Below, in pieces: positions 1-64,000 of a stretch of 64,000 nucleotides of DNA. Source of the DNA: Rhodanobacter lindaniclasticus (lineage in GTDB: Bacteria > Pseudomonadota > Gammaproteobacteria > Xanthomonadales > Rhodanobacteraceae); contig NZ_MWIO01000032.1 in NCBI RefSeq assembly GCF_004799035.1, positions 1 through 64,000 on the forward strand, read 5' to 3'. The translations under genes and the position numbers were made by a program. The stretch's first letter is position 1. The number at the start of each line of letters is the position of its first letter. The notes beneath the pieces are model-generated. The model was not told where the DNA came from, made no database searches, and worked only from the letters and a program-made list of their open reading frames with translations.

Positions 1-18
1 CCGCGAGCGGGCTCCTAC
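1..18 (-). repeat. GTAGGAGC-type palindromic repeat, cut by window edge
   Basis: Read on the minus strand this is GTAGGAGCCCGCTCGCGG, the same element found complete at 53803-53824. GCCCGC-TC-GCGGGC would form a short hairpin. The TAG at 15-17 is also the stop codon of nbaC, so the gene ends inside the repeat. Confidence 0.7.
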
Positions 19-536
19 CCGTATTTCGGCGGCGCGGGGTGGACGTGGCCGCAGGCGTCGCAGGTGCGCGCCTCGATCGAGCGGTAGAAGCGCTGGAACA
101 CCGGCGGAAAATCCTGCTCGATGCTGGCGAGGGTGAAGTACTCCTCGTACAGCTTGTGGTTGCAACGCTCGCAGAACCACATCAGGCCGTCTTTCTCGCC
201 GGGCAAGCGGCGGCGCTCGATCACCAGGCCGATGGAACCCGCGGCGCGGTTGGGCGAATGCGGCACGCGTGCGGGCAGGTAGAAGATCTCGCCGGCGCGC
301 AGCGGGATGTCGCGGGCGACGCCGTCGTCCTGCACCTTCAGGGTGATCTCGCCCTCGAGCTGGTAGAAGAACTCGGGGCCTTCGTCGTAGTGGTAGTCGG
401 TGCGTGCGTTCGGACCGCCGACGATCATGATGATGAAGTCGCCGTCGACGATGCACTTGTTGCCTACCGGCGGTTTCAGCAGGTGGCGGTGCTCGTCGAT
501 CCAGCGTTGCAGGTTGAGGGGCGGGGTCAGGGCCAT
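15..536 (-). CDS. nbaC: 3-hydroxyanthranilate 3,4-dioxygenase
   Basis: A 173-residue cupin that opens the ring of 3-hydroxyanthranilate with O2 in the kynurenine route to quinolinate and NAD. The family's iron ligands are visible as His49 and Glu55 (in [10 protein letters not shown]) and His93 (in VPHSP). The C-terminal rubredoxin-like metal site of bacterial members is present as CERC and CDAC. An ATG at 563 would add nine residues, but 536 gives the usual family length and N-terminus (NLQRWIDEH, then LLKPPVGN). No strong ribosome-binding site distinguishes the two. It follows parE on the same strand by about 50 bp. Its stop TAG lies in a palindromic repeat. Confidence 0.93.
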
Positions 537-582
537 GGCGTCGCTCGCATTCGATGCGTGCATGTTAGCGCCGTCGCGACGT

Positions 583-2472
583 TCAGACTTCCAGCGTCGC
601 CAGGTCGCCCTTTTCCTCCAGCCAGGCCTTGCGGTCACCGGCGCGCTTCTTGGCCAGCAGCATGTCCATCAGCTTCGCCGTGCCGGCGTCGTCGTCGACG
701 GTCAGCTGCACCAGGCGACGGGTATCCGGGTGGATGGTCGATTCGCGCAGCTGCGGCGGGTTCATCTCGCCCAGGCCCTTGAAGCGGGTGGTGCTGACCG
801 CGCCCTTGATCTTCTCGCGCTCGATCCGCTGCAGCATCGCTTCCTTCTCGCCCTCGTCGAGGCAATAGAACACCTGCTTGCCCACGTCGACGCGGAACAG
901 CGGCGGCATCGCCACGAACACGTGGCCCTCGCTGACCAGTTTCGGGAAGTGGCGCAGGAACAGTGCGGACAGCAGGGTGGCGATGTGCAGGCCGTCGGAA
1001 TCGGCGTCGGCCAGGATGATCACCTTGCCGTAGCGCAGGCCGGCCAGGTCGTCCTTGCCGGGATCGCAGCCGATCGCCACGGCGAGGTTGTGCACTTCTT
1101 CGGAGGCCAGCACCGAAGTGGATTCGACCTCCCAGGTGTTGAGGATCTTGCCGCGCAGCGGCAGGATCGCCTGGAACTCCTTGTCGCGCGCCTGCTTGGC
1201 GCTGCCGCCGGCCGAATCGCCCTCGACCAGGAACAGCTCGGTGCGGGTGAGGTCGGTGGCGGTGCAGTCGGCCAGCTTGCCGGGCAGTTGCGGGCCCTGG
1301 GTGATCTTCTTGCGCACGATCTGCTTGGCGGCTTTCAAGCGCGCACTGGCGCGCTCGATCGCCAGTTGCGCGATGCGCTCGCCCATCTCCACGTTCTGGT
1401 TCAGCCACAAGCTGAAGGCGTCGTGGATGACGTTCTCGATCAACCCGGCGGCATGACGCGACGAAAGACGCTCCTTGGTCTGGCCGGCAAACTGCGGGTC
1501 CTGCATGCGCGCGGACAGCACGAACGCGATGCGCTCCCAAATATCCTCCGGCGCCAGCTTCACGCCGCGCGGCAGCAGGTTGCGGATGTCGCAGAATTCG
1601 CGGATCGCGGTGGTCAGGCCGCTGCGCAAGCCGTTGACGTGGGTGCCGCCCTGCATGGTGGGGATCAGGTTGACGTAGCTTTCCTGCACCAGCTCGCCCT
1701 CGGGCAGCCAGGCCAAGGCAACCTCCATACCTTCGGCATCGCGCGCCATCTGGTGCACGAACAGCTCGGCCGGCAGCAGCTCGTTGCCGTTCAGTTCGCC
1801 GCGCAGGTAGTCGCGCAGGCCGTCCTCGTAATGCCACTCGACGATTTCGCCGCTGGCCTCGTCGGTGAGCTTCACGTTGAGGCCGGCGCACAGCACCGCC
1901 TTGGCACGCAGCAGGTGCTTGAGCTTGCCCAGCGAGATCTTCGGCGAATCGAAGTACTTCGCCTCGGGCCAGAAGCGCAAGGTGGTGCCGCTGCGCTTCT
2001 TCGGCACCGTGCCGACCACTTCCAGCGGACTGACCTTGTCGCCGTGCGCGAACGCCATCGCGTATTCCGAGCCGTCGCGGCGGATGGTCACCTCGACCCG
2101 ATCGGACAAGGCGTTGACCACCGACACGCCCACGCCATGCAGGCCGCCGGAGAAGCTGTAGTTCTTGCCGCTGAACTTACCGCCGGCGTGCAGCCGGGTC
2201 ATGATCAGCTCGACGCCCGACACGCCTTCCTCGGGATGGATGTCCACCGGCATGCCGCGGCCGTCGTCGCTCACCGACACCGAGCCGTCGGCGTGCAGCA
2301 CCACCTCGATCGCGCTGGCATGGCCGGCCAGCGCCTCGTCCACCGAGTTGTCCACTACCTCCTGCACCAGGTGGTTCGGGCGGGTGGTGTCGGTGTACAT
2401 GCCCGGCCGGCGCTTGACCGGGTCCAGGCCGGACAGGACTTCGATGTCGGCGGCGTTGTAGCGACTGCTCAT
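583..2472 (-). CDS. parE: DNA topoisomerase IV subunit B
   Basis: A 629-residue type IIA topoisomerase ATPase subunit that pairs with ParC to decatenate chromosomes. The GHKL ATPase motifs are clear: [23 protein letters not shown] and [15 protein letters not shown]. The TOPRIM metal site appears as EGDSAGGSA and DADSDGLHI. The length matches ParE (about 630) rather than the longer GyrB. The reading frame is open upstream to 2532, but [13 protein letters not shown] is the conserved N-terminus, so 2472 was chosen. parC is not in the window. The downstream nbaC may be co-transcribed, though the two are functionally unrelated. Confidence 0.97.
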
Positions 2473-2583
2473 GCGGGTGTTTCTGTGGAGAAAAGACGGT
2501 GAAGCATGGGGTGCGCGGGCGGCCGTGGTCAAGGTCCGGCGAAGATCCTCGCGGCTATCCGTGCCGCGTAATGGGTTGGCCTG

Positions 2584-2611
2584 AAAAACCCCGCCAGGTC
2601 ATGACGGGGTT
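2584..2611 (-). terminator. Rho-independent terminator for the secreted orphan gene
   Basis: On the minus strand AACCCCG (2611-2605) pairs with CGGGGTT (2593-2587) around an 11-nt loop and is followed by a T tract (2588-2584). It lies about 80 bp past the stop at 2693. The rest of 2473-2692 holds nothing else I can support. Confidence 0.7.
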
Positions 2612-2692
2612 CCGGGGAAATCACCGGTCCACGAGCCATACGTTACATGGCTGCACGTACCGAGGGTTGGTTTTGCTTGTTGTGGATGGACT

Positions 2693-3283
2693 TCATTCCG
2701 GCATCAATTTGCAGAGGCTTTCGCCTCCGGAAGAACAGCTGTTGCCTTGATAACGAATTTCCGTCCAGTTACCCATTCCACCGCCACTGGGCTGCCATTC
2801 GTATGTCCACTCCTGAAAAACGGTGGTCGTTTGATTGACAACGGTGATTCGCTCTCCGGGAGTTCCATTGGGTGGGAGCGCCACGGGCGGGCCATTGTCG
2901 GGCGGAGTCGGGGGCGTAGCGGCAGTCTGGGCCAAATCCGATGAGTAAGGAGTTTTTATCGTAATGGTGATTCTCCCTATGCCACCAATTCCATCAATGG
3001 CCGAAAGGGTGCCGTCATGCCTTTGCGCGTGGCGACGAGCGCTCTGCTCATTCTGGTGTTCGATCCAGGCTTTCCATTCGCGGTAGAAGGCGGAACCTGG
3101 GGTCAGAATGTATGTCCGTTCGGAGTTCGTGAGCGAATAGGGCGGCGAGGTTGCTGGAGCCGATGCCTGAGTGGAATCTTCCGGTGTCGAATCCCGCGAC
3201 TGGGGAGCCTGTGCAAGCGCCATGGTCGAGCCGGTCAGGCAGACTGCCAAAAGAGCCCTTTTGAAAAAGTGCTTGACTTCCAT
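2693..3283 (-). CDS. secreted protein of unknown function
   Basis: A 196-residue protein I do not recognise. The first 25 residues form a signal peptide (KRALLAVCLTGSTMALAQA), followed by a Ser/Thr/Pro-rich linker, a charged stretch (FYREWKAWIEHQNEQSARR), a Gly/Ile segment (GIGGIGRITITI), a proline-rich linker and a Cys-containing end. GGAG lies eight bases before the start. The DNA is visibly AT-richer than parE and the ABC gene beside it, suggesting recent acquisition or relaxed selection. A terminator follows. The upstream gap 3284-3508 shows no convincing promoter or gene. Confidence 0.75.
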   Translation of the reverse strand: MEVKHFFKRALLAVCLTGSTMALAQAPQSRDSTPEDSTQASAPATSPPYSLTNSERTYILTPGSAFYREWKAWIEHQNEQSARRHAQRHDGTLSAIDGIGGIGRITITIKTPYSSDLAQTAATPPTPPDNGPPVALPPNGTPGERITVVNQTTTVFQEWTYEWQPSGGGMGNWTEIRYQGNSCSSGGESLCKLMPE

Positions 3284-3508
3284 AGAGGTATCTCCATTGA
3301 TTCAAGTGATGAACCCCGAGACCGGTGGAGGCTGCTACCTTGCTTGTGGGCATTGCGTGATGCGGGATTACATGTGCGACGGGTCGAGTGGTGAGGTTTT
3401 GTCTTTTGGGGCGAGTTCAACTCCGAAGTTGCGGCACCATGAATCTGCAGGTTTTCTACCGGACGTCGCTGGCGTGGCGACGTTGAAGCGGTGACATTCG
3501 TGACTCCC

Positions 3509-5401
<1,893 letters not shown>

Positions 5402-5435
5402 GGGGGCCACGCCGCCTCACGCAAGGTGAAACGTG

Positions 5436-5506
5436 CAGGAGCGCACCCTGTGCACGATGCTCTTCGTGACGTGACGAAATGGCATCGCGCCCAAGGGCGC
5501 TCCTAC
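5436..5506. repeat. imperfect palindrome of the GTAGGAGCGC family
   Basis: The left arm begins CAGGAGCGCACCCTGTGC and the right arm ends CGCCCAAGGGCGCTCCTAC. The centre has GTGACGTGAC. It is a degenerate copy of the perfect palindrome at 9979-10050. Its terminal GTAG, read on the minus strand, contains the msrA stop codon. Confidence 0.8.
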
Positions 5507-6189
5507 AAAGAGGCTTGGTAGAGCTCCGGGAACAGCCGTTGCAGATGGGCCACCTTGGGCGCGTCGTTGATCACGATGTACGGGTTGCGCGGGTGCTGGT
5601 CGTAATAGTGCTGGTGATAGGCCTCGGCCGGATAGAACGCCTTGAGCGGGACCACCTGGGTGACGATCGGCGCGGCGAACGCCTTGGCGGCGGTCAGCTG
5701 GGCGATGTAGTCGGTGGCGATTTTCTTCTGCTCGTCGTTGCCGTAGAAGATCACCGAGCGGTACTGGGTACCGCGGTCCGGCCCTTGCCGGTTGAGCTCG
5801 GTGGGGTTCAGCGCCACCGAGAAGAACACCTGCAGCAGCTTGCCGTAGCTGATCCGGGAGGGGTCGAACTCGACCTGCACCGACTCGGCGTGGCCGGTGT
5901 CGCCGTCGCTGACTGCATCGTAATGGGCGGTGCCGGCGGCGCCGCCGGAATAGCCGGCGGTGACCTGGCGCACGCCCTTGACGCGCTCGAACACCGCCTC
6001 GATGCCCCAGAAGCAGCCGCCGGCGAACACGGCCACCTCATCGTGCGCGGTGGATGGCGCGGCATCGACGGCGGGTGCGGGCAGGCGCACGACTTCGCGG
6101 GCGGCCGCGGCAGGCTGGCAGGCGGCGAGGCCGGCGAGCAGGAGCGCGGCGGCAAACGGAAACAGGCGAAACACGCGTGGGCGGATCAT
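5503..6189 (-). CDS. msrA: peptide methionine sulfoxide reductase MsrA, lipoprotein form
   Basis: A 228-residue enzyme reducing methionine-S-sulfoxide in proteins. The catalytic cysteine is in AGGCFWGIEAVF, and the family block YHQHYYDQHPRNPY is near the end. Unlike the usual cytosolic enzyme, this one starts with a hydrophobic signal and the lipobox LAGLAAC, so it should be membrane-anchored on the periplasmic side and repair envelope proteins. GAGG six bases before the ATG at 6189 supports this start over the one at 6213. The stop TAG falls inside the palindromic repeat 5436-5506. No msrB is adjacent. Confidence 0.93.
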   Translation of the reverse strand: MIRPRVFRLFPFAAALLLAGLAACQPAAAAREVVRLPAPAVDAAPSTAHDEVAVFAGGCFWGIEAVFERVKGVRQVTAGYSGGAAGTAHYDAVSDGDTGHAESVQVEFDPSRISYGKLLQVFFSVALNPTELNRQGPDRGTQYRSVIFYGNDEQKKIATDYIAQLTAAKAFAAPIVTQVVPLKAFYPAEAYHQHYYDQHPRNPYIVINDAPKVAHLQRLFPELYQASL

Positions 6190-6310
6190 GGGCAACCTCG
6201 CTGACGATGGCATGCGGACGCACTCAACCAGTCATTCGTCGGCGGGGCGGCAGCGGTTACCCAGCGACGGCGCGGCGTTACCATGGGCGGCGAATTCGCT
6301 GGAGGGTTGC

Positions 6311-7129
6311 ATGCCTGACGCCGTCAATCTGGACGCCTATCTGCGCCGCGTGGGCTGGTCCGGCCCGGTAGGGACGGATCTGCCGACCCTGCGCGGGCTG
6401 GCCATTGCGCATGTGGCCACGATCCCGTTCGCCAACCTCGATCCGCTGATGGGCCTGCCGGTGGATCTCGGTCTGGCGGCGCTGCAACGCAAGCTGGTCG
6501 ACGAAGGCCGCGGCGGCTACTGCTTCGAGCAAAACCTGCTGTTCGAAGCCGTCCTGCGCGAGATCGGTTTCGAGGTGAACGGCTTGATCGCCCGCGTGCT
6601 GTGGGGGCATCCGGAGGACGTGCAGACCCCGCAGAGCCACATGCTGCTGCGCGTCGAACTGGAGGGCGGAAGCTGGCTGGCGGATGTCGGCTTCGGTGGC
6701 CACGTGCTCACCGGTGCGCTGCGGCTGCAGCCGGATATCGAGCAGCCCACCGCGCACGAGCCGTTCCGGCTGCTGGAACGCGATGGCGAATGGCGCATGC
6801 AGTCGCTGGCGCACGGCCAGTGGCGCACGCTGTACCGGTTTGATCTGCGCGCGGTGCCGATGGTCGATTACGTGGTAGCCAACCATTACGTGTCGAGCCA
6901 TCCGGCTTCGCGTTTCGTCAGCCATCTCTTGCTCGGCCGCACCGCGGCGGATCGGCGGCTGGGCCTGCTCGACTACGAGTTCACCATCCGTCGCGACGGC
7001 CGCGAGCCGGAGCGCCGACTGCTGCGCGACGTGGCCGAACTGCGCGACGTGATGGAAGGCGAATTCCTGTTGCCTGCCCGCGCAGTCGCGGCGCTGGGCG
7101 ATCGCCTGCAAGGCCTTCCGCGCACCTGA
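6311..7129 (+). CDS. nat: arylamine N-acetyltransferase
   Basis: A 272-residue member of the NAT family, which moves acetyl groups from acetyl-CoA to arylamines and hydrazines in the cytosol. The cysteine-protease-like triad is complete: Cys71 in RGGYCFEQN, His110 in QSHMLL and Asp125 in ADVGFGG. GGAGGG just before the ATG at 6311 fixes the start; the open frame to 5960 is a chance extension antisense to msrA. It is divergent from msrA and converges with the S4 gene, one base separating the two stops. The natural substrate is unknown. Confidence 0.92.
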   Translation: MPDAVNLDAYLRRVGWSGPVGTDLPTLRGLAIAHVATIPFANLDPLMGLPVDLGLAALQRKLVDEGRGGYCFEQNLLFEAVLREIGFEVNGLIARVLWGHPEDVQTPQSHMLLRVELEGGSWLADVGFGGHVLTGALRLQPDIEQPTAHEPFRLLERDGEWRMQSLAHGQWRTLYRFDLRAVPMVDYVVANHYVSSHPASRFVSHLLLGRTAADRRLGLLDYEFTIRRDGREPERRLLRDVAELRDVMEGEFLLPARAVAALGDRLQGLPRT

Positions 7130-7130
7130 A

Positions 7131-7394
7131 TCAGCCGTGTCCACCGACTGACGGGCGGCCGTCTTCGTCGCCCAGCGGATCGGCCAGCACGTGGATCTCC
7201 ACATCGTCGAGGGTGACGAACTGGCCTGCGCGGATCTTGCAGGTCTTGCGCAGTTCAACGGCGCCGTCGACCTTCACCGCGCCGCTGGCCACGATCGCCT
7301 TGCCGGCGCCGCCGCTGTCGCACAGGCCGACCAGCTTCAGCAGCATGTTGAGTTCGACGTAGCCGCCTTCCAGTTCGAATTCGATGGTCTGCAT
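7131..7394 (-). CDS. S4-domain RNA-binding protein, YbcJ-like
   Basis: An 87-residue protein that is little more than one S4 domain, the fold that binds structured RNA in ribosome and tRNA enzymes. The S4 signature is GYVELNMLLKLVGLCDSGGAGKAIVASG, split here as LLKLVGLCDSGGAGKAI followed by VKVDG and RAGQFVTL. Its length and pattern match the small YbcJ/RNA-binding S4 family rather than a pseudouridine synthase fragment. It converges on nat with a one-base gap and lies about 30 bp downstream of the barstar gene on the same strand. Its target RNA is unknown. Confidence 0.85.
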   Translation of the reverse strand: MQTIEFELEGGYVELNMLLKLVGLCDSGGAGKAIVASGAVKVDGAVELRKTCKIRAGQFVTLDDVEIHVLADPLGDEDGRPSVGGHG

Positions 7395-7424
7395 GGTTCT
7401 GCCGTGGCGATGGATGGTCCGCGC

Positions 7425-7868
7425 TCAGGCGGAAGGGTGGGCGTGCTCGAACGCGCTGTCGGGCAGCGCCAGGAAGGCAAACCAGGGGCGGTCGTGTTCT
7501 TCGCCGAAGGTGGCGGCGTCATCCAGTACGCCGAGCAGGATCTCGTAGTCGTGGCCGGCCGCGGTGCGCAAGTCGTCGGTGTGCGCGAACAGCAGCACGT
7601 GCCCCCACGCCGGCAGCCAGCCGAGGTCGCGCAGGCAGTCGGCCAGCGCGTCCCAGTTGTGGCCGAAGGTCGCCGGCAGTTGCAGCGACGCGGCCAGCCG
7701 GCGCAGCAGTTCGTCCTTGTCGTGGCAGCCGGCCAGGTCGGTGCGGCACACGCACAGGTCGGCCTTCGCCGCCGCGCGGGACAGCCGGTCAAGATCGTCG
7801 ATGCCGACGAAATACACGCCGCTCTGGGCGGGCCGGGTCAGGTCCAGGTCGAAACGGTCCGCACTCAT
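7425..7868 (-). CDS. barstar-family ribonuclease inhibitor
   Basis: A 147-residue cytosolic inhibitor expected to neutralise the ribonuclease encoded immediately upstream. The barstar core reads LAASLQLPATFGHNWDALAD followed by CLRDLGWL, and the C-terminal half is longer than in the 90-residue Bacillus protein. The ATG at 7868 overlaps the RNase stop codon (ATGA, 7868-7865), so inhibitor translation is coupled to toxin translation. This is the same toxin-then-antidote logic as other RNase/barstar pairs. No signal peptide is present, as expected for an immunity protein. Confidence 0.88.
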   Translation of the reverse strand: MSADRFDLDLTRPAQSGVYFVGIDDLDRLSRAAAKADLCVCRTDLAGCHDKDELLRRLAASLQLPATFGHNWDALADCLRDLGWLPAWGHVLLFAHTDDLRTAAGHDYEILLGVLDDAATFGEEHDRPWFAFLALPDSAFEHAHPSA

Positions 7869-8281
7869 CGCGCCACCTCGAAGCGGCGGAAGCTGCGGTA
7901 GTGATCGTCGGTGTAGTACCACACCGTCGGTGGCGTGCCGCCGGTGACGATGCGCCGCGCGCCGCGGTTGCGCGCGCCGGGCGTCTCCACCGTGTATTCG
8001 TGGTAGTAGCCGCGTGGCTGCCGCGGCAGCAGGCCCTCGTAGTTGCCGAACACGGCGCCATCCTGGGAGTGCTCGAACGGGCCGCCGCCGACGATCCGCT
8101 GCACCATCGCACGCGCCTGCGGCGGCAGCGAAGCCATCGGGTCGTCCGCCGCTGCCGCACGCGTGGCGACAGTGTTGCCGGAGGTGCCGGCAGGCGCGCC
8201 CGGTACCTCGCCATGGCGCTGCCACAGCAGCACGGCGACGATGGCGATCAGCAGCAACAGCAGCGGTCGAAGATGGCGCAT
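7865..8281 (-). CDS. secreted guanyl-specific ribonuclease (RNase Sa/barnase type)
   Basis: A 138-residue extracytoplasmic ribonuclease. Residues 4-20 form a signal or membrane anchor (LRPLLLLLIAIVAVLLW), followed by a loose linker and the RNase fold from about residue 50. The catalytic set of the RNase Sa family is intact: Glu95 in GYYHEYTVETPGA, Arg106 in ARNRGARRI and His127 in YTDDHYRSF. It presumably scavenges RNA or attacks competitors. The overlapping barstar gene protects the producer. It is transcribed divergently from the peptide transporter, with 142 bp between the starts. Confidence 0.88.
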   Translation of the reverse strand: MRHLRPLLLLLIAIVAVLLWQRHGEVPGAPAGTSGNTVATRAAAADDPMASLPPQARAMVQRIVGGGPFEHSQDGAVFGNYEGLLPRQPRGYYHEYTVETPGARNRGARRIVTGGTPPTVWYYTDDHYRSFRRFEVAR

Positions 8282-8423
8282 GGTTCTGGCGGCAGGCGGT
8301 GGCGAGGCGAGCTTAGCAGGGCCGAACGGGGCTGCAGGCTTTCTTCATCGAAGGAAATTGCGCACACTCCGCCTTCCTCTCGATACCGCGCGCGAGCCTG
8401 CCCACCCGACTTCCGGAGCCCGG

Positions 8424-9977
8424 ATGAGCACCACCTCCGACCATGATCGCGGCCGCTTGCCGCGCCAGATCGCCTACATCATCGGCAACGAGGGTTGCGA
8501 GCGTTTTTCGTTCTACGGAATGCGCAACATCCTCACCCCGTTCCTGATCACCACGCTGCTGCTGTACCTGCCCGAAGGGCAGCGGATGCTGGCGGCGAAG
8601 GACGTGTTCCACACCTTCGTGATCGGCGTGTATTTCTTCCCGCTGCTCGGCGGCTGGATCAGCGACCGCTTCTTCGGCAAGTACAACACCGTGCTGTGGA
8701 TGAGCCTGGTGTATTGCGCCGGCCATGCCTGCCTGGCGATCTTCGAGAACAACCGGCTGGGCTTCTTCGCGGGGCTGGGCCTGATCGCGCTGGGCGCGGG
8801 CGGCATCAAGCCGCTGGTGGCGTCGTTCGTGGGCGACCAGTTCGACCAGTCGAACAAGCACTTGGCGAAGATGGTGTTCGACGCGTTTTACTGGATCATC
8901 AACTTCGGCTCGTTCTTCGCCTCGCTGCTGATGCCGCTGTTCCTGCATCACTTCGGCGCGGCAGTGGCGTTCGGCATTCCCGGCGGGCTGATGTTCGTCG
9001 CCACCGTGGTGTTCTGGCTGGGCCGCAAGCAGTACGTGATGGTGCCGCCCGGGCCGCCGGAGCCGCATGCATTTTCGAGGGTGCTCCGCACCGCGTTGCT
9101 GACGCAGCGGTCGGGGCAGGCGCGGCCGGGGCTGTGGCTGGCGATTGCTGCCGTGGTGGTGGCGCTGGCCTCGTTTGCGCTGGTGCCCGCGCTGGGTTTC
9201 GTGATCGCCGCGTGCATCGCGCTGGTGGTGCTGATCGGCGGCGTCGGTGGCGGCGCCTGGCTGCAGATGGATCGCGCGCGCGGCGTGCACCCGGACCATG
9301 CCGTCGATGGCGCGCGCAACGTGCTGCGCGTGCTGGTGATCTTCGCGCTGACCACGCCGTTCTTCTCGCTGTTCGACCAGAAGGCATCGACCTGGGTGCT
9401 GCAGGGCAACGAGATGAGCATGCCCTCGTGGTTCCACTCCGCGCAGATGCAGGCGCTGAACCCGCTGCTGGTGATGCTGCTGATCCCGTTCAACAACCTG
9501 GTGCTGTACCCGCTGCTGCGCCGGTTCGGCTACGAGCCCACCGCGCTGCGCCGGATGACCGCCGGCATCGCGTTCAGCGGTCTGGCGTGGATCGTGGTGG
9601 GCGGATTGCAGGTGGTGATTGACGGCGGCGATCCGCTGTCGATCGTGTGGCAGGTATTGCCGTATGCATTGCTCACCTTCGGCGAGGTGCTGGTCTCGGC
9701 TACCGGGCTGGAGTTCGCCTACAGCCAGGCACCCGCCTCGATGAAGGGCGTGGTGATGAGTTTCTGGAACCTCACCACCACCGTCGGCAACCTGTGGGTG
9801 CTGCTGGCCAACGCGGCCGTGCGCAACGAGAGCGTGATCGGCTCGATCGCCCACAGCGGGCTAAGCGTCACCGCGTTCCAGATGTTCTTTTTCGCCGCGT
9901 TCGCCTTGCTCGCTGCGCTGGCGTTCGGGTTGTATGCCAGGCGTTATCGTGAAGTGGACCATTACCGCCCCGCCTGA
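8424..9977 (+). CDS. proton-dependent oligopeptide transporter (POT/PTR2 family)
   Basis: A 517-residue inner-membrane symporter taking up di- and tripeptides. The family signature after the first helix is present (GNEGCERFSFYGMRNIL), as are FFPLLGGWISDRFFGKYNT and the second signature FDAFYWIINFGSF. About fourteen hydrophobic segments are expected, as for DtpA-like members. GGAG lies seven bases before the ATG at 8424. It is a single gene: a strong palindrome begins one base after its stop and the next gene runs the other way. The N-terminal ERFSFYG proton-coupling motif suggests a functional carrier. Confidence 0.92.
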   Translation: MSTTSDHDRGRLPRQIAYIIGNEGCERFSFYGMRNILTPFLITTLLLYLPEGQRMLAAKDVFHTFVIGVYFFPLLGGWISDRFFGKYNTVLWMSLVYCAGHACLAIFENNRLGFFAGLGLIALGAGGIKPLVASFVGDQFDQSNKHLAKMVFDAFYWIINFGSFFASLLMPLFLHHFGAAVAFGIPGGLMFVATVVFWLGRKQYVMVPPGPPEPHAFSRVLRTALLTQRSGQARPGLWLAIAAVVVALASFALVPALGFVIAACIALVVLIGGVGGGAWLQMDRARGVHPDHAVDGARNVLRVLVIFALTTPFFSLFDQKASTWVLQGNEMSMPSWFHSAQMQALNPLLVMLLIPFNNLVLYPLLRRFGYEPTALRRMTAGIAFSGLAWIVVGGLQVVIDGGDPLSIVWQVLPYALLTFGEVLVSATGLEFAYSQAPASMKGVVMSFWNLTTTVGNLWVLLANAAVRNESVIGSIAHSGLSVTAFQMFFFAAFALLAALAFGLYARRYREVDHYRPA

Positions 9978-9978
9978 C

Positions 9979-10050
9979 GTAGGAGCGCACCTTGTGCGCG
10001 ATGCTTTCCGTCACGTGACAAAAGGCATCGCGCACAAGGTGCGCTCCTAC
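9979..10050. repeat. 72-bp palindrome with 26-bp perfect arms
   Basis: Arms 9979-10004 and 10025-10050 are exact reverse complements, starting GTAGGAGCGCACCTTG. The 20-bp centre contains the palindrome GTCACGTGAC (10010-10019). It begins one base after the stop of the peptide transporter. A degenerate copy is at 5436-5506. Confidence 0.92.
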
Positions 10051-10084
10051 AGATCCAGCCGCGGCATCGGCGCGATCGCAGCTG

Positions 10085-10156
10085 CGTAGGGCGGGCACTG
10101 CCCGCCGCTCCCGGTTTGGTCTGTGGCCGGGTGCGGCGGGTGGTGCCCGCCCTACG
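10085..10156. repeat. GTAGGGCGGGC-type palindrome
   Basis: Arms of 14 bp, CGTAGGGCGGGCAC (10085-10098) and GTGCCCGCCCTACG (10143-10156), flank a GC-rich centre. Sister copies lie at 15300-15365 and 28800-28873. The stop codon of the DUF72 gene (10152-10154) is the CTA of the right arm. Confidence 0.9.
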
Positions 10157-10961
10157 GCGTCGCATCCACGCGCGATTGCAACGCCATCGCGGCGGCGGGG
10201 TTGCGGTGCTTGGCGGAGCTGATGAAGAACACGAACACGTCGCGCGGTTTGCCTCGTGGCTGCACGCTGGCGGCATGCGGAAGGTCGGCGATGTCCTCTC
10301 CGGCGGCCCAGGCTTGTGCGCGCGTGGCCCAGCGGTCGAGCGCGTCGGGCGCGTAGCCGGTCGGGATGTCGTCGACGCTGCGCATCAAACGGGCATAGGC
10401 GAAATCGCCGGTGAGATCGGCCAGCGAGGGATACTCGGTCGAATCGGTGAACACGGTGGGCACGCCTCGTGCGCGGGCCAGTTCCACGTACGGCGCGCAG
10501 GCGAAGCTGGGGTGGCGAACTTCCAGCACGTGGCGCAGGGGTTTTCCGTTCAACTCGCGCGGCAGGCCGTCCAGGAAGGGCGCCACGTCGTCGGCATCGA
10601 ACCGTCGCGACGGCGGCAGCTGCCACAGGATCGGCCCCAGCCGGTCGCCCATCTCGGCGAGACCGCCGTGGATGAAGCCGCTGACGCCCTTGCCGGTGTC
10701 GGCCAGCCGCTTGCCTTCGGTGATGTAGCGCGGCGCCTTCAGCGAGAAGACAAAACCCTCCGGCGTTTCCGCCGCCCACTTCGCATAGGTCGCCGGTTTC
10801 TGCGCGCCGTAGAAGGTGCCGTTGATCTCGATCGCGCGCAGCTGGCGGCTGGCGTATTCCAGCTCGCGCCGTTGCACCAGCTTGGGTGGATAGAAATTGT
10901 CGCGCCACGGCGCATAGGTCCAGCCGCCGATGCCGACGCGGATCGTGCCGTGCGTGTTCAT
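10152..10961 (-). CDS. DUF72 family protein (YecE-like)
   Basis: A 269-residue TIM-barrel-like protein of the DUF72/YecE family, whose biochemical role is not established. The family's opening is clear (IRVGIGGWTYAPWRDNFYP, then LEYASRQLRAIEINGTFYG), as is the later block VLEVRHPSF. The start ATG at 10961 overlaps the stop of nothing upstream but sits in ATGA with the PAP2 stop at 10958-10960, so the two genes are translationally coupled with PAP2 first. Its stop TAG is supplied by the palindrome 10085-10156. The homologous family is widespread and usually monocistronic or paired with hydrolases. Confidence 0.9.
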   Translation of the reverse strand: MNTHGTIRVGIGGWTYAPWRDNFYPPKLVQRRELEYASRQLRAIEINGTFYGAQKPATYAKWAAETPEGFVFSLKAPRYITEGKRLADTGKGVSGFIHGGLAEMGDRLGPILWQLPPSRRFDADDVAPFLDGLPRELNGKPLRHVLEVRHPSFACAPYVELARARGVPTVFTDSTEYPSLADLTGDFAYARLMRSVDDIPTGYAPDALDRWATRAQAWAAGEDIADLPHAASVQPRGKPRDVFVFFISSAKHRNPAAAMALQSRVDATP

Positions 10962-11749
10962 GGCGTGGCTCCTCCGGGCTGGTGGCGCAGCCATTCGGCG
11001 GTGCCCACGCACAGCACCAGCCACGCCGCGCCGGTAGCGTAACCGGCCAGCACGTCGCTGAAGTAATGCACCTGCAGCAGGATGCGGCTGGTGCCGATCA
11101 CCCCGATCATCAGCACGGCGCCGGCGATGATTGCGCGATGGAAGCGCGGCGTCAGTCGCAGCAGCACGTAGGCCAGCATGCCGTAGAACACCATGGCACC
11201 GAACGCGTGCCCGCTGGGGAAGCTCCAGCCCGGCTCGACGATGAAGCCGTGGTCGTGCAGCGGCCGCACGCGCCGGAACAGCGCCTTCAGTCCGCCATTG
11301 ATCGGCAGGATGCCGAGCAGGGCCACGCTCCAGCTCGCCGCCAGCGACCATCGGTGCCGCAGCAGCAGAACCAGCAGCACCACGGCCGCCGCGCTGGCGA
11401 CCCACAAGGTGTCGCCAAGATGAGTGATCGCGGCGATCATGCGCAGCACCGGCACGGGCAGGTGGGCGCGCAGGCTGGCGGCGAGGCTGGTGTCAAAGCC
11501 GCCCAGGCCGGTCGTCGGCTGGCCGGAAATCGCCAGCGCGAGGCCGCCGAAGAACAACAGCAGCACCAGGCACAGCAGCAGGCCGACGCGCCAGCGCAGC
11601 AGCGTCGGAGCCTGGCCTGTCTGCACGGCGCGGCGCTGCCAGCGCGCATTGCGCTGCCAGGCCAGGTCGCCGGCCAGCAAGGCAAGCAGCAACAGCAGCG
11701 CCCACAGCTTCAGGGCGTGCAGGGCGATCCATTCCGCCGGCGTGTTCAT
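10958..11749 (-). CDS. PAP2-family membrane phosphatase
   Basis: A 263-residue integral membrane lipid phosphatase of the type that acts on phosphatidate, undecaprenyl diphosphate or lipid A. The three catalytic motifs are intact: KALFRRVRP (K-x6-RP), the PSGH box in SFPSGHAFG and SRILLQVHYFSD (SR-x5-H-x3-D). Around six membrane segments are visible. GAGG six bases before the ATG at 11749 supports the start. Its stop overlaps the DUF72 start. The open frame continuing to 13642 runs antisense to the serine hydrolase and is not real. The exact lipid substrate cannot be assigned. Confidence 0.9.
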   Translation of the reverse strand: MNTPAEWIALHALKLWALLLLLALLAGDLAWQRNARWQRRAVQTGQAPTLLRWRVGLLLCLVLLLFFGGLALAISGQPTTGLGGFDTSLAASLRAHLPVPVLRMIAAITHLGDTLWVASAAAVVLLVLLLRHRWSLAASWSVALLGILPINGGLKALFRRVRPLHDHGFIVEPGWSFPSGHAFGAMVFYGMLAYVLLRLTPRFHRAIIAGAVLMIGVIGTSRILLQVHYFSDVLAGYATGAAWLVLCVGTAEWLRHQPGGATP

Positions 11750-11893
11750 TGCGATCCTCGATTCGAGCGCTGATCTGCGCATGATCGCGGCTGGCGCCGC
11801 CGGCGTCGAGTTGGGCCGCTGCGTTCGCCGTACTGGCCTTGCGGGCGATTTCTCGCGATAGTGCGCGGATCGTCGCCTGAGGGGAGAACTTCG

Positions 11894-13594
11894 ATGGTCC
11901 AGCGATTCGGGTCCATGCGTGCGCTGTCGTTCCGGCTGCTGGCCGGCCATGCCTTGCTGGTGCTCGGCACTTCGGCGCTGGCGCAGGCTCCGGCCAAGCC
12001 GCAGCTGCCGCCGCCGGTATCGACCGGCGACATCGTGCAGCCGCTGCTGCCGGCGCAGTTGCAGGATTTCGACGCGTACATGGCCCACACGCTGAAGACC
12101 TTCGAGGTGCCCGGCATCGCGGTGGCCATCGTCAGGAACGGCAAGGTGGTGATGGAGCGCGGCTTCGGCGTGAAGGAGCTGGGCAAGCCGGACCAGGTCG
12201 ACGCGCACACCTTGTTCGCGATCGCGTCCAACACCAAGGCGTTCACCGCCGCGGCGCTGCAGCAGCTGGCCGACGCCGGCAAACTCGACATGGACGACCG
12301 GGTGATCGACCACCTGCCGTGGTTCCGCATGTCCGACCCGTACGTGACGCACGAGATGCGCATCCGCGACCTGCTGGCGCACCGCAGCGGCCTGAACCTG
12401 GGCGCGGGCGACCTGCTGTACTGGCCGCCGACCTCGTACACCACCCGGGACGTGGTCGAACGCCTGGCCAGGGTGCCGCTGAAGAACGGCTTCCGCAGCC
12501 ACTACGCCTACGACAACATCCTGTTCGCGGTGGCGACCCTGGTGATCGAGCAGGCTTCCGGGCAGAGCTATGCGGACTACGTGCGCGAGCACCTGTTCAA
12601 GCCGGTCGGCATGGACGAATCGCTGATCGACATGACCTACCTGAAGCCCGGCATGGACGCGGCTACCGGCCATGCTCCGTACGAGTTCAAGGACATCAAG
12701 CCGGTGCCGCCGATGGCCTGGCTCAACGATCCGGGCGCCGGCGGCATCTATTCCAGCGTGCACGACCTGGCCAAGTGGATGAACGTGCAACTCGCCGGCG
12801 GTGCGTTGCCGACGATGGGCGCCGACGGCAAGCCGCAGCGGGTGTTCTCCGAAAAGAGCCACCACGAGATGTGGTCGATGCTCACGCCGATCCCGATCAG
12901 GAAGGCGTCGATCCCCGAGCTGGAACCGCTGACGCCGGACTATTACGGCTATGGCGAAGGCTGGTTCCTCGGCCAGTACCAGGGCCGCAAGCTGGTCTGG
13001 CACACGGGTGGCTGGCCCGGCTTCGTCTCTCGGGTGACGATGGTGCCGTCGCTGAAACTCGGCGTGGTGGTGCTGACCAACCAGCAGTCCGGCGCCGCGT
13101 TCAACGCGGTGACGTATCGCGTGCTGGATGCGTACCTCGACCCGTCGCGCAAGACCGACTGGGTGGCGGTGTACGAGAAGGCCGTGCAGCACGCCCAGGC
13201 CAAGGCCGACGACAGCGTGGCGAAGCACGAACAGGCGCGCGACAAGCGCAGCAAACCTTCGCTGCCGCTGGCCGACTACGTCGGCACCTATCGCGACCCG
13301 TGGTATGGCGACGTCACCGTCAGCCAGGAACACGGCAAGCTGCGCATGCGCTTCAGCAAGACCGAACAGCTGGTGGGCACGATGACGCCGTGGCAGCACG
13401 ACAGCTTCACCGTGCGTTGGGACGACCGCTCGCTGGACGCCGATGCCTTCGTCGATTTCGCGCTGGACATGGACGGCAAGATCCGCGAAGTGCGCATGCA
13501 GCCGATCTCGCCGTTGACCGATTTCAGTTTCGATTTCCAGGATCTGCGACTGGTGCCGGTGAAAGTCGCCACCGGGGCGTCTGCGGACAAGTGA
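11894..13594 (+). CDS. serine hydrolase, beta-lactamase class C fold with DUF3471 tail
   Basis: A 566-residue exported hydrolase. A signal peptide ends near residue 31 (LLVLGTSALAQA). The penicillin-binding-protein/class C fold follows, with S112-x-x-K115 in AIASNTKAF, a Tyr motif in HYAYDNILF and HTGGWPGF as the KTG equivalent. The last hundred residues match the DUF3471 domain that often follows these hydrolases (LADYVGTYRDPWYGDV). GGGGAGA about seven bases before the ATG at 11894 sets the start. Members include D-peptidases and esterases, so true beta-lactamase activity should not be assumed. It is divergent from PAP2 and followed 46 bp later by an esterase. Confidence 0.9.
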   Translation: MVQRFGSMRALSFRLLAGHALLVLGTSALAQAPAKPQLPPPVSTGDIVQPLLPAQLQDFDAYMAHTLKTFEVPGIAVAIVRNGKVVMERGFGVKELGKPDQVDAHTLFAIASNTKAFTAAALQQLADAGKLDMDDRVIDHLPWFRMSDPYVTHEMRIRDLLAHRSGLNLGAGDLLYWPPTSYTTRDVVERLARVPLKNGFRSHYAYDNILFAVATLVIEQASGQSYADYVREHLFKPVGMDESLIDMTYLKPGMDAATGHAPYEFKDIKPVPPMAWLNDPGAGGIYSSVHDLAKWMNVQLAGGALPTMGADGKPQRVFSEKSHHEMWSMLTPIPIRKASIPELEPLTPDYYGYGEGWFLGQYQGRKLVWHTGGWPGFVSRVTMVPSLKLGVVVLTNQQSGAAFNAVTYRVLDAYLDPSRKTDWVAVYEKAVQHAQAKADDSVAKHEQARDKRSKPSLPLADYVGTYRDPWYGDVTVSQEHGKLRMRFSKTEQLVGTMTPWQHDSFTVRWDDRSLDADAFVDFALDMDGKIREVRMQPISPLTDFSFDFQDLRLVPVKVATGASADK

Positions 13595-13640
13595 TCCATC
13601 ACGGCGCCGTTCGCGGCGTCCATGCCGAAGGGGAAGGGAC

Positions 13641-15287
13641 ATGAACTATCGTCGTCATGCGGTGACGATCCTGCTGTCATTCGGATTGCTGGTCAGCGTC
13701 GCCCAGGCGCGCAGCGACAACACGCTGGAACATCGCTACATCCGCGTCGAACTGGGTGCGGCCAGCACCCAGGCGACCTCGGGCCGGCTGCTGCTGTTCG
13801 CGGTCGATGCCAAGGCGGCGCAGGCGGCGGCCAAAGCGGAGTCCAAGGGCAAGAGCAGCGTGGTCGAGTCGGTAGACGCCAATCCGTTCAGCGGCACGGT
13901 GACCAGCGTGGCGGCGGCCGAGGTGGACCACTGGGCGCCGGGGCAGGCCATCGACATCGACACCAACCGCATGGCGTACCCGGCTCCGTGGTCGCAGCTG
14001 CCGGCGGGCGATTACCTGGTGCAGGCCGTGCTCGACGTGAACCACGACTACAACTACACCGGGCGTGGTGCCGGCGATCTGCTCAGCGACGTGGTCAAGC
14101 TGCATCTGCCCGCGACCGCCGTGCCGAAACTGGTCCTGGCAAAGGCCTTGCCGGCAGAGGGTGACCCGTGGGCCGTGCCGGAATCGGCGTCGCCGGACCT
14201 GCGCGAACGTGTGGCGGCGGCACGCCCGCATGCGCACCTGGTCGATTTCATCAGCCCGTCGCTGAGTGCGTTCTGGGGCCGGCCGATCCACATGCGCGGC
14301 TGGGTGCTCACCCCGCCGGGCTACGACGCCCATGCTGCCGTGCGTTATCCGACGGTCTATTACACGCAGGGTTTCGGCGGCAACAACGAGCGTGTGATCG
14401 GCCCGGTGGCGACCGTCTACGCGGCGATGGCCAGGCAGCAGATGCCGCCGATGATCTGGGTATTCCTCGACGAGTCCAGCTCCACCGGCACCCACGAGTT
14501 TGCCGACTCGGTCAATAACGGTCCGTGGGGACAGGCGCTGACCACCGAGTTGATCCCGCATCTCGAAGCGCACTACCGCATGGACGCCGATGCCAACGGT
14601 CGCTTCCTCAACGGTCACTCGTCCGGTGGCTGGGCCACGCTGTGGCTGCAGACGCGCTACCCGAAGCTGTTCGGTGGCACCTGGTCGACCTCGCCCGATC
14701 CGAGCGACTTCCACGATTTCACCGGCGTGGATCTTTACGCGCCGCATGCCAACGTCTACCGCCGGCCCGACGGCTCGGCCTATCCGCTGGTGCGCAACCA
14801 CGACAAGGTGCTGGGCACCTTCGAGCAGTTCGCGAAACTCGAACGCGTGCTGGGCAGCTATGGCGGCCAGTTGGCCTCGTTCGAGTGGGTATTCTCGCCG
14901 CGCGGTGAGGATGGTCGGCCCGTGCCGATGTTCGACCGCGACACCGGCGCCGTCGACCCGGCGGTGGTGGCGTACTGGCGCGATCACTACGACATTGCCT
15001 ATCGCCTGCAGCAGCACTGGCCGCAGTTGAAGCCCGACCTGGACGGCAAGATCCATCTCTACGTGGGCACGGCCGACACGTTCTATCTCGACGGTTCCGC
15101 GCACAAACTGAAAGCCGTGCTCGATGGCCTGGGCGCGAAGACGGAGTTCCGTTTCGTGCCCGACCGCACCCACGGCAACCTGTACTGGATCGGCGAGGAC
15201 CACCACGGCCTGCTCAAGCAGATCAGCTGGGCGATGTATGCCGTTGCGCGGCCGGATTCCAAGCTGAAGCCCGTCACCGCTCCCTGA
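13641..15287 (+). CDS. secreted esterase, putative-esterase (EstD) alpha/beta-hydrolase family
   Basis: A 548-residue exported protein with a signal peptide ending at about residue 24 (LLSFGLLVSVAQA). The N-terminal 200 residues look like a beta-rich accessory domain. The C-terminal part is the esterase D-like hydrolase with the nucleophile elbow FLNGHSSGGWAT and a final histidine in PDRTHGNLYW. GGAAGGG just before the ATG at 13641 is a good ribosome-binding site. It lies on the same strand 46 bp after the serine hydrolase, so both may form one unit for extracellular ester or peptide hydrolysis. The substrate is unknown. Confidence 0.87.
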   Translation: MNYRRHAVTILLSFGLLVSVAQARSDNTLEHRYIRVELGAASTQATSGRLLLFAVDAKAAQAAAKAESKGKSSVVESVDANPFSGTVTSVAAAEVDHWAPGQAIDIDTNRMAYPAPWSQLPAGDYLVQAVLDVNHDYNYTGRGAGDLLSDVVKLHLPATAVPKLVLAKALPAEGDPWAVPESASPDLRERVAAARPHAHLVDFISPSLSAFWGRPIHMRGWVLTPPGYDAHAAVRYPTVYYTQGFGGNNERVIGPVATVYAAMARQQMPPMIWVFLDESSSTGTHEFADSVNNGPWGQALTTELIPHLEAHYRMDADANGRFLNGHSSGGWATLWLQTRYPKLFGGTWSTSPDPSDFHDFTGVDLYAPHANVYRRPDGSAYPLVRNHDKVLGTFEQFAKLERVLGSYGGQLASFEWVFSPRGEDGRPVPMFDRDTGAVDPAVVAYWRDHYDIAYRLQQHWPQLKPDLDGKIHLYVGTADTFYLDGSAHKLKAVLDGLGAKTEFRFVPDRTHGNLYWIGEDHHGLLKQISWAMYAVARPDSKLKPVTAP

Positions 15288-15299
15288 TCCTTGTCGTGC

Positions 15300-15365
15300 C
15301 GTGGGGCGGGCACCGCCCGCCGCCCGCGCCCGCACGTGAAGCCGGCGGGCAGTGCCCGCCCTACG
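15300..15365. repeat. GTAGGGCGGGC-type palindrome
   Basis: Right arm CAGTGCCCGCCCTACG and left arm CGTGGGGCGGGCACCG form the same element as at 10085 and 28800, with one arm base changed (GTGGGG). It lies between the convergent stops of the esterase (15287) and the VOC gene (15399), where it could act as a transcript end. Confidence 0.88.
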
Positions 15366-15398
15366 CGTCTCGCGGGCCGCCGCCCGCGCGGTTTCGGA

Positions 15399-15821
15399 TC
15401 ACTCCGGCTGCCACGGGTCGTAGCTGCCGATGTACCAGAGGTGGCCTTCCGGGTCGTGGCAGCTGTAGCCTGCTCCGCCGTAGTCCTTTTCGGCGTAGTC
15501 ATCGACGATCACCGCGCCGGCGGCCTTCGCCCGCTCGTAGTGGGCCTTGCAGTCGGTCACGGTCACGCAGGCGCACTGCGTTTCGCGGCCGCCGATCTCG
15601 TCGGGTTGCGCAATGTGCCGGCCGAAATCGTCATGGCGCACGCCGCCAAGCATGATCATGCCGCGGCCGTAGGCCAGTTGTGCGTGCTCGACCTGGCCGG
15701 CGTCGTTTTCGTAGACCGCATGCCGTTCGAAAGCGAATGCCTGGCAGAGCCAGTCGATGGCCGCGTGGGGATCGCGATAGCGCAGGCAAGGGATGATGGT
15801 GCTGCCGCCGGACTGTTCCAT
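15399..15821 (-). CDS. VOC-fold (glyoxalase/bleomycin-resistance-like) protein
   Basis: A 140-residue protein of the vicinal oxygen chelate fold. The family opening IIPCLRYRDPHAAIDWLCQA and the closing block YSCHDPEGHLWYIGSYDPW are typical of the PhnB/glyoxalase-like subgroup. GGAGG five bases before the ATG at 15821 is strong, so the longer frame to 15890 is rejected. Fold members bind a metal or small ligands; the reaction cannot be assigned. It is about 50 bp downstream of, but on the opposite side of a small gap from, the AraC-type regulator gene on the same strand complement, and converges with the esterase. Confidence 0.87.
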   Translation of the reverse strand: MEQSGGSTIIPCLRYRDPHAAIDWLCQAFAFERHAVYENDAGQVEHAQLAYGRGMIMLGGVRHDDFGRHIAQPDEIGGRETQCACVTVTDCKAHYERAKAAGAVIVDDYAEKDYGGAGYSCHDPEGHLWYIGSYDPWQPE

Positions 15822-15954
15822 GGGTACCTCCGTGGTGGAATTTCGCAGAGCGGGTGGCGCGGTCGTTCCGCTTGCGCGAAACGACGTCACGGTCCTGCAG
15901 GGACGCGACCAGATTAGCCCGGCGGGGTGTAGCGGTCTTGTAGATTTCCGTCGC

Positions 15955-16770
15955 TCAGTCGAGCGGCAGGTGGTTCGAATACGGACCGCGCGCGGCCATG
16001 AAGGCGCTCGGCGTGACGCCGGCGAACTGGCGGAACTCGTGGGTCAGGTGGGCCTGGTCGAAATAGCCGCCGTCGGCTGCCACCTGGCTCCAGTTCACCG
16101 TGGGCTGCGCTGCCGCATGATCCACCACCGCGCGAAAGCGCAGCAGCCGCGTGTAGTGCTTGGGGCGCATGCCTATCTGGCGCTGGAACAGCAGGCCGAA
16201 GCGGCGCTCGGACAAGCCCGCCTCGCGCACCAGCGGCGCGATGCGTTGCACCTGCGGCGCGTCGGACAGGCGGTCCAGCGCGTAGGCGATGGCGGGATGC
16301 AGGGCCGTGCTGTACAGGCGGCGCTCCAGCCACCCGGTCAGCAGGCGCAGGCGGTCGTGCGGCGCGGCGATTTCCAGCAATTGCTCGCGCAACAGCGCGG
16401 CGGCCCGGCCGAACAGGTCGCCCAGGTCGATGTCCCGTCCGATCAGCGTGGTGGCGTCCTCGCCGGTCAGCGCGTGGGCACCGCCGGGGCGGAACACCAC
16501 GCCCATCACGCGGATCTGTTCGGCGGTGTCGATGATCTCGCTGCGCAGGGTGGGACCGCCCAATACGCAGGCGGACGAGCGGATGCAGCGCCGCGCCGCG
16601 TCGTCGGTGTAGACGCGGGTTTCGTCCTCGTGCAGGTTGATGATGAGCTGCGCCCCGGGTTGCGGCAGCACGCGCTCGTGGCGATGCGCCGCGGGCGGCA
16701 TGTCCCAGTCCCATACCTTCGCGATCAGCTTGTCCAGCGGTGCACCGGGCTGGCAGTACTGGAATCCCAT
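15955..16770 (-). CDS. AraC-family transcriptional regulator
   Basis: A 271-residue regulator. The N-terminal 150 residues match the DUF6597-like sensing domain seen in one AraC group (YCQPGAPLDKLIAKVWDWD). The C-terminal double helix-turn-helix is complete: IAPLVREAGLSERRFGLLFQ for the first and WSQVAADGGYFDQAHLTHEF for the second, ending FAGVTPSAF as usual. GGAG nine bases before the ATG at 16770 supports the start. It sits upstream of the VOC gene on the same strand (134 bp gap), a pairing often seen where the regulator controls the VOC enzyme. Confidence 0.9.
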   Translation of the reverse strand: MGFQYCQPGAPLDKLIAKVWDWDMPPAAHRHERVLPQPGAQLIINLHEDETRVYTDDAARRCIRSSACVLGGPTLRSEIIDTAEQIRVMGVVFRPGGAHALTGEDATTLIGRDIDLGDLFGRAAALLREQLLEIAAPHDRLRLLTGWLERRLYSTALHPAIAYALDRLSDAPQVQRIAPLVREAGLSERRFGLLFQRQIGMRPKHYTRLLRFRAVVDHAAAQPTVNWSQVAADGGYFDQAHLTHEFRQFAGVTPSAFMAARGPYSNHLPLD

Positions 16771-16811
16771 CGGCTCGTCTCCGTGGATAGGCGGCAGTCT
16801 AGCGTGCCGGC

Positions 16812-19208
16812 TCAACCCGTGTGTTCGTCTTCCTCGGCCAGCGGTGGCAGCGTGCGCACCAGTTGCGCGCGCACCAGCGGCAGCCGCGCGCGGCGCAGGC
16901 GCTGCAGCAGTTCGAACAGCAGCTCGCTCTTCACGCCACTGGTGTCGCGGGGGCTGCCGACGTAGGCCACGCAGTTGAAGGTCATCGAACCGGCATCGAG
17001 GCCGTCCAGCTGCACGTAGGGCGCCGGCGCGGCCAGTGTGCGCGGGTGTGCGCCGAGTACCTCCAGCGCCAATGCCCGTACCTTGTCGGCATCGGTGTCC
17101 AGCGGCATCGGCAGCTTGATCTGCACGCGGCCCAGCGCATTGGCCTGGGTCACGTTGCGCACGTTTTCGGTGATCAGCTGCGAGTTCGGCACGATCACGG
17201 TGGAGCGATCCCACAACTGGATCTCGGTGGCGCGCACATTGATCCGGCGGATGTCGCCCTCGACCTCGTTGAGGCTGACCCAGTCGCCCACCTTCACCGG
17301 CCGCTCCACCAGCAGGATCAGGCCGGAGATGAAGTTCTGCACGATCGCCTGCAGGCCGAAGCCGATGCCCACCGACAGCGCGCTGACGATCCAGGTGATG
17401 CTGGTCAGGTTGACGTGCAGCGCGGCAAGGGTCAGCACCAGTACCAGCAGGCCGCCGAGGTAGCCGAGCAGGGTGACGATGGAATCCTGCATGCCCGGTT
17501 CCATCGTCGACTTGGGCAGCAACTGTTCGCGCAGCCAGCGCTTGAGCATGTGCAGCAGCACGCCGCCGACCACCAGCACCAGCACCGCCCGGAAGATGTT
17601 GCCGGGATTGATCGGCAGATCGCCCAGTTTCAGGTTGCCGAAGGTGCGCACGGCACTGGCCAGCAGGTCGCCCGGGCCGGCGCCGAACGGGGTCAGCACG
17701 ATGGCAATGGCCAGCAGGGTCAGCAGCACCCTGGCGATGCCGGCGAGCAGGGTAGCGGCCTGGTCCAGCGCATGCGGCGCCAGCTGGAAGGATGTCTGCA
17801 GCCGCTGGCCGCCGCGTTCGTGCGGCGAGAGCGCGATGTGGATCAGGTCGTTCAACAGGTGGCCGAGCAGCCACGCACTGGCCACCACCACGCCGACCCA
17901 CAGCATCTGCACCGCGGCGAAGAAGGCCAGCGCGATGTAACCGGTGGCCACGCCCAGCCAGCTCACCAGCACGCCGAGCACCGCGCCGGCGCCGAGCGCG
18001 CCGACCCACAACGGACGATGTTCGACCACGCCCTCGGCCGCCGCCTGCCGCCGCGCGCCGCGCAAACGCCACCAGCCCGCCGCGATCAAGCCGCTGACCA
18101 CCAGTGCCACCGCGCCGCGCGTGGCCACCGTGGTCGGCAGGCTGGAGCCGATGGTGCGGCTGATGCGCTCGATCAGGCCGAACAGCAGCGCGGCGGCGCC
18201 GAGCAACCAGGGCAGCATGCGCAAGCGTTGCGCGGCGAGGTCAGACAGCGGCGGCAGGCGCCAACTCGGCCGGCGCACGGAGAGCAGCGCGCGGCCCAGC
18301 CCGGTGACAAACGCGGCGAACAGCACCAGGCGCACCGCCGATCGCGCCAGCGCGTCGAGGTCGGTCGCGAGGATGTCGTTCCAGTTCAGGCCCAGGTACA
18401 CCAGCTGGGCGGCGAGGCCGGTGGTGAGCAACGCGGTGAGCGCGACCGCCACCGCCATCGCGCTGCGGCGCAGGTGGCCATCCGGCACGTGGCGCGTGGC
18501 CAGGCGCAACAGCAGCCCGTCGAGCAGCCAGCGGCCCACGCCCAGCCACAGCAACGCGCCGATCAGGCACAGCAGCAACGGCGTGCGGTTCGGCGGTTGC
18601 CATGCCTCGCTCCAGGCATCGGCCAGGCGACCGCCGAGACGATCCAGCCGCGCCAGGTCATCGGGGAAACTGCGCGCCGGCTCGCTCCAGAACGCGCTGC
18701 TGAAGGGCGACGCCGTGCGCGATGCCAACCGGGCCTGGAACTCGTCGTTGCGCAGGCCGGTGATCTGCGCGGCTAGTTGCAACGCGTTCTGGCCCAGCAG
18801 CTGCGCCTGTTTGACCTGCGCATCCAGGCCGGCCAGCGCCTTGTCGAGTTGCCGGCGCTGCGTGGCGACCCCGATGGCTTCCGGTGGCGCGTCCCTGGCC
18901 GGCGCCGGCCCCAGCACGTCGAGCTGGGCCTGCACGGCCGCCATCTGCGGCGCGAGGTCGAGTGCCAGCTGGCGCGCCTGGTCCTGCACGGCCAGCGCGG
19001 TGCCGCGCAGGTCGGCCAGTGGGGTGTCCGGGTGTTTGGACTTGAGCGTCGCCTTGATCGTGTCCAGGCGATCGTCCAGCAGCTGCATGGCCTGCGCCGG
19101 CGTGGCGGAGGACGCCGCGGCGGCCGGCGCGGCGTCGCCCTGCGCCTGTGCGGCGAAGCTGCCGAGACACAACAGCGCAAGGAGGACGAACCGGCACGGC
19201 ATGGGCAT
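16812..19208 (-). CDS. large MscS-family mechanosensitive channel with DUF3772 domain
   Basis: A 798-residue inner-membrane channel. A signal peptide (FVLLALLCLGSFAAQAQ) is followed by a periplasmic helical domain of the DUF3772 type (residues about 30-210), then around ten membrane helices and the MscS core. The pore helix and beta domain are clear: GIGFGLQAIVQNFISG, VGDWVSLNEVEGDI and VPNSQLITENVRN. It should release solutes on hypo-osmotic shock, with the long N-terminus tuning its gating as in MscK-type channels. Starts at 19208 and 19202 are both possible; neither has a strong ribosome-binding site. Confidence 0.9.
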   Translation of the reverse strand: MPMPCRFVLLALLCLGSFAAQAQGDAAPAAAASSATPAQAMQLLDDRLDTIKATLKSKHPDTPLADLRGTALAVQDQARQLALDLAPQMAAVQAQLDVLGPAPARDAPPEAIGVATQRRQLDKALAGLDAQVKQAQLLGQNALQLAAQITGLRNDEFQARLASRTASPFSSAFWSEPARSFPDDLARLDRLGGRLADAWSEAWQPPNRTPLLLCLIGALLWLGVGRWLLDGLLLRLATRHVPDGHLRRSAMAVAVALTALLTTGLAAQLVYLGLNWNDILATDLDALARSAVRLVLFAAFVTGLGRALLSVRRPSWRLPPLSDLAAQRLRMLPWLLGAAALLFGLIERISRTIGSSLPTTVATRGAVALVVSGLIAAGWWRLRGARRQAAAEGVVEHRPLWVGALGAGAVLGVLVSWLGVATGYIALAFFAAVQMLWVGVVVASAWLLGHLLNDLIHIALSPHERGGQRLQTSFQLAPHALDQAATLLAGIARVLLTLLAIAIVLTPFGAGPGDLLASAVRTFGNLKLGDLPINPGNIFRAVLVLVVGGVLLHMLKRWLREQLLPKSTMEPGMQDSIVTLLGYLGGLLVLVLTLAALHVNLTSITWIVSALSVGIGFGLQAIVQNFISGLILLVERPVKVGDWVSLNEVEGDIRRINVRATEIQLWDRSTVIVPNSQLITENVRNVTQANALGRVQIKLPMPLDTDADKVRALALEVLGAHPRTLAAPAPYVQLDGLDAGSMTFNCVAYVGSPRDTSGVKSELLFELLQRLRRARLPLVRAQLVRTLPPLAEEDEHTG

Positions 19209-19311
19209 CCGCGCATGATCGGAGCGTCGTGGCGGGTGGTCAATCGCCACGGCGAGGGTGCCGCGAAGGCCGCAAGGCGTGCGTTCAGATTGGGCTGGGC
19301 GGACCGGGCAC

Positions 19312-19349
19312 TTGACGTCAACTAGTTTGTAATGCAAACCTATTTGCAT
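19312..19349 (+). promoter_or_regulatory. tandem palindromes upstream of the membrane-protein/wHTH/hydrolase operon
   Basis: TTGACGTCAA (19312-19321) is a perfect 10-bp palindrome. ATGCAAA-CCTA-TTTGCAT (19332-19349) is a perfect inverted repeat with 7-bp arms in an AT-rich patch. Both lie 20-57 bp before the start at 19369. They look like operators, possibly for the winged-helix regulator encoded second in the operon. I cannot place a convincing -35/-10 pair. Confidence 0.5.
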
Positions 19350-19368
19350 ATTTCGAGAGGAACCCCCG

Positions 19369-20055
19369 ATGAGTGACGAAGTCCACGATCGCCTGCAGGA
19401 TCTCGAAGGGCTGACGCGAAGCTATGCGCGCTATTCGCGCAACGCCGGCGGGCTGTCCTCCGTGCTCGGCGGGGTGCTGTGTTTGCTCGCCTACTTCGGC
19501 GGGCAGTTGCTGCATGGCGTGGCGGTGGCCAGTGCGGTGCTGATCGCGATTCCCGCGGTGTGGCTGCTGGCCAAGGGCTGGATGACGCGTCGCTACTACC
19601 AGCGCTGGGGCCACGTCGAAGAGCAGGAGACGCCGGCGGAGCGGCGCACGCACTGGTTCTGCGTCGGCGGGGTGCTGCTGGTGGCGCTGGTGATCACCGT
19701 CGGCCTGGCGTTTGCCGCGCGGCCGCACCCGTGGTCGCTGGCGCCGGGGATGATCGGCTACCTGGCGCTGCTGTGGTTGCTGGTGCCGGCCGCGTGGCGC
19801 TGGCTGCGCAGCCCGCTCGATTTCATCGTGGGCGTGTTCCTGTTTTGCCAGGCGGCGATGGTCAGCGGCGGCGGCTATTACCCGCTGATCGGCACCACCC
19901 ACACGCCGCAGGCGACGCAGATGTCGCTGGTGGCGCTGATGTTTCCGCTGGCCGCGCTGGTGATGATCGCCAATGGCGTGCGCGAGCATCGCCAGTTCCA
20001 GCAACTGCGCCAGCGCCTGCAGCAACTGCGTCCCGGGCAGGAGGACGAGGCATGA
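19369..20055 (+). CDS. membrane protein of unknown function
   Basis: A 228-residue protein with six or so hydrophobic segments (for example LLHGVAVASAVLIAIPAVWLL and WFCVGGVLLVALVITVGLAF) and a coiled, glutamine-rich C-terminus (HRQFQQLRQRLQQLRP). I do not recognise a named family. AGAGG eight bases before the ATG at 19369 is a good ribosome-binding site. Its stop overlaps the start of the winged-helix regulator (ATGA), which in turn overlaps the serine hydrolase, so the three are translationally coupled. Similar membrane-protein/regulator pairs suggest a sensor or co-regulator, but that is inference. Confidence 0.8.
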   Translation: MSDEVHDRLQDLEGLTRSYARYSRNAGGLSSVLGGVLCLLAYFGGQLLHGVAVASAVLIAIPAVWLLAKGWMTRRYYQRWGHVEEQETPAERRTHWFCVGGVLLVALVITVGLAFAARPHPWSLAPGMIGYLALLWLLVPAAWRWLRSPLDFIVGVFLFCQAAMVSGGGYYPLIGTTHTPQATQMSLVALMFPLAALVMIANGVREHRQFQQLRQRLQQLRPGQEDEA

Positions 20056-20402
20056 GCGCACCGGGCGACATCACCGAAGTCATGGCGCTGGACCGGCTGG
20101 TGCACGAACCGGCGCGGCTGCTGATCCTGGCGGTGCTGTCGGGGGCCAAGCTGGTCGAGTTCGGCTTTCTCGAGCAGGTCAGCGGGCTCAGCAAGGGCAA
20201 CCTGTCCAGCCACATGAGCAAGCTCGAGGCCGGCGGCCTGATCGAGGTGAAGAAGAGTTTTCGCGGCAAGCGCCCGCTGACCGAGCTGTGCATCACGCCG
20301 GCCGGCCGGCGCGCGCTGGCCAACTATCGGCGCCAACTGGCGACCGTGATGCAGGGCATCCCTGCACCGGCCGCTCCCACGAAACGGAGACGCGAGGAAT
20401 GA
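20052..20402 (+). CDS. winged-helix transcriptional regulator (MarR/ArsR-like)
   Basis: A 116-residue DNA-binding protein with a single winged helix. The recognition region reads VSGLSKGNLSSHMSKLEAGG and the wing VKKSFRGKRPLTELCITPAG. The pattern LVHEPARLLILAVLSGA at the start matches the stand-alone 'winged helix DNA-binding domain' family. It starts in the ATGA overlap with the membrane-protein gene and its own stop overlaps the next start, so it is the middle gene of a coupled operon. It may bind the palindromes at 19312-19349 and autoregulate the operon. Confidence 0.85.
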   Translation: MSAPGDITEVMALDRLVHEPARLLILAVLSGAKLVEFGFLEQVSGLSKGNLSSHMSKLEAGGLIEVKKSFRGKRPLTELCITPAGRRALANYRRQLATVMQGIPAPAAPTKRRREE

Positions 20403-22054
20403 AATCCGTCACGAGACTCATCCTGGGCGCCGCGCTGGCGGCTGCGCTGGGCACGGCCACCGCTGCCGAGGCGCCGGTGTTGCCCGCGCGCATCGCGCAG
20501 GTGGCCGAGCAATATGTTGAGGCCGGTACGTATCCGGCGATGGTGGTGGTGATGGTCGACGACGGCCGCAGCCAGATCGCCGGTTTCGGCAGGCTGGCCG
20601 ACGGCCGCGCGCCGGACGGCGAGACCATGTTCGAGATCGGCTCGGTGACCAAGACCTTCACCGCCTTGCTGCTGGCCGAGGCGGTGCAGGCGAAGGCACT
20701 CAGCCTGGATACGCCGGTGGCCGACCTGCTGCCGGATTTCAGCATCCCGGCGCGCCACGGCAAGTCGATCACGCTGGGCCTGCTGGCCGAGCAGTTCTCC
20801 GGCCTGCCGCGGCTGCCGGGCAACCTGCAACCGGCGGACCTCGGCAATCCGTACGCCGATTACAGTCGCGACCGGCTCAAGGCCTTCCTGGCCGGCTACC
20901 AGCTGCCGCGTGACCCCGGCGCGGCTTACGAATACTCCAACCTCGGCTTCGGCCTGCTTGGCGATGCGCTGACCCGGCACGCCGGGCTTTCCTACGCTGA
21001 ACTGGTACGGCGCGAGGTGCTGGCGCCGCTCGGCATGCGGTCCACCGGCACCGGGCTGACGCCCGCCGTGCGCGCGCGTCTTGCCCCGGGTCACGACGAG
21101 GTGGGGCAGGCCGCCAGGCATTGGGACTTCGGCGCGCTGGCCGGTGCCGGCGGCCTGCTGAGCGACGGCGACGACATGCTGCGTTATCTGCAGGCCAGCA
21201 TGGGCCAGCTGCAGACACCGCTGGCCGCGGCCATGCGGCTGGCGCAGGCGCCGCGGCGCGACATCGGCGGCGGTGACCACATCGGCCTGGCCTGGATGAC
21301 CCACCATACGGCCGGCGGCGACGTGATCTGGCACAACGGCGAGACCGGTGGCTACAGCAGCTTCATCGGCTTCACGCCCGACGGCCGGCGCGGCGTGGTG
21401 ATCCTGACCAATGCCACCAGCGCGCCGCAGGAGCTGGGCTTCGCCGCCTTGCTGCCGTCGGCACCCTTGCCGGTGGTGCACAAGGCGATCGCGCTGTCGG
21501 GCGCGCAGCTGGATGCCTGCGTCGGCCAGTACCGGCTGGCGCCGGACTTTGCGTTGACCGTGTTCCGCCGTGCCGACCAGTTGTTTGTGCAGGGGACCGG
21601 GCAGGGTGCGATACCGTTGTTCGCCAGCGCGCCGGGTGTCTTCTTCGCCAGGATCGCGCCGATCACCATCGACTTCGGGCGCGGTGCCGACGGCAAGGTC
21701 GACGCCCTGACCCTGCACCAGGGCGGTCGCGACCGGCGCGCGCCGCGCACGGACTCGGCGCGCGCCGCGGACGGCACGTCCAGCGTGCGGCTCGACCCGG
21801 CGCTGCTGCACGATTACGTCGGGCGTTATGTGCTGGGTGCCGGCGTGGAGTTCGCTGTCACCGTCGTGCATGACCAGCTCTACGTCCAGCTTACCGGCCA
21901 GGCCGCATACCCCGTGTATGCGAAGGCGAAGGACCATTTCTTCTACACCATGGTCGACGCGCAGCTGGGTTTCGAACGCGATCCGGCCGGCAAGGTGGAG
22001 GCACTGGTGCTGCACCAGAACGGCACGGACCAACGCGCGTCACGGCAGCCGTGA
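20399..22054 (+). CDS. serine hydrolase, beta-lactamase class C fold
   Basis: A 551-residue exported hydrolase. A signal peptide ends at about residue 23 (AALAAALGTATAAEA). The active-site motifs are S82-x-x-K85 in EIGSVTKTF, YSN in YEYSNLGFG and HNGETGGYSSF as the KTG equivalent. The tail carries two similar beta-rich blocks, ending near FFARIAPITIDF and FFYTMVDAQLGF, that look like duplicated DUF3471-like domains. The start overlaps the stop of the winged-helix gene (ATGA at 20399). Peptidase or esterase activity is more likely than beta-lactam resistance. A 30-residue membrane peptide gene follows 33 bp later. Confidence 0.9.
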   Translation: MKSVTRLILGAALAAALGTATAAEAPVLPARIAQVAEQYVEAGTYPAMVVVMVDDGRSQIAGFGRLADGRAPDGETMFEIGSVTKTFTALLLAEAVQAKALSLDTPVADLLPDFSIPARHGKSITLGLLAEQFSGLPRLPGNLQPADLGNPYADYSRDRLKAFLAGYQLPRDPGAAYEYSNLGFGLLGDALTRHAGLSYAELVRREVLAPLGMRSTGTGLTPAVRARLAPGHDEVGQAARHWDFGALAGAGGLLSDGDDMLRYLQASMGQLQTPLAAAMRLAQAPRRDIGGGDHIGLAWMTHHTAGGDVIWHNGETGGYSSFIGFTPDGRRGVVILTNATSAPQELGFAALLPSAPLPVVHKAIALSGAQLDACVGQYRLAPDFALTVFRRADQLFVQGTGQGAIPLFASAPGVFFARIAPITIDFGRGADGKVDALTLHQGGRDRRAPRTDSARAADGTSSVRLDPALLHDYVGRYVLGAGVEFAVTVVHDQLYVQLTGQAAYPVYAKAKDHFFYTMVDAQLGFERDPAGKVEALVLHQNGTDQRASRQP

Positions 22055-22087
22055 TCGTCGTTTCCATAACTTGCAAGGAGAGTTCCC

Positions 22088-22180
22088 ATGTGGGCAGCCA
22101 TCATCGCCATTTTCATCGTCCTGTTCGTGGCGCGGTCGGATCGCGATCGCGCCTGCGGGCCTCGGCGGAAGAACCGGTAG
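22088..22180 (+). CDS. 30-residue single-helix membrane peptide
   Basis: A short gene with a near-perfect ribosome-binding site, AAGGAGA, seven bases before the ATG. The peptide begins MWAAIIAIFIVLFVARSDRD and ends in a basic tail (RRKNR). Residues 2-15 are long enough for one short membrane helix, with the charged tail predicted to stay cytosolic. It is the last gene of the membrane-protein/regulator/hydrolase group and is followed by a hairpin. I know no family for it. Codon frame and ribosome-binding site support translation, but a peptide this short could still be chance. Confidence 0.55.
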   Translation: MWAAIIAIFIVLFVARSDRDRACGPRRKNR

Positions 22181-22203
22181 CCTGTCCGGCCCGATGAACG
22201 GCG

Positions 22204-22235
22204 GCCCGGCTTCGGCGCTTGCGTCGAAGCCGGGC
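22204..22235 (+). terminator. GC-rich hairpin after the small membrane peptide
   Basis: GCCCGGCTTCG (22204-22214) pairs exactly with CGAAGCCGGGC (22225-22235) around a 10-nt loop. No T tract follows, so termination is only probable. It separates the hydrolase operon from the ABC exporter at 22277. Confidence 0.5.
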
Positions 22236-22276
22236 GCCATCCACGCTATCGGTCTCCCCGCTGTCCGCGCGCACCG

Positions 22277-24121
22277 ATGATCTTCCGCTGGTTCGAATCC
22301 CTCATCGACGCATTCAAGGAACCCGTCGACGGCATGCCGCCGCAGTCGGTGTGGCGCTTCTATGCGTTCTACCTGCGCCAGGCGTGGCCGGTGTTCGCCG
22401 TGGCGATCGTGCTGGGTTTCGTGGTGGCGATCATCGAGGTGTCGCTGTTCGGCTTCATCGGCAGCATCGTGGACATGGCCAGGGGCGCGCCGCCGGCAGA
22501 TTTCTTCCGGCAGCACGGCAACGAACTGCTGTGGATGGGCTTCGTGGCGCTGATCGCGCGCCCGCTGGCGATCGGTGCGCACGACCTGCTGGTGAACCAG
22601 GCCATCGTGCCCAGCCTGACCAATCGCATCCGCTGGCAGAACCATCGCTACGTGATCCGCCAGAGCCTGGGCTTCTTCCAGAACGACTTCGCCGGGCGCA
22701 TCGCCAACCGCATCATGCAGACCGGCGGTGCGCTGCGCGAATCGGCGGTGCAGATCGTCGATGCGATCTGGTACGTCACCATCTATACCGGCAGCGCCAT
22801 CGTGCTGTTTGCCCAGGCGGATTTCTGGCTGGCCGCGCCGCTGTTTGCCTGGGTGTTCGCCTATGTGGGCCTGCTGGCGTTCTTCGTGCCGCGGCTGAAG
22901 CAGCGCTCCTGGAAGGCCTCGGAGGCGCGCTCGAAACTGATGGGCCGGATCGTGGACGGCTACAGCAACGTGCTCACGCTGAAGCTGTTCGCGCATACGC
23001 GGCGCGAGGAAGCCTACGTGGCCGAGGCGATGATGGAGCAGACCGACAAGCTGCGCCGGATGACCCGCATCACCACCGCACTGGACGCCAGCATCACCAC
23101 CCTCAACGGCTTTCTGATCGTGGGCACTTCGGCGCTGGCGCTGTGGCTGTGGAGCGAGGGGCGGGTGACGGTGGGCGCGATCGCGCTGTCGACCGGGCTG
23201 GTGATCCGCATCAACAACATGTCCGGCTGGATCATGTGGGTGGTCAACGGCATCTTCGAGGACGTGGGCACGGTGCAGGACGGCATCACCACCATCGCCC
23301 AGCCGCGCGCGGTGCAGGACCGCGACGGCGCGATGCCGCTGGAGGTGACCAACGGCGCGGTGCGCTTCGAGCAGATCCATTTCCACTACGGCAAGCAGGG
23401 CGGGGTGATCGCCGGGCTGGACCTGGCCGTGCGCGCGGGCGAAAAGATCGGCGTGGTCGGGCCGTCCGGTGCGGGCAAGTCCACCCTGGTCAACGTGCTG
23501 CTGCGGCTGTACGACCTCGAGGCCGGGCGCATCCTGATCGACGGCCAGGACATCGCCCATGTCACCCAGGAAAGCCTGCGCTCGCAGATCGGCGTGGTCA
23601 CCCAGGACACCTCGCTGCTGCATCGCTCGATCCGCGACAACATCCTGTATGGACGTCCGGACGCCGGCGAAGCGCAGGTTGCCGCGGCGGTGCGCAAGGC
23701 CCGTGCCGACGAATTCATTCCCACCCTCAGTGATGGCGAAGGCCGGGTCGGCTACGACGCCCTGGTCGGCGAGCGCGGCGTGAAACTCTCCGGCGGCCAG
23801 CGCCAGCGCATCGCGATCGCCCGCGTGCTGCTGAAGGACGCACCGATCCTGGTGCTGGACGAAGCCACCAGCGCACTGGACTCCGAGGCGGAAGCGGCGA
23901 TCCAGGAAAGTCTCGACCTGCTGATGCAGGGCAAGACGGTGATTGCGATCGCGCATCGCCTGTCCACCATCGCGCGGATGGATCGGCTGGTGGTGCTGGA
24001 CAAGGGGCAGGTCGTCGAGACCGGCACCCACGCCGAGCTGATCGCGCACGAAGGCCTCTACGCGCGACTGTGGCGGCGACAGACCGGCGGCTTCGTGGCG
24101 GCGGAGGATGCGCCGGCCTAG
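22277..24121 (+). CDS. ABC exporter, fused membrane and ATPase domains
   Basis: A 614-residue exporter-type half-transporter. Six membrane helices occupy about residues 30-300. The ATPase follows with Walker A GPSGAGKST, Q-loop VVTQDTSLLHRS, signature LSGGQRQRIAIARVL, Walker B ILVLDEATSALDSE and switch IAIAHRLSTI, all intact. It resembles the multidrug/lipid MsbA-like group sometimes annotated as ATM1 or MdlB type, but the substrate is unknown. No ribosome-binding site is obvious at 22277. It converges on arsH, with only 31 bp between the stops. Confidence 0.9.
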   Translation: MIFRWFESLIDAFKEPVDGMPPQSVWRFYAFYLRQAWPVFAVAIVLGFVVAIIEVSLFGFIGSIVDMARGAPPADFFRQHGNELLWMGFVALIARPLAIGAHDLLVNQAIVPSLTNRIRWQNHRYVIRQSLGFFQNDFAGRIANRIMQTGGALRESAVQIVDAIWYVTIYTGSAIVLFAQADFWLAAPLFAWVFAYVGLLAFFVPRLKQRSWKASEARSKLMGRIVDGYSNVLTLKLFAHTRREEAYVAEAMMEQTDKLRRMTRITTALDASITTLNGFLIVGTSALALWLWSEGRVTVGAIALSTGLVIRINNMSGWIMWVVNGIFEDVGTVQDGITTIAQPRAVQDRDGAMPLEVTNGAVRFEQIHFHYGKQGGVIAGLDLAVRAGEKIGVVGPSGAGKSTLVNVLLRLYDLEAGRILIDGQDIAHVTQESLRSQIGVVTQDTSLLHRSIRDNILYGRPDAGEAQVAAAVRKARADEFIPTLSDGEGRVGYDALVGERGVKLSGGQRQRIAIARVLLKDAPILVLDEATSALDSEAEAAIQESLDLLMQGKTVIAIAHRLSTIARMDRLVVLDKGQVVETGTHAELIAHEGLYARLWRRQTGGFVAAEDAPA

Positions 24122-24130
24122 CCGGCGGTT

Positions 24131-24147
24131 GCGGCGGACGTCCGTCG
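24131..24147. terminator. short hairpin between convergent ABC and arsH genes
   Basis: GCGGCGG-ACGT-CCGTCGC forms a 7-bp stem (one G-T pair) with a 4-nt loop in the 31-bp gap between the stops at 24121 and 24153. It has no T tract on either strand. It may serve as a two-way transcript end. Confidence 0.35.
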
Positions 24148-24152
24148 CGGGC

Positions 24153-24917
24153 TCAACAGGCTCCGCTGCTGCAGCAGGCAGGTTTGCCCGCCGTCGCCGC
24201 GCTTTCCAGTACCTCGGCCGCGGCCGTCAGCGCCTTCGTCGCGGCGGCGCCCTTGCGTTCGCTGTAGCGGCTGACCAGATAGTCGCTGCGCCCGCGCACC
24301 AGCAGGGTGAACTTGAACAGCTCCTCCATCACGTCCACCACGCGGTCGTAGAACGGCGAGGGTTTCATCCGGCCGTCGTCGTCGAACTCCTGCCAGGCCT
24401 TGGCCACCGAGGACTGGTTCGGGATGGTCAGCATGCGCATCCAGCGGCCCAGCACGCGCAGCGCATTCACCACGTTGAACGACTGCGAGCCGCCGCTGAC
24501 CTGCATCACCGCGAGCGTGCGCCCTTGGGTGGGCCGCACGCTGCCGTCCTCCAGCGGCAGCCAGTCGATCTGGTTCTTGAACACGCCGGTGATCGTGCCG
24601 TGCCGCTCGGGGCTGACCCACACCTGGCCCTCGGACCACAGCGACAGCGCGCGCAGTTCCTGCACCTTGGGGTGGCTGGCCGGCACGCTGTCCAGGATGG
24701 GCAGTTCGTGCGGATCGAACACCCGCGTCTCGGCGCCGAAGTGGCGCAGGATGCGCTCGGCTTCCAGCGCCAGCTTGCGGCTGAACGACTGCGGGCGCAG
24801 CGAGCCGTACAGGATCAGGATGCGCGGCGGGTGGCCGGCGTCGGCCGGCAGGGCCAGCTTGGCCAGGCTGGGGGTGTCCAGCACCTCGGCGGCGACATGG
24901 GGCAGGTCCGGGATCAC
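24153..24917 (-). CDS. arsH: ArsH, NADPH-dependent FMN reductase/organoarsenical oxidase
   Basis: A 254-residue flavodoxin-like flavoprotein. In this family it oxidises trivalent methyl- and aryl-arsenicals to less toxic pentavalent forms. The FMN loop [14 protein letters not shown], the block [20 protein letters not shown] and the [12 protein letters not shown] motif are typical. The gene starts with GTG at 24917, with AGGAA six bases upstream. The C-terminus is unusual: a Cys-rich tail ACCSSGAC (Cys248, 249 and 254), echoing the arsenite-binding tail of the ArsR in this cluster. It is divergent from arsC, sharing a 73-bp control region. Confidence 0.93.
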
Positions 24918-24941
24918 GGCGATTCCTGTTGCGTTGGTTTG

Positions 24942-24957
24942 ATGATTCTATAATCAT
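24942..24957 (+). promoter_or_regulatory. divergent ars promoter with inverted-repeat operator
   Basis: ATGATT-CTAT-AATCAT is a perfect inverted repeat with 6-bp arms. It overlaps a perfect -10 hexamer TATAAT (24949-24954) pointing toward arsC. A -35 is poor (CTGTTG, 17 bp upstream), suiting a regulated promoter. The position between arsH and arsC makes it the likely ArsR operator. Confidence 0.6.
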
Positions 24958-24990
24958 GGAAATATGGAAGCCAATCCGGAACCGCCGCCC

Positions 24991-25494
24991 ATGCACCCGT
25001 GTCGTGTCCTGTTCATCTGTACCGGCAATTCGGCCCGCAGCATCCTGTCCGAGGCCACCCTCAATCACCTGGGCGCGGGGCGCTTCGCGGCGTTCAGCGC
25101 CGGCAGCCAGCCGACCGGGCGCGTCAACCCCCACGCGATCGAGCAACTTCAGGCCCACGGCATCGCCACCGAGGGACTCGCCAGCAAGTCGTGGGACCGC
25201 TTCACCGAAGCGGGCGCGCCGCCGCTGGACATCGTGATCACGGTTTGCGACAACGCCGCCAGCGAGACCTGTCCGCTGCTGTTCGGCGATTTCGTGAAGA
25301 GTCACTGGGGCCTGCCCGATCCGGCTGCCGCCCGGGACGCGGACGCCGCCGCGGCGTTCCGGCGTGCGCACGCGCTGATCGTGCGTCGGATCACCGCGCT
25401 GCTGCAGCTGCCGGTGGAAACGATGGGCCGCGACGAACTGAAACAGGCGCTCGACCGCATCGGCAGCCTCACCGGCGAGGAAGCCCACGCATGA
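24991..25494 (+). CDS. arsC: arsenate reductase, low-molecular-weight phosphatase type
   Basis: A 167-residue cytosolic enzyme reducing arsenate to arsenite for export. The phosphatase P-loop reads VLFICTGNSARSILSEA, with the catalytic Cys of CTGNSAR, and the redox block VCDNAASETCP supplies the further cysteine of thioredoxin-coupled forms. MHPCRVLFIC was chosen as the N-terminus. An in-frame ATG at 24964 would add nine residues and, given the TATAAT at 24949-24954, would give an almost leaderless message. Its stop overlaps the acr3 start (ATGA). First gene of arsC-acr3-arsR. Confidence 0.9.
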   Translation: MHPCRVLFICTGNSARSILSEATLNHLGAGRFAAFSAGSQPTGRVNPHAIEQLQAHGIATEGLASKSWDRFTEAGAPPLDIVITVCDNAASETCPLLFGDFVKSHWGLPDPAAARDADAAAAFRRAHALIVRRITALLQLPVETMGRDELKQALDRIGSLTGEEAHA

Positions 25495-26576
25495 ACCAGC
25501 CATCCGCCGCACTCGCCGCCGACGCGGTTTCTCCGGACGGCGCCCGCATCGGCTTCTTCGAGCGCGGGCTCACGCTCTGGGTGTTGCTGTGCATCGTCGC
25601 CGGCACGCTGCTGGGCCACCTGCTGCCCGGCAGCTTCGCGGCGCTGGGCGGCATGCAGGTGGCCCAGGTGAACCTGCCGGTCGCCGTGCTGATCTGGCTG
25701 ATGATCATCCCGATGCTGCTGAAGATCGACTTCGGCGCGCTCGGCGGCGTGCGCCGGCAGTGGAAGGGCATCGGCGTCACGCTGTTCGTCAACTGGGCGG
25801 TGAAGCCGTTCTCGATGGCGCTGCTGGGCTGGATCTTCATCCGCCACCTGTTCGCCGGCCAGCTGCCGGCCGAACAGCTCGACTCCTATATCGCCGGCCT
25901 GATCCTGCTGGCCGCCGCGCCGTGCACGGCGATGGTGTTCGTGTGGAGCAACCTGTGCCGCGGCGAGCCGGCGTTCACGCTGAGCCAGGTCGCGCTGAAC
26001 GACGCCATCATGGTGGTGGCGTTCGCGCCGATCGTGGCGCTGCTGCTGGGCATCTCCTCGATCACGGTGCCGTGGAACACGCTGTTGCTGTCGGTGCTGC
26101 TGTACATCGTGGTGCCGGTGGCGCTCAGCATGCTGCTGCGGCGCCAGCTGCTGGCGCATGGCGGCGAGGCACGCCTGCAGAAACTGCTGCAGCGGCTGGG
26201 GCCGGTGTCGCTGGGCGCGCTGCTGGCCACGCTGGTGCTGCTGTTCGGTTTCCAGGGCCGGCAGATCCTCGAGCAACCGGCGATCATCGCGCTGCTGGCG
26301 GTGCCGATCCTGATCCAGGTGTATTTCAACGCCGGCCTGGCCTACTGGCTCAACCGCCGCTTCGGCGTGCCGCACTGCGTGGCCGGCCCGTCGGCGCTGA
26401 TCGGCGCCAGCAACTTCTTCGAGCTGGCAGTGGCCACCGCGGTGGGCCTGTTCGGCGTGCATTCCGGCGCGGCGCTGGCGACCGTGGTGGGCGTGCTGAT
26501 CGAGGTGCCGGTGATGCTGTCGGTGGTGCGCATCGTCAACCGCAGCAAGCGCTGGTATGAATCGGCCCGGGAGTAG
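25491..26576 (+). CDS. arsB: arsenite efflux permease, ACR3 family
   Basis: A 361-residue inner-membrane carrier that expels arsenite using the proton gradient. Ten hydrophobic segments are visible. The conserved cysteine of the ACR3 family is in LLAAAPCTAMVFVWS, the preceding motif NLPVAVLIWLMIIPMLLKID and the end block GPSALIGASNFFELAVA are diagnostic. The start codon overlaps the arsC stop at 25491-25494, coupling reductase and pump. arsR follows after four bases. The symbol arsB is commonly used for this role, although the protein is ACR3 and not the ArsB family. Confidence 0.94.
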   Translation: MNQPSAALAADAVSPDGARIGFFERGLTLWVLLCIVAGTLLGHLLPGSFAALGGMQVAQVNLPVAVLIWLMIIPMLLKIDFGALGGVRRQWKGIGVTLFVNWAVKPFSMALLGWIFIRHLFAGQLPAEQLDSYIAGLILLAAAPCTAMVFVWSNLCRGEPAFTLSQVALNDAIMVVAFAPIVALLLGISSITVPWNTLLLSVLLYIVVPVALSMLLRRQLLAHGGEARLQKLLQRLGPVSLGALLATLVLLFGFQGRQILEQPAIIALLAVPILIQVYFNAGLAYWLNRRFGVPHCVAGPSALIGASNFFELAVATAVGLFGVHSGAALATVVGVLIEVPVMLSVVRIVNRSKRWYESARE

Positions 26577-26580
26577 CGCC

Positions 26581-26928
26581 ATGCAGAACAGGCAAGCCAT
26601 CACCATCCTCGCCGCGCTCGCCCAGGAATCGCGCCTGGCGGTCTACCGGCTGCTGGTCGAGCACGCGCCGGAAGGACTGGCCGCCAGCGCGATCGCGGAG
26701 AAGCTGGGCCTGCCCAACGCCACGCTGTCCTTCCACCTGAAGGAGCTGTCGCACGCCGGCCTGGTGAGCAGCCGGCAAAGCGGGCGCTTCATCTATTACG
26801 CGCCGGTGATGGAGGCGATGGACGAGCTGGTCGGCTACCTCACCGACCACTGCTGCAGCCAGTCCGGCGGCACCTGCGCGCCGGCCAGGCGCGTGACCGC
26901 CGGCAAGCGGCGGCCGGCTTCGGCTTGA
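26581..26928 (+). CDS. arsR: ArsR-family arsenite-responsive repressor
   Basis: A 115-residue winged-helix repressor. The recognition helix region is LGLPNATLSFHLKELSHAG and the wing SSRQSGRFIYYAP. It lacks the ELCVCDL arsenite site of the E. coli protein in helix 3. Instead it has Cys91, Cys92 and Cys99 (HCCSQSGGTCAP) near the C-terminus, as in the Acidithiobacillus type. GGGAG eight bases before the ATG at 26581 sets the start. Its place last in the operon is unusual and would let it shut off its own synthesis through the operator at 24942-24957. Confidence 0.92.
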   Translation: MQNRQAITILAALAQESRLAVYRLLVEHAPEGLAASAIAEKLGLPNATLSFHLKELSHAGLVSSRQSGRFIYYAPVMEAMDELVGYLTDHCCSQSGGTCAPARRVTAGKRRPASA

Positions 26929-26968
26929 TGCAGGGAACGATCGATGACCCGGCAATGCTCCGGCGTGC

Positions 26969-27376
26969 TCAACCCGCCGGGATGGCGGCCGGGTCCATCC
27001 AGAACGCTTCCCACACGTGGCCGTCGGGATCGGCCAGGTCGCGGCCGTACATGAAGCCGTATTCCTGGACGGGGTTGATGTCGGCGGTGCCGCCGTTCGC
27101 CGCGGCCGTGTCGTTCATGGCGTCGACCGCGGCACGGTCATCGAGGGAGAGCGCCAGCATCACCTCGCTGGCGCCGGCATCCGGTATCGGCCGCGCGGTG
27201 AACGTGCGCCACTTGGCGTGGGTGAGCAGCATGACGTGGATGGTCTCGCTCCACACCATGCATGCGGCGGTGTCGTCGGTGAAGTGGGGGTTGTTGACGA
27301 AGCCGATGGCGGCGTAGAAGGCCATCGACTTCTTGAGGTCGGCGACCGGCAGGTTCACGAAGATCATCTTGGGCAT
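26969..27376 (-). CDS. VOC-fold protein (glyoxalase-like)
   Basis: A 135-residue member of the vicinal oxygen chelate fold. The N-terminus MPKMIFVNLPVADLKKSMAF and the last block YGRDLADPDGHVWEAFWMDP place it in the lactoylglutathione-lyase-like subgroup, with paired halves typical of a dimer. No strong ribosome-binding site precedes the ATG at 27376. The reaction is unknown. It lies last in a minus-strand run of MBL, cupin and VOC genes but is separated from the cupin by a 130-bp gap holding a hairpin, so it may be a separate unit. Confidence 0.88.
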   Translation of the reverse strand: MPKMIFVNLPVADLKKSMAFYAAIGFVNNPHFTDDTAACMVWSETIHVMLLTHAKWRTFTARPIPDAGASEVMLALSLDDRAAVDAMNDTAAANGGTADINPVQEYGFMYGRDLADPDGHVWEAFWMDPAAIPAG

Positions 27377-27476
27377 GCGGGTTTTCCGGTGGTGGAGGCG
27401 AGGAGCGACGGTGCTCGTCATCGGAGCGACGATCGGCGGGCGGCGATTTCGACACGGCGGGGAAGCCTGCTGTCGC

Positions 27477-27500
27477 CCCCGTGGCTGAGCCACCGCGGGG
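27477..27500 (-). terminator. hairpin after the cupin gene
   Basis: GTGGC-TGA-GCCAC (27481-27493) is extended by CCCC (27477-27480) against GGGG (27497-27500) with a small bulge. It lies just past the cupin stop at 27507 and lacks a T tract. It could reduce read-through into the VOC gene. Confidence 0.35.
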
Positions 27501-27506
27501 CTGCGT

Positions 27507-27980
27507 TCAACGATCGCGGAGGTCCGGCGTCGCCACGCCCAGCGAACGGCAATGGCCTTCGTACTCCGCCCATTGGCTGCTGGCCGATGCACGTCCAGTC
27601 ACCACGCCGCCGGGGCCGAGGAACTCGACCGTGCCCATCACGATCACCAGCGCCAGCATCGGCTCATCGCCGACGACCTTCCACCAGTCGGTGTTGCCCG
27701 GCGGCTCGTAGACGTAATCGCCGGGGCCGATCAGCTCGCCGGTGCACAGCTTGCGCGTACCGCTGAGGTTGTAGGCATGGATCTCGCCGGTGTGGCGATG
27801 CAGCGGCATCACCACGCCCGGCTCCATGCGCAGCAGCTCGACGAAGCCGCGGTCGTCGGCGAAGAAACGCAGCGGACTGGACGATTTGCCGGGCGTGGAG
27901 GAAGGCACCCAGTGCCGCGCGGTGGCGGTGCTGAAGCGGGCGGGCAGGTAGTCGTGCAGGCGTGGAGAGGGCGTGGTCAT
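27507..27980 (-). CDS. cupin-domain dioxygenase-like protein
   Basis: A 157-residue single-domain cupin resembling the ChrR-cupin/2,4'-dihydroxyacetophenone dioxygenase group. The metal-binding motif is PLHRHTGEIHAYNLSG (H-x-H-x3-E), followed by CTGELIGPGDYVYEPPGNTD. These features predict a mononuclear metal site, but the substrate is unknown. The stop of the MBL gene lies ten bases upstream of its start at 27978-27980, so the two are probably co-transcribed. Together with the MocR regulator this suggests a small catabolic or detoxification unit. Confidence 0.85.
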   Translation of the reverse strand: MTTPSPRLHDYLPARFSTATARHWVPSSTPGKSSSPLRFFADDRGFVELLRMEPGVVMPLHRHTGEIHAYNLSGTRKLCTGELIGPGDYVYEPPGNTDWWKVVGDEPMLALVIVMGTVEFLGPGGVVTGRASASSQWAEYEGHCRSLGVATPDLRDR

Positions 27981-27989
27981 GGGCGCGGC

Positions 27990-28787
27990 TCAGGCGGCGA
28001 TGGCGGAAAGGTAGAGTTCGAACGAGGCGTCGACCGCGGCGCGGCCGCCGCCGATGATGTTGCGGCCCCAGGTGAAGCCGTAGACATCCTCGAACGCGTA
28101 GCCGGCCAGGCGCGCCTGCATGCCGCGCACCGCGTCGGGCGGCATCGGCGTGAAGTTGGGATAGCTGCGCATGAACGAAACGTGGCGACGGTTGCTGACC
28201 ACGTGCGGGGCGTCGCCGGAGAACAGCGCGCCGCCGGGTCGCGGCCCGTCCTTCCAGTGCAGCACGGTGCTGCCGGGGAAGTGGCCGCCGCTGTTGATGA
28301 GGGTCACCGCGTCGGACAGGCGGTGCTTGTCGCCGCGCCAGAACTGCACGTTCGGCGAGGGCCGGCGCACCCACTCGCGGTCCGCCTCGTGCAGCAGGAT
28401 CGGCACGTTGCCAAGCGCCTCGCTCCACTCCAGCATCGAAGCGTAGAAATGCGGATGCGAGATCGCGATCAGGTCCACGCCGCCGCGCGCCTGCAGCGCG
28501 GCGACCGCTTCGTCGGTGACCAGGCTCAAGGCTTCCCACAGGATGTTGCCCGCGTCGGTGGGCAGGTACAGCGCGCGCTGGTTGATCGCGAAGGTCGGCG
28601 TCAGCCCGATGCCGAGCACGCCGGCTTCATCCTGCAGGCGCAGCGCGTGGGTGGTTTTCAGCGCCTCGTGCGTCGTCCAGGTCTGGCCGCCTGCGCCGAC
28701 GTACTGGCGCTCGTCCTCGCAGACGGCGCAATGCGCGGGAGTGTTCGGGTACTGGGTGCCGCAGGTTTCGCAGATGGCTTTCGTCAT
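27990..28787 (-). CDS. MBL-fold hydrolase with N-terminal zinc ribbon
   Basis: A 265-residue protein. Residues 6-23 form a zinc ribbon (C6-x2-C9 and C20-x2-C23). The metallo-beta-lactamase fold follows, but its first metal motif reads SHPHFYASM: His111 and His113 are present, while the Asp and His of the usual HxHxDH are replaced by Tyr115 and Ala116. Later metal residues remain (INSGGHFPGST and FSGDAPHV). A one-metal or altered centre is likely. GAGG seven bases before the ATG at 28787 supports the start. It is the first gene of the MBL-cupin pair and is divergent from the MocR gene. Confidence 0.88.
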   Translation of the reverse strand: MTKAICETCGTQYPNTPAHCAVCEDERQYVGAGGQTWTTHEALKTTHALRLQDEAGVLGIGLTPTFAINQRALYLPTDAGNILWEALSLVTDEAVAALQARGGVDLIAISHPHFYASMLEWSEALGNVPILLHEADREWVRRPSPNVQFWRGDKHRLSDAVTLINSGGHFPGSTVLHWKDGPRPGGALFSGDAPHVVSNRRHVSFMRSYPNFTPMPPDAVRGMQARLAGYAFEDVYGFTWGRNIIGGGRAAVDASFELYLSAIAA

Positions 28788-28799
28788 GGTCTGGCCTCG

Positions 28800-28873
28800 C
28801 GTAGGGCGGGCATTGCCCGCCAGCTTTCCGGGATGCGTGATGGTCGGGAACGGCGGACGGCGCCCGCCCTACG
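28800..28873. repeat. GTAGGGCGGGC-type palindrome in a divergent promoter region
   Basis: Left arm CGTAGGGCGGGC (28800-28811) and right arm GCCCGCCCTACG (28862-28873) are exact reverse complements. It begins 13 bases upstream of the MBL start, so it sits in that gene's leader, an unusual place for an element otherwise found at gene ends. Confidence 0.88.
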
Positions 28874-28928
28874 GTGCAGACTCTAGGCATAATCTGGACC
28901 CTTGATTGATCCATTCGGGAGAGATTCG

Positions 28929-30362
28929 ATGGAACCAGTTTTCCCGTTCCCCGTGCAGCTGCCGCGCGGCGCAGGCACGCTCACGCAGGCGCTGCACCAG
29001 CAATTGCGCGCGGCGATCCTGGACGGCCGCCTGCCGCCGCACGCCGCACTGCCCGCCACGCGCAAGGTGGCCGAGGCCCTGGGCGTGGCGCGCAATACGG
29101 TGGTTGCCGCCTACGACCTGCTGATTGCCGAGGGCTACCTGGTGCCGCGTCAAGGCGCCCGGCCGCAGGTCGCCGAATTCGCGCGGCGCCGGTCGAAGCC
29201 GGCGCGCGCGGGCGTGGACGAATCGCGTTTTGCGCCGGCGTGGCGCACGCCGTTCCTGCAGCCGTCGCCGGCGCGCAGCCTGCCCGAACGCAATTTCCGT
29301 CTGGGCATTCCCGATCATCGCCATTTCCCGCACGAGGTCTGGCGTCGGCTGATGGCGCAGACGCTGCGCAGGAGCGCGCGCGAACCGTTCGCCTATGCGC
29401 CGTCACAAGGCATCCCCGCATTGCGCGAGGCGATCGCGCAGCACGTGGCGTTTGCCCGCGCCGTGGCCTGCGGCGCCGACGACGTGATCGTCACCTCCGG
29501 CGCACAACAGGCGTTCGACCTGATCGCCCGCCTGCTGGTCACGCCGGGTCAGACGAAGGTGGCGGTGGAGGAGCCGGGCTACCCGCCGGTGCGCGCCGCG
29601 TTTGCCGCCGCCGGCGCGCAACTGGTGCCGCTGCCGGTCGACGACGAAGGCCTGTGCGTCGAGCGCCTGCCCGAGGATGTGCGCATCATCAGCGTCACGC
29701 CTTCGCACCAGTCGCCCACCGGCGTGGCGATGTCGCTGCGTCGCCGCGCTGACTTGCTCGACTTCGCGCGCCGCCACCGCGCGGTGATCGTGGAGGACGA
29801 TTACGACGGCGAGTTCCGCTTCGGCGGCCGTCCGCTGGATGCCTTGCAGACGCTGGATGGCGACGCGCTGGTGTTCTACGTCGGCACCTTCTCCAAGAGC
29901 ATGTTCCCCTCGCTGCGCAAGGGCTTCGTGGTGGCGCCGGCGTGGGCGCGCAGCGGGCTGGTCACGGTCAAGCACTGCGTCGACTCGCATTGCGACGGCA
30001 TCACCCAGGCCGCGCTGGCCGCCTTCATCCGCGACGGCCACCTCGCGCGGCACGTGCGCCACATGCGGCCGATCTACGCCGAGCGCCGCGCGGCGCTGCT
30101 CGACGGGCTGCAGCACCTGCTCGGCCGCTGGCTGCAACCGATTCCTTCCGAAGCGGGCCTGCACCTGGCCGCACGATTCCGCGACCCCGCGCGGGCGGCC
30201 CGGCTCATGCCGACCATCCTGCGCTACGCCGCCGGCGCCGAATCCACCGCCGATTACGCGATGACGCGCACGATCGAGCCGGCGGTGACGTTTGGTTATG
30301 GCGTGATCGACCCGCACGCCATCACCAAGGCGTTCGCCCAGCTGTGCCGCGCTATGACCTGA
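28929..30362 (+). CDS. MocR-family regulator (GntR wHTH fused to aminotransferase fold)
   Basis: A 477-residue regulator. An N-terminal GntR-type winged helix (LTQALHQQLRAAILDGRLPP and LGVARNTVVAAYDLLIAEGY) is joined to a fold-type I aminotransferase domain. The PLP lysine is in YVGTFSKSMFPSLRKGF and the substrate-side Asp in VEDDYDGEFRF. Such proteins sense PLP or amino-acid derivatives (PdxR, GabR, TauR). GGGAGAG precedes the ATG at 28929. A candidate -10 CATAAT lies at 28888-28893. The likely target is the divergent MBL-cupin pair, since MocR regulators usually control the neighbouring divergent gene. Confidence 0.9.
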   Translation: MEPVFPFPVQLPRGAGTLTQALHQQLRAAILDGRLPPHAALPATRKVAEALGVARNTVVAAYDLLIAEGYLVPRQGARPQVAEFARRRSKPARAGVDESRFAPAWRTPFLQPSPARSLPERNFRLGIPDHRHFPHEVWRRLMAQTLRRSAREPFAYAPSQGIPALREAIAQHVAFARAVACGADDVIVTSGAQQAFDLIARLLVTPGQTKVAVEEPGYPPVRAAFAAAGAQLVPLPVDDEGLCVERLPEDVRIISVTPSHQSPTGVAMSLRRRADLLDFARRHRAVIVEDDYDGEFRFGGRPLDALQTLDGDALVFYVGTFSKSMFPSLRKGFVVAPAWARSGLVTVKHCVDSHCDGITQAALAAFIRDGHLARHVRHMRPIYAERRAALLDGLQHLLGRWLQPIPSEAGLHLAARFRDPARAARLMPTILRYAAGAESTADYAMTRTIEPAVTFGYGVIDPHAITKAFAQLCRAMT

Positions 30363-30474
30363 ATCGCTTGCGGCCACCGGAGTGGCCGTGCATGATCCCG
30401 CAGCACGCGTCGGCGGGGACCGATCGAGGCGGTTTTTCGCCGCGACAGGCTGGCGAGGGAACAGGGGAAAGGGA

Positions 30475-30909
30475 ATGGGAAGCAGGATGTTGGCGATGGT
30501 GGCTGCCGCGCTGCTTGGCGGTTGTGCCACGGGGTATCACTCCGACAAGGGGGTGATCCGCGGTTACACCGGCGGTTACTGGGAGCAGCCCGGCCCCGGC
30601 GAACTGCTCAAGGTGGGTTTCTCCGGCAACGGTTACATCGACCGCGACACCACCCATGCCTATCTGATGTATCGCTGTGCCGAACTGGCATTGCAGCGGC
30701 ACAAGCCGTACTTCCGCCTGTACGAATCGCTGCCGGACGCGATCCGCGACCGCCCCAGCATGGACCTCACGGTAGGTCGGGTGGCGGGCGCCATGGGCGA
30801 CTGGGTGTTCGTGCTGTTCGACCAGGATTACTCCGCCGGCGACCTCGATGCGGACGGGGTCGAGAAGCGCTACGCCTCTTATATCCATGCGCAAGGAGGC
30901 CAACGATGA
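30475..30909 (+). CDS. lipoprotein, CC0125/CC1285-like family
   Basis: A 144-residue lipoprotein. The lipobox AALLGGC lies near residue 18, after a short hydrophobic signal. The mature part begins with the family pattern VIRGYTGGYWEQPGPGELLK, then VGFSGNGYIDRDTTHAYLMY and RCAELAL, which matches the uncharacterised CC0125/CC1285 lipoprotein family as I remember it. GGGGAAAGGG upstream supports the ATG at 30475; an ATG at 30487 is an alternative. Its stop overlaps the start of the next lipoprotein (ATGA). The role is unknown. Confidence 0.82.
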   Translation: MGSRMLAMVAAALLGGCATGYHSDKGVIRGYTGGYWEQPGPGELLKVGFSGNGYIDRDTTHAYLMYRCAELALQRHKPYFRLYESLPDAIRDRPSMDLTVGRVAGAMGDWVFVLFDQDYSAGDLDADGVEKRYASYIHAQGGQR

Positions 30910-31358
30910 GTGCCGGTCGCTTCAGCCGCCGGCTGCTGCCCGCCGTGGCCGCTGCCCTTCTTGGCGGCTGCGCGGGGCTGCCGATGTACCAGCCGGCGGC
31001 CGGCCAGCCGCTGGCCACGATCAAGCTGTCGCCGAATCTGGCGAGTCAGGCGATGCCGCTGAGTTTCTGCGATGGTCGCCGGTGCTACGACCTCAAGAGC
31101 AGCCACGGCGAGCTGCAGGTGCCGACGGGCGAGCGCCTGATGCTTTTCAAGGTGCTGGTGGCCAGCGGCTACCAGCGGATGTATTCGTGTTCGCCCGACC
31201 TGACCTTCGTGCCCTATCCGGGCGTGGTCTATTACGCGGACTTTGCGTTGCGCGCGGAGCACTGCGTGCTGGGCCTGTATCGCGAGGCGCCGGCCAGCCG
31301 CGTGGGCATCCTGTTCGAGCCGACCGTGCGCGCGGTGCCGCACAAGCACGCCGGCTGA
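30906..31358 (+). CDS. lipoprotein of unknown function
   Basis: A 150-residue lipoprotein. The signal ends in the lipobox AALLGGC, nearly the same as in the gene before it (AALLGGCATG and AALLGGCAGL), so the two probably share a targeting route. The mature part has four cysteines (SFCDGRRCYDL, MYSCSPDL and AEHCVLGL), suggesting disulfides. No family is recognised. The start lies in the ATGA overlap with the preceding gene, indicating coupled synthesis and perhaps a complex. A secreted protein gene follows 76 bp later. Confidence 0.78.
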   Translation: MSAGRFSRRLLPAVAAALLGGCAGLPMYQPAAGQPLATIKLSPNLASQAMPLSFCDGRRCYDLKSSHGELQVPTGERLMLFKVLVASGYQRMYSCSPDLTFVPYPGVVYYADFALRAEHCVLGLYREAPASRVGILFEPTVRAVPHKHAG

Positions 31359-31434
31359 ACCGCCGGGGGCACCGGCCGTGTACGCGCCGCGCGGGCAGGC
31401 GATACTGGCCGCCCTTGTCGACCGGAACCGCACC

Positions 31435-32190
31435 ATGACCTCACGCGTGATCCTGGCGGCGCTGCTCGCCGCGCTGACCTTGCCGGCGCCGGCCCGGGCC
31501 GATGCCGTGTCGGACCTGCGCGCCACGCTGGTCAAGCTGCAGCCGGCGCAGCCGCTGCTGGCCACGGCGCGCGTCAGCAGCACGGTGAAGAAGGAAGACG
31601 GCAAGACCGAGCGCGCGCAGTTGCAGCTGGGCGTGCGCAGCGGCACCGATGGCCTGGAGCTGCATTTTCCGCCGGAGCTGCTGCAACGTGCCGCGGCCGA
31701 GGCGGCGGTGAACGCGAAGAACAAGGATGCGCCGACGCCGGTGCAGGACCTGCTCGGCCAGTTGAGCCCGGTCAACGTGCAGCCGATGGTGAACTACGCG
31801 CCGGTACTGCTGCGCCAGCTCGACGGCGCGACCCTGGCCAGCCAGCGCGACGACACCCGCGACGGCAAGCCGGCGCGCCTGCTGGTGTTCGACGTGCCGA
31901 TGCCGCCGTCAGCGAACAAGGAGATGTCGGTCAAGAAGTACGTCGGCCAGCTCAGTGTGTGGCTGGGCGCCGACGGCGTGCCGGTGGCGGTGCGCAACAT
32001 GCTGGCGATCAAGGGACGCAAGCTGCTCATCAGCATCGAATTCGGCACCACCACCGAGTACGCGTTGCGGCAGATCGGCACGCGCCTGCTGGCGGTGTCG
32101 CGGCGTACCGAGGAAAGCCATTCGATGTTCGGCCACGATGGCAGCAGCGTGACCGAGGCGGTGCTGGCGCCGACGGTCCCGGGCCGCTAA
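31435..32190 (+). CDS. secreted protein of unknown function
   Basis: A 251-residue exported protein. The signal peptide runs to about residue 22 (LLAALTLPAPARADA). The rest is mostly beta-strand-like with alternating charged residues, including STVKKEDGKTERAQLQLGV and VKKYVGQLSVWLGADGVPV, somewhat like proteins that handle outer-membrane lipids. No family can be named. The ribosome-binding site is weak (GGAA nine bases before the ATG at 31435). It closes a plus-strand run of three envelope genes and converges on the five-gene envelope operon. Confidence 0.78.
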   Translation: MTSRVILAALLAALTLPAPARADAVSDLRATLVKLQPAQPLLATARVSSTVKKEDGKTERAQLQLGVRSGTDGLELHFPPELLQRAAAEAAVNAKNKDAPTPVQDLLGQLSPVNVQPMVNYAPVLLRQLDGATLASQRDDTRDGKPARLLVFDVPMPPSANKEMSVKKYVGQLSVWLGADGVPVAVRNMLAIKGRKLLISIEFGTTTEYALRQIGTRLLAVSRRTEESHSMFGHDGSSVTEAVLAPTVPGR

Positions 32191-32225
32191 GCGGAGCCGG
32201 CCGCATCCCGGGAACCGCGCCGGGT

Positions 32226-32255
32226 CCGTCGGAGCCCGTCCGCGGGCTTCGACGG
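32226..32255. terminator. strong hairpin between convergent envelope genes
   Basis: CCGTCGGAGCCCG (32226-32238) pairs with CGGGCTTCGACGG (32243-32255), 13 bp with one G-T pair, around the tetraloop TCCG. It lies between the stops at 32190 and 32277 and could end transcription from both sides, though there is no T tract. Confidence 0.55.
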
Positions 32256-32276
32256 CGGCGCGCGTTTACCGCGGTC

Positions 32277-32933
32277 TTAGCGGTGCTTCTTCTTCGACAA
32301 TGCGTCGAGCAGCAGTCCCACGCCCGCGGCCGCCTGCTCGCCGCGATTGCTGCTGCCATCGCCGAGCAGGCCCAGCGAACCACCACGCAGTTGCTGGAAG
32401 TCCAGCGAATACTGGTTGCCCACGCGCACCTTCTGCTGGCCGGGGATGGGCTGCAGATCCTCCACCGGCAGGTCGGCTGCGAACACATTGCCGACCGGCG
32501 TCGACGCGACGCTGCGGCTGAAGATCCAGCTGGCCGTGCGGCTCGATCCCGGCGCGATGGTGAAGTTGCCCTTGACCCCGCTGCGGCTGATCACGGCGAT
32601 GCCGACGATGCGTTGCGGGTAACGCCAGTCGATGGAGTAGGTGTTGCCGTAGTTGTCGGTCATGGTCGCCGCGCCGCGCCACGGAAAGGCCAGCGTAATC
32701 GGCGAGGTGCCGGTGTTGCGGAAGCGCACGTTGAGGCGCAGGTAGTGGGTGCGATGCGACCGGTCCCACGATGGGCTGACCGAGGTCACCTCGGCCACGA
32801 ACGGGCCGGCATCGAAGCAGGACACGCCGGCACAGTCGGCCGCGTGGGCGGGAGCGCCTGGAATGGCCACGGCGAACAGCGTGGCCAGCGCGAGTGCGGG
32901 CAGACGGGTGGCGATGGCACGGACTCGGATCAT
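32277..32933 (-). CDS. secreted protein of unknown function (envelope operon, last gene)
   Basis: A 218-residue exported protein. The signal peptide ends at AIPGAPAHAADC. The mature region looks like an immunoglobulin-like beta fold, with the pattern THYLRLNVRFRNTGTSPITL seen in DUF4352-type and other extracellular domains, and the C-terminus is Gly/Ser-rich, ending in KKKHR. Two cysteines lie just after the cleavage site (CAGVSC). AGGAG eight bases before the ATG at 32933 is strong. It is the fifth and last gene of the minus-strand envelope operon. No named family is recognised. Confidence 0.8.
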   Translation of the reverse strand: MIRVRAIATRLPALALATLFAVAIPGAPAHAADCAGVSCFDAGPFVAEVTSVSPSWDRSHRTHYLRLNVRFRNTGTSPITLAFPWRGAATMTDNYGNTYSIDWRYPQRIVGIAVISRSGVKGNFTIAPGSSRTASWIFSRSVASTPVGNVFAADLPVEDLQPIPGQQKVRVGNQYSLDFQQLRGGSLGLLGDGSSNRGEQAAAGVGLLLDALSKKKHR

Positions 32934-32980
32934 GGTGGTGGCTCCTGGGCTGGTGGAGAAGTGGGAGGCGTACGGGCAGG

Positions 32981-33733
32981 TCAGTCCTTGATGGCCTTGA
33001 CGCGCGCCACGATGCTGCCGCTGCGGCTGTCGCGAAGGCTCCACGAGTCGACGTGTGCCACCACGGTTCCGCCGCCGGGGCCCGGCAACACCTTGCGGAT
33101 GTGCAAGGTGGCATCGAGCAGCAGCGAGTCGTTGCCGATCCTGTCGACGATCGCCTGCGCCTGGTCTTTTGGCACGCTCCAGCTCTGCGCGGTCAGCGCG
33201 TTGTCGAACTTGAGGTTCACGGTCTGGCCCTGCGCCTTGAAGGTGTAGACCGCGCCGGGCGAGAGCGCACCCACGGTGAACTCGCCGTAGGTGGGGTCGT
33301 AGCTGCTCAGGCCGGCCTGGAGGGTGAGTTGCAGCACGCCCACGCCGCGCACCGCGGCCAGGCCGGCCTCGAACTCGGCGCGCACGGCGGTGCGGCGCGC
33401 GGCCTTGTCGGCACCGGGTGCGTAGCGCACGCGTTGATCGTCCTCCACCCATTGGTCGACCGGCGGCGCGATGCCGGCCAGGTCGTAATAGAGGAACACC
33501 ATGGTGGCGTTGTCCGGGTCGTTCAGCGTGCTGCTGCGGCCGGCCAGGCCGCCGGCATCGGCGCCGGACGCCGCGGCGCGGACCGGTTGCGCCGGCGTTG
33601 CCGCGGCCGGTTCGCCCGTCGCCGTGGCGGCGGTCGGCGCCGCTGGCGACTTGCCGCAACCGCCCAGCAACAGCGCGGCCAGCGCGAGGCCGAGCGGAAT
33701 CGTGCGGGTGCGGGAGATCGGATTCATGCGCAT
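32981..33733 (-). CDS. lipoprotein of unknown function (envelope operon, gene 4)
   Basis: A 250-residue lipoprotein. The lipobox is ALLLGGC, followed by an Ala/Pro/Thr-rich tether of about 40 residues that would span part of the periplasm. The C-terminal domain includes YTFKAQGQTVNLKFDN, ATLHIRKVLPGPGGG and VAHVDSWSLRD. I recognise no family. GAGG nine bases before the ATG at 33733 favours this start over the ATG at 33727. It is 11 bp from the stop of the upstream gene and 47 bp from the next, so it is clearly in the operon. Confidence 0.8.
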   Translation of the reverse strand: MRMNPISRTRTIPLGLALAALLLGGCGKSPAAPTAATATGEPAAATPAQPVRAAASGADAGGLAGRSSTLNDPDNATMVFLYYDLAGIAPPVDQWVEDDQRVRYAPGADKAARRTAVRAEFEAGLAAVRGVGVLQLTLQAGLSSYDPTYGEFTVGALSPGAVYTFKAQGQTVNLKFDNALTAQSWSVPKDQAQAIVDRIGNDSLLLDATLHIRKVLPGPGGGTVVAHVDSWSLRDSRSGSIVARVKAIKD

Positions 33734-33744
33734 GGCCGCGTACC

Positions 33745-34722
33745 TCACAGTTGGGGCGCCTGGGCGTTCTTGCCCGCCTCGCGCACCTGCTGCGCGCGGC
33801 GTTCGGCATCCATCGCCTGCAGTCCCTGCTGGGTGTCGGTCAGTGCCTGGTAGCCACCGGCCTGGTCGACCACGCCGACCTGCAGGTACTGCGCCAGCGC
33901 CGGATTGCCGCGCAGCGGAACCACGTTGGCAGCCACCACCAGGCCGCAGTCCGCCGACAGGCTCACGCCGCTGTCCGGATCGGCGGCGCCGCGGCACTGG
34001 TTGAACAGCGGCGAGGTCTCGGTGATCAGGCGCCCCCGTGGGTCGTAGGCCCAGCGCAGCTGGTGGGTGTCGCCCTGGTCGTTGCGCTCGGTGGACGTGC
34101 CGTATTTCGCCAGCAGGGCCTGCTCGACGCTGTCCACGGTCGGATTGCGATCCTGCTCGAACCATTGCTCGCGGGCCACGCTGATGGCTTTTTCCTGGCC
34201 CGGCATGCCCATCGTGGCGACGAACCATTTCGACTGGCCCGGCTGCATGTCCTGGCGGACCGCATTCATGCCCCGCGCCATCGCATCACGCTCCATCTCC
34301 TGCACGATCTGGCGGCCGCTCTTGTGCACCCGCGGCTCGGCGAAGCGCGCGCTGAAGCCCTGGCGGAGGGTCTGCCCGAAGGTGTTGATCTCGAAGCCGC
34401 GACTGTTTTCCGGCTTGACCACCAGCAAGGGACCGCTGCACATCACCGCGTTGGCGGCCTGCTCGTAGCTCATGCCGGGACGCACGCCGACGATGTCGTC
34501 CACCGGCGTGCCGGGGGCGTTCGGCGCGGCATCGACCGGGCAGTCGACATCGCCTCGCGCGGCGGCGGCCACGTCCTCGGCCGATGCGTCATCGGACGGC
34601 GCCGCCGCCTGGGCCGCGGCACGGCCATTGCCTCCTGCGGTTGCCGTACCGGCCTTGTCCGCGCCGCAGGCGCAGAGCAGGCCGGCGATCAGCAGGAGAC
34701 CTGCAAGCTGACTGGTGTGCAT
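33745..34722 (-). CDS. lipoprotein of unknown function (envelope operon, gene 3)
   Basis: A 325-residue lipoprotein. The signal and lipobox (LLLIAGLLCAC) precede an Ala-rich acidic linker and a domain with PGTPVDDIVGVRPGMSYEQA. The last part of that segment resembles the helix that opens small outer-membrane-assembly SmpA/BamE folds (GMsxxeV). This is only a resemblance. The C-terminus is polar and alpha-helical (DAERRAQQVREAGKN). GAGG nine bases before the ATG at 34722 sets the start. It sits in the middle of the operon, 11 bp before gene 4. Confidence 0.78.
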   Translation of the reverse strand: MHTSQLAGLLLIAGLLCACGADKAGTATAGGNGRAAAQAAAPSDDASAEDVAAAARGDVDCPVDAAPNAPGTPVDDIVGVRPGMSYEQAANAVMCSGPLLVVKPENSRGFEINTFGQTLRQGFSARFAEPRVHKSGRQIVQEMERDAMARGMNAVRQDMQPGQSKWFVATMGMPGQEKAISVAREQWFEQDRNPTVDSVEQALLAKYGTSTERNDQGDTHQLRWAYDPRGRLITETSPLFNQCRGAADPDSGVSLSADCGLVVAANVVPLRGNPALAQYLQVGVVDQAGGYQALTDTQQGLQAMDAERRAQQVREAGKNAQAPQL

Positions 34723-34778
34723 GGTGCTGGTCCTCATCGAAGGGAAAGGAAGTGTCCGGCTTGTGCAGACCGGCGCGT

Positions 34779-35831
34779 TCACGCATCCGGCGGCGTGTCG
34801 TTGCCTGCGCCGCTGCCGTGCTCGCGCGCCATCTGCGCGGCGCGGGCCTGGGCCGCGCGCGCCTTCTGCTGCACGCGTTCCGCCTGCGTGCGCATCTGCG
34901 CTTCGAGAGCCGCCGGGTCGAGGTCGCGCGCGGTGTCGTTGAAGATCACCACCCAGCCGCTGGCGTAGACCACCAGGCCCATGCTGAAGGCGAGGAAATA
35001 CAGCACCAGCGAGGAGGCGCCCGCCGCCCGCAAGCCGGGCAGTGTGCCGAGCAGGCCACTGCCCATGCCGCCCAGGGCGCCGAGCATGGCGTTGCCGTAG
35101 CCGCCCGGCTGGCCGTAGCCGGCGTGGCCGATGTGGACCATCTGCTGCAGCGCGCCGGAGGTGGCAACGCCGAGCGAGACGATCAGCACGGCAAGCGCGA
35201 TCACGAACGCCGCCATCAGGTTGAGCAACACGCCGCGCAGGGCGGTGTCGAACAACCGCGAGCGAATCACCAGCATCGTGGTCGCGACGATGCCGAACAC
35301 CGAGCGCCCGTTGCAGGCAGCCACCGCCGCCAGCGGCACGGCGATGAACAGCAGTGCGTACAGCGCCACGCCCACCACCAGGGCCACGATCGGAAACACC
35401 ACATAGTTGAGCGGCGGCCCGATGCCGGGGATCTGGGTGACCAGGAACAGCGCGCCGGCGGCCAGCAGCAACACCAGCATCGCGAGGCACAGCAGCAGCA
35501 TCGCCAGCAGCACCTTGATCGCGGCGAAGAAGCCGCTGATCGCTGCGGCCGCGATGCCGGCGGGCCGCTGTCCGCGACCGGCCTGCAACTGACGCAGCGT
35601 CACGGCGCAGTAGCCGGCTTCGCCGACCAGCCAGGCGAACACCATCAGCAACAGGCCGAAGGTCGAGCCGACGCTGCCGGCGGCGAAGCCGGCCGTGGCC
35701 AGCGCCGTGAGCGCCAGCGCCAGGATTGCCGCCAGCGCGACCAGGGCAAGGTTGGCCGGGCTGCGCAAGGCCTCCAGTGCGGAGAGGAAACTGCCGGGTC
35801 CGGCAGCGCTTGCAGTGGTTGGCGTGGACAT
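34779..35831 (-). CDS. multi-spanning membrane protein (envelope operon, gene 2)
   Basis: A 350-residue inner-membrane protein with six or more hydrophobic segments (for example LALVALAAILALALTALATAG and VVFPIVALVVGVALYALLF) and a cytosolic, Arg/Ala/Gln-rich helical tail (MRTQAERVQQKARAAQARAA). GGYGNAMLGALGGMGSG is a glycine-rich loop. GAGG eight bases before the ATG at 35831 favours it over the GTG at 35840. No family is recognised. It precedes two lipoproteins and one secreted protein, so it may anchor them or act as their transporter; this is inference. Confidence 0.8.
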   Translation of the reverse strand: MSTPTTASAAGPGSFLSALEALRSPANLALVALAAILALALTALATAGFAAGSVGSTFGLLLMVFAWLVGEAGYCAVTLRQLQAGRGQRPAGIAAAAISGFFAAIKVLLAMLLLCLAMLVLLLAAGALFLVTQIPGIGPPLNYVVFPIVALVVGVALYALLFIAVPLAAVAACNGRSVFGIVATTMLVIRSRLFDTALRGVLLNLMAAFVIALAVLIVSLGVATSGALQQMVHIGHAGYGQPGGYGNAMLGALGGMGSGLLGTLPGLRAAGASSLVLYFLAFSMGLVVYASGWVVIFNDTARDLDPAALEAQMRTQAERVQQKARAAQARAAQMAREHGSGAGNDTPPDA

Positions 35832-35877
35832 CGGGATCACCTCGTGGCGGATGGACGTTCAACGGATACGACGGGGG

Positions 35878-36129
35878 TCACTCGCGGCAGGCCACCTGCA
35901 GGGTGTTGCCGTGGCAGCGCAGCCGGTCGGCGGTGGCCGCCTTGCCGTTGACTGCGCACACGGCACCCATCTGGTGCACCAGCTCGCGGTCGCGGTTCAT
36001 GGCGCTGATCCGCGCCTCGTTGCAGCCGCTGGCATCGACATCGACCCAACTGGTCCGTTGGCCGCATCCCGCGGCGCAGGCCAGGATCAGCAACAGCGAT
36101 GCAATGGGCGGATGCGGCAGGGAGGGCAT
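35878..36129 (-). CDS. small Cys-rich lipoprotein (envelope operon, gene 1)
   Basis: An 83-residue lipoprotein, first gene of the operon that diverges from the wHTH-kinase gene. The lipobox is LACAAGC. The mature part is about 60 residues with four further cysteines (SGCNEAR, AVCAVNG, LRCHGN and VACRE), so two disulfides are likely. The ribosome-binding site before 36129 is weak. It resembles small periplasmic ligand-binding or inhibitor proteins in general layout, but no family can be named. Confidence 0.72.
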   Translation of the reverse strand: MPSLPHPPIASLLLILACAAGCGQRTSWVDVDASGCNEARISAMNRDRELVHQMGAVCAVNGKAATADRLRCHGNTLQVACRE

Positions 36130-36203
36130 GGCAGGCTTCGCGGCAGTGGCAGTGGGCGAAGCCGATTGGCGCACGTCGGCGGCAGCCAAGTCGTCACGGC
36201 GGT

Positions 36204-36221
36204 CTAACCGATCACTAACGG
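36204..36221 (+). promoter_or_regulatory. 11-bp-spaced direct repeat in the divergent envelope/kinase promoter
   Basis: CTAACCG (36204-36210) and CTAACGG (36215-36221) are direct repeats with an 11-bp step, the layout bound by OmpR/PhoB-type winged helices on one face of the helix. They lie in the 163-bp gap between the envelope operon (start 36129) and the wHTH-kinase gene (start 36293). Confidence 0.5.
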
Positions 36222-36292
36222 CGGCGGCGATCGTTGCGGGGCGCGGCTCGCGCCGCACCGCCATCTGCGGCATAGTTCCCGTGGGGGTGCCT

Positions 36293-39031
36293 ATGCAGCC
36301 GGTCGAACAGGGCGACGAACAACCGCTTTATCGGTACGCCTTCGGCAACGTCGAGTTCGACGAGGCGCGCGGCGAGTTGCGCGTCGACGGCCAGTCGGTG
36401 GAACTGGAGCAACGCCCGCTGCAGGTGCTCGCCTGCCTGCTGCGTCGCGCCGACGAGGTGGTGCCGCGCGAAGAGTTGTTCGCCACGGTATGGGGTGCGC
36501 GGCCCACCGTGGACAACGTGCTGGCCAACGCGGTCGCCAAGCTGCGCAAGGCATTCGGCGCCGACGGGCACGGGCGCATCGTCAACCTGCCGCGGGTTGG
36601 TTATCGCCTGCGCGGGCCGGTCGAGCGCACGGTTTCCGGCCGGCGCCTGCACAGCCTGCTGGCGCTGGCAGCCGGGCAGAGCGTGCCCGGGCGCGAACAC
36701 TTCCGCCTGCGCGAGCAGCTCGGGCCGGCGCGCGGCAACGAGGTCTGGCTGGCCCGCCACGACAAGACCGGCGAGTTGCGCGTGTACAAGTTCAGCGCCG
36801 ATGGCGAGCGCCTGGCAGCGCTCAAGCGCGAGGCCACGATCCACCGGCTGCTGCGCGAGAGCCTGGGCGGGCGCGACGACTTCGTGCGCGTGATCGACTG
36901 GAACTTCGCCACCGCGCCGTTCTACCTGGAATGCGAATACGGCGGCGATGACCTGGCGCGCTGGGCTGCCGGCTCGCCCGGCCTGGCCGGGCTGGATCTG
37001 TCGCAGCGGCTGCACCTGTTCCTGCAGATCGCCGATGCGATCGCCGCAGCGCACGGGGTCGGCGTGCTGCACAAGGACATCAAGCCGGCCAACGTGCTGA
37101 TGCGACCAGCCGGCGACGGCTGGCAGCCGCGGCTGGCGGATTTCGGCGCCAGTCGGCTGCTGCAGCCTGAGCGGCTGCAGGAACTTGGCATCACCGCGCT
37201 GGGTCTGACCCTTACGCAGGCGGCCGGTGATTCGAACGCCACCCCGCTGTACCTGGCGCCGGAGCTGCTGGCGGGCCAGCCGCCGACGGTGCAGAGCGAC
37301 GTCTATGCGCTGGGGCTGATGCTGTATCAACTGGTGGTGGGCGACCTGCGCAGGCCGCTGGCGCCCGGCTGGGAAGCCGACGTCGACGACGAGCTGCTGT
37401 GCGAGGACATCGCCGCGGCGACCGACGGTGCGCCGGCGCGACGGCTCCGCAGCGTGGCCGAGCTGTGCGCGCGATTGCGCCGGCGCGAGGCGCGGCAGGT
37501 CGAACGCAGCCGGCTGCGCGAGGCCGAGGCGCGTGCGCATCGTGCCGAGCAGCGCCTGCAGCGCAGCCGCGCACGACGGCCGTGGATTGTCGCTGCCGCG
37601 CTGCTGCTGCTGGTCGGCCTGGCCACCAGCCTGTGGCAATTCCAGCGTGCCCGCGTGGCCCGCGACGAAGCGCAGCGGCAGGCCGCACTGGCCACCGCCA
37701 CCAATCAGTTCCTCAACGAGGATCTGCTGGGGGCCGGCATCGGCGGTGACTCGCCGGCGTGGTACGAGAAGAACCCCCGCCTCGGCGACATCCTCGACGC
37801 CGCGGCCACGCGCGTGGACCAGCGCTTCGGCAAGGCGCCGCTGCTGGCGGCCGACCTGCACCAGACCCTGGGGCGCGCGTACCGCAGCACCGGCGATTAC
37901 CGCAAGGCGCTGGACCAGTTGCTGGCCGCGGCCGGGCTGTTGCGCCACAAGCTTGGCCGCGCCGACGAGCGCAGCCTGCTGGCCGAGTACGAACTGGTCG
38001 TGATGCAGGCGCACATGTCGCAGTTCAAGCAGGCCACGACGCGCCTGGACGAAGCCGATGCGGCGGCCGGCGTGCGCCGCCAGGCGGTGTCGGAGGTGAG
38101 CCTGCGCTCGCATCTGGCGCGTGGGGACCTCGCCTACCAGCAACTGCAGGTACAGGTGGCGCTGGACAACTATCGCGCTGCGCTGACCATGCAGAAGATC
38201 CTGCATCCGGACGATGCCTTGATGTCGGCCCACCTGCTGCTGGGCATTGCCGGCTGCCAGCTGCGCCTGGACCGGGCCGGCGAGGCCGAGCGGATCGCCC
38301 GCGAGGTGCTGGGAGGGCCGGCCTACACGCAGCAGCGGGTGGGCAGGGCAGTGCTGGCGCTGGCGCACTCGCGGCTGGGCGACGCACTGCGCGCGCAAGG
38401 CCGCCATGCCGAGGCCATCGCGGCCACGCAGCGGGCACTGGCAGATTACGAGGCGACGCAGGGACCCAGTGGGCAGGGCACGATCACGGCGCTGAGTTCG
38501 CTGGGTTACCTGTACTCGTTGAGCGGCGACGATGCCAGGGCGCTGGTGGTCCAGCGCGACGTCTACCGACGCGCGCTGGCACGCTGGGGCGCCCGCCACC
38601 AGTACACCCTGGTGGAGCAGCTCAACCTTGGATCGCAGGAGCAGGAGGCCGGTGACCTGCCCGCCGCGCTGGCCGACCTGCGCGCGGCCGAGGATGGCCT
38701 GGTGGCGGTATCGGGCGAGCGCAGCCCCACGGTGCAGGCAGCCCGCGTCGCCCGCGCCGACGTGCTCAGCCAGCTGGGTCGTCAGGCCGAGGCGCTGGCC
38801 CTGATCGAGCATGTCGATCCGGCGGCCTACCAGGCCAGCACCGCCGACCCCGGCCGCGCCTCCGTGCTTGGCGCGCTGCACGCGCAGATCCTGCTGCGCA
38901 TGGGGCGGCGTGCCGAGGGCACGGCACGGATGCAGCAGGCGCTGCGCGAGATGAGCGCTGCCGGCGTGGCGGAGGAGGAAATCGCCCGCTACCGCAAGGA
39001 CCTGCCCGAGAACGCGGTGGCCGCGCAGTGA
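36293..39031 (+). CDS. fused OmpR-type wHTH, Ser/Thr kinase, membrane helix and TPR-like protein
   Basis: A 912-residue multi-domain regulator. Residues 12-108 form an OmpR/ToxR-type DNA-binding winged helix (ELEQRPLQVLACLLRRADE, TVDNVLANAVAKLRKAFG and NLPRVGYRL). Residues about 136-395 form a Hanks-type kinase: degenerate glycine loop GPARGNEVW, Lys166, Glu180, HKD at 260-262 with Asn267, DFG at 283-285 and APE at 322-324, so it looks active. An arginine/glutamate coiled stretch leads to one membrane helix (residues 430-449). The last 460 residues are TPR-like helices, presumably periplasmic. GGGGG upstream supports the ATG at 36293. It is divergent from the envelope operon, its likely target. 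Confidence 0.85.
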   Translation: MQPVEQGDEQPLYRYAFGNVEFDEARGELRVDGQSVELEQRPLQVLACLLRRADEVVPREELFATVWGARPTVDNVLANAVAKLRKAFGADGHGRIVNLPRVGYRLRGPVERTVSGRRLHSLLALAAGQSVPGREHFRLREQLGPARGNEVWLARHDKTGELRVYKFSADGERLAALKREATIHRLLRESLGGRDDFVRVIDWNFATAPFYLECEYGGDDLARWAAGSPGLAGLDLSQRLHLFLQIADAIAAAHGVGVLHKDIKPANVLMRPAGDGWQPRLADFGASRLLQPERLQELGITALGLTLTQAAGDSNATPLYLAPELLAGQPPTVQSDVYALGLMLYQLVVGDLRRPLAPGWEADVDDELLCEDIAAATDGAPARRLRSVAELCARLRRREARQVERSRLREAEARAHRAEQRLQRSRARRPWIVAAALLLLVGLATSLWQFQRARVARDEAQRQAALATATNQFLNEDLLGAGIGGDSPAWYEKNPRLGDILDAAATRVDQRFGKAPLLAADLHQTLGRAYRSTGDYRKALDQLLAAAGLLRHKLGRADERSLLAEYELVVMQAHMSQFKQATTRLDEADAAAGVRRQAVSEVSLRSHLARGDLAYQQLQVQVALDNYRAALTMQKILHPDDALMSAHLLLGIAGCQLRLDRAGEAERIAREVLGGPAYTQQRVGRAVLALAHSRLGDALRAQGRHAEAIAATQRALADYEATQGPSGQGTITALSSLGYLYSLSGDDARALVVQRDVYRRALARWGARHQYTLVEQLNLGSQEQEAGDLPAALADLRAAEDGLVAVSGERSPTVQAARVARADVLSQLGRQAEALALIEHVDPAAYQASTADPGRASVLGALHAQILLRMGRRAEGTARMQQALREMSAAGVAEEEIARYRKDLPENAVAAQ

Positions 39032-39295
39032 TTGCCGACGGCTTGTTCGCGAACCCGCGAAAACCGACCAGGCATCCGGACGTCCAGACTGCCGACTGGC
39101 GTGAATGGGCGGAGTGCGACATGGTATCCAGACCTCGACTCCTGCCGGGCGCACGCTGTGCGCGCGGCCAGTGCAGTCGATGCAACTGTTTTCGCGACGT
39201 CGCCAGAGGCGGCGCGCGATCGGGACCGGCAGCAATCCAGCGCGCGGTCAGGCAAGGCGAACCACCGCAACACCCACCTGTACAGGAGATGGAAG

Positions 39296-40072
39296 ATGAA
39301 CACCCGTTTTGAACGTTCCGGCCCGCTCACCGAACTGACCAGCTACCCCCAATGGGCACAGGACATGGTGGCCGATTGCGAAGCCGCCAAGCAGGGCGTC
39401 GTGCGGCACGAGATGTGGGATCTGATGAGGGAGGCTTCGCTCAGCCACACGGCGACGCGTCACTTCATGGTCGGCATCTGGCCGGTGATCGAGCGTTTCC
39501 CGGCATACATGGCGCTGAGCCTGCTCAAGACCCGCTTCGGCCGCAGTTCCGGTGACAACCTGGCCCGGCGCTGGCTGGTGCGCAACATCCGAGTGGAGCA
39601 GAACCATGCCGAATATTGGCTCAACTGGGCCGAAGGCGCGGGGGTCGCGCGCGAGGACGTGCTGAATGGCCGCGCACCCCACGGCACAGGAACGCTGGCG
39701 GACTGGTGCGAGGAGATCTGCGCCAGCGGTTCGCTGGCGGCGAGCGTCGCGGCCACCAACTATGCCGTCGAGGGGGCCACCGGCGAGTGGTCGCAGCGGG
39801 TATACGAAAGCAAGGCCTATGCCGAGAGCTTCGCGCCGAAGGAACGTGCCGGCAGTTTGCGTTGGCTTCAACTTCACGCCGCTTATGACGATACCCATCC
39901 GTGGGAGGCGCTGGAGATCGTCTGCACGCTGATGGGGACGACCCCGGCCGCCCACGACGTGGAACATATTGCCAGTTGCATCAAGCGCAGCTATGTAAGC
40001 ATGCGTATCAGCATGGATCACTGCATCGACGCGCGTTACGAGTTGGAGGCCATGAGGGAAGCCGCCGCCTGA
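39296..40072 (+). CDS. undA: UndA-like diiron enzyme, 1-alkene-forming fatty acid decarboxylase
   Basis: A 258-residue heme-oxygenase-like protein. It matches UndA of Pseudomonas, which turns medium-chain fatty acids such as laurate into terminal alkenes (1-undecene) and CO2 with O2. The six iron ligands I recall for UndA fall at the same numbers here: Glu101 and His104 (RVEQNHAEYW), Glu159 (NYAVEGATGEW), and His194, Asp198 and His201 (LQLHAAYDDTHPWEALE). The N-terminus also agrees (SGPLTELTSYPQWAQ). AGGAG seven bases before the ATG at 39296 is clear. A PAS-GGDEF-EAL gene follows 70 bp later. The 264 bp upstream hold nothing I can support beyond a TTCGCG/CGCGAA hairpin at 39046-39061. Confidence 0.85.
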   Translation: MNTRFERSGPLTELTSYPQWAQDMVADCEAAKQGVVRHEMWDLMREASLSHTATRHFMVGIWPVIERFPAYMALSLLKTRFGRSSGDNLARRWLVRNIRVEQNHAEYWLNWAEGAGVAREDVLNGRAPHGTGTLADWCEEICASGSLAASVAATNYAVEGATGEWSQRVYESKAYAESFAPKERAGSLRWLQLHAAYDDTHPWEALEIVCTLMGTTPAAHDVEHIASCIKRSYVSMRISMDHCIDARYELEAMREAAA

Positions 40073-40104
40073 GTTCCCGAGCTGCAACAACCAAGGAGCA
40101 CGCA

Positions 40105-40143
40105 GTGGGTCACACGGCACCAGTCATGGTAGAAGGAGCGTGA
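40105..40143 (+). other. possible 12-codon leader peptide before the GGDEF-EAL gene
   Basis: A GTG at 40105 is preceded by AAGGAG six bases upstream and opens a 12-codon frame (GTG to TGA) ending at 40143. Its TGA overlaps the next start as TGATG (40141-40145). It could couple translation of the downstream gene to ribosomes leaving undA. It may equally be chance. Confidence 0.3.
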
Positions 40144-42899
40144 TGCGCACTTCTCAAACCACCTTGCAAAAGCCTTTGTCGCGGCGGCTGATGCCGCTGG
40201 CGTATGCGCTGATCGCGATGGTGGGGCTGATGCTGGCCCTGACCTGGGGTGCGTTGCAGATCCAGATCACTCTCGCCGGTTTCCTCAACGGCGAGAGCCT
40301 TTGGTCCAAGGCGCAGAAGCAGTCGGTGATCGACCTGGAAGCCTATGCGATCAGCGGCGACGCCGTGGACCTGGCCGGCTTCAAGCGCCACTACGCGGTG
40401 GTGCTCTCCGATCGCTGGGCCCGCGACGCGATCGCCTCGGGCCAGTTCGACCACGACAAGGTCGCCCAGGCGTTCGCCCGAGGCAGCGTGATCCCCGATG
40501 CCATCCCCGGGATGATCTTCATCCTCCAGCATTTTTCGTCGGCGCCGCACATCAGCGAGGCGCTGCGCGCCTGGTACTCGGTCGACGATGCCATTACCGA
40601 GCTGGACGAGATTGCCGGCGAGTTGCAACGCGCCTACGCGGCCGGTGGCCTGCAGCCGGCCGAACAGCTCCGCCAACGCAGTCGCATCCACGAATTGAAC
40701 CGTTTCATCGAGCCGCGCACCAACGTCTTCTCGGTCGAGGTGGCGCGTGGCGCCTCGTGGGTCGGCAAGCTGCTCTTCGGTGGCGTGGTCGCGGTCACCC
40801 TGGTCGCCGTGCTGCTGTGGCTGGGCATGGCACGGCGCATCCTGGAAAGCATCCGCGGCAGCGAGGAGCGCTACCGGCTGCTGTTCGACAGCGCGGCCGA
40901 CGCGATCGTGATGATCGACGAGGGCAGCGGGCGCATCCTCGACGTGAACCGCACCGCGGCGGCATGGACCGGGCGCAGCGCGAAGGAGCTGATCGGCGAC
41001 CGCTACGTGCACCTGTTCCTGCAGCCGCTGGCTGGCCAGCAGGCGGGGCGAGCCGCCACCAATGCACTGTTGGCCGCCGACGGCAGCACCCGCCCGGTGG
41101 AAACGCAGACCAGCGTCGCCCGCTGGGGCGAGCTGCCGGTTTGCCAGGCGATCATCCGCGACATCTCCGAGCGGGTGGCGATGGAACAGGAGCGCCGGGT
41201 GGCAGCTGAGGCGCTGGCCAGCATCGCCGAGGGTGTGGTCATCGCCGACGCGCATCAGCGGATCACCTCCACCAATGCGGCGCACACCGAACTGACCGGC
41301 TTCAGCAGCCTGGCACTGCAGGGCCGGCGGTTGGGTGACACGCGCCGCCTGCCGGACGGACGTGCGCTGCCCAAGGCCATCTGGGACGAGGTGGCTGCCG
41401 GCGGCAACTGGATCGGCGAAGTGGTGAGCACCCGCGCCGACGGCAGCAGCTATCCGGAACACCTCAGCCTCAGCGCGATCCGGAACGGCGAGGGGCATGT
41501 GACGTACTACGTGGCGGTATGCACCGACATCCACGAAGCCAAGGCCAACCAGCGCCGGCTGGAGCACCTGGCCCGGCACGATCCGCTGACCGGCCTGGTC
41601 AATCGCGCCGAGTTCGAACGCTATTGCACGGAGGCGATCGCCCAGGCCGAACGCGAGCGGCTGGCGGCGGTGGTGCTGTTCATCGACCTGGACGCGTTCA
41701 AGATCGTCAACGACAGCTACAGCCATGCGATCGGCGACCGCCTGCTGGTGAAGGTGGGTGAGCGGATCAGCCGGCAGCTCTCCGACGGCGACGTGGCCGG
41801 ACGCATCGGCGGCGACGAGTTCACCGTGCTGCTGCCGCGGCTGAGCCTGCGTGAGGATGCGCGGGCGATCGTCAATCGCCTGCTGTCGACACTGTCCGAG
41901 CCACTGGTGCTGGACGATTACGAGGTCGTGCTCACCGCCAGCATCGGCGTGGCCGGCTATCCGCTGGACGGCAATGATGCGGCCACCCTGATCGCCAACG
42001 CCGACGCCGCCATGTACGCGGCCAAGACCGAGGAGCGCAATGCGTTCCGTTTCTACACGCCGATGATGCACGCCGACAACCGGCGCCGCCTGCAGCTGGC
42101 GACCGAACTGCGTCAGGCGCTGAGCCGCGGCGAGTTCCGCCTGGTGTTCCAGCCCAGCATCGAACTGGGCAGCGGGCGCATCGTGGCGGTGGAGGCGCTG
42201 CTGCGCTGGCAGCATCCGGAGCGTGGCGAGGTGCTGCCTGGCGAGTTCATCCCGGTGGCGGAGAACCTGGGCCTGATCCGGCGCATCGACGAATGGGTGC
42301 TGCAGGCCACTTGCGCCCAGATCCAGGCCTGGGACCTGGCCGGAGTGCCGCCGATCCGCGTGGCGGTGAACATCTCCGCGCGCTGGTTCGGCCATCCGTC
42401 CTTCGTCGACGGCGTCAGCCGCACCTTGCAGTCGCGCCGCGTGTCGCCGCACCGCCTGCTGCTGGAGATCACCGAGAGCGCGATGCTGCGGCTGGGCGAC
42501 GACACCCAGCGCACCATGCAGACGCTGGACATGCTGAACATCGACGTGGCCATCGACGATTTCGGCACCGGCTACTCCTCGATGGCTTACCTCAAGCTGC
42601 CGGCCGTCACCTATCTGAAGATCGACCGCTCCTTCGTCACCGGCCTGCCCGGCGACGCCAACGACGCGGCGATCACCGAGGCGATGCTGGCGATGTCGCG
42701 CAGCCTGGGCCTGATCACCATCGCCGAAGGCATCGAGACCGAGGCGCAGCACGAATTCCTGCTGCGCGCCGGCTGTGTCGAAGGGCAGGGCTACCTCTAT
42801 TCGTATCCCTTGCAGGCCGAAGAAATCCAGGCGCTGCTCAGCCCCAACCAGCAGAGCGGCTCCCCCCGGCTGCGGCTGGTGCCGCCACGGCGCGGTTGA
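40143..42899 (+). CDS. membrane c-di-GMP enzyme, 2xPAS-GGDEF-EAL
   Basis: A 918-residue inner-membrane signalling protein. A first helix at about 16-40, a periplasmic region, and a second helix near 210-230 form the sensor. Two PAS domains follow (about 240-345 and 350-465). The GGDEF cyclase motif is intact at 556-560, and the EAL motif at 684-686 (VEALLRW) with NISARWF, DDFGTGYSS and AEGIET complete, so phosphodiesterase activity is likely. The inhibitory RxxD site before GGDEF is missing. AAGGAG four bases before the ATG at 40143 supports this start over the GTG at 40140. It follows undA and may be co-transcribed. Confidence 0.9.
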   Translation: MRTSQTTLQKPLSRRLMPLAYALIAMVGLMLALTWGALQIQITLAGFLNGESLWSKAQKQSVIDLEAYAISGDAVDLAGFKRHYAVVLSDRWARDAIASGQFDHDKVAQAFARGSVIPDAIPGMIFILQHFSSAPHISEALRAWYSVDDAITELDEIAGELQRAYAAGGLQPAEQLRQRSRIHELNRFIEPRTNVFSVEVARGASWVGKLLFGGVVAVTLVAVLLWLGMARRILESIRGSEERYRLLFDSAADAIVMIDEGSGRILDVNRTAAAWTGRSAKELIGDRYVHLFLQPLAGQQAGRAATNALLAADGSTRPVETQTSVARWGELPVCQAIIRDISERVAMEQERRVAAEALASIAEGVVIADAHQRITSTNAAHTELTGFSSLALQGRRLGDTRRLPDGRALPKAIWDEVAAGGNWIGEVVSTRADGSSYPEHLSLSAIRNGEGHVTYYVAVCTDIHEAKANQRRLEHLARHDPLTGLVNRAEFERYCTEAIAQAERERLAAVVLFIDLDAFKIVNDSYSHAIGDRLLVKVGERISRQLSDGDVAGRIGGDEFTVLLPRLSLREDARAIVNRLLSTLSEPLVLDDYEVVLTASIGVAGYPLDGNDAATLIANADAAMYAAKTEERNAFRFYTPMMHADNRRRLQLATELRQALSRGEFRLVFQPSIELGSGRIVAVEALLRWQHPERGEVLPGEFIPVAENLGLIRRIDEWVLQATCAQIQAWDLAGVPPIRVAVNISARWFGHPSFVDGVSRTLQSRRVSPHRLLLEITESAMLRLGDDTQRTMQTLDMLNIDVAIDDFGTGYSSMAYLKLPAVTYLKIDRSFVTGLPGDANDAAITEAMLAMSRSLGLITIAEGIETEAQHEFLLRAGCVEGQGYLYSYPLQAEEIQALLSPNQQSGSPRLRLVPPRRG

Positions 42900-42933
42900 T
42901 CGGCATGCGGGGCGGGGCGTCGACCCGGCTGCT

Positions 42934-42947
42934 TTGATGTGCATCAG
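42934..42947 (+). promoter_or_regulatory. Anr/FNR-type box before lipA
   Basis: TTGAT-GTGC-ATCAG matches the FNR/Anr palindrome TTGAT-N4-ATCAA at nine of ten positions. GACACT at 42970-42975 is placed where a -10 would sit for a site centred at about -41.5, and lipA starts at 43004. This suggests oxygen-linked control, but the -10 is weak. Confidence 0.45.
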
Positions 42948-43003
42948 GGCAGGCGCGAGCGTCGCGCGGGACACTGGCGGCAGTCCAGCCAGCCCGCATC
43001 TTC

Positions 43004-43981
43004 ATGTCCAGCAACCCTTCCATTCCTGACGGCAGCAAGTTCACCAGTCCGCAGGGCACGCGTGCGGTCAAGGGCGGCCAGAAGCCCAATGCGCACAGCC
43101 ATGAACCCGACGTCAGCCGCAAGCCGCCGTGGCTGCGCGTGAAGCTGCCCAGCGGCGCGCGTTACGAGGAAGTGGCCGAGATCGTGCGCACGCACCAGCT
43201 CAACACCGTGTGCGCCGAATCCAAGTGCCCCAACATCGCCGAGTGCTGGGGCCGCGGCACCGCCACGCTGATGCTGATGGGCTCGGTGTGCACGCGCGCG
43301 TGCAAGTTCTGCTCGGTCTCCACCGGCAACCCGAACGGCTGGCTCGACCCGCTGGAGCCGGCCAAGGTGGCCGACGCGGTGGCGCTGATGGGGCTGAAGT
43401 ACGTGGTGCTCACCTCGGTGGATCGCGACGACCTTGCCGACGGCGGCGCCGCCCACTACGCCGCCTGCGTGAAGGCCATCCACCAGCGCTCGCCCGACAC
43501 CGCGGTGGAGGCGCTCACCCCCGATTTCGCCGGCAACCATGCCAGCGTCGCCACCGTGCTCGACGCCGGCCTGGCCACCTATGCGCAGAACCTGGAAACC
43601 GTGCGCCGCCTCACCCATCCGGTGCGCGACCCGCGCGCAGGCTATGAGCAGACCCTGGGCGTGCTGGCCTTCGCCAAGCGCCACGCGCCCGGCACGCTCA
43701 CCAAGACCAGCCTGATGCTTGGCCTGGGCGAAACCGACGCCGAGATCGAGCAGGCGCTGGACGACATGCGCGAAGCCCGGGTTGACGTGGTCACCATGGG
43801 CCAGTACATGCGGCCCAGCCCGCACCACCTGCCGGTGGAGCGTTTCGTCACCCCGGACGAATTCCGTGCCTATCGCGAACTGGCGCTGGGCAAGGGCTTC
43901 GTGGAAGCGGTCGCCGGGCCGCTGGTGCGTTCGAGTTATCGCGCCGAACGCGTGCTGGAGCACAACAACCTGGGGCTGTGA
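43004..43981 (+). CDS. lipA: lipoyl synthase
   Basis: A 325-residue radical SAM enzyme inserting two sulfurs into octanoyl chains on lipoyl domains. Both clusters are present: the auxiliary one with Cys70, Cys75 and Cys81 ([12 protein letters not shown]), and the radical SAM one with Cys96, Cys100 and Cys103 (CTRACKFC). The end [18 protein letters not shown] is typical. No ribosome-binding site is evident. Its usual partner lipB is not next to it; the upstream gene is the GGDEF-EAL protein, so lipA stands alone here. A candidate Anr box precedes it. Confidence 0.95.
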
Positions 43982-44038
43982 CCCGGGCGCGACGGGCCGG
44001 TCCATCGCTTCGATGTCCACCGGCATCAGGGGGGCGCC

Positions 44039-44248
44039 ATGTTCTGTTTCTTTTCGCACCGTTCCCTTCGCCGCTCGCTGACCGGGCCGGACGCCGCTGG
44101 CGTCGTGCCGGGCCGCAAAGCATCCGCCGCATTCGCCGTCGAATCCGTGCTGGCACGCGAGCAGCGCATCGACGACGAACTTGCCCGGAGCTTCCCCGCC
44201 AGCGACCCACCGAGCCGGGTACAGGGCACGGCGTCCGTGCGTTATTGA
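44039..44248 (+). CDS. small protein with FPASDPPS motif
   Basis: A 69-residue protein. The C-terminal part reads RIDDELARSFPASDPPSRVQ, matching a tail (D-ALE-xxFPASDPP) that recurs in small uncharacterised proteobacterial proteins. The N-terminus is basic. AGGGGG precedes the ATG at 44039. It is not an obvious membrane protein. It lies in the 302-bp space between lipA and pepP and converges on pepP. The conserved motif argues for a real gene, but no role is known. Confidence 0.62.
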   Translation: MFCFFSHRSLRRSLTGPDAAGVVPGRKASAAFAVESVLAREQRIDDELARSFPASDPPSRVQGTASVRY

Positions 44249-44283
44249 ATGGCCGCCCGCCGGCCGGGCAGTGTCTGCCTTGA

Positions 44284-50905
<6,622 letters not shown>

Positions 50906-50920
50906 CCCGGACCCGCTGCC

Positions 50921-51250
50921 GTGCTGCGCTGGGTCGCCTTGCTGTTGCTGCTGCTGCTGGCCGGATTGCAGCTGAAGCTGTGGTTCGGCGGCGGCAGCAT
51001 GCAGGAGGTGGACAGTTTGCGCGTGGCAGTGAACAAGCAGACCAGCGACAACGCGCGCCTGCAGAAGCGCAACCAGGCGCTGGCCGCCGACGTGCACGAT
51101 CTCAAGCATGGCGACCAGGCGGTCGAGGCGCGAGCACGCACCGAGCTGGGGCTGATCAAGCCCGGCGAGGTGTTCTACCAGGTGGTCGAACCCGCGCGCG
51201 CGGGCAGCTCGCCGGCCACGGCCGCCTCCGCTGCGCGCGGCTCGCCATGA
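50921..51250 (+). CDS. ftsB: cell division protein FtsB
   Basis: A 109-residue bitopic membrane protein of the FtsQLB divisome complex. One helix at about residues 3-20 (VALLLLLLLAGLQLKLWF) is followed by a periplasmic coiled coil and the family block ARTELGLIKPGEVFYQVV. The start is GTG at 50921. The usual glycine after the helix is replaced by GGGS. Its stop overlaps the ispD start (ATGA). The eno-ftsB-ispD-ispF order is conserved in gammaproteobacteria, supporting the assignment. Confidence 0.93.
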   Translation: MLRWVALLLLLLLAGLQLKLWFGGGSMQEVDSLRVAVNKQTSDNARLQKRNQALAADVHDLKHGDQAVEARARTELGLIKPGEVFYQVVEPARAGSSPATAASAARGSP

Positions 51251-51945
51251 CCGGCACCACGTTGTGGTGCGTGGTGCCGGCGGCCGGGCGGGGCGTGCGG
51301 GCCGGCGGCGACTTGCCCAAGCAATACCAGTTGCTGGCCGGCCGGTCACTGATCGAACACACCCTGGAGCGTCTCGCCGTGCATCCGCGGATCGGCGGTC
51401 TGCTGGTGACGCTGGCGGCCGATGACCGGCACTGGCCGGGTCTGCACGACGTGCGTGGCAAGCCGGTGTTGACCGCCATCGGCGGCGCGCAGCGCAGCGA
51501 ATCCGTGTTGGCCGGGCTCGACGCCCTGCCGGAGCGTGTGGGCAGCGAGGAGTTCGTGCTGGTGCACGATGCGGCGCGCCCTTGCGTACGGCCGAACGAC
51601 ATCGGTCGCCTGATCGAGCAGGGCACTCAGGGCGACGGCGGCCTGCTCGGCGCACCGCTGCGCGACACGCTCAAGCACGCCGATGGCGACGGACGCGTGG
51701 AGCGTACCGAGTCGCGCGAGTCGCGCTGGCGCGCGTTCACGCCGCAGATGTTCCGGCGCGGCCCGTTGGCGGCAGCCCTGCGCGAGGCAAACCGGCAGGG
51801 AGTGGCCGTCAGCGACGAGGCGATGGCGATGGAACTGGCCGGTTTCTCGCCGTTGCTGGTCGAGGGTGCCGAAGACAACATCAAGGTGACCACGGCGGCG
51901 GACTTCGCGCTGGCGGAGTTCCTGCTCGCAAGGACAAGCTCATGA
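51247..51945 (+). CDS. ispD: 2-C-methyl-D-erythritol 4-phosphate cytidylyltransferase
   Basis: A 232-residue enzyme of the MEP isoprenoid route, attaching CMP to methylerythritol phosphate. The glycine-rich nucleotide loop [19 protein letters not shown], the block [11 protein letters not shown] and VTDE-like [11 protein letters not shown] with [10 protein letters not shown] are present. The usual GGRGxRxG is [12 protein letters not shown] here. The start overlaps ftsB by ATGA, and the stop overlaps ispF by ATGA, so the three are translated together. Confidence 0.95.
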
Positions 51946-52415
51946 GGATAGGCAGCGGTTTCGACGTGCACGCATTCGGCGAGGGCGACCACGTCATGCT
52001 CGGTGGCGTGCGCGTGCCGCATGGTCGCGGCGTGGTGGCGCACTCCGATGGCGACGTGGTGATCCACGCGCTGTGCGATGCCATCTTCGGCGCGCTGGCG
52101 CTGGGCGACATCGGTCGCCATTTTCCACCCACCGACGCGCGCTGGCGCGACGCGGACAGTCGTCAGTTCCTGCGTCACGCGGCAGTGCTGATGGCCCGGC
52201 ATGGTTACACGCTGGGCAACGCCGACGTCACCGTGATCGGCGAGGCGCCAAAGGTCGGCCCGCACGCGCAGGCCATGCGCGAAAACCTGGCTGCCGACCT
52301 GGACAGCGAGATCGGTCGCATCAGCGTCAAGGCCACTACCACCGAAAAACTCGGCTTCTGCGGCCGGGGCGAAGGGATTGCCGCGCAAGCGTGTGTCCTG
52401 CTGGAGCGCGCGTGA
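51942..52415 (+). CDS. ispF: 2-C-methyl-D-erythritol 2,4-cyclodiphosphate synthase
   Basis: A 157-residue trimeric zinc enzyme, the next but one step after IspD. The motif [20 protein letters not shown] supplies zinc ligands (Asp and His of DVH), [15 protein letters not shown] the next, and [20 protein letters not shown] closes the family pattern. It begins in an ATGA overlap with ispD and ends in a GTGA overlap with mgtE. Confidence 0.96.
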
Positions 52416-53806
52416 CCGAAGTAGAAGCCCGCAGCGCCGCGAACCGGCTGCACGACCAGCTCGAAACCATCGTCGAGCTGCTGCACCGGCACGAGGAGGG
52501 CGGCCGGCTGCCGGCAGACGCGCTGGCCGAATTGCGCCAGCAGCTGGACGAACTGCACTCGGCCGACATCGCCTTCATCCTCGAATCGCTGCCGCTGGAT
52601 GACCGCCTGGCGGTCTGGCAACTGGTCAAGGCCGACCGCGACGGCGAGATCCTGCTGGAAGTCTCCGACGCGGTGCGCGAGTCGCTGATCGCGGACATGG
52701 ACCGCCACGAGATCCTCGCGGCAGCCGAGACGCTGGATGCCGACGAACTGGCCGACCTGGTCGAGGACCTGCCCACGGCGATGTTGCCGGAGTTGATGGC
52801 CAGCCTGGACACGCAGCAGCGCGAGCAGGTGCAGTCGGCACTGTCCTACGAGGAGGATCAGCTCGGCGCGCTGATGGATTTCGAGATGGTCACGATCCGC
52901 GAGGACGTGAGCCTGGAGGTGGTACTGCGCTACCTGCGCCGCTGGGAAGAGCTGCCGCCGCAGACCGACAAGCTGTTCGTCATCAACCAGGACAACCTGC
53001 TCACCGGCGTGTTGCCGCTGCACTGGCTGCTGGTCAATTCGCCCGAGCGCATGGTCAGCGAGGTGATGGCGCCGGACGTCAACACCTTCCACCCCACCGA
53101 CGACGCCTACGACGTGGCGCAGGCGTTCGAGCGCTACGACCTGGTGACCGCGCCGGTGGTGGACGAGAGCGGCCACCTGATCGGCCGCATCACCATCGAC
53201 GCCATGGTCGACGTGATCCGCGAGGAGAGCGAAAGCGAGGCGCTGGGGCGGGTCGGCCTGCGCGAGGAGGAGGACATCTTCGCCTCGGTCTGGGCCAGCC
53301 TGCGCAACCGCTGGCTGTGGCTGGCGATCAACCTGATGACCGCCTTCATCGCCTCGCGCGTGATCAGCCTGTTCGAAGGCTCGATCGAACGCCTGGTGGC
53401 GTTGGCCGCCTTGATGCCGATCGTGGCAGGCATCGGCGGCAACTCCGGCAACCAGACCATCACCATGATCGTGCGCGCGCTGGCGCTGAACCAGATCAGC
53501 GCCGACAGCGCGCGGCGGTTGTGGCGCAAGGAGATGGCCGTGGCGCTGCTGAACGGTCTGGTGTGGGGCGGTGTCATCGGCATCGTGGCGTGGCTGCTCT
53601 ACGACAGTGCCTCGCTGGGCCTGGTGATGACCGCGGCGATGACGCTCAACCTGCTGCTGGCGGCCTTCGCCGGCGTCGGCATCCCGATGTGCATGACCCG
53701 TTTCGGCCGCGACCCGGCGCTGGGCTCCAGCGTGCTGATCACGGCGATGACCGACAGCGGCGGCTTCTTCATCTTCCTCGGCCTGGCCACGATCTTCCTC
53801 TTGTAG
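52412..53806 (+). CDS. mgtE: magnesium transporter MgtE
   Basis: A 464-residue Mg2+ channel of the inner membrane. The MgtE N domain ([18 protein letters not shown] through [18 protein letters not shown]) is followed by two CBS domains (about 140-260) that sense cytosolic Mg2+, then five membrane helices with the signature [15 protein letters not shown]. The start is a GTG at 52412, in the ispF stop (GTGA), with GGAG upstream. The stop TAG is the TAG of the palindromic repeat 53803-53824. It ends the core pyrG operon. Confidence 0.93.
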
Positions 53807-53824
53807 GAGCCCGCTCGCGGGCGA
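53803..53824 (+). repeat. GTAGGAGC-type palindromic repeat
   Basis: GTAGGAGCCCGCTCGCGGGC opens the element; GCCCGC-TC-GCGGGC gives a short hairpin. The TAG at 53804-53806 is the mgtE stop. The same element, on the other strand, ends nbaC at 15-17. Confidence 0.8.
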
Positions 53825-53898
53825 AGCCTTCATTGCAGGAAACGGACACAGGGAGTCGCAAGAGCATCTGCAGGCGATCGATGGTTACAGGATTCCAC

Positions 53899-54912
53899 AT
53901 GCAAGAACTTCCCCGTGCGTTCGGCGAACCGCCACTGACTGCGCGTCTGCGGACCAGTCCCGAGGATTTCCTGGTCGAGGAGATCCTCGGTTACGACGCC
54001 GATGGTGCCGGCGAGCACCTGCTGCTGTGGGTGGAGAAACGCGGCGCCAATACCGACTGGGTCGCCCGCGAGCTGGCGAAGTTCGCCGGCGTGCCGCCGG
54101 TTGCCGTCGGCTATGCGGGGCTCAAGGATCGCCACGCCGTGACCCGGCAGACCTTCTCGGTGCAACTGGCCGGCCGGCCCGCCCCGGACTGGTCGACGTT
54201 CCCGCACGCGGAGGTGAAAGTGCTGGCGGCGACGCGGCATTCGCGCAAACTCAAGCGCGGCGCCCTGCGCGGCAACCGTTTCGTGCTGGTGTTGCGCGAG
54301 GTGAGCGGCGATCGCGCGCGTGCGGAGTCGGTGCTGCAGCAGATCGCCGCGCACGGTGTGCCGAACTATTACGGCGAGCAGCGCTTCGGCCGTGAAGGCG
54401 GCAACGTGGCGCAGGCGCGCGCGATGTTCGGTGGGCGCCGGATGGATCGCGACAAGCGATCGTTCCTTTTGTCGGTCGCGCGTTCGCACATCTTCAATGG
54501 CGTGCTGGCGGCGCGGGTCGAGCGCGACGCGTGGGACCAACCGATGGACGGCGAGATCTGGTCGCTGGCCGGTTCGCGCTCATGGTTCGGGCCGGAACCG
54601 TTCAGCGACGAACTGGCCGCCCGCCTGGCGCGCGCCGACATCCATCCGTCGGGTCCGCTGTGGGGGCAGGGCGAACCGCCGAGCCAGGGCGAAGCCGGTG
54701 CGCTGGAGCGCGAAGTTGCCGCAGCGGACGAAGACCTCGCCGCCGGGCTGGCCGCCGCGCGCATGGACCAGGAACGCCGCCCCCTGCGGTTGATCCCGCA
54801 CAACCTCCGCTGGCGCTGGCAGGACGACGAGGCGCTGGAGCTGTCGTTCGAGTTGCCCGCTGGCGCATACGCCACTGTCGTGGTGCGCGAGCTGGCGAAA
54901 GGCGAGGAGTGA
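53899..54912 (+). CDS. truD: tRNA pseudouridine(13) synthase TruD
   Basis: A 337-residue enzyme that isomerises U13 in tRNA-Glu and some mRNAs. The catalytic Asp is Asp77 in VGYAGLKDRHAVTRQTFSVQ. The block NYYGEQRFGREGGNVAQA and the C-terminal RRPLRLIPHNL are characteristic. The ATG at 53899 has AGGA six bases upstream, better than the ATG at 53881. It follows mgtE by 92 bp and the palindromic repeat, so it may have its own promoter. It converges on smr. Confidence 0.95.
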   Translation: MQELPRAFGEPPLTARLRTSPEDFLVEEILGYDADGAGEHLLLWVEKRGANTDWVARELAKFAGVPPVAVGYAGLKDRHAVTRQTFSVQLAGRPAPDWSTFPHAEVKVLAATRHSRKLKRGALRGNRFVLVLREVSGDRARAESVLQQIAAHGVPNYYGEQRFGREGGNVAQARAMFGGRRMDRDKRSFLLSVARSHIFNGVLAARVERDAWDQPMDGEIWSLAGSRSWFGPEPFSDELAARLARADIHPSGPLWGQGEPPSQGEAGALEREVAAADEDLAAGLAAARMDQERRPLRLIPHNLRWRWQDDEALELSFELPAGAYATVVVRELAKGEE

Positions 54913-54918
54913 GTAAAG

Positions 54919-54979
54919 GAGGAGTGAGAAGTGAGAGAAAGCACGAGCGCACCCGCTCCTCTCTCACTTCTCACTCCTC
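54919..54979. repeat. 61-bp inverted repeat between convergent truD and smr
   Basis: GAGGAGTGAGAAGTGAGAGA (54919-54938) and TCTCTCACTTCTCACTCCTC (54960-54979) are exact reverse complements, 20 bp each, around a 21-nt loop. A further GTGAGT/ACTCAC match lies outside the arms. It fills the gap between the stops of truD (54912) and smr (54985). It has no T tract. It may be a two-way transcript end or a repeat family. Confidence 0.8.
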
Positions 54980-54984
54980 TCCAC

Positions 54985-55536
54985 TCACTTCTGCTCTTTC
55001 AGCAAGACGATCACCGCGCCGGTGCCGCCTTGCGCCGCGCGCGCCGAGGCGAACGCAATCACGTCGTCGCGCCGGCGCAGCATGCGGTCGGTGAGTGCTT
55101 TCAGCACCGGGCCGGCGGCCTTGGAACGCAACCCCTTGCCGTGGACGATGCGCACGCAGCGCACGCCGGCCTGCCGTGCTTCGGCCAGGAACGCGACGAT
55201 GCTGGCCTGGGCCGCGGCCGCGTTCATCTGATGCAGGTCCAGCTCGTCGCCCACGCTGAACTGGCCGCGCTTGAGTTGCCGCAGCAGTCTGGGCGGATAA
55301 CCGTCGCGCAGGTAGCCGAGTTCCTCGCCGACTTCGAGCGTGGCGGGATCGAAATCCATGTCCAGCAACTCGCTGGCGACGGCGGCTTCGTCGGCTTCGA
55401 ACATGCGTGGGTGTGGCGCGGGCCTTTCCGTCGCCGGCGGTGGCGCCATCGGAGCGAGTCGCTGTACCTCGCCAATGGCGTCGCGGAACAGGCGGCGGTC
55501 CTCGTCGGTGATCCGGGGCGGGTTGGGTCGCTTCAT
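54985..55536 (-). CDS. Smr-domain protein (SmrA/SmrB-like)
   Basis: A 183-residue protein with a C-terminal Smr nuclease domain. The motifs DELDLHQMN (DxH, the catalytic part of the SmrB/MutS2 type) and VRIVHGKGLRSKAAGPVLK are present, and the N-terminal 70 residues match the usual linker of the short YdaL/SmrB group. Relatives cut mRNA at collided ribosomes or nick DNA. It is divergent from surE with a 324-bp gap and converges on truD. It splits the truD-surE neighbourhood seen elsewhere in the order. Confidence 0.9.
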   Translation of the reverse strand: MKRPNPPRITDEDRRLFRDAIGEVQRLAPMAPPPATERPAPHPRMFEADEAAVASELLDMDFDPATLEVGEELGYLRDGYPPRLLRQLKRGQFSVGDELDLHQMNAAAAQASIVAFLAEARQAGVRCVRIVHGKGLRSKAAGPVLKALTDRMLRRRDDVIAFASARAAQGGTGAVIVLLKEQK

Positions 55537-55612
55537 GTGCGCATCCTAGGGCAACGCTGCTCAAGTATCGCCGCCGTCATCACCTCATCATTTCAGATTC
55601 AACGCGTTGAGG

Positions 55613-55697
55613 CCCACCCTCTCTGTCCGCATACCTTCGGTCCACGGCCAGTCTGCCTTCGCCTGCGGCCCTGTGGTCTGCGAACACAGAGGCTGGG
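55613..55697. other. 85-nt hairpin-forming element between smr and surE
   Basis: CCTCTCTGTCCGCATAC (55618-55634) pairs with GTCTGCGAACACAGAGG (55676-55692), 15 of 17 positions counting G-T pairs; outer CCCA/TGGG and inner CCAC/GTGG with GGCC/GGCC extend the rod. It could be a structured RNA on either strand or a miniature transposon remnant. No T tract is seen. The rest of the 324-bp gap 55537-55860 holds a possible surE -10 (TAGACT, 55788-55793). Confidence 0.5.
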
Positions 55698-55860
55698 TGA
55701 CGGTGGTGATACTCGAGCAGCGTTGCCCTGACCAGAAGCGGACAGACCATGCGATGAATCCCGGTGAAACTTGGGGGCGCGCTACGGTAGACTTGCAACC
55801 ATCATGCAATCGCCACGCACGGGCTGCGGGGCGCGCGCAGTCAGTTTTCGACGGAGCATC

Positions 55861-56655
55861 ATGCGAGTTCTGGTCAGCAACGACGATGGCGTGGATGCGC
55901 CGGGCATCCGCGTGTTGGCAGAGCGCCTGCAGGCGGTGGGCGAGGTCACCGTGGTGGCGCCGGATCGCGACCGCTCCGGGGCGAGCAATTCGCTGACGCT
56001 GGACGCACCGATCCGCGTGCTGCCGATGGGCAATGGCTACTACCGCGTGGCGGGCACGCCCACCGACTGCGTGCACCTGGCGCTGGCCGGCCTGCTCGAC
56101 GACGAACCCGACATGGTGGTGTCCGGCATCAACAACTCGGCCAACCTGGGCGACGACGTGATCTATTCGGGCACGGTCTCGGCGGCGATGGAAGGGCGTT
56201 TCCTGGGGCTGCCGGCGATCGCCGTGTCGCTGGTCAGCCATGACCACAAGGGCGTGCATTACGACTCGGCGGCAAAAGCCGTGCTGCTGCTGATGCAGAG
56301 GCTGCTGGTCGATCCGCTGCCGGCCGACACCATCCTCAATGTCAACGTGCCCGATCGGCCGTGGGCGGAAATCGAGGGCTTCGAGGTCACCCGCCTCGGT
56401 CGTCGCCATCGCGCCGCGCCGTGCATCGCACAGACCGATCCGCGCGGACGGCCGATGTGGTGGATCGGCCCGGCCGGTGAGGTGGACGATGCCGGCCCCG
56501 GCACCGATTTCAACGCGGTACATCGCGGCTTCGTCTCGGTCACGCCGATCCACGTCGACCTGACCCGGTTCCAGGCACTGGACAAGGTCAGCAGCTGGAT
56601 GAAGACGCTGAGCGACGGCATGACCGGTCGCCGCAGCAAGGGCGAGGCGGCCTGA
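55861..56655 (+). CDS. surE: 5'/3'-nucleotidase SurE
   Basis: A 264-residue metal-dependent nucleotidase/polyphosphatase linked to stationary-phase survival. The motif [19 protein letters not shown] gives the metal-binding Asp pair, followed by [16 protein letters not shown] and [23 protein letters not shown] four bases before the ATG at 55861 fits. pcm follows after three bases, the same order as in E. coli, where nlpD and rpoS come next. Confidence 0.96.
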
Positions 56656-56658
56656 CCG

Positions 56659-57354
56659 ATGACCACCTACCCGTTGCCGGCAGCCCAGCTCAAGGGCGAG
56701 GGAGTGACCTCGCAGCGTGCCCGTAACCGGCTCGTCGCGACCTTGCAGGACGCGGGCATCCGCGACCCGCGCGTGATCGAGGTGATCCGCACCGTGCCGC
56801 GCCATCATTTCATCGACCAGGCATTGCAGTTGCATGCCTACGAAAACGACGCGCTGCCGATCGGCCACGGCCAGACCATCTCGCAGCCATGGGTGGTGGC
56901 GCGCATGACCGAGGCCCTGCTGGAGCATTTCGAAGGCCAGAAAGACATGCCGCGCAAGGTGCTGGAGATCGGCACCGGCTCGGGTTACCAGGCGGCGGTG
57001 CTGTCGGCGCTGGTGGGCGAGGTGTATACGGTCGAGCGCATCGAGGCGCTGCTGCGCCAGGCCCGGCGCCGCTTCCGCCAGCTCGGCCTGACCAACCTGC
57101 GCTCGCGCTATGACGATGGCAAGCTGGGCTGGCCGGACGAGGCACCGTTCGACGCGATCATCCTCACCGCCGCGGGCGACACCATTCCGAACCGCATCCT
57201 CGAACAGCTCAACCCCACCGGCGTGCTGGTGGCGCCGGTCGGCTCGCCCAGCCGGCAGAACCTGATCCGCATGCGCGGTGACGGCAAGGGCGATTTCGCG
57301 CTGGAGGAACTGGGTGCGGTGAGTTTCGTGCCGCTGCTGGGTGGCATCGGCTGA
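56659..57354 (+). CDS. pcm: protein-L-isoaspartate O-methyltransferase
   Basis: A 231-residue SAM enzyme that repairs isoaspartate in aged proteins. The motif VLEIGTGSGYQAAVLSAL binds SAM, preceded by the substrate-site block VPRHHFI and IGHGQTISQPWVVARMTEAL. It starts three bases after surE and overlaps the yqaA start (TGATG), so all three are co-translated. Confidence 0.96.
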   Translation: MTTYPLPAAQLKGEGVTSQRARNRLVATLQDAGIRDPRVIEVIRTVPRHHFIDQALQLHAYENDALPIGHGQTISQPWVVARMTEALLEHFEGQKDMPRKVLEIGTGSGYQAAVLSALVGEVYTVERIEALLRQARRRFRQLGLTNLRSRYDDGKLGWPDEAPFDAIILTAAGDTIPNRILEQLNPTGVLVAPVGSPSRQNLIRMRGDGKGDFALEELGAVSFVPLLGGIG

Positions 57355-57959
57355 TGCGCCTGTTCGAACCGCTTTACGCCCGCGCACTGGTCTGGGCTCG
57401 CGCGCCGCGCGCGTTGTATTACCTGTGCGCGCTGAGCTTCTTCGAGGCGTTCATCTTTCCGATCATGCCGGAAGTGATGCTGGCGCCGATGATGCTCGGC
57501 AAGCGGCTCAAGGCGTTCTTCTACGCCAACATGTCGCTGCTGTTCTCCCTGCTTGGCTCGGTGGTGGGCTACGCGCTGGGCCACTGGGCCTACGAGTCGG
57601 TGAAGCCGCTGCTCAGCCTGCACATGCAGGAGGTCATCACCACGTGGGTAGGCAACCTGCGCACGGACATGAACGAGCATTGGCTGACCATGTTGGGCGC
57701 GTTGATGCTGGCCGCGCTGCAGCCGGTGATCCCGATGAAGTTCGTGACCTGGGCGGCCGGCATCGTGGGCGTGCCGATCCTGCCGTTCCTGGCTTGCATG
57801 GCGGTCGGCCGCGGCAAGCGCGTTTGGCTGCTGGCGTTGTTGATCCGCCTGTTCGGCGAACGCGCCGAACGCACGCTGCACAGGAACATCGAGTGGATCG
57901 GCCGGGGTGCGCTGGTGCTGCTGGCCGTGCTGCTGGCGTGGTGGCTGTGGCCACGCTGA
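57354..57959 (+). CDS. YqaA-like DedA/SNARE-associated membrane protein
   Basis: A 201-residue inner-membrane protein with four or so hydrophobic segments. The block FFEAFIFPIMPEVMLAPMML and the later GLALGHWAYE-like YALGHWAYES place it in the YqaA/DedA-related family, tied in other bacteria to lipid transport and membrane-potential homeostasis. Its ATG shares the A of the pcm stop TGATG (57352-57356). The family often sits next to pcm in gammaproteobacteria, in agreement with the order here. Confidence 0.88.
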   Translation: MRLFEPLYARALVWARAPRALYYLCALSFFEAFIFPIMPEVMLAPMMLGKRLKAFFYANMSLLFSLLGSVVGYALGHWAYESVKPLLSLHMQEVITTWVGNLRTDMNEHWLTMLGALMLAALQPVIPMKFVTWAAGIVGVPILPFLACMAVGRGKRVWLLALLIRLFGERAERTLHRNIEWIGRGALVLLAVLLAWWLWPR

Positions 57960-58012
57960 TTCGCGGCGCGGCGCGCATGAAAATGGCGGCGCGCCTCGGT
58001 ATGCTGGACCGC

Positions 58013-58963
58013 ATGGATCATTCAGTTCGTTTTCTGTGCCTGGTCATGATGGCGGCGTTGCTGGTCGGCTGCGGCACCATGCGCAGCTCGGTCGTGATCG
58101 AACCCGCTGCGGGCAGCTACTCGTCGACCACTGCGGTGCCGTCCTCGCGCGCGGCGCGCACGCCGATTCCCGGCGGCAGCTACGTGGTGGAGAAGGGCGA
58201 TACGCTTTATTCCATCGCCTTCCGCAAGGGTGTGGATTTCCGCGATCTTGCCCAGTGGAACGCCATCGCGGCGCCGTACACGATCTGGCCGGGGCAGCGC
58301 CTGACGTTGTCGCCGCCGGCGACGACGACATCGGCGGTGGCGCGTACGCCGAGCACTGCCGCCGGTTCCCCCCGGGCGTCCGGCGTGGCCGCCACGGCTC
58401 CGGTATTCGAGCCGGTCACCGAAGCCTCGCCGGCTGCGGCGGCAACACGTCCCGCCATTCCTTCCGCCGCACCCGTGGCGCATGCGCCGGCGGCAGACAC
58501 GGTGCCGGTGGCCGGCGTTTCCGTCACGCCGCCAGCGAAGGCGCCACCGGTCGCCAAACCGGTGGCCGCAGGCCCGGCGCGTGACGTCGGCGGGGTGAGT
58601 TGGCGCTGGCCGGTGGAAGGCGGGTCGGTGGTCGGCCGCTTCAACAGCAGCGATGCAATTCCCGGCATCGAGATCGCCGGCGATTCAGGCGATCCCGTGC
58701 GTGCCGCCGCCAACGGCGTGGTGGTCTACAGCGGCAACGGCCTGGTTGGCTATGGCGAACTGGTCATCATCAAGCACAGCGACAGTTTCCTGTCGGCCTA
58801 CGGGCACAACCGCAAGCGCCTGGTGAAGGAAGGCCAGCAGGTGACGGCGGGGCAGCAGATCGCCGAGATGGGTTCCACCGGCACGACCCGCAACGAGCTG
58901 GAATTCCAGATCCGCAAGAACGGCAATCCGGTGGACCCGCTGAGTTACCTGCCGCCACGCTGA
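58013..58963 (+). CDS. nlpD: murein hydrolase activator NlpD
   Basis: A 316-residue outer-membrane lipoprotein that activates the amidase AmiC during division. The lipobox ends at Cys20 (ALLVGC). A LysM domain follows (YVVEKGDTLYSIAF through IWPGQRLTL), then a Pro/Ala/Thr-rich linker of about 110 residues. The LytM domain lacks catalytic metal residues: FNSSDAIPGIEIAG replaces the HxxxD motif, as expected for an activator. Upstream ATGs at 57977 and 58001 exist; 58013 gives a proper signal peptide. rpoS, usual next gene in E. coli, is absent here. Confidence 0.93.
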   Translation: MDHSVRFLCLVMMAALLVGCGTMRSSVVIEPAAGSYSSTTAVPSSRAARTPIPGGSYVVEKGDTLYSIAFRKGVDFRDLAQWNAIAAPYTIWPGQRLTLSPPATTTSAVARTPSTAAGSPRASGVAATAPVFEPVTEASPAAAATRPAIPSAAPVAHAPAADTVPVAGVSVTPPAKAPPVAKPVAAGPARDVGGVSWRWPVEGGSVVGRFNSSDAIPGIEIAGDSGDPVRAAANGVVVYSGNGLVGYGELVIIKHSDSFLSAYGHNRKRLVKEGQQVTAGQQIAEMGSTGTTRNELEFQIRKNGNPVDPLSYLPPR

Positions 58964-58988
58964 TTGCGGCGGTGCGGAATGTGCTCGA

Positions 58989-59366
58989 TCAGGCGGGCGG
59001 CAGGATGAAGCCGGCCACGACCTGCCGATCCTCGCCGGCCAGCAGGTTGTAGGTACGGGCGGCGGCCGCGTTGTCCATCACCTCGATGCCGATGCCCTTG
59101 CGCAGGAAGCCGGCCATGAATGCCGCGGTCGGGAACACCTGGCGCTCGCCGGTGCCCACGATCACCACCTCGGGCTTCAGTGCCAGCAGCGCCGGGACGT
59201 CGTCGACGCCCAGGTTGCTCGCGGCCGCCACCGGCCATGCTTCGGTGACGCCGGCGGGGGTGAGCAGGAAGCTGTGTTCGACGACCCGGTCGAGCAGGGT
59301 GACGCTGCGTGCGTCAACCCGACGCACCAGCAGATAGCCCTCGGCCTGGTCCAGTGACAGGTCCAT
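58989..59366 (-). CDS. Mth938-like (DUF498) protein
   Basis: A 125-residue protein of the Mth938/NDUFAF3-like fold. The blocks ALKPEVVIVGTGERQVFPT and GIGIEVMDNAAAARTYNLLA are diagnostic. Its biochemical function in bacteria is not known; the human relative assembles respiratory complex I. It overlaps the yhbY stop as TGATG on the minus strand, so it follows yhbY in a two-gene unit. Confidence 0.9.
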   Translation of the reverse strand: MDLSLDQAEGYLLVRRVDARSVTLLDRVVEHSFLLTPAGVTEAWPVAAASNLGVDDVPALLALKPEVVIVGTGERQVFPTAAFMAGFLRKGIGIEVMDNAAAARTYNLLAGEDRQVVAGFILPPA

Positions 59367-59662
59367 CAGCGGGGCAGCGCAATCCGTGGTTCGTCGGCAT
59401 TGCGCCGGAACAGCACCACGATATGGCCAATCTGGTGGATGGTTTCGGCGCCGGTACCGCCGGTGAGCACGTCGATCTGCGCCTGCCGCTCCTGCTTGTC
59501 GCCGCCGGAGAGCTTCACCTTCACCAGTTCGTGGATGTCCAGGGCCTGGCCCAGTTCCTTCACGACGGCCTCGGTGGCGCCCTTGTTGCCCAGCAGCACG
59601 ACGGGTTTCACGTCATGGGCGAGGCCGCGCAGGTAGCGGATCTGCGAGGGGGTAAGCGGCAT
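59366..59662 (-). CDS. yhbY: YhbY, CRM-domain ribosome assembly factor
   Basis: A 98-residue RNA-binding protein binding pre-50S particles. The CRM signature LTPSQIRYLRGLAHDVKPVV and LLGNKGATEAVVKELGQAL is complete. The start at 59662 is chosen over 59695 because MPLTPSQIRYL is the conserved N-terminus. It is divergent from rlmE, with 79 bp between; both act on the large subunit, a common arrangement with ftsJ-ftsH in gammaproteobacteria. Confidence 0.95.
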   Translation of the reverse strand: MPLTPSQIRYLRGLAHDVKPVVLLGNKGATEAVVKELGQALDIHELVKVKLSGGDKQERQAQIDVLTGGTGAETIHQIGHIVVLFRRNADEPRIALPR

Positions 59663-59741
59663 GGGCGGGCCAGGTTCACGATCGAGGGACTGCACAGGGT
59701 ATCATGCAACGGCCCTTTCCCGATCAGATATTCCCTTAGAC

Positions 59742-60387
59742 ATGGCCCGCAGCAAGAGCAGCGCAGTCTGGCTGCGTGAACATTTCAACGACGAATACGT
59801 CAAGAAGGCACAGGCCGAAGGGCTGCGTTCACGCGCGGTCTACAAGCTGGAGGAGCTGATCGAGCGCGACAAGCTGCTGAAGCCGGGCATCAACGTGGTG
59901 GATCTGGGCGCGGCGCCGGGCAGCTGGTCGCAGCTGGTGCGCAACCGGCTGGGCGACAGCGGCAAGGTGTTCGCGCTGGACATCCTGCCGATGCAGAGCA
60001 TCGCCGGGGTGGATTTCCTGCAGGGCGATTTCCGCGAGGAAGCGGTGCTGCGCCAGCTGGAGGCCCGCCTGGAGGGGCACCGGCTGGATCTTGTACTGTG
60101 CGATATAGCCCCCAACATGAGTGGTGTGGCGCTTGCCGACCAGATTCGGGCGATGGCACTGGCGGAGTTGGCGCTGGATTTCAGCAGGCAGTGGCTCAAG
60201 CCGGGCGGCTCGTTCCTGGTCAAGCTGTTCCAGGGAGTCGGTTTTGACGATTACTTGCGTTGCTTGCGCGCGGACTTCAGTCGCGTGACGATGCGTAAAC
60301 CCAAGGCCTCGCGCGCGCGTTCGCGTGAGGTGTATGCACTGGCGACCGGGCGCAAACCCGCTGCGATGCCACTGGCGAGTACTGTTC

Positions 60388-60395
<8 letters not shown>
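59742..60395 (+). CDS. rlmE: 23S rRNA (uridine2552-2'-O)-methyltransferase
   Basis: A 217-residue SAM enzyme methylating U2552 in the A loop. The blocks [25 protein letters not shown] and SFLVKLFQG carry the SAM site and the K-D-K-E catalytic set. No ribosome-binding site is obvious before 59742. It overlaps the ftsH start by 8 bp. rlmE (ftsJ) with ftsH is a highly conserved pair. Confidence 0.96.
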
Positions 60396-62346
<1,951 letters not shown>

Positions 62347-62353
62347 CGGGAAA

Positions 62354-62384
62354 CCGCGGGCAGGGTGCGAACTCCTGCCTGCGG
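62354..62384 (+). terminator. probable terminator after ftsH
   Basis: CCGCGGGCAGG (62354-62364) pairs with CCTGCCTGCGG (62374-62384) over 11 bp with one G-T pair. The tail CCTTCT is weakly T-rich. It lies 8 bp after the ftsH stop. Confidence 0.5.
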
Positions 62385-62454
62385 CCTTCTGCAAACGACC
62401 ACGACGAGTGGTGGCGTCCCCCAATTGGAGATGAAGAAATTTCGCGAAAAGGGT

Positions 62455-62483
62455 TGACGCATGCGCGCGGAGTCTGAATAATT
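62455..62483 (+). promoter_or_regulatory. sigma-70-type promoter for the tRNA cluster
   Basis: TTGACG (62455-62460) and AATAAT (62478-62483) are separated by exactly 17 bp. Transcription would begin near 62490, some 60 bp before the first tRNA. Confidence 0.65.
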
Positions 62484-62550
62484 CCGCTTCTTGCTTCAGC
62501 GCCTCGATGCCAAGGCATCGCTGCACTGGACGACAAAGTTTTTTTTCAGT

Positions 62551-62627
62551 GCGCCCGTAGCTCAGTTGGATAGAGTACCTGGCTACGAACTAGGTGGTCG
62601 GGAGTTCGAATCTCTCCGGGCGCACCA
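62551..62627 (+). tRNA. tRNA-Arg (anticodon ACG)
   Basis: A 77-nt cloverleaf with encoded CCA. The anticodon loop is CTACGAA (anticodon ACG, probably edited to ICG) on the stem CCTGG/CTAGG. The T arm reads GGGAG-TTCGAAT-CTCTCC and the acceptor stem GCGCCCG/CGGGCGC. It heads a block of five. Confidence 0.96.
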
Positions 62628-62803
62628 TTTTTATTCGGTGAAGCGGGGTGCTTGCACCCCGTTTCGTTTTCATCGCGACATGGCTTCGCGGCGATGGAAA
62701 CGACAGTTTCAAGTGGATGGTGCGGCTTGTACGGATTGACTGGGCCAGGCGTCACCCGTAACATTTCAAGGCTTCGATGGTGCGTGTATCGAGGGCTCGA
62801 AAC

Positions 62804-62880
62804 CGGGGTATAGCTCAGTCTGGTAGAGCGTTGCGTTTGGGACGCAAAAGTCGGGGGTTCGAATCCCTCTACCCCGACCA
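62804..62880 (+). tRNA. tRNA-Pro (anticodon TGG)
   Basis: A 77-nt cloverleaf with encoded CCA. The acceptor CGGGGTA pairs with TACCCCG, the anticodon stem TTGCG/CGCAA carries the loop TTTGGGA (anticodon TGG), and the T arm is GGGGG-TTCGAAT-CCCTC. The 176 bp between it and tRNA-Arg hold no gene I can support. Confidence 0.96.
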
Positions 62881-62905
62881 GCAACATGTTCTACTGGTGA
62901 TGACT

Positions 62906-62982
62906 GCGCTTGTAGCTCAACCGGATAGAGCATCGGCCTTCTAAGCCGAGGGTTGCAGGTTCGAATCCTGTCGGGCGCACCA
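62906..62982 (+). tRNA. tRNA-Arg (anticodon TCT)
   Basis: A 77-nt cloverleaf with encoded CCA. The anticodon stem TCGGC/GCCGA has the loop CTTCTAA (anticodon TCT). The acceptor GCGCTTG pairs with CGGGCGC through two G-T pairs, which is less stable than in its neighbours. Confidence 0.95.
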
Positions 62983-62995
62983 GTATCAAACGATG

Positions 62996-63072
62996 GTGGA
63001 TGTAGCTCAGCTGGTTAGAGTCCCGGATTGTGATTCCGGTTGTCGTGGGTTCGAATCCCATCATCCACCCCA
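62996..63072 (+). tRNA. tRNA-His (anticodon GTG)
   Basis: A 77-nt cloverleaf with encoded CCA. Acceptor GTGGATG pairs with CATCCAC; the preceding G is the likely G-1 required for histidine identity, opposite discriminator C. The anticodon stem CCGGA/TCCGG carries GTG. Confidence 0.96.
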
Positions 63073-63107
63073 GTTCCACCCCGGAGTTCCGGGTTGACCC
63101 AGTCTCT

Positions 63108-63183
<76 letters not shown>

Positions 63184-63188
63184 CTAAC

Positions 63189-63225
63189 GACAGGCGCCCG
63201 GCAAACCGGGCGCCTGTCTGCTTTT
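63189..63225 (+). terminator. Rho-independent terminator of the tRNA block
   Basis: GACAGGCGCCCGG (63189-63201) pairs perfectly with CCGGGCGCCTGTC (63206-63218) around the loop CAAA, then TGCTTTT. It starts 5 bp after tRNA-Lys. Confidence 0.92.
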
Positions 63226-63253
63226 GGACGGTCGCGATCGTTCATGCTCCGGC

Positions 63254-63283
63254 TTGTGCTGCAAGGCCGCGCAACCGTAAAAT
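63254..63283 (+). promoter_or_regulatory. promoter candidate for tRNA-Leu and tig
   Basis: TTGTGC (63254-63259) and TAAAAT (63278-63283) are separated by 18 bp. It lies between the block terminator and tRNA-Leu, so a new transcript probably starts near 63290. Confidence 0.6.
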
Positions 63284-63411
63284 GATCTGATTTCGTACAA
63301 GGGAATCCTCGACTTGGGCGAGCGTGCCGCAGGGTTCCCGCGGCGGTGAGCGGCGACGGCTGACGGTCGTCCGGCGCCGTGACCGGACCCGTGGTCAATG
63401 GCGGCGGCATC

Positions 63412-63496
63412 GCGAAAGTGGCGGAATTGGTAGACGCACTGGATTTAGGTTCCAGCGGGTAACCCCGTGGGGGTTCGAGTCCCCCCTTTCGCACCA
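63412..63496 (+). tRNA. tRNA-Leu (anticodon TAG)
   Basis: An 85-nt class II tRNA with long variable arm and encoded CCA. The acceptor GCGAAAG pairs with CTTTCGC and the anticodon stem CTGGA/TCCAG carries TTTAGGT (anticodon TAG). It lies 84 bp before tig; tRNA-Leu next to tig is common in related bacteria. Confidence 0.97.
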
Positions 63497-63580
63497 TGGT
63501 CCATTCGGTTTTGCAGGCGGGGCATCCCGCCATGGCGCCTGTGGCAGGCCACAACACAAAGAGTAGTACCAGGAGACGTC

Positions 63581-64000
63581 ATGCAGGTTTCGGTTGAGAA
63601 TGTCGGTTCGCTGGAGCGCAAGCTCACGGTGAAGTTTCCCGCGGAGCGGTTCGAGACGCAGGTCAGCGCGCGGATTGCGGAAATGGGCCGCACGGTTCGT
63701 TTGAAGGGCTTCCGTCCCGGCAAGGTGCCGGTGACGGTGATCAAGCAGCGCTTCGGTGAGCAGGTGCGGGGCGAGGTGCTTTCCGACCTGATCGGCAGCA
63801 CCCTGCGCGAAGCGGTGGAGCAGGAGAAGCTGCAGCCGATCGCGAACCCGGCGATCAACACCACCGGCCGTCCCGAGAATGGCGAGATCGCCTACACCGC
63901 GACCTTCGAGATCATGCCGGAGTTTCCCGAGATCGACGTCTCCGCACTGGAAGTGCATCGTGCCGTCGCGGAAGTCACCGACGCCGACATCGACCGGATG
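63581..64000 (+). CDS. tig: trigger factor, N-terminal part (runs off the window)
   Basis: The first 140 codons of the ribosome-associated chaperone and prolyl isomerase. The ribosome-binding signature is GFRPGKVPVTVIKQRFGEQV (the FRK loop reads GFRPGK). MQVSVENVGSLERKLTV is the typical opening. AGGAG six bases before the ATG at 63581 is good. clpP, clpX and lon would be expected next. It has no stop within the window. Confidence 0.96.
   Translation, partial: MQVSVENVGSLERKLTVKFPAERFETQVSARIAEMGRTVRLKGFRPGKVPVTVIKQRFGEQVRGEVLSDLIGSTLREAVEQEKLQPIANPAINTTGRPENGEIAYTATFEIMPEFPEIDVSALEVHRAVAEVTDADIDRM

Follow-up and report, generated by a model that had tools for sequence, protein, structure and literature searches.

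A predicted membrane-bound regulator carrying a winged helix, a Ser/Thr kinase domain and a TPR part, and its candidate triple-repeat operator, in Rhodanobacter lindaniclasticus

The window, a stretch of 64,000 nucleotides from Rhodanobacter lindaniclasticus, holds on its forward strand an uninterrupted frame of 912 residues without an internal stop (frame translation). Its gene and the parts of the encoded protein are the following:

36293..39031, forward strand: gene for a 912-residue protein with a winged helix, a kinase domain, a membrane helix and a TPR part (ORF reading, Pfam, AlphaFold2 model)
36323..36643, forward strand: OmpR/CadC-type winged helix, residues 11-117 (Pfam Trans_reg_C, model, phmmer)
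36515..36556, forward strand: recognition helix, residues 75-88 (model, ungapped CadC alignment, covariation)
36692..37492, forward strand: Hanks Ser/Thr kinase domain, residues about 134-400 (Pfam, model, residue conservation)
37583..37642, forward strand: single transmembrane helix, about residues 431-450 (hydropathy, charge; model helix 431-483)
37781..38995, forward strand: TPR solenoid, residues 497-901, predicted to be periplasmic (Pfam, model)

A first-pass annotation made from the letters alone had read this frame as an OmpR-type winged helix fused to a complete Hanks kinase, one membrane helix and a TPR-like helical sensor part, and had proposed a domain search and a structure prediction as checks. 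Together with hydropathy they bear out all four parts. In Pfam, Trans_reg_C (residues 33-106) scored 51.3 bits against a cut-off of 26.2, Pkinase (140-352) 76.4 against 31.7 and TPR_12 61 against 30.1, the last with four stretches at E values up to 1, which makes the helical part a TPR array. The AlphaFold2 model of the window protein, built with 54 sequences, reached a mean pLDDT of 85.9 and a pTM of 0.53, so that the single parts are confidently modelled and their mutual arrangement is not given by the model. It contains the winged helix at 11-117, a kinase body from 134 that ends near residue 400, a long helix at 431-483, around the most hydrophobic 19-mer of the protein (432-450), and TPR helices at 497-901. 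Using phmmer the winged helix was matched to OmpR-family chains including CadC (5ju7, E 2.8e-6) and PhoB (1gxp), and among the 25 NCBIfam models listed the best one stayed far under its cut-off (73.6 vs 460 bits). Two further OmpR-type winged helices lie in long frames (918 and 744 aa) elsewhere in the same genome (C21:41420-41632 and C34:7838-8053).

In order to judge the integrity and the spread of the fusion we collected relatives, which were encoded on at least 354 of 593 pattern stretches, and kept 80 loci. From residue 15 of the query or earlier, 77 of these 80 relatives align and thus span both heads; among the three exceptions two reach a contig end (L042, L069) and one aligns only over residues 166-907 (L112). 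With the frame intact in relatives, 79% identity to the window protein being found in one from R. spathiphylli, a frameshift or an artefactual fusion between the heads, which the first-pass annotation had named as what would speak against its reading, is ruled out. For residue-level comparison 53 of the 76 full-length relatives, thinned by hand, were aligned together with the window protein. Pkinase and Trans_reg_C were both called in all 54 members and TPR_12 in 53; since the search profile itself had both domains, this shows that the fusion is stable, not how frequent it is. The relatives belong to several bacterial classes and include Rhodanobacter, Dyella, Pseudoxanthomonas, Luteimonas, Rubrivivax and Roseateles as well as Hyphomonas, Pseudokordiimonas, Parahaliea, Steroidobacter and Terriglobia. 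Among 398 genomes of the order, 54 gave a match with an E value of 1e-40 or below when at most two first-look candidates were scored per genome, so that misses are possible; in 50 of those 54 the best match starts no later than query residue 19. With a limit of E 1e-60 the profile matched 4/369 genomes drawn from the class and 6/398 drawn from the phylum, and within the genus the gene is patchy with 2/25 genomes (own genome included in all three counts). The earlier description of two heads on one membrane protein is borne out, and "unusual" is to be read as patchy but widespread. In a search of plasmids 368 records gave a partial match and none held 80% of the query in one place. The kinase parts of L083 and L090 are at zero distance and yet carry different MAG labels (one Thiobacillus), so that some of the MAGs may be misnamed. 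In L005 (604-3960) and L006 (1096-3597, reverse strand) about 170 extra residues separate the winged helix from the kinase; by motif we took this segment to resemble a degenerate class III cyclase, a reading that was dropped when Pfam called no cyclase in L005, the member scanned.

The glycine-rich loop of Hanks-type kinases has the form GxGxxG. In the window protein family the catalytic lysine, the glutamate, HxD, the asparagine, DFG and APE are present and the GxGxxG is not; instead the loop is degenerate (LGxxxG[S/N]EV), with glycine at position 144 in 30/54, at 148 in 35/54 and at 149 in 6/54 members. The residues K166, E180, H260, D262, N267, D283-F284-G285, T317, A322-P323-E324, D336 and R384 are identical in 54/54, confirming the catalytic motifs named previously. 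The top Foldseek match was the bacterial Hanks kinase Stk1, with PknG, PknI, PknA and PknB within the first ten, and protein kinases make up most of the 50 matches listed. One might suspect from the degenerate loop that the domain has lost its phosphorylating activity and serves a CadC-type regulator as a structural switch or as one that senses ATP; we regard this as very improbable, as an unchanged set of catalytic residues in every member would be unlikely without selection for catalysis. Judged by conservation the kinase looks active. It is one of four Pkinase genes in its genome. Within the activation loop, serine or threonine occupies position 301 in 53/54, 306 in 52/54 and 317 in 54/54 members, and no serine or threonine of the winged helix is invariant across the 54, the best conserved ones being position 58 (47/54; proline in the window protein), position 98 (46/54; asparagine in the window protein) and T72 (43/54). 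Because of this difference a phosphorylation site in the kinase appears likelier than one in the DNA-binding head. Control would then more probably run through the oligomeric state or through phosphorylation of the activation loop than through the head being phosphorylated directly.

Regarding the orientation in the membrane, positive charge is found on both sides of the membrane helix (mean net +3.1 and +1.1 over the 54 members), the inner side being the higher one in 44/54. The most hydrophobic stretch falls within residues 380-480 in 49/54 members, and in 11/54 the number of strong hydrophobic segments is other than one. With charge on both flanks, five members with the peak elsewhere and these eleven exceptions in segment count, a topology with winged helix and kinase inside and the TPR part outside the membrane is likely, not proven.

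Upstream of the gene lies a tandem repeat, followed by a row of genes on the opposite strand:

36193..36221, forward strand: triple direct repeat, proposed operator, with 7-bp half-sites at 36193, 36204 and 36215 (period 11 bp)
35878..36129, reverse strand: small predicted lipoprotein of 83 aa, first divergent gene (ORF clustering; cluster of five loci, window included)
34779..35840, reverse strand: membrane-protein-like frame in the divergent row, judged by eye, no Pfam family
33745..34722, reverse strand: lipoA, predicted lipoprotein (profile search of loci and order sample)
32981..33733, reverse strand: lipoB, predicted lipoprotein adjoining lipoA (profile search of loci)

Direct repeats with a period of 11 bp are typical of OmpR-family sites such as those of PhoB, and this is the arrangement found here. 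When up to two mismatches are allowed, the pair pattern is found twice in the window, both times in this repeat, with 1.09 expected. Taken by itself the window thus shows no excess over chance, and the evidence for the repeat comes from the relatives. Pairs of named half-sites at 11 bp occur in 50/76 upstream regions, compared with 0/71 downstream and 0/72 far-upstream controls, and at other spacings in 0 or 1. As the half-site classes, the repeat width and the period had been chosen after inspection of the sequences, we also ran a letter-free test over periods 8 to 16: at period 11 a triple score of at least 15 was reached in 52/76 upstream regions vs 8/71 downstream and 7/72 far-upstream stretches, and 40 dinucleotide shuffles gave a mean of 6.1 and a maximum of 11 out of 76. 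At the other periods between 8 and 16, 2 to 15 upstream regions reached this score, and the control stretches also went up to 20/72 at period 9 and 23/72 at period 12, codon-like multiples of three. The 26/76 upstream regions without a named pair include those of members from Acidobacteria, Steroidobacter, Hyphomonas and Rubrivivax. A promoter scan of 35850-36320 found none, and shuffles were also expected to give none, so that this result carries no information.

The letters of the half-sites follow the recognition helix of the adjacent gene. Residue 79 is asparagine in 29/29 loci whose box reads AAACG (3) or TAAC followed by G or C (26) and threonine in 21/21 loci with TCAAG, so that box type and residue 79 match in 50/50 loci, or 43/43 after thinning at 90% identity. 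Among the TAAC boxes, C precedes TAAC in both half-sites in 16/17 N75 loci and G or A in both in 8/8 K75 loci, with a mixed base in the single Q75 locus. Two exceptions occur with N75: in L089 one of the two TAAC half-sites is preceded by A, and an extra half-site of L088 reads ATAACC. Additional relatives from the genome search, several of them conspecific with loci already counted, gave the same pairing wherever a box was found. Residues 75, 78, 79, 82 and 85 align without gaps with CadC His66, Thr69, Gln70, Ser73 and Arg76 (phmmer; CadC numbering counted by hand). For CadC, docking has placed His66 and Gln70 in base-specific contacts, and function is impaired by an alanine substitution at each of these five positions (PMC5430869). 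We propose N75 and N79, and also A78 and A82, as putative specificity residues of the window protein. On a tree reconstructed without the winged helix, by a quick method with long-branch warnings, there are only two switches of box type (sign test p 0.5), one of which goes back to an A-containing box and at the same time to N79, and K75 likewise needs only two changes. The 50/50 do not represent 50 independent events for this reason, and the putative specificity code is consistent while resting on few independent events. Left out of the tree were L107 and L115, which have one stop in the extended reading, and L112, L042 and L069, whose starts are cut or garbled; L108 has no frame with the kinase motif.

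In genome-wide searches, the only exact match to the pair pattern in the own genome (4.06 Mb) is the one at the kinase gene. The pattern also sits at the kinase in 4/4 other genomes with TAAC boxes, with one additional site in one of them, and in three TCAAG-box genomes the TAAC pattern is absent from two and found at one unrelated site in the third; the reversed pattern as control gave three matches over these seven genomes. A narrower TCAAG pattern that includes the spacer letters occurs once each in five TCAAG-box genomes, always at the kinase, is absent from two TAAC-box genomes and was never found reversed. The site is scarce elsewhere in the ten genomes checked, with about one strong site per genome. 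A larger regulon was considered: at up to one mismatch the own genome holds three places, one of them the operator, vs 12 for the reversed control, and no second target is claimed. That the repeat belongs to another regulator, for example a PhoB/OmpR response regulator of the host, with the winged helix binding elsewhere, would agree with its typical period and with the small number of switches behind the helix-box agreement; against this stand the box type, which tracks the helix of the adjacent gene in every locus with a named box, and the few further matches in the genomes searched, and we give this explanation little credence. The predicted binding of the repeat by the winged helix of the kinase protein is strongly supported by these comparisons.

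The divergent genes upstream of the kinase are common to several classes, as seen by clustering of the flanking frames. At E 1e-4, 26 of the 80 loci match lipoA (one weakly), 21 lipoB and 19 lipoC, with models that were seeded from the very loci they counted. In a crude lipobox scan 41/72 loci have a divergent candidate within 1.5 kb upstream, a few of which resemble membrane helices rather than lipoproteins, compared with 2/72, 3/69 and 1/69 for the other combinations of strand and side. Another 20 loci, chosen mostly for lacking lipoA, were inspected by eye: 12 have a divergent frame that carries a lipobox or starts like a signal peptide, 2 have one that is membrane-anchored, and the remaining 6 show neither. 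Within the order lipoA was found in 13/54 kinase-bearing vs 0/344 other genomes (Fisher p 1.3e-12 for genomes that are not independent), with at most five first-look candidates scored per genome and misses again possible. In 11 of the 13 it is encoded on the strand opposite to the kinase, no more than 2.1 kb away, and in two it is on another contig. Neither lipoA nor lipoB reached the cut-off of a Pfam family, and for the lipoA model (pLDDT 73.4) Foldseek returned nothing at E under 0.001. The product of lipoC is a small predicted lipoprotein of about 100 aa from the same divergent region (L047 2841-3143, reverse strand, and 18 other loci, mostly Pseudoxanthomonas and Luteimonas). The K75 clade (L086 3976-5598, reverse strand; L093, L110, L077) has divergent genes for products of about 540 aa, with signal-like starts and sequences that are similar by eye. 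On the other side, a frame with a Haem_oxygenas_2 domain (iron-containing redox enzyme; 39032-40072, forward strand) follows directly on the kinase gene. An operon with it was rejected, since among the listed clusters of at least four loci no downstream one joined the window to relatives, and downstream genes common to nine Luteimonas/Thermomonas-type loci were taken as ordinary synteny. From translation motifs we take the next two genes of the window, both on the forward strand, to encode a GGDEF-EAL protein (40140-42899) and lipoyl synthase (43004-43981).

Taken together, we consider the protein to be probably a one-protein system for sensing the envelope, in which a regulator with a kinase built in acts from the membrane on its own envelope locus. 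The TPR part, which most likely lies in the periplasm, would sense the envelope state or a partner protein and thereby alter the oligomeric state, the cytoplasmic kinase would autophosphorylate on its activation loop, and two or three copies would place their winged helices side by side on the triple 11-bp repeat, whose occupancy would control the divergent lipoprotein genes and probably the kinase gene too. Kinase activity, the direction of regulation, the TPR ligand and the coupling between phosphorylation and DNA binding are the steps that we infer; that the kinase gates DNA binding, a possibility which the first-pass annotation had raised as well, is suggested by the stable fusion together with the separate-protein precedents PknH-EmbR and AfsK-AfsR. 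Of the previously proposed one-protein pathway that both phosphorylates and binds DNA, the DNA-binding half is backed by a conserved adjacent site that follows the recognition helix, and an active kinase by conservation only. The winged helix might instead merely autoregulate its own locus while the kinase phosphorylates other proteins and the two heads stay uncoupled, as the variable serines and threonines of the winged helix would allow and as a single strong site per genome, leaving room for a separate kinase output, would also permit; we find this rather unlikely given a fusion kept in all members over several classes and recurring neighbours that are lipoprotein-like envelope genes. As a tentative extension of the envelope-sensing reading, the protein might be a self-contained Ser/Thr analogue of hybrid two-component systems: it is conceivable that the kinase mainly phosphorylates its own protein, that the winged helices recognise a single dedicated triple operator in each genome and that the periplasmic TPR part senses the lipoproteins encoded by the divergent genes, which would close a one-locus feedback loop.

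Like CadC/ToxR-type regulators the window protein has an OmpR-type winged helix at the N-terminus, presumably on the cytoplasmic side, a predicted single membrane helix and a putative C-terminal sensor part, but unlike them it has a Hanks kinase, about 260 residues long, placed between winged helix and membrane helix. The passages available from a census of transmembrane regulators name response-regulator, histidine-kinase and Y_Y_Y types as added domains, and they also describe the hybrid two-component regulators of Bacteroides, which likewise combine sensor, kinase and DNA-binding part on one membrane protein (PMC10269533); these use histidine/aspartate chemistry whereas the window protein has a Ser/Thr kinase fold. 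PknH-EmbR and AfsK-AfsR also link a Hanks kinase in one pathway with an activator whose DNA-binding domain is of the OmpR or trans_reg type (PMC4601284, PMC1262709), but as two separate proteins with FHA, BTA or NB-ARC parts instead of one membrane protein. The transmembrane Hanks kinase PknS of Xanthomonas citri also directly controls a transcription factor, its target EcfK being a separate ECF sigma factor, and the abstract of that report makes no mention of a DNA-binding domain on the kinase (PMC13147305). Among the matches listed in open-licence full text we found no earlier description of this fusion of a Ser/Thr kinase to a DNA-binding head, and in one novelty-related search none of the 20 best-ranked entries holds Trans_reg_C. 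One-protein hybrid systems with histidine kinases are already known.

In the precedents found, bacterial Hanks kinases reach gene expression via separate substrates. A family with its own DNA-binding head, a predicted operator, a putative specificity code and candidate target genes would make kinase-to-promoter signalling testable with one protein and one 29-bp site, and it may provide a first context for lipoprotein families without a Pfam match.
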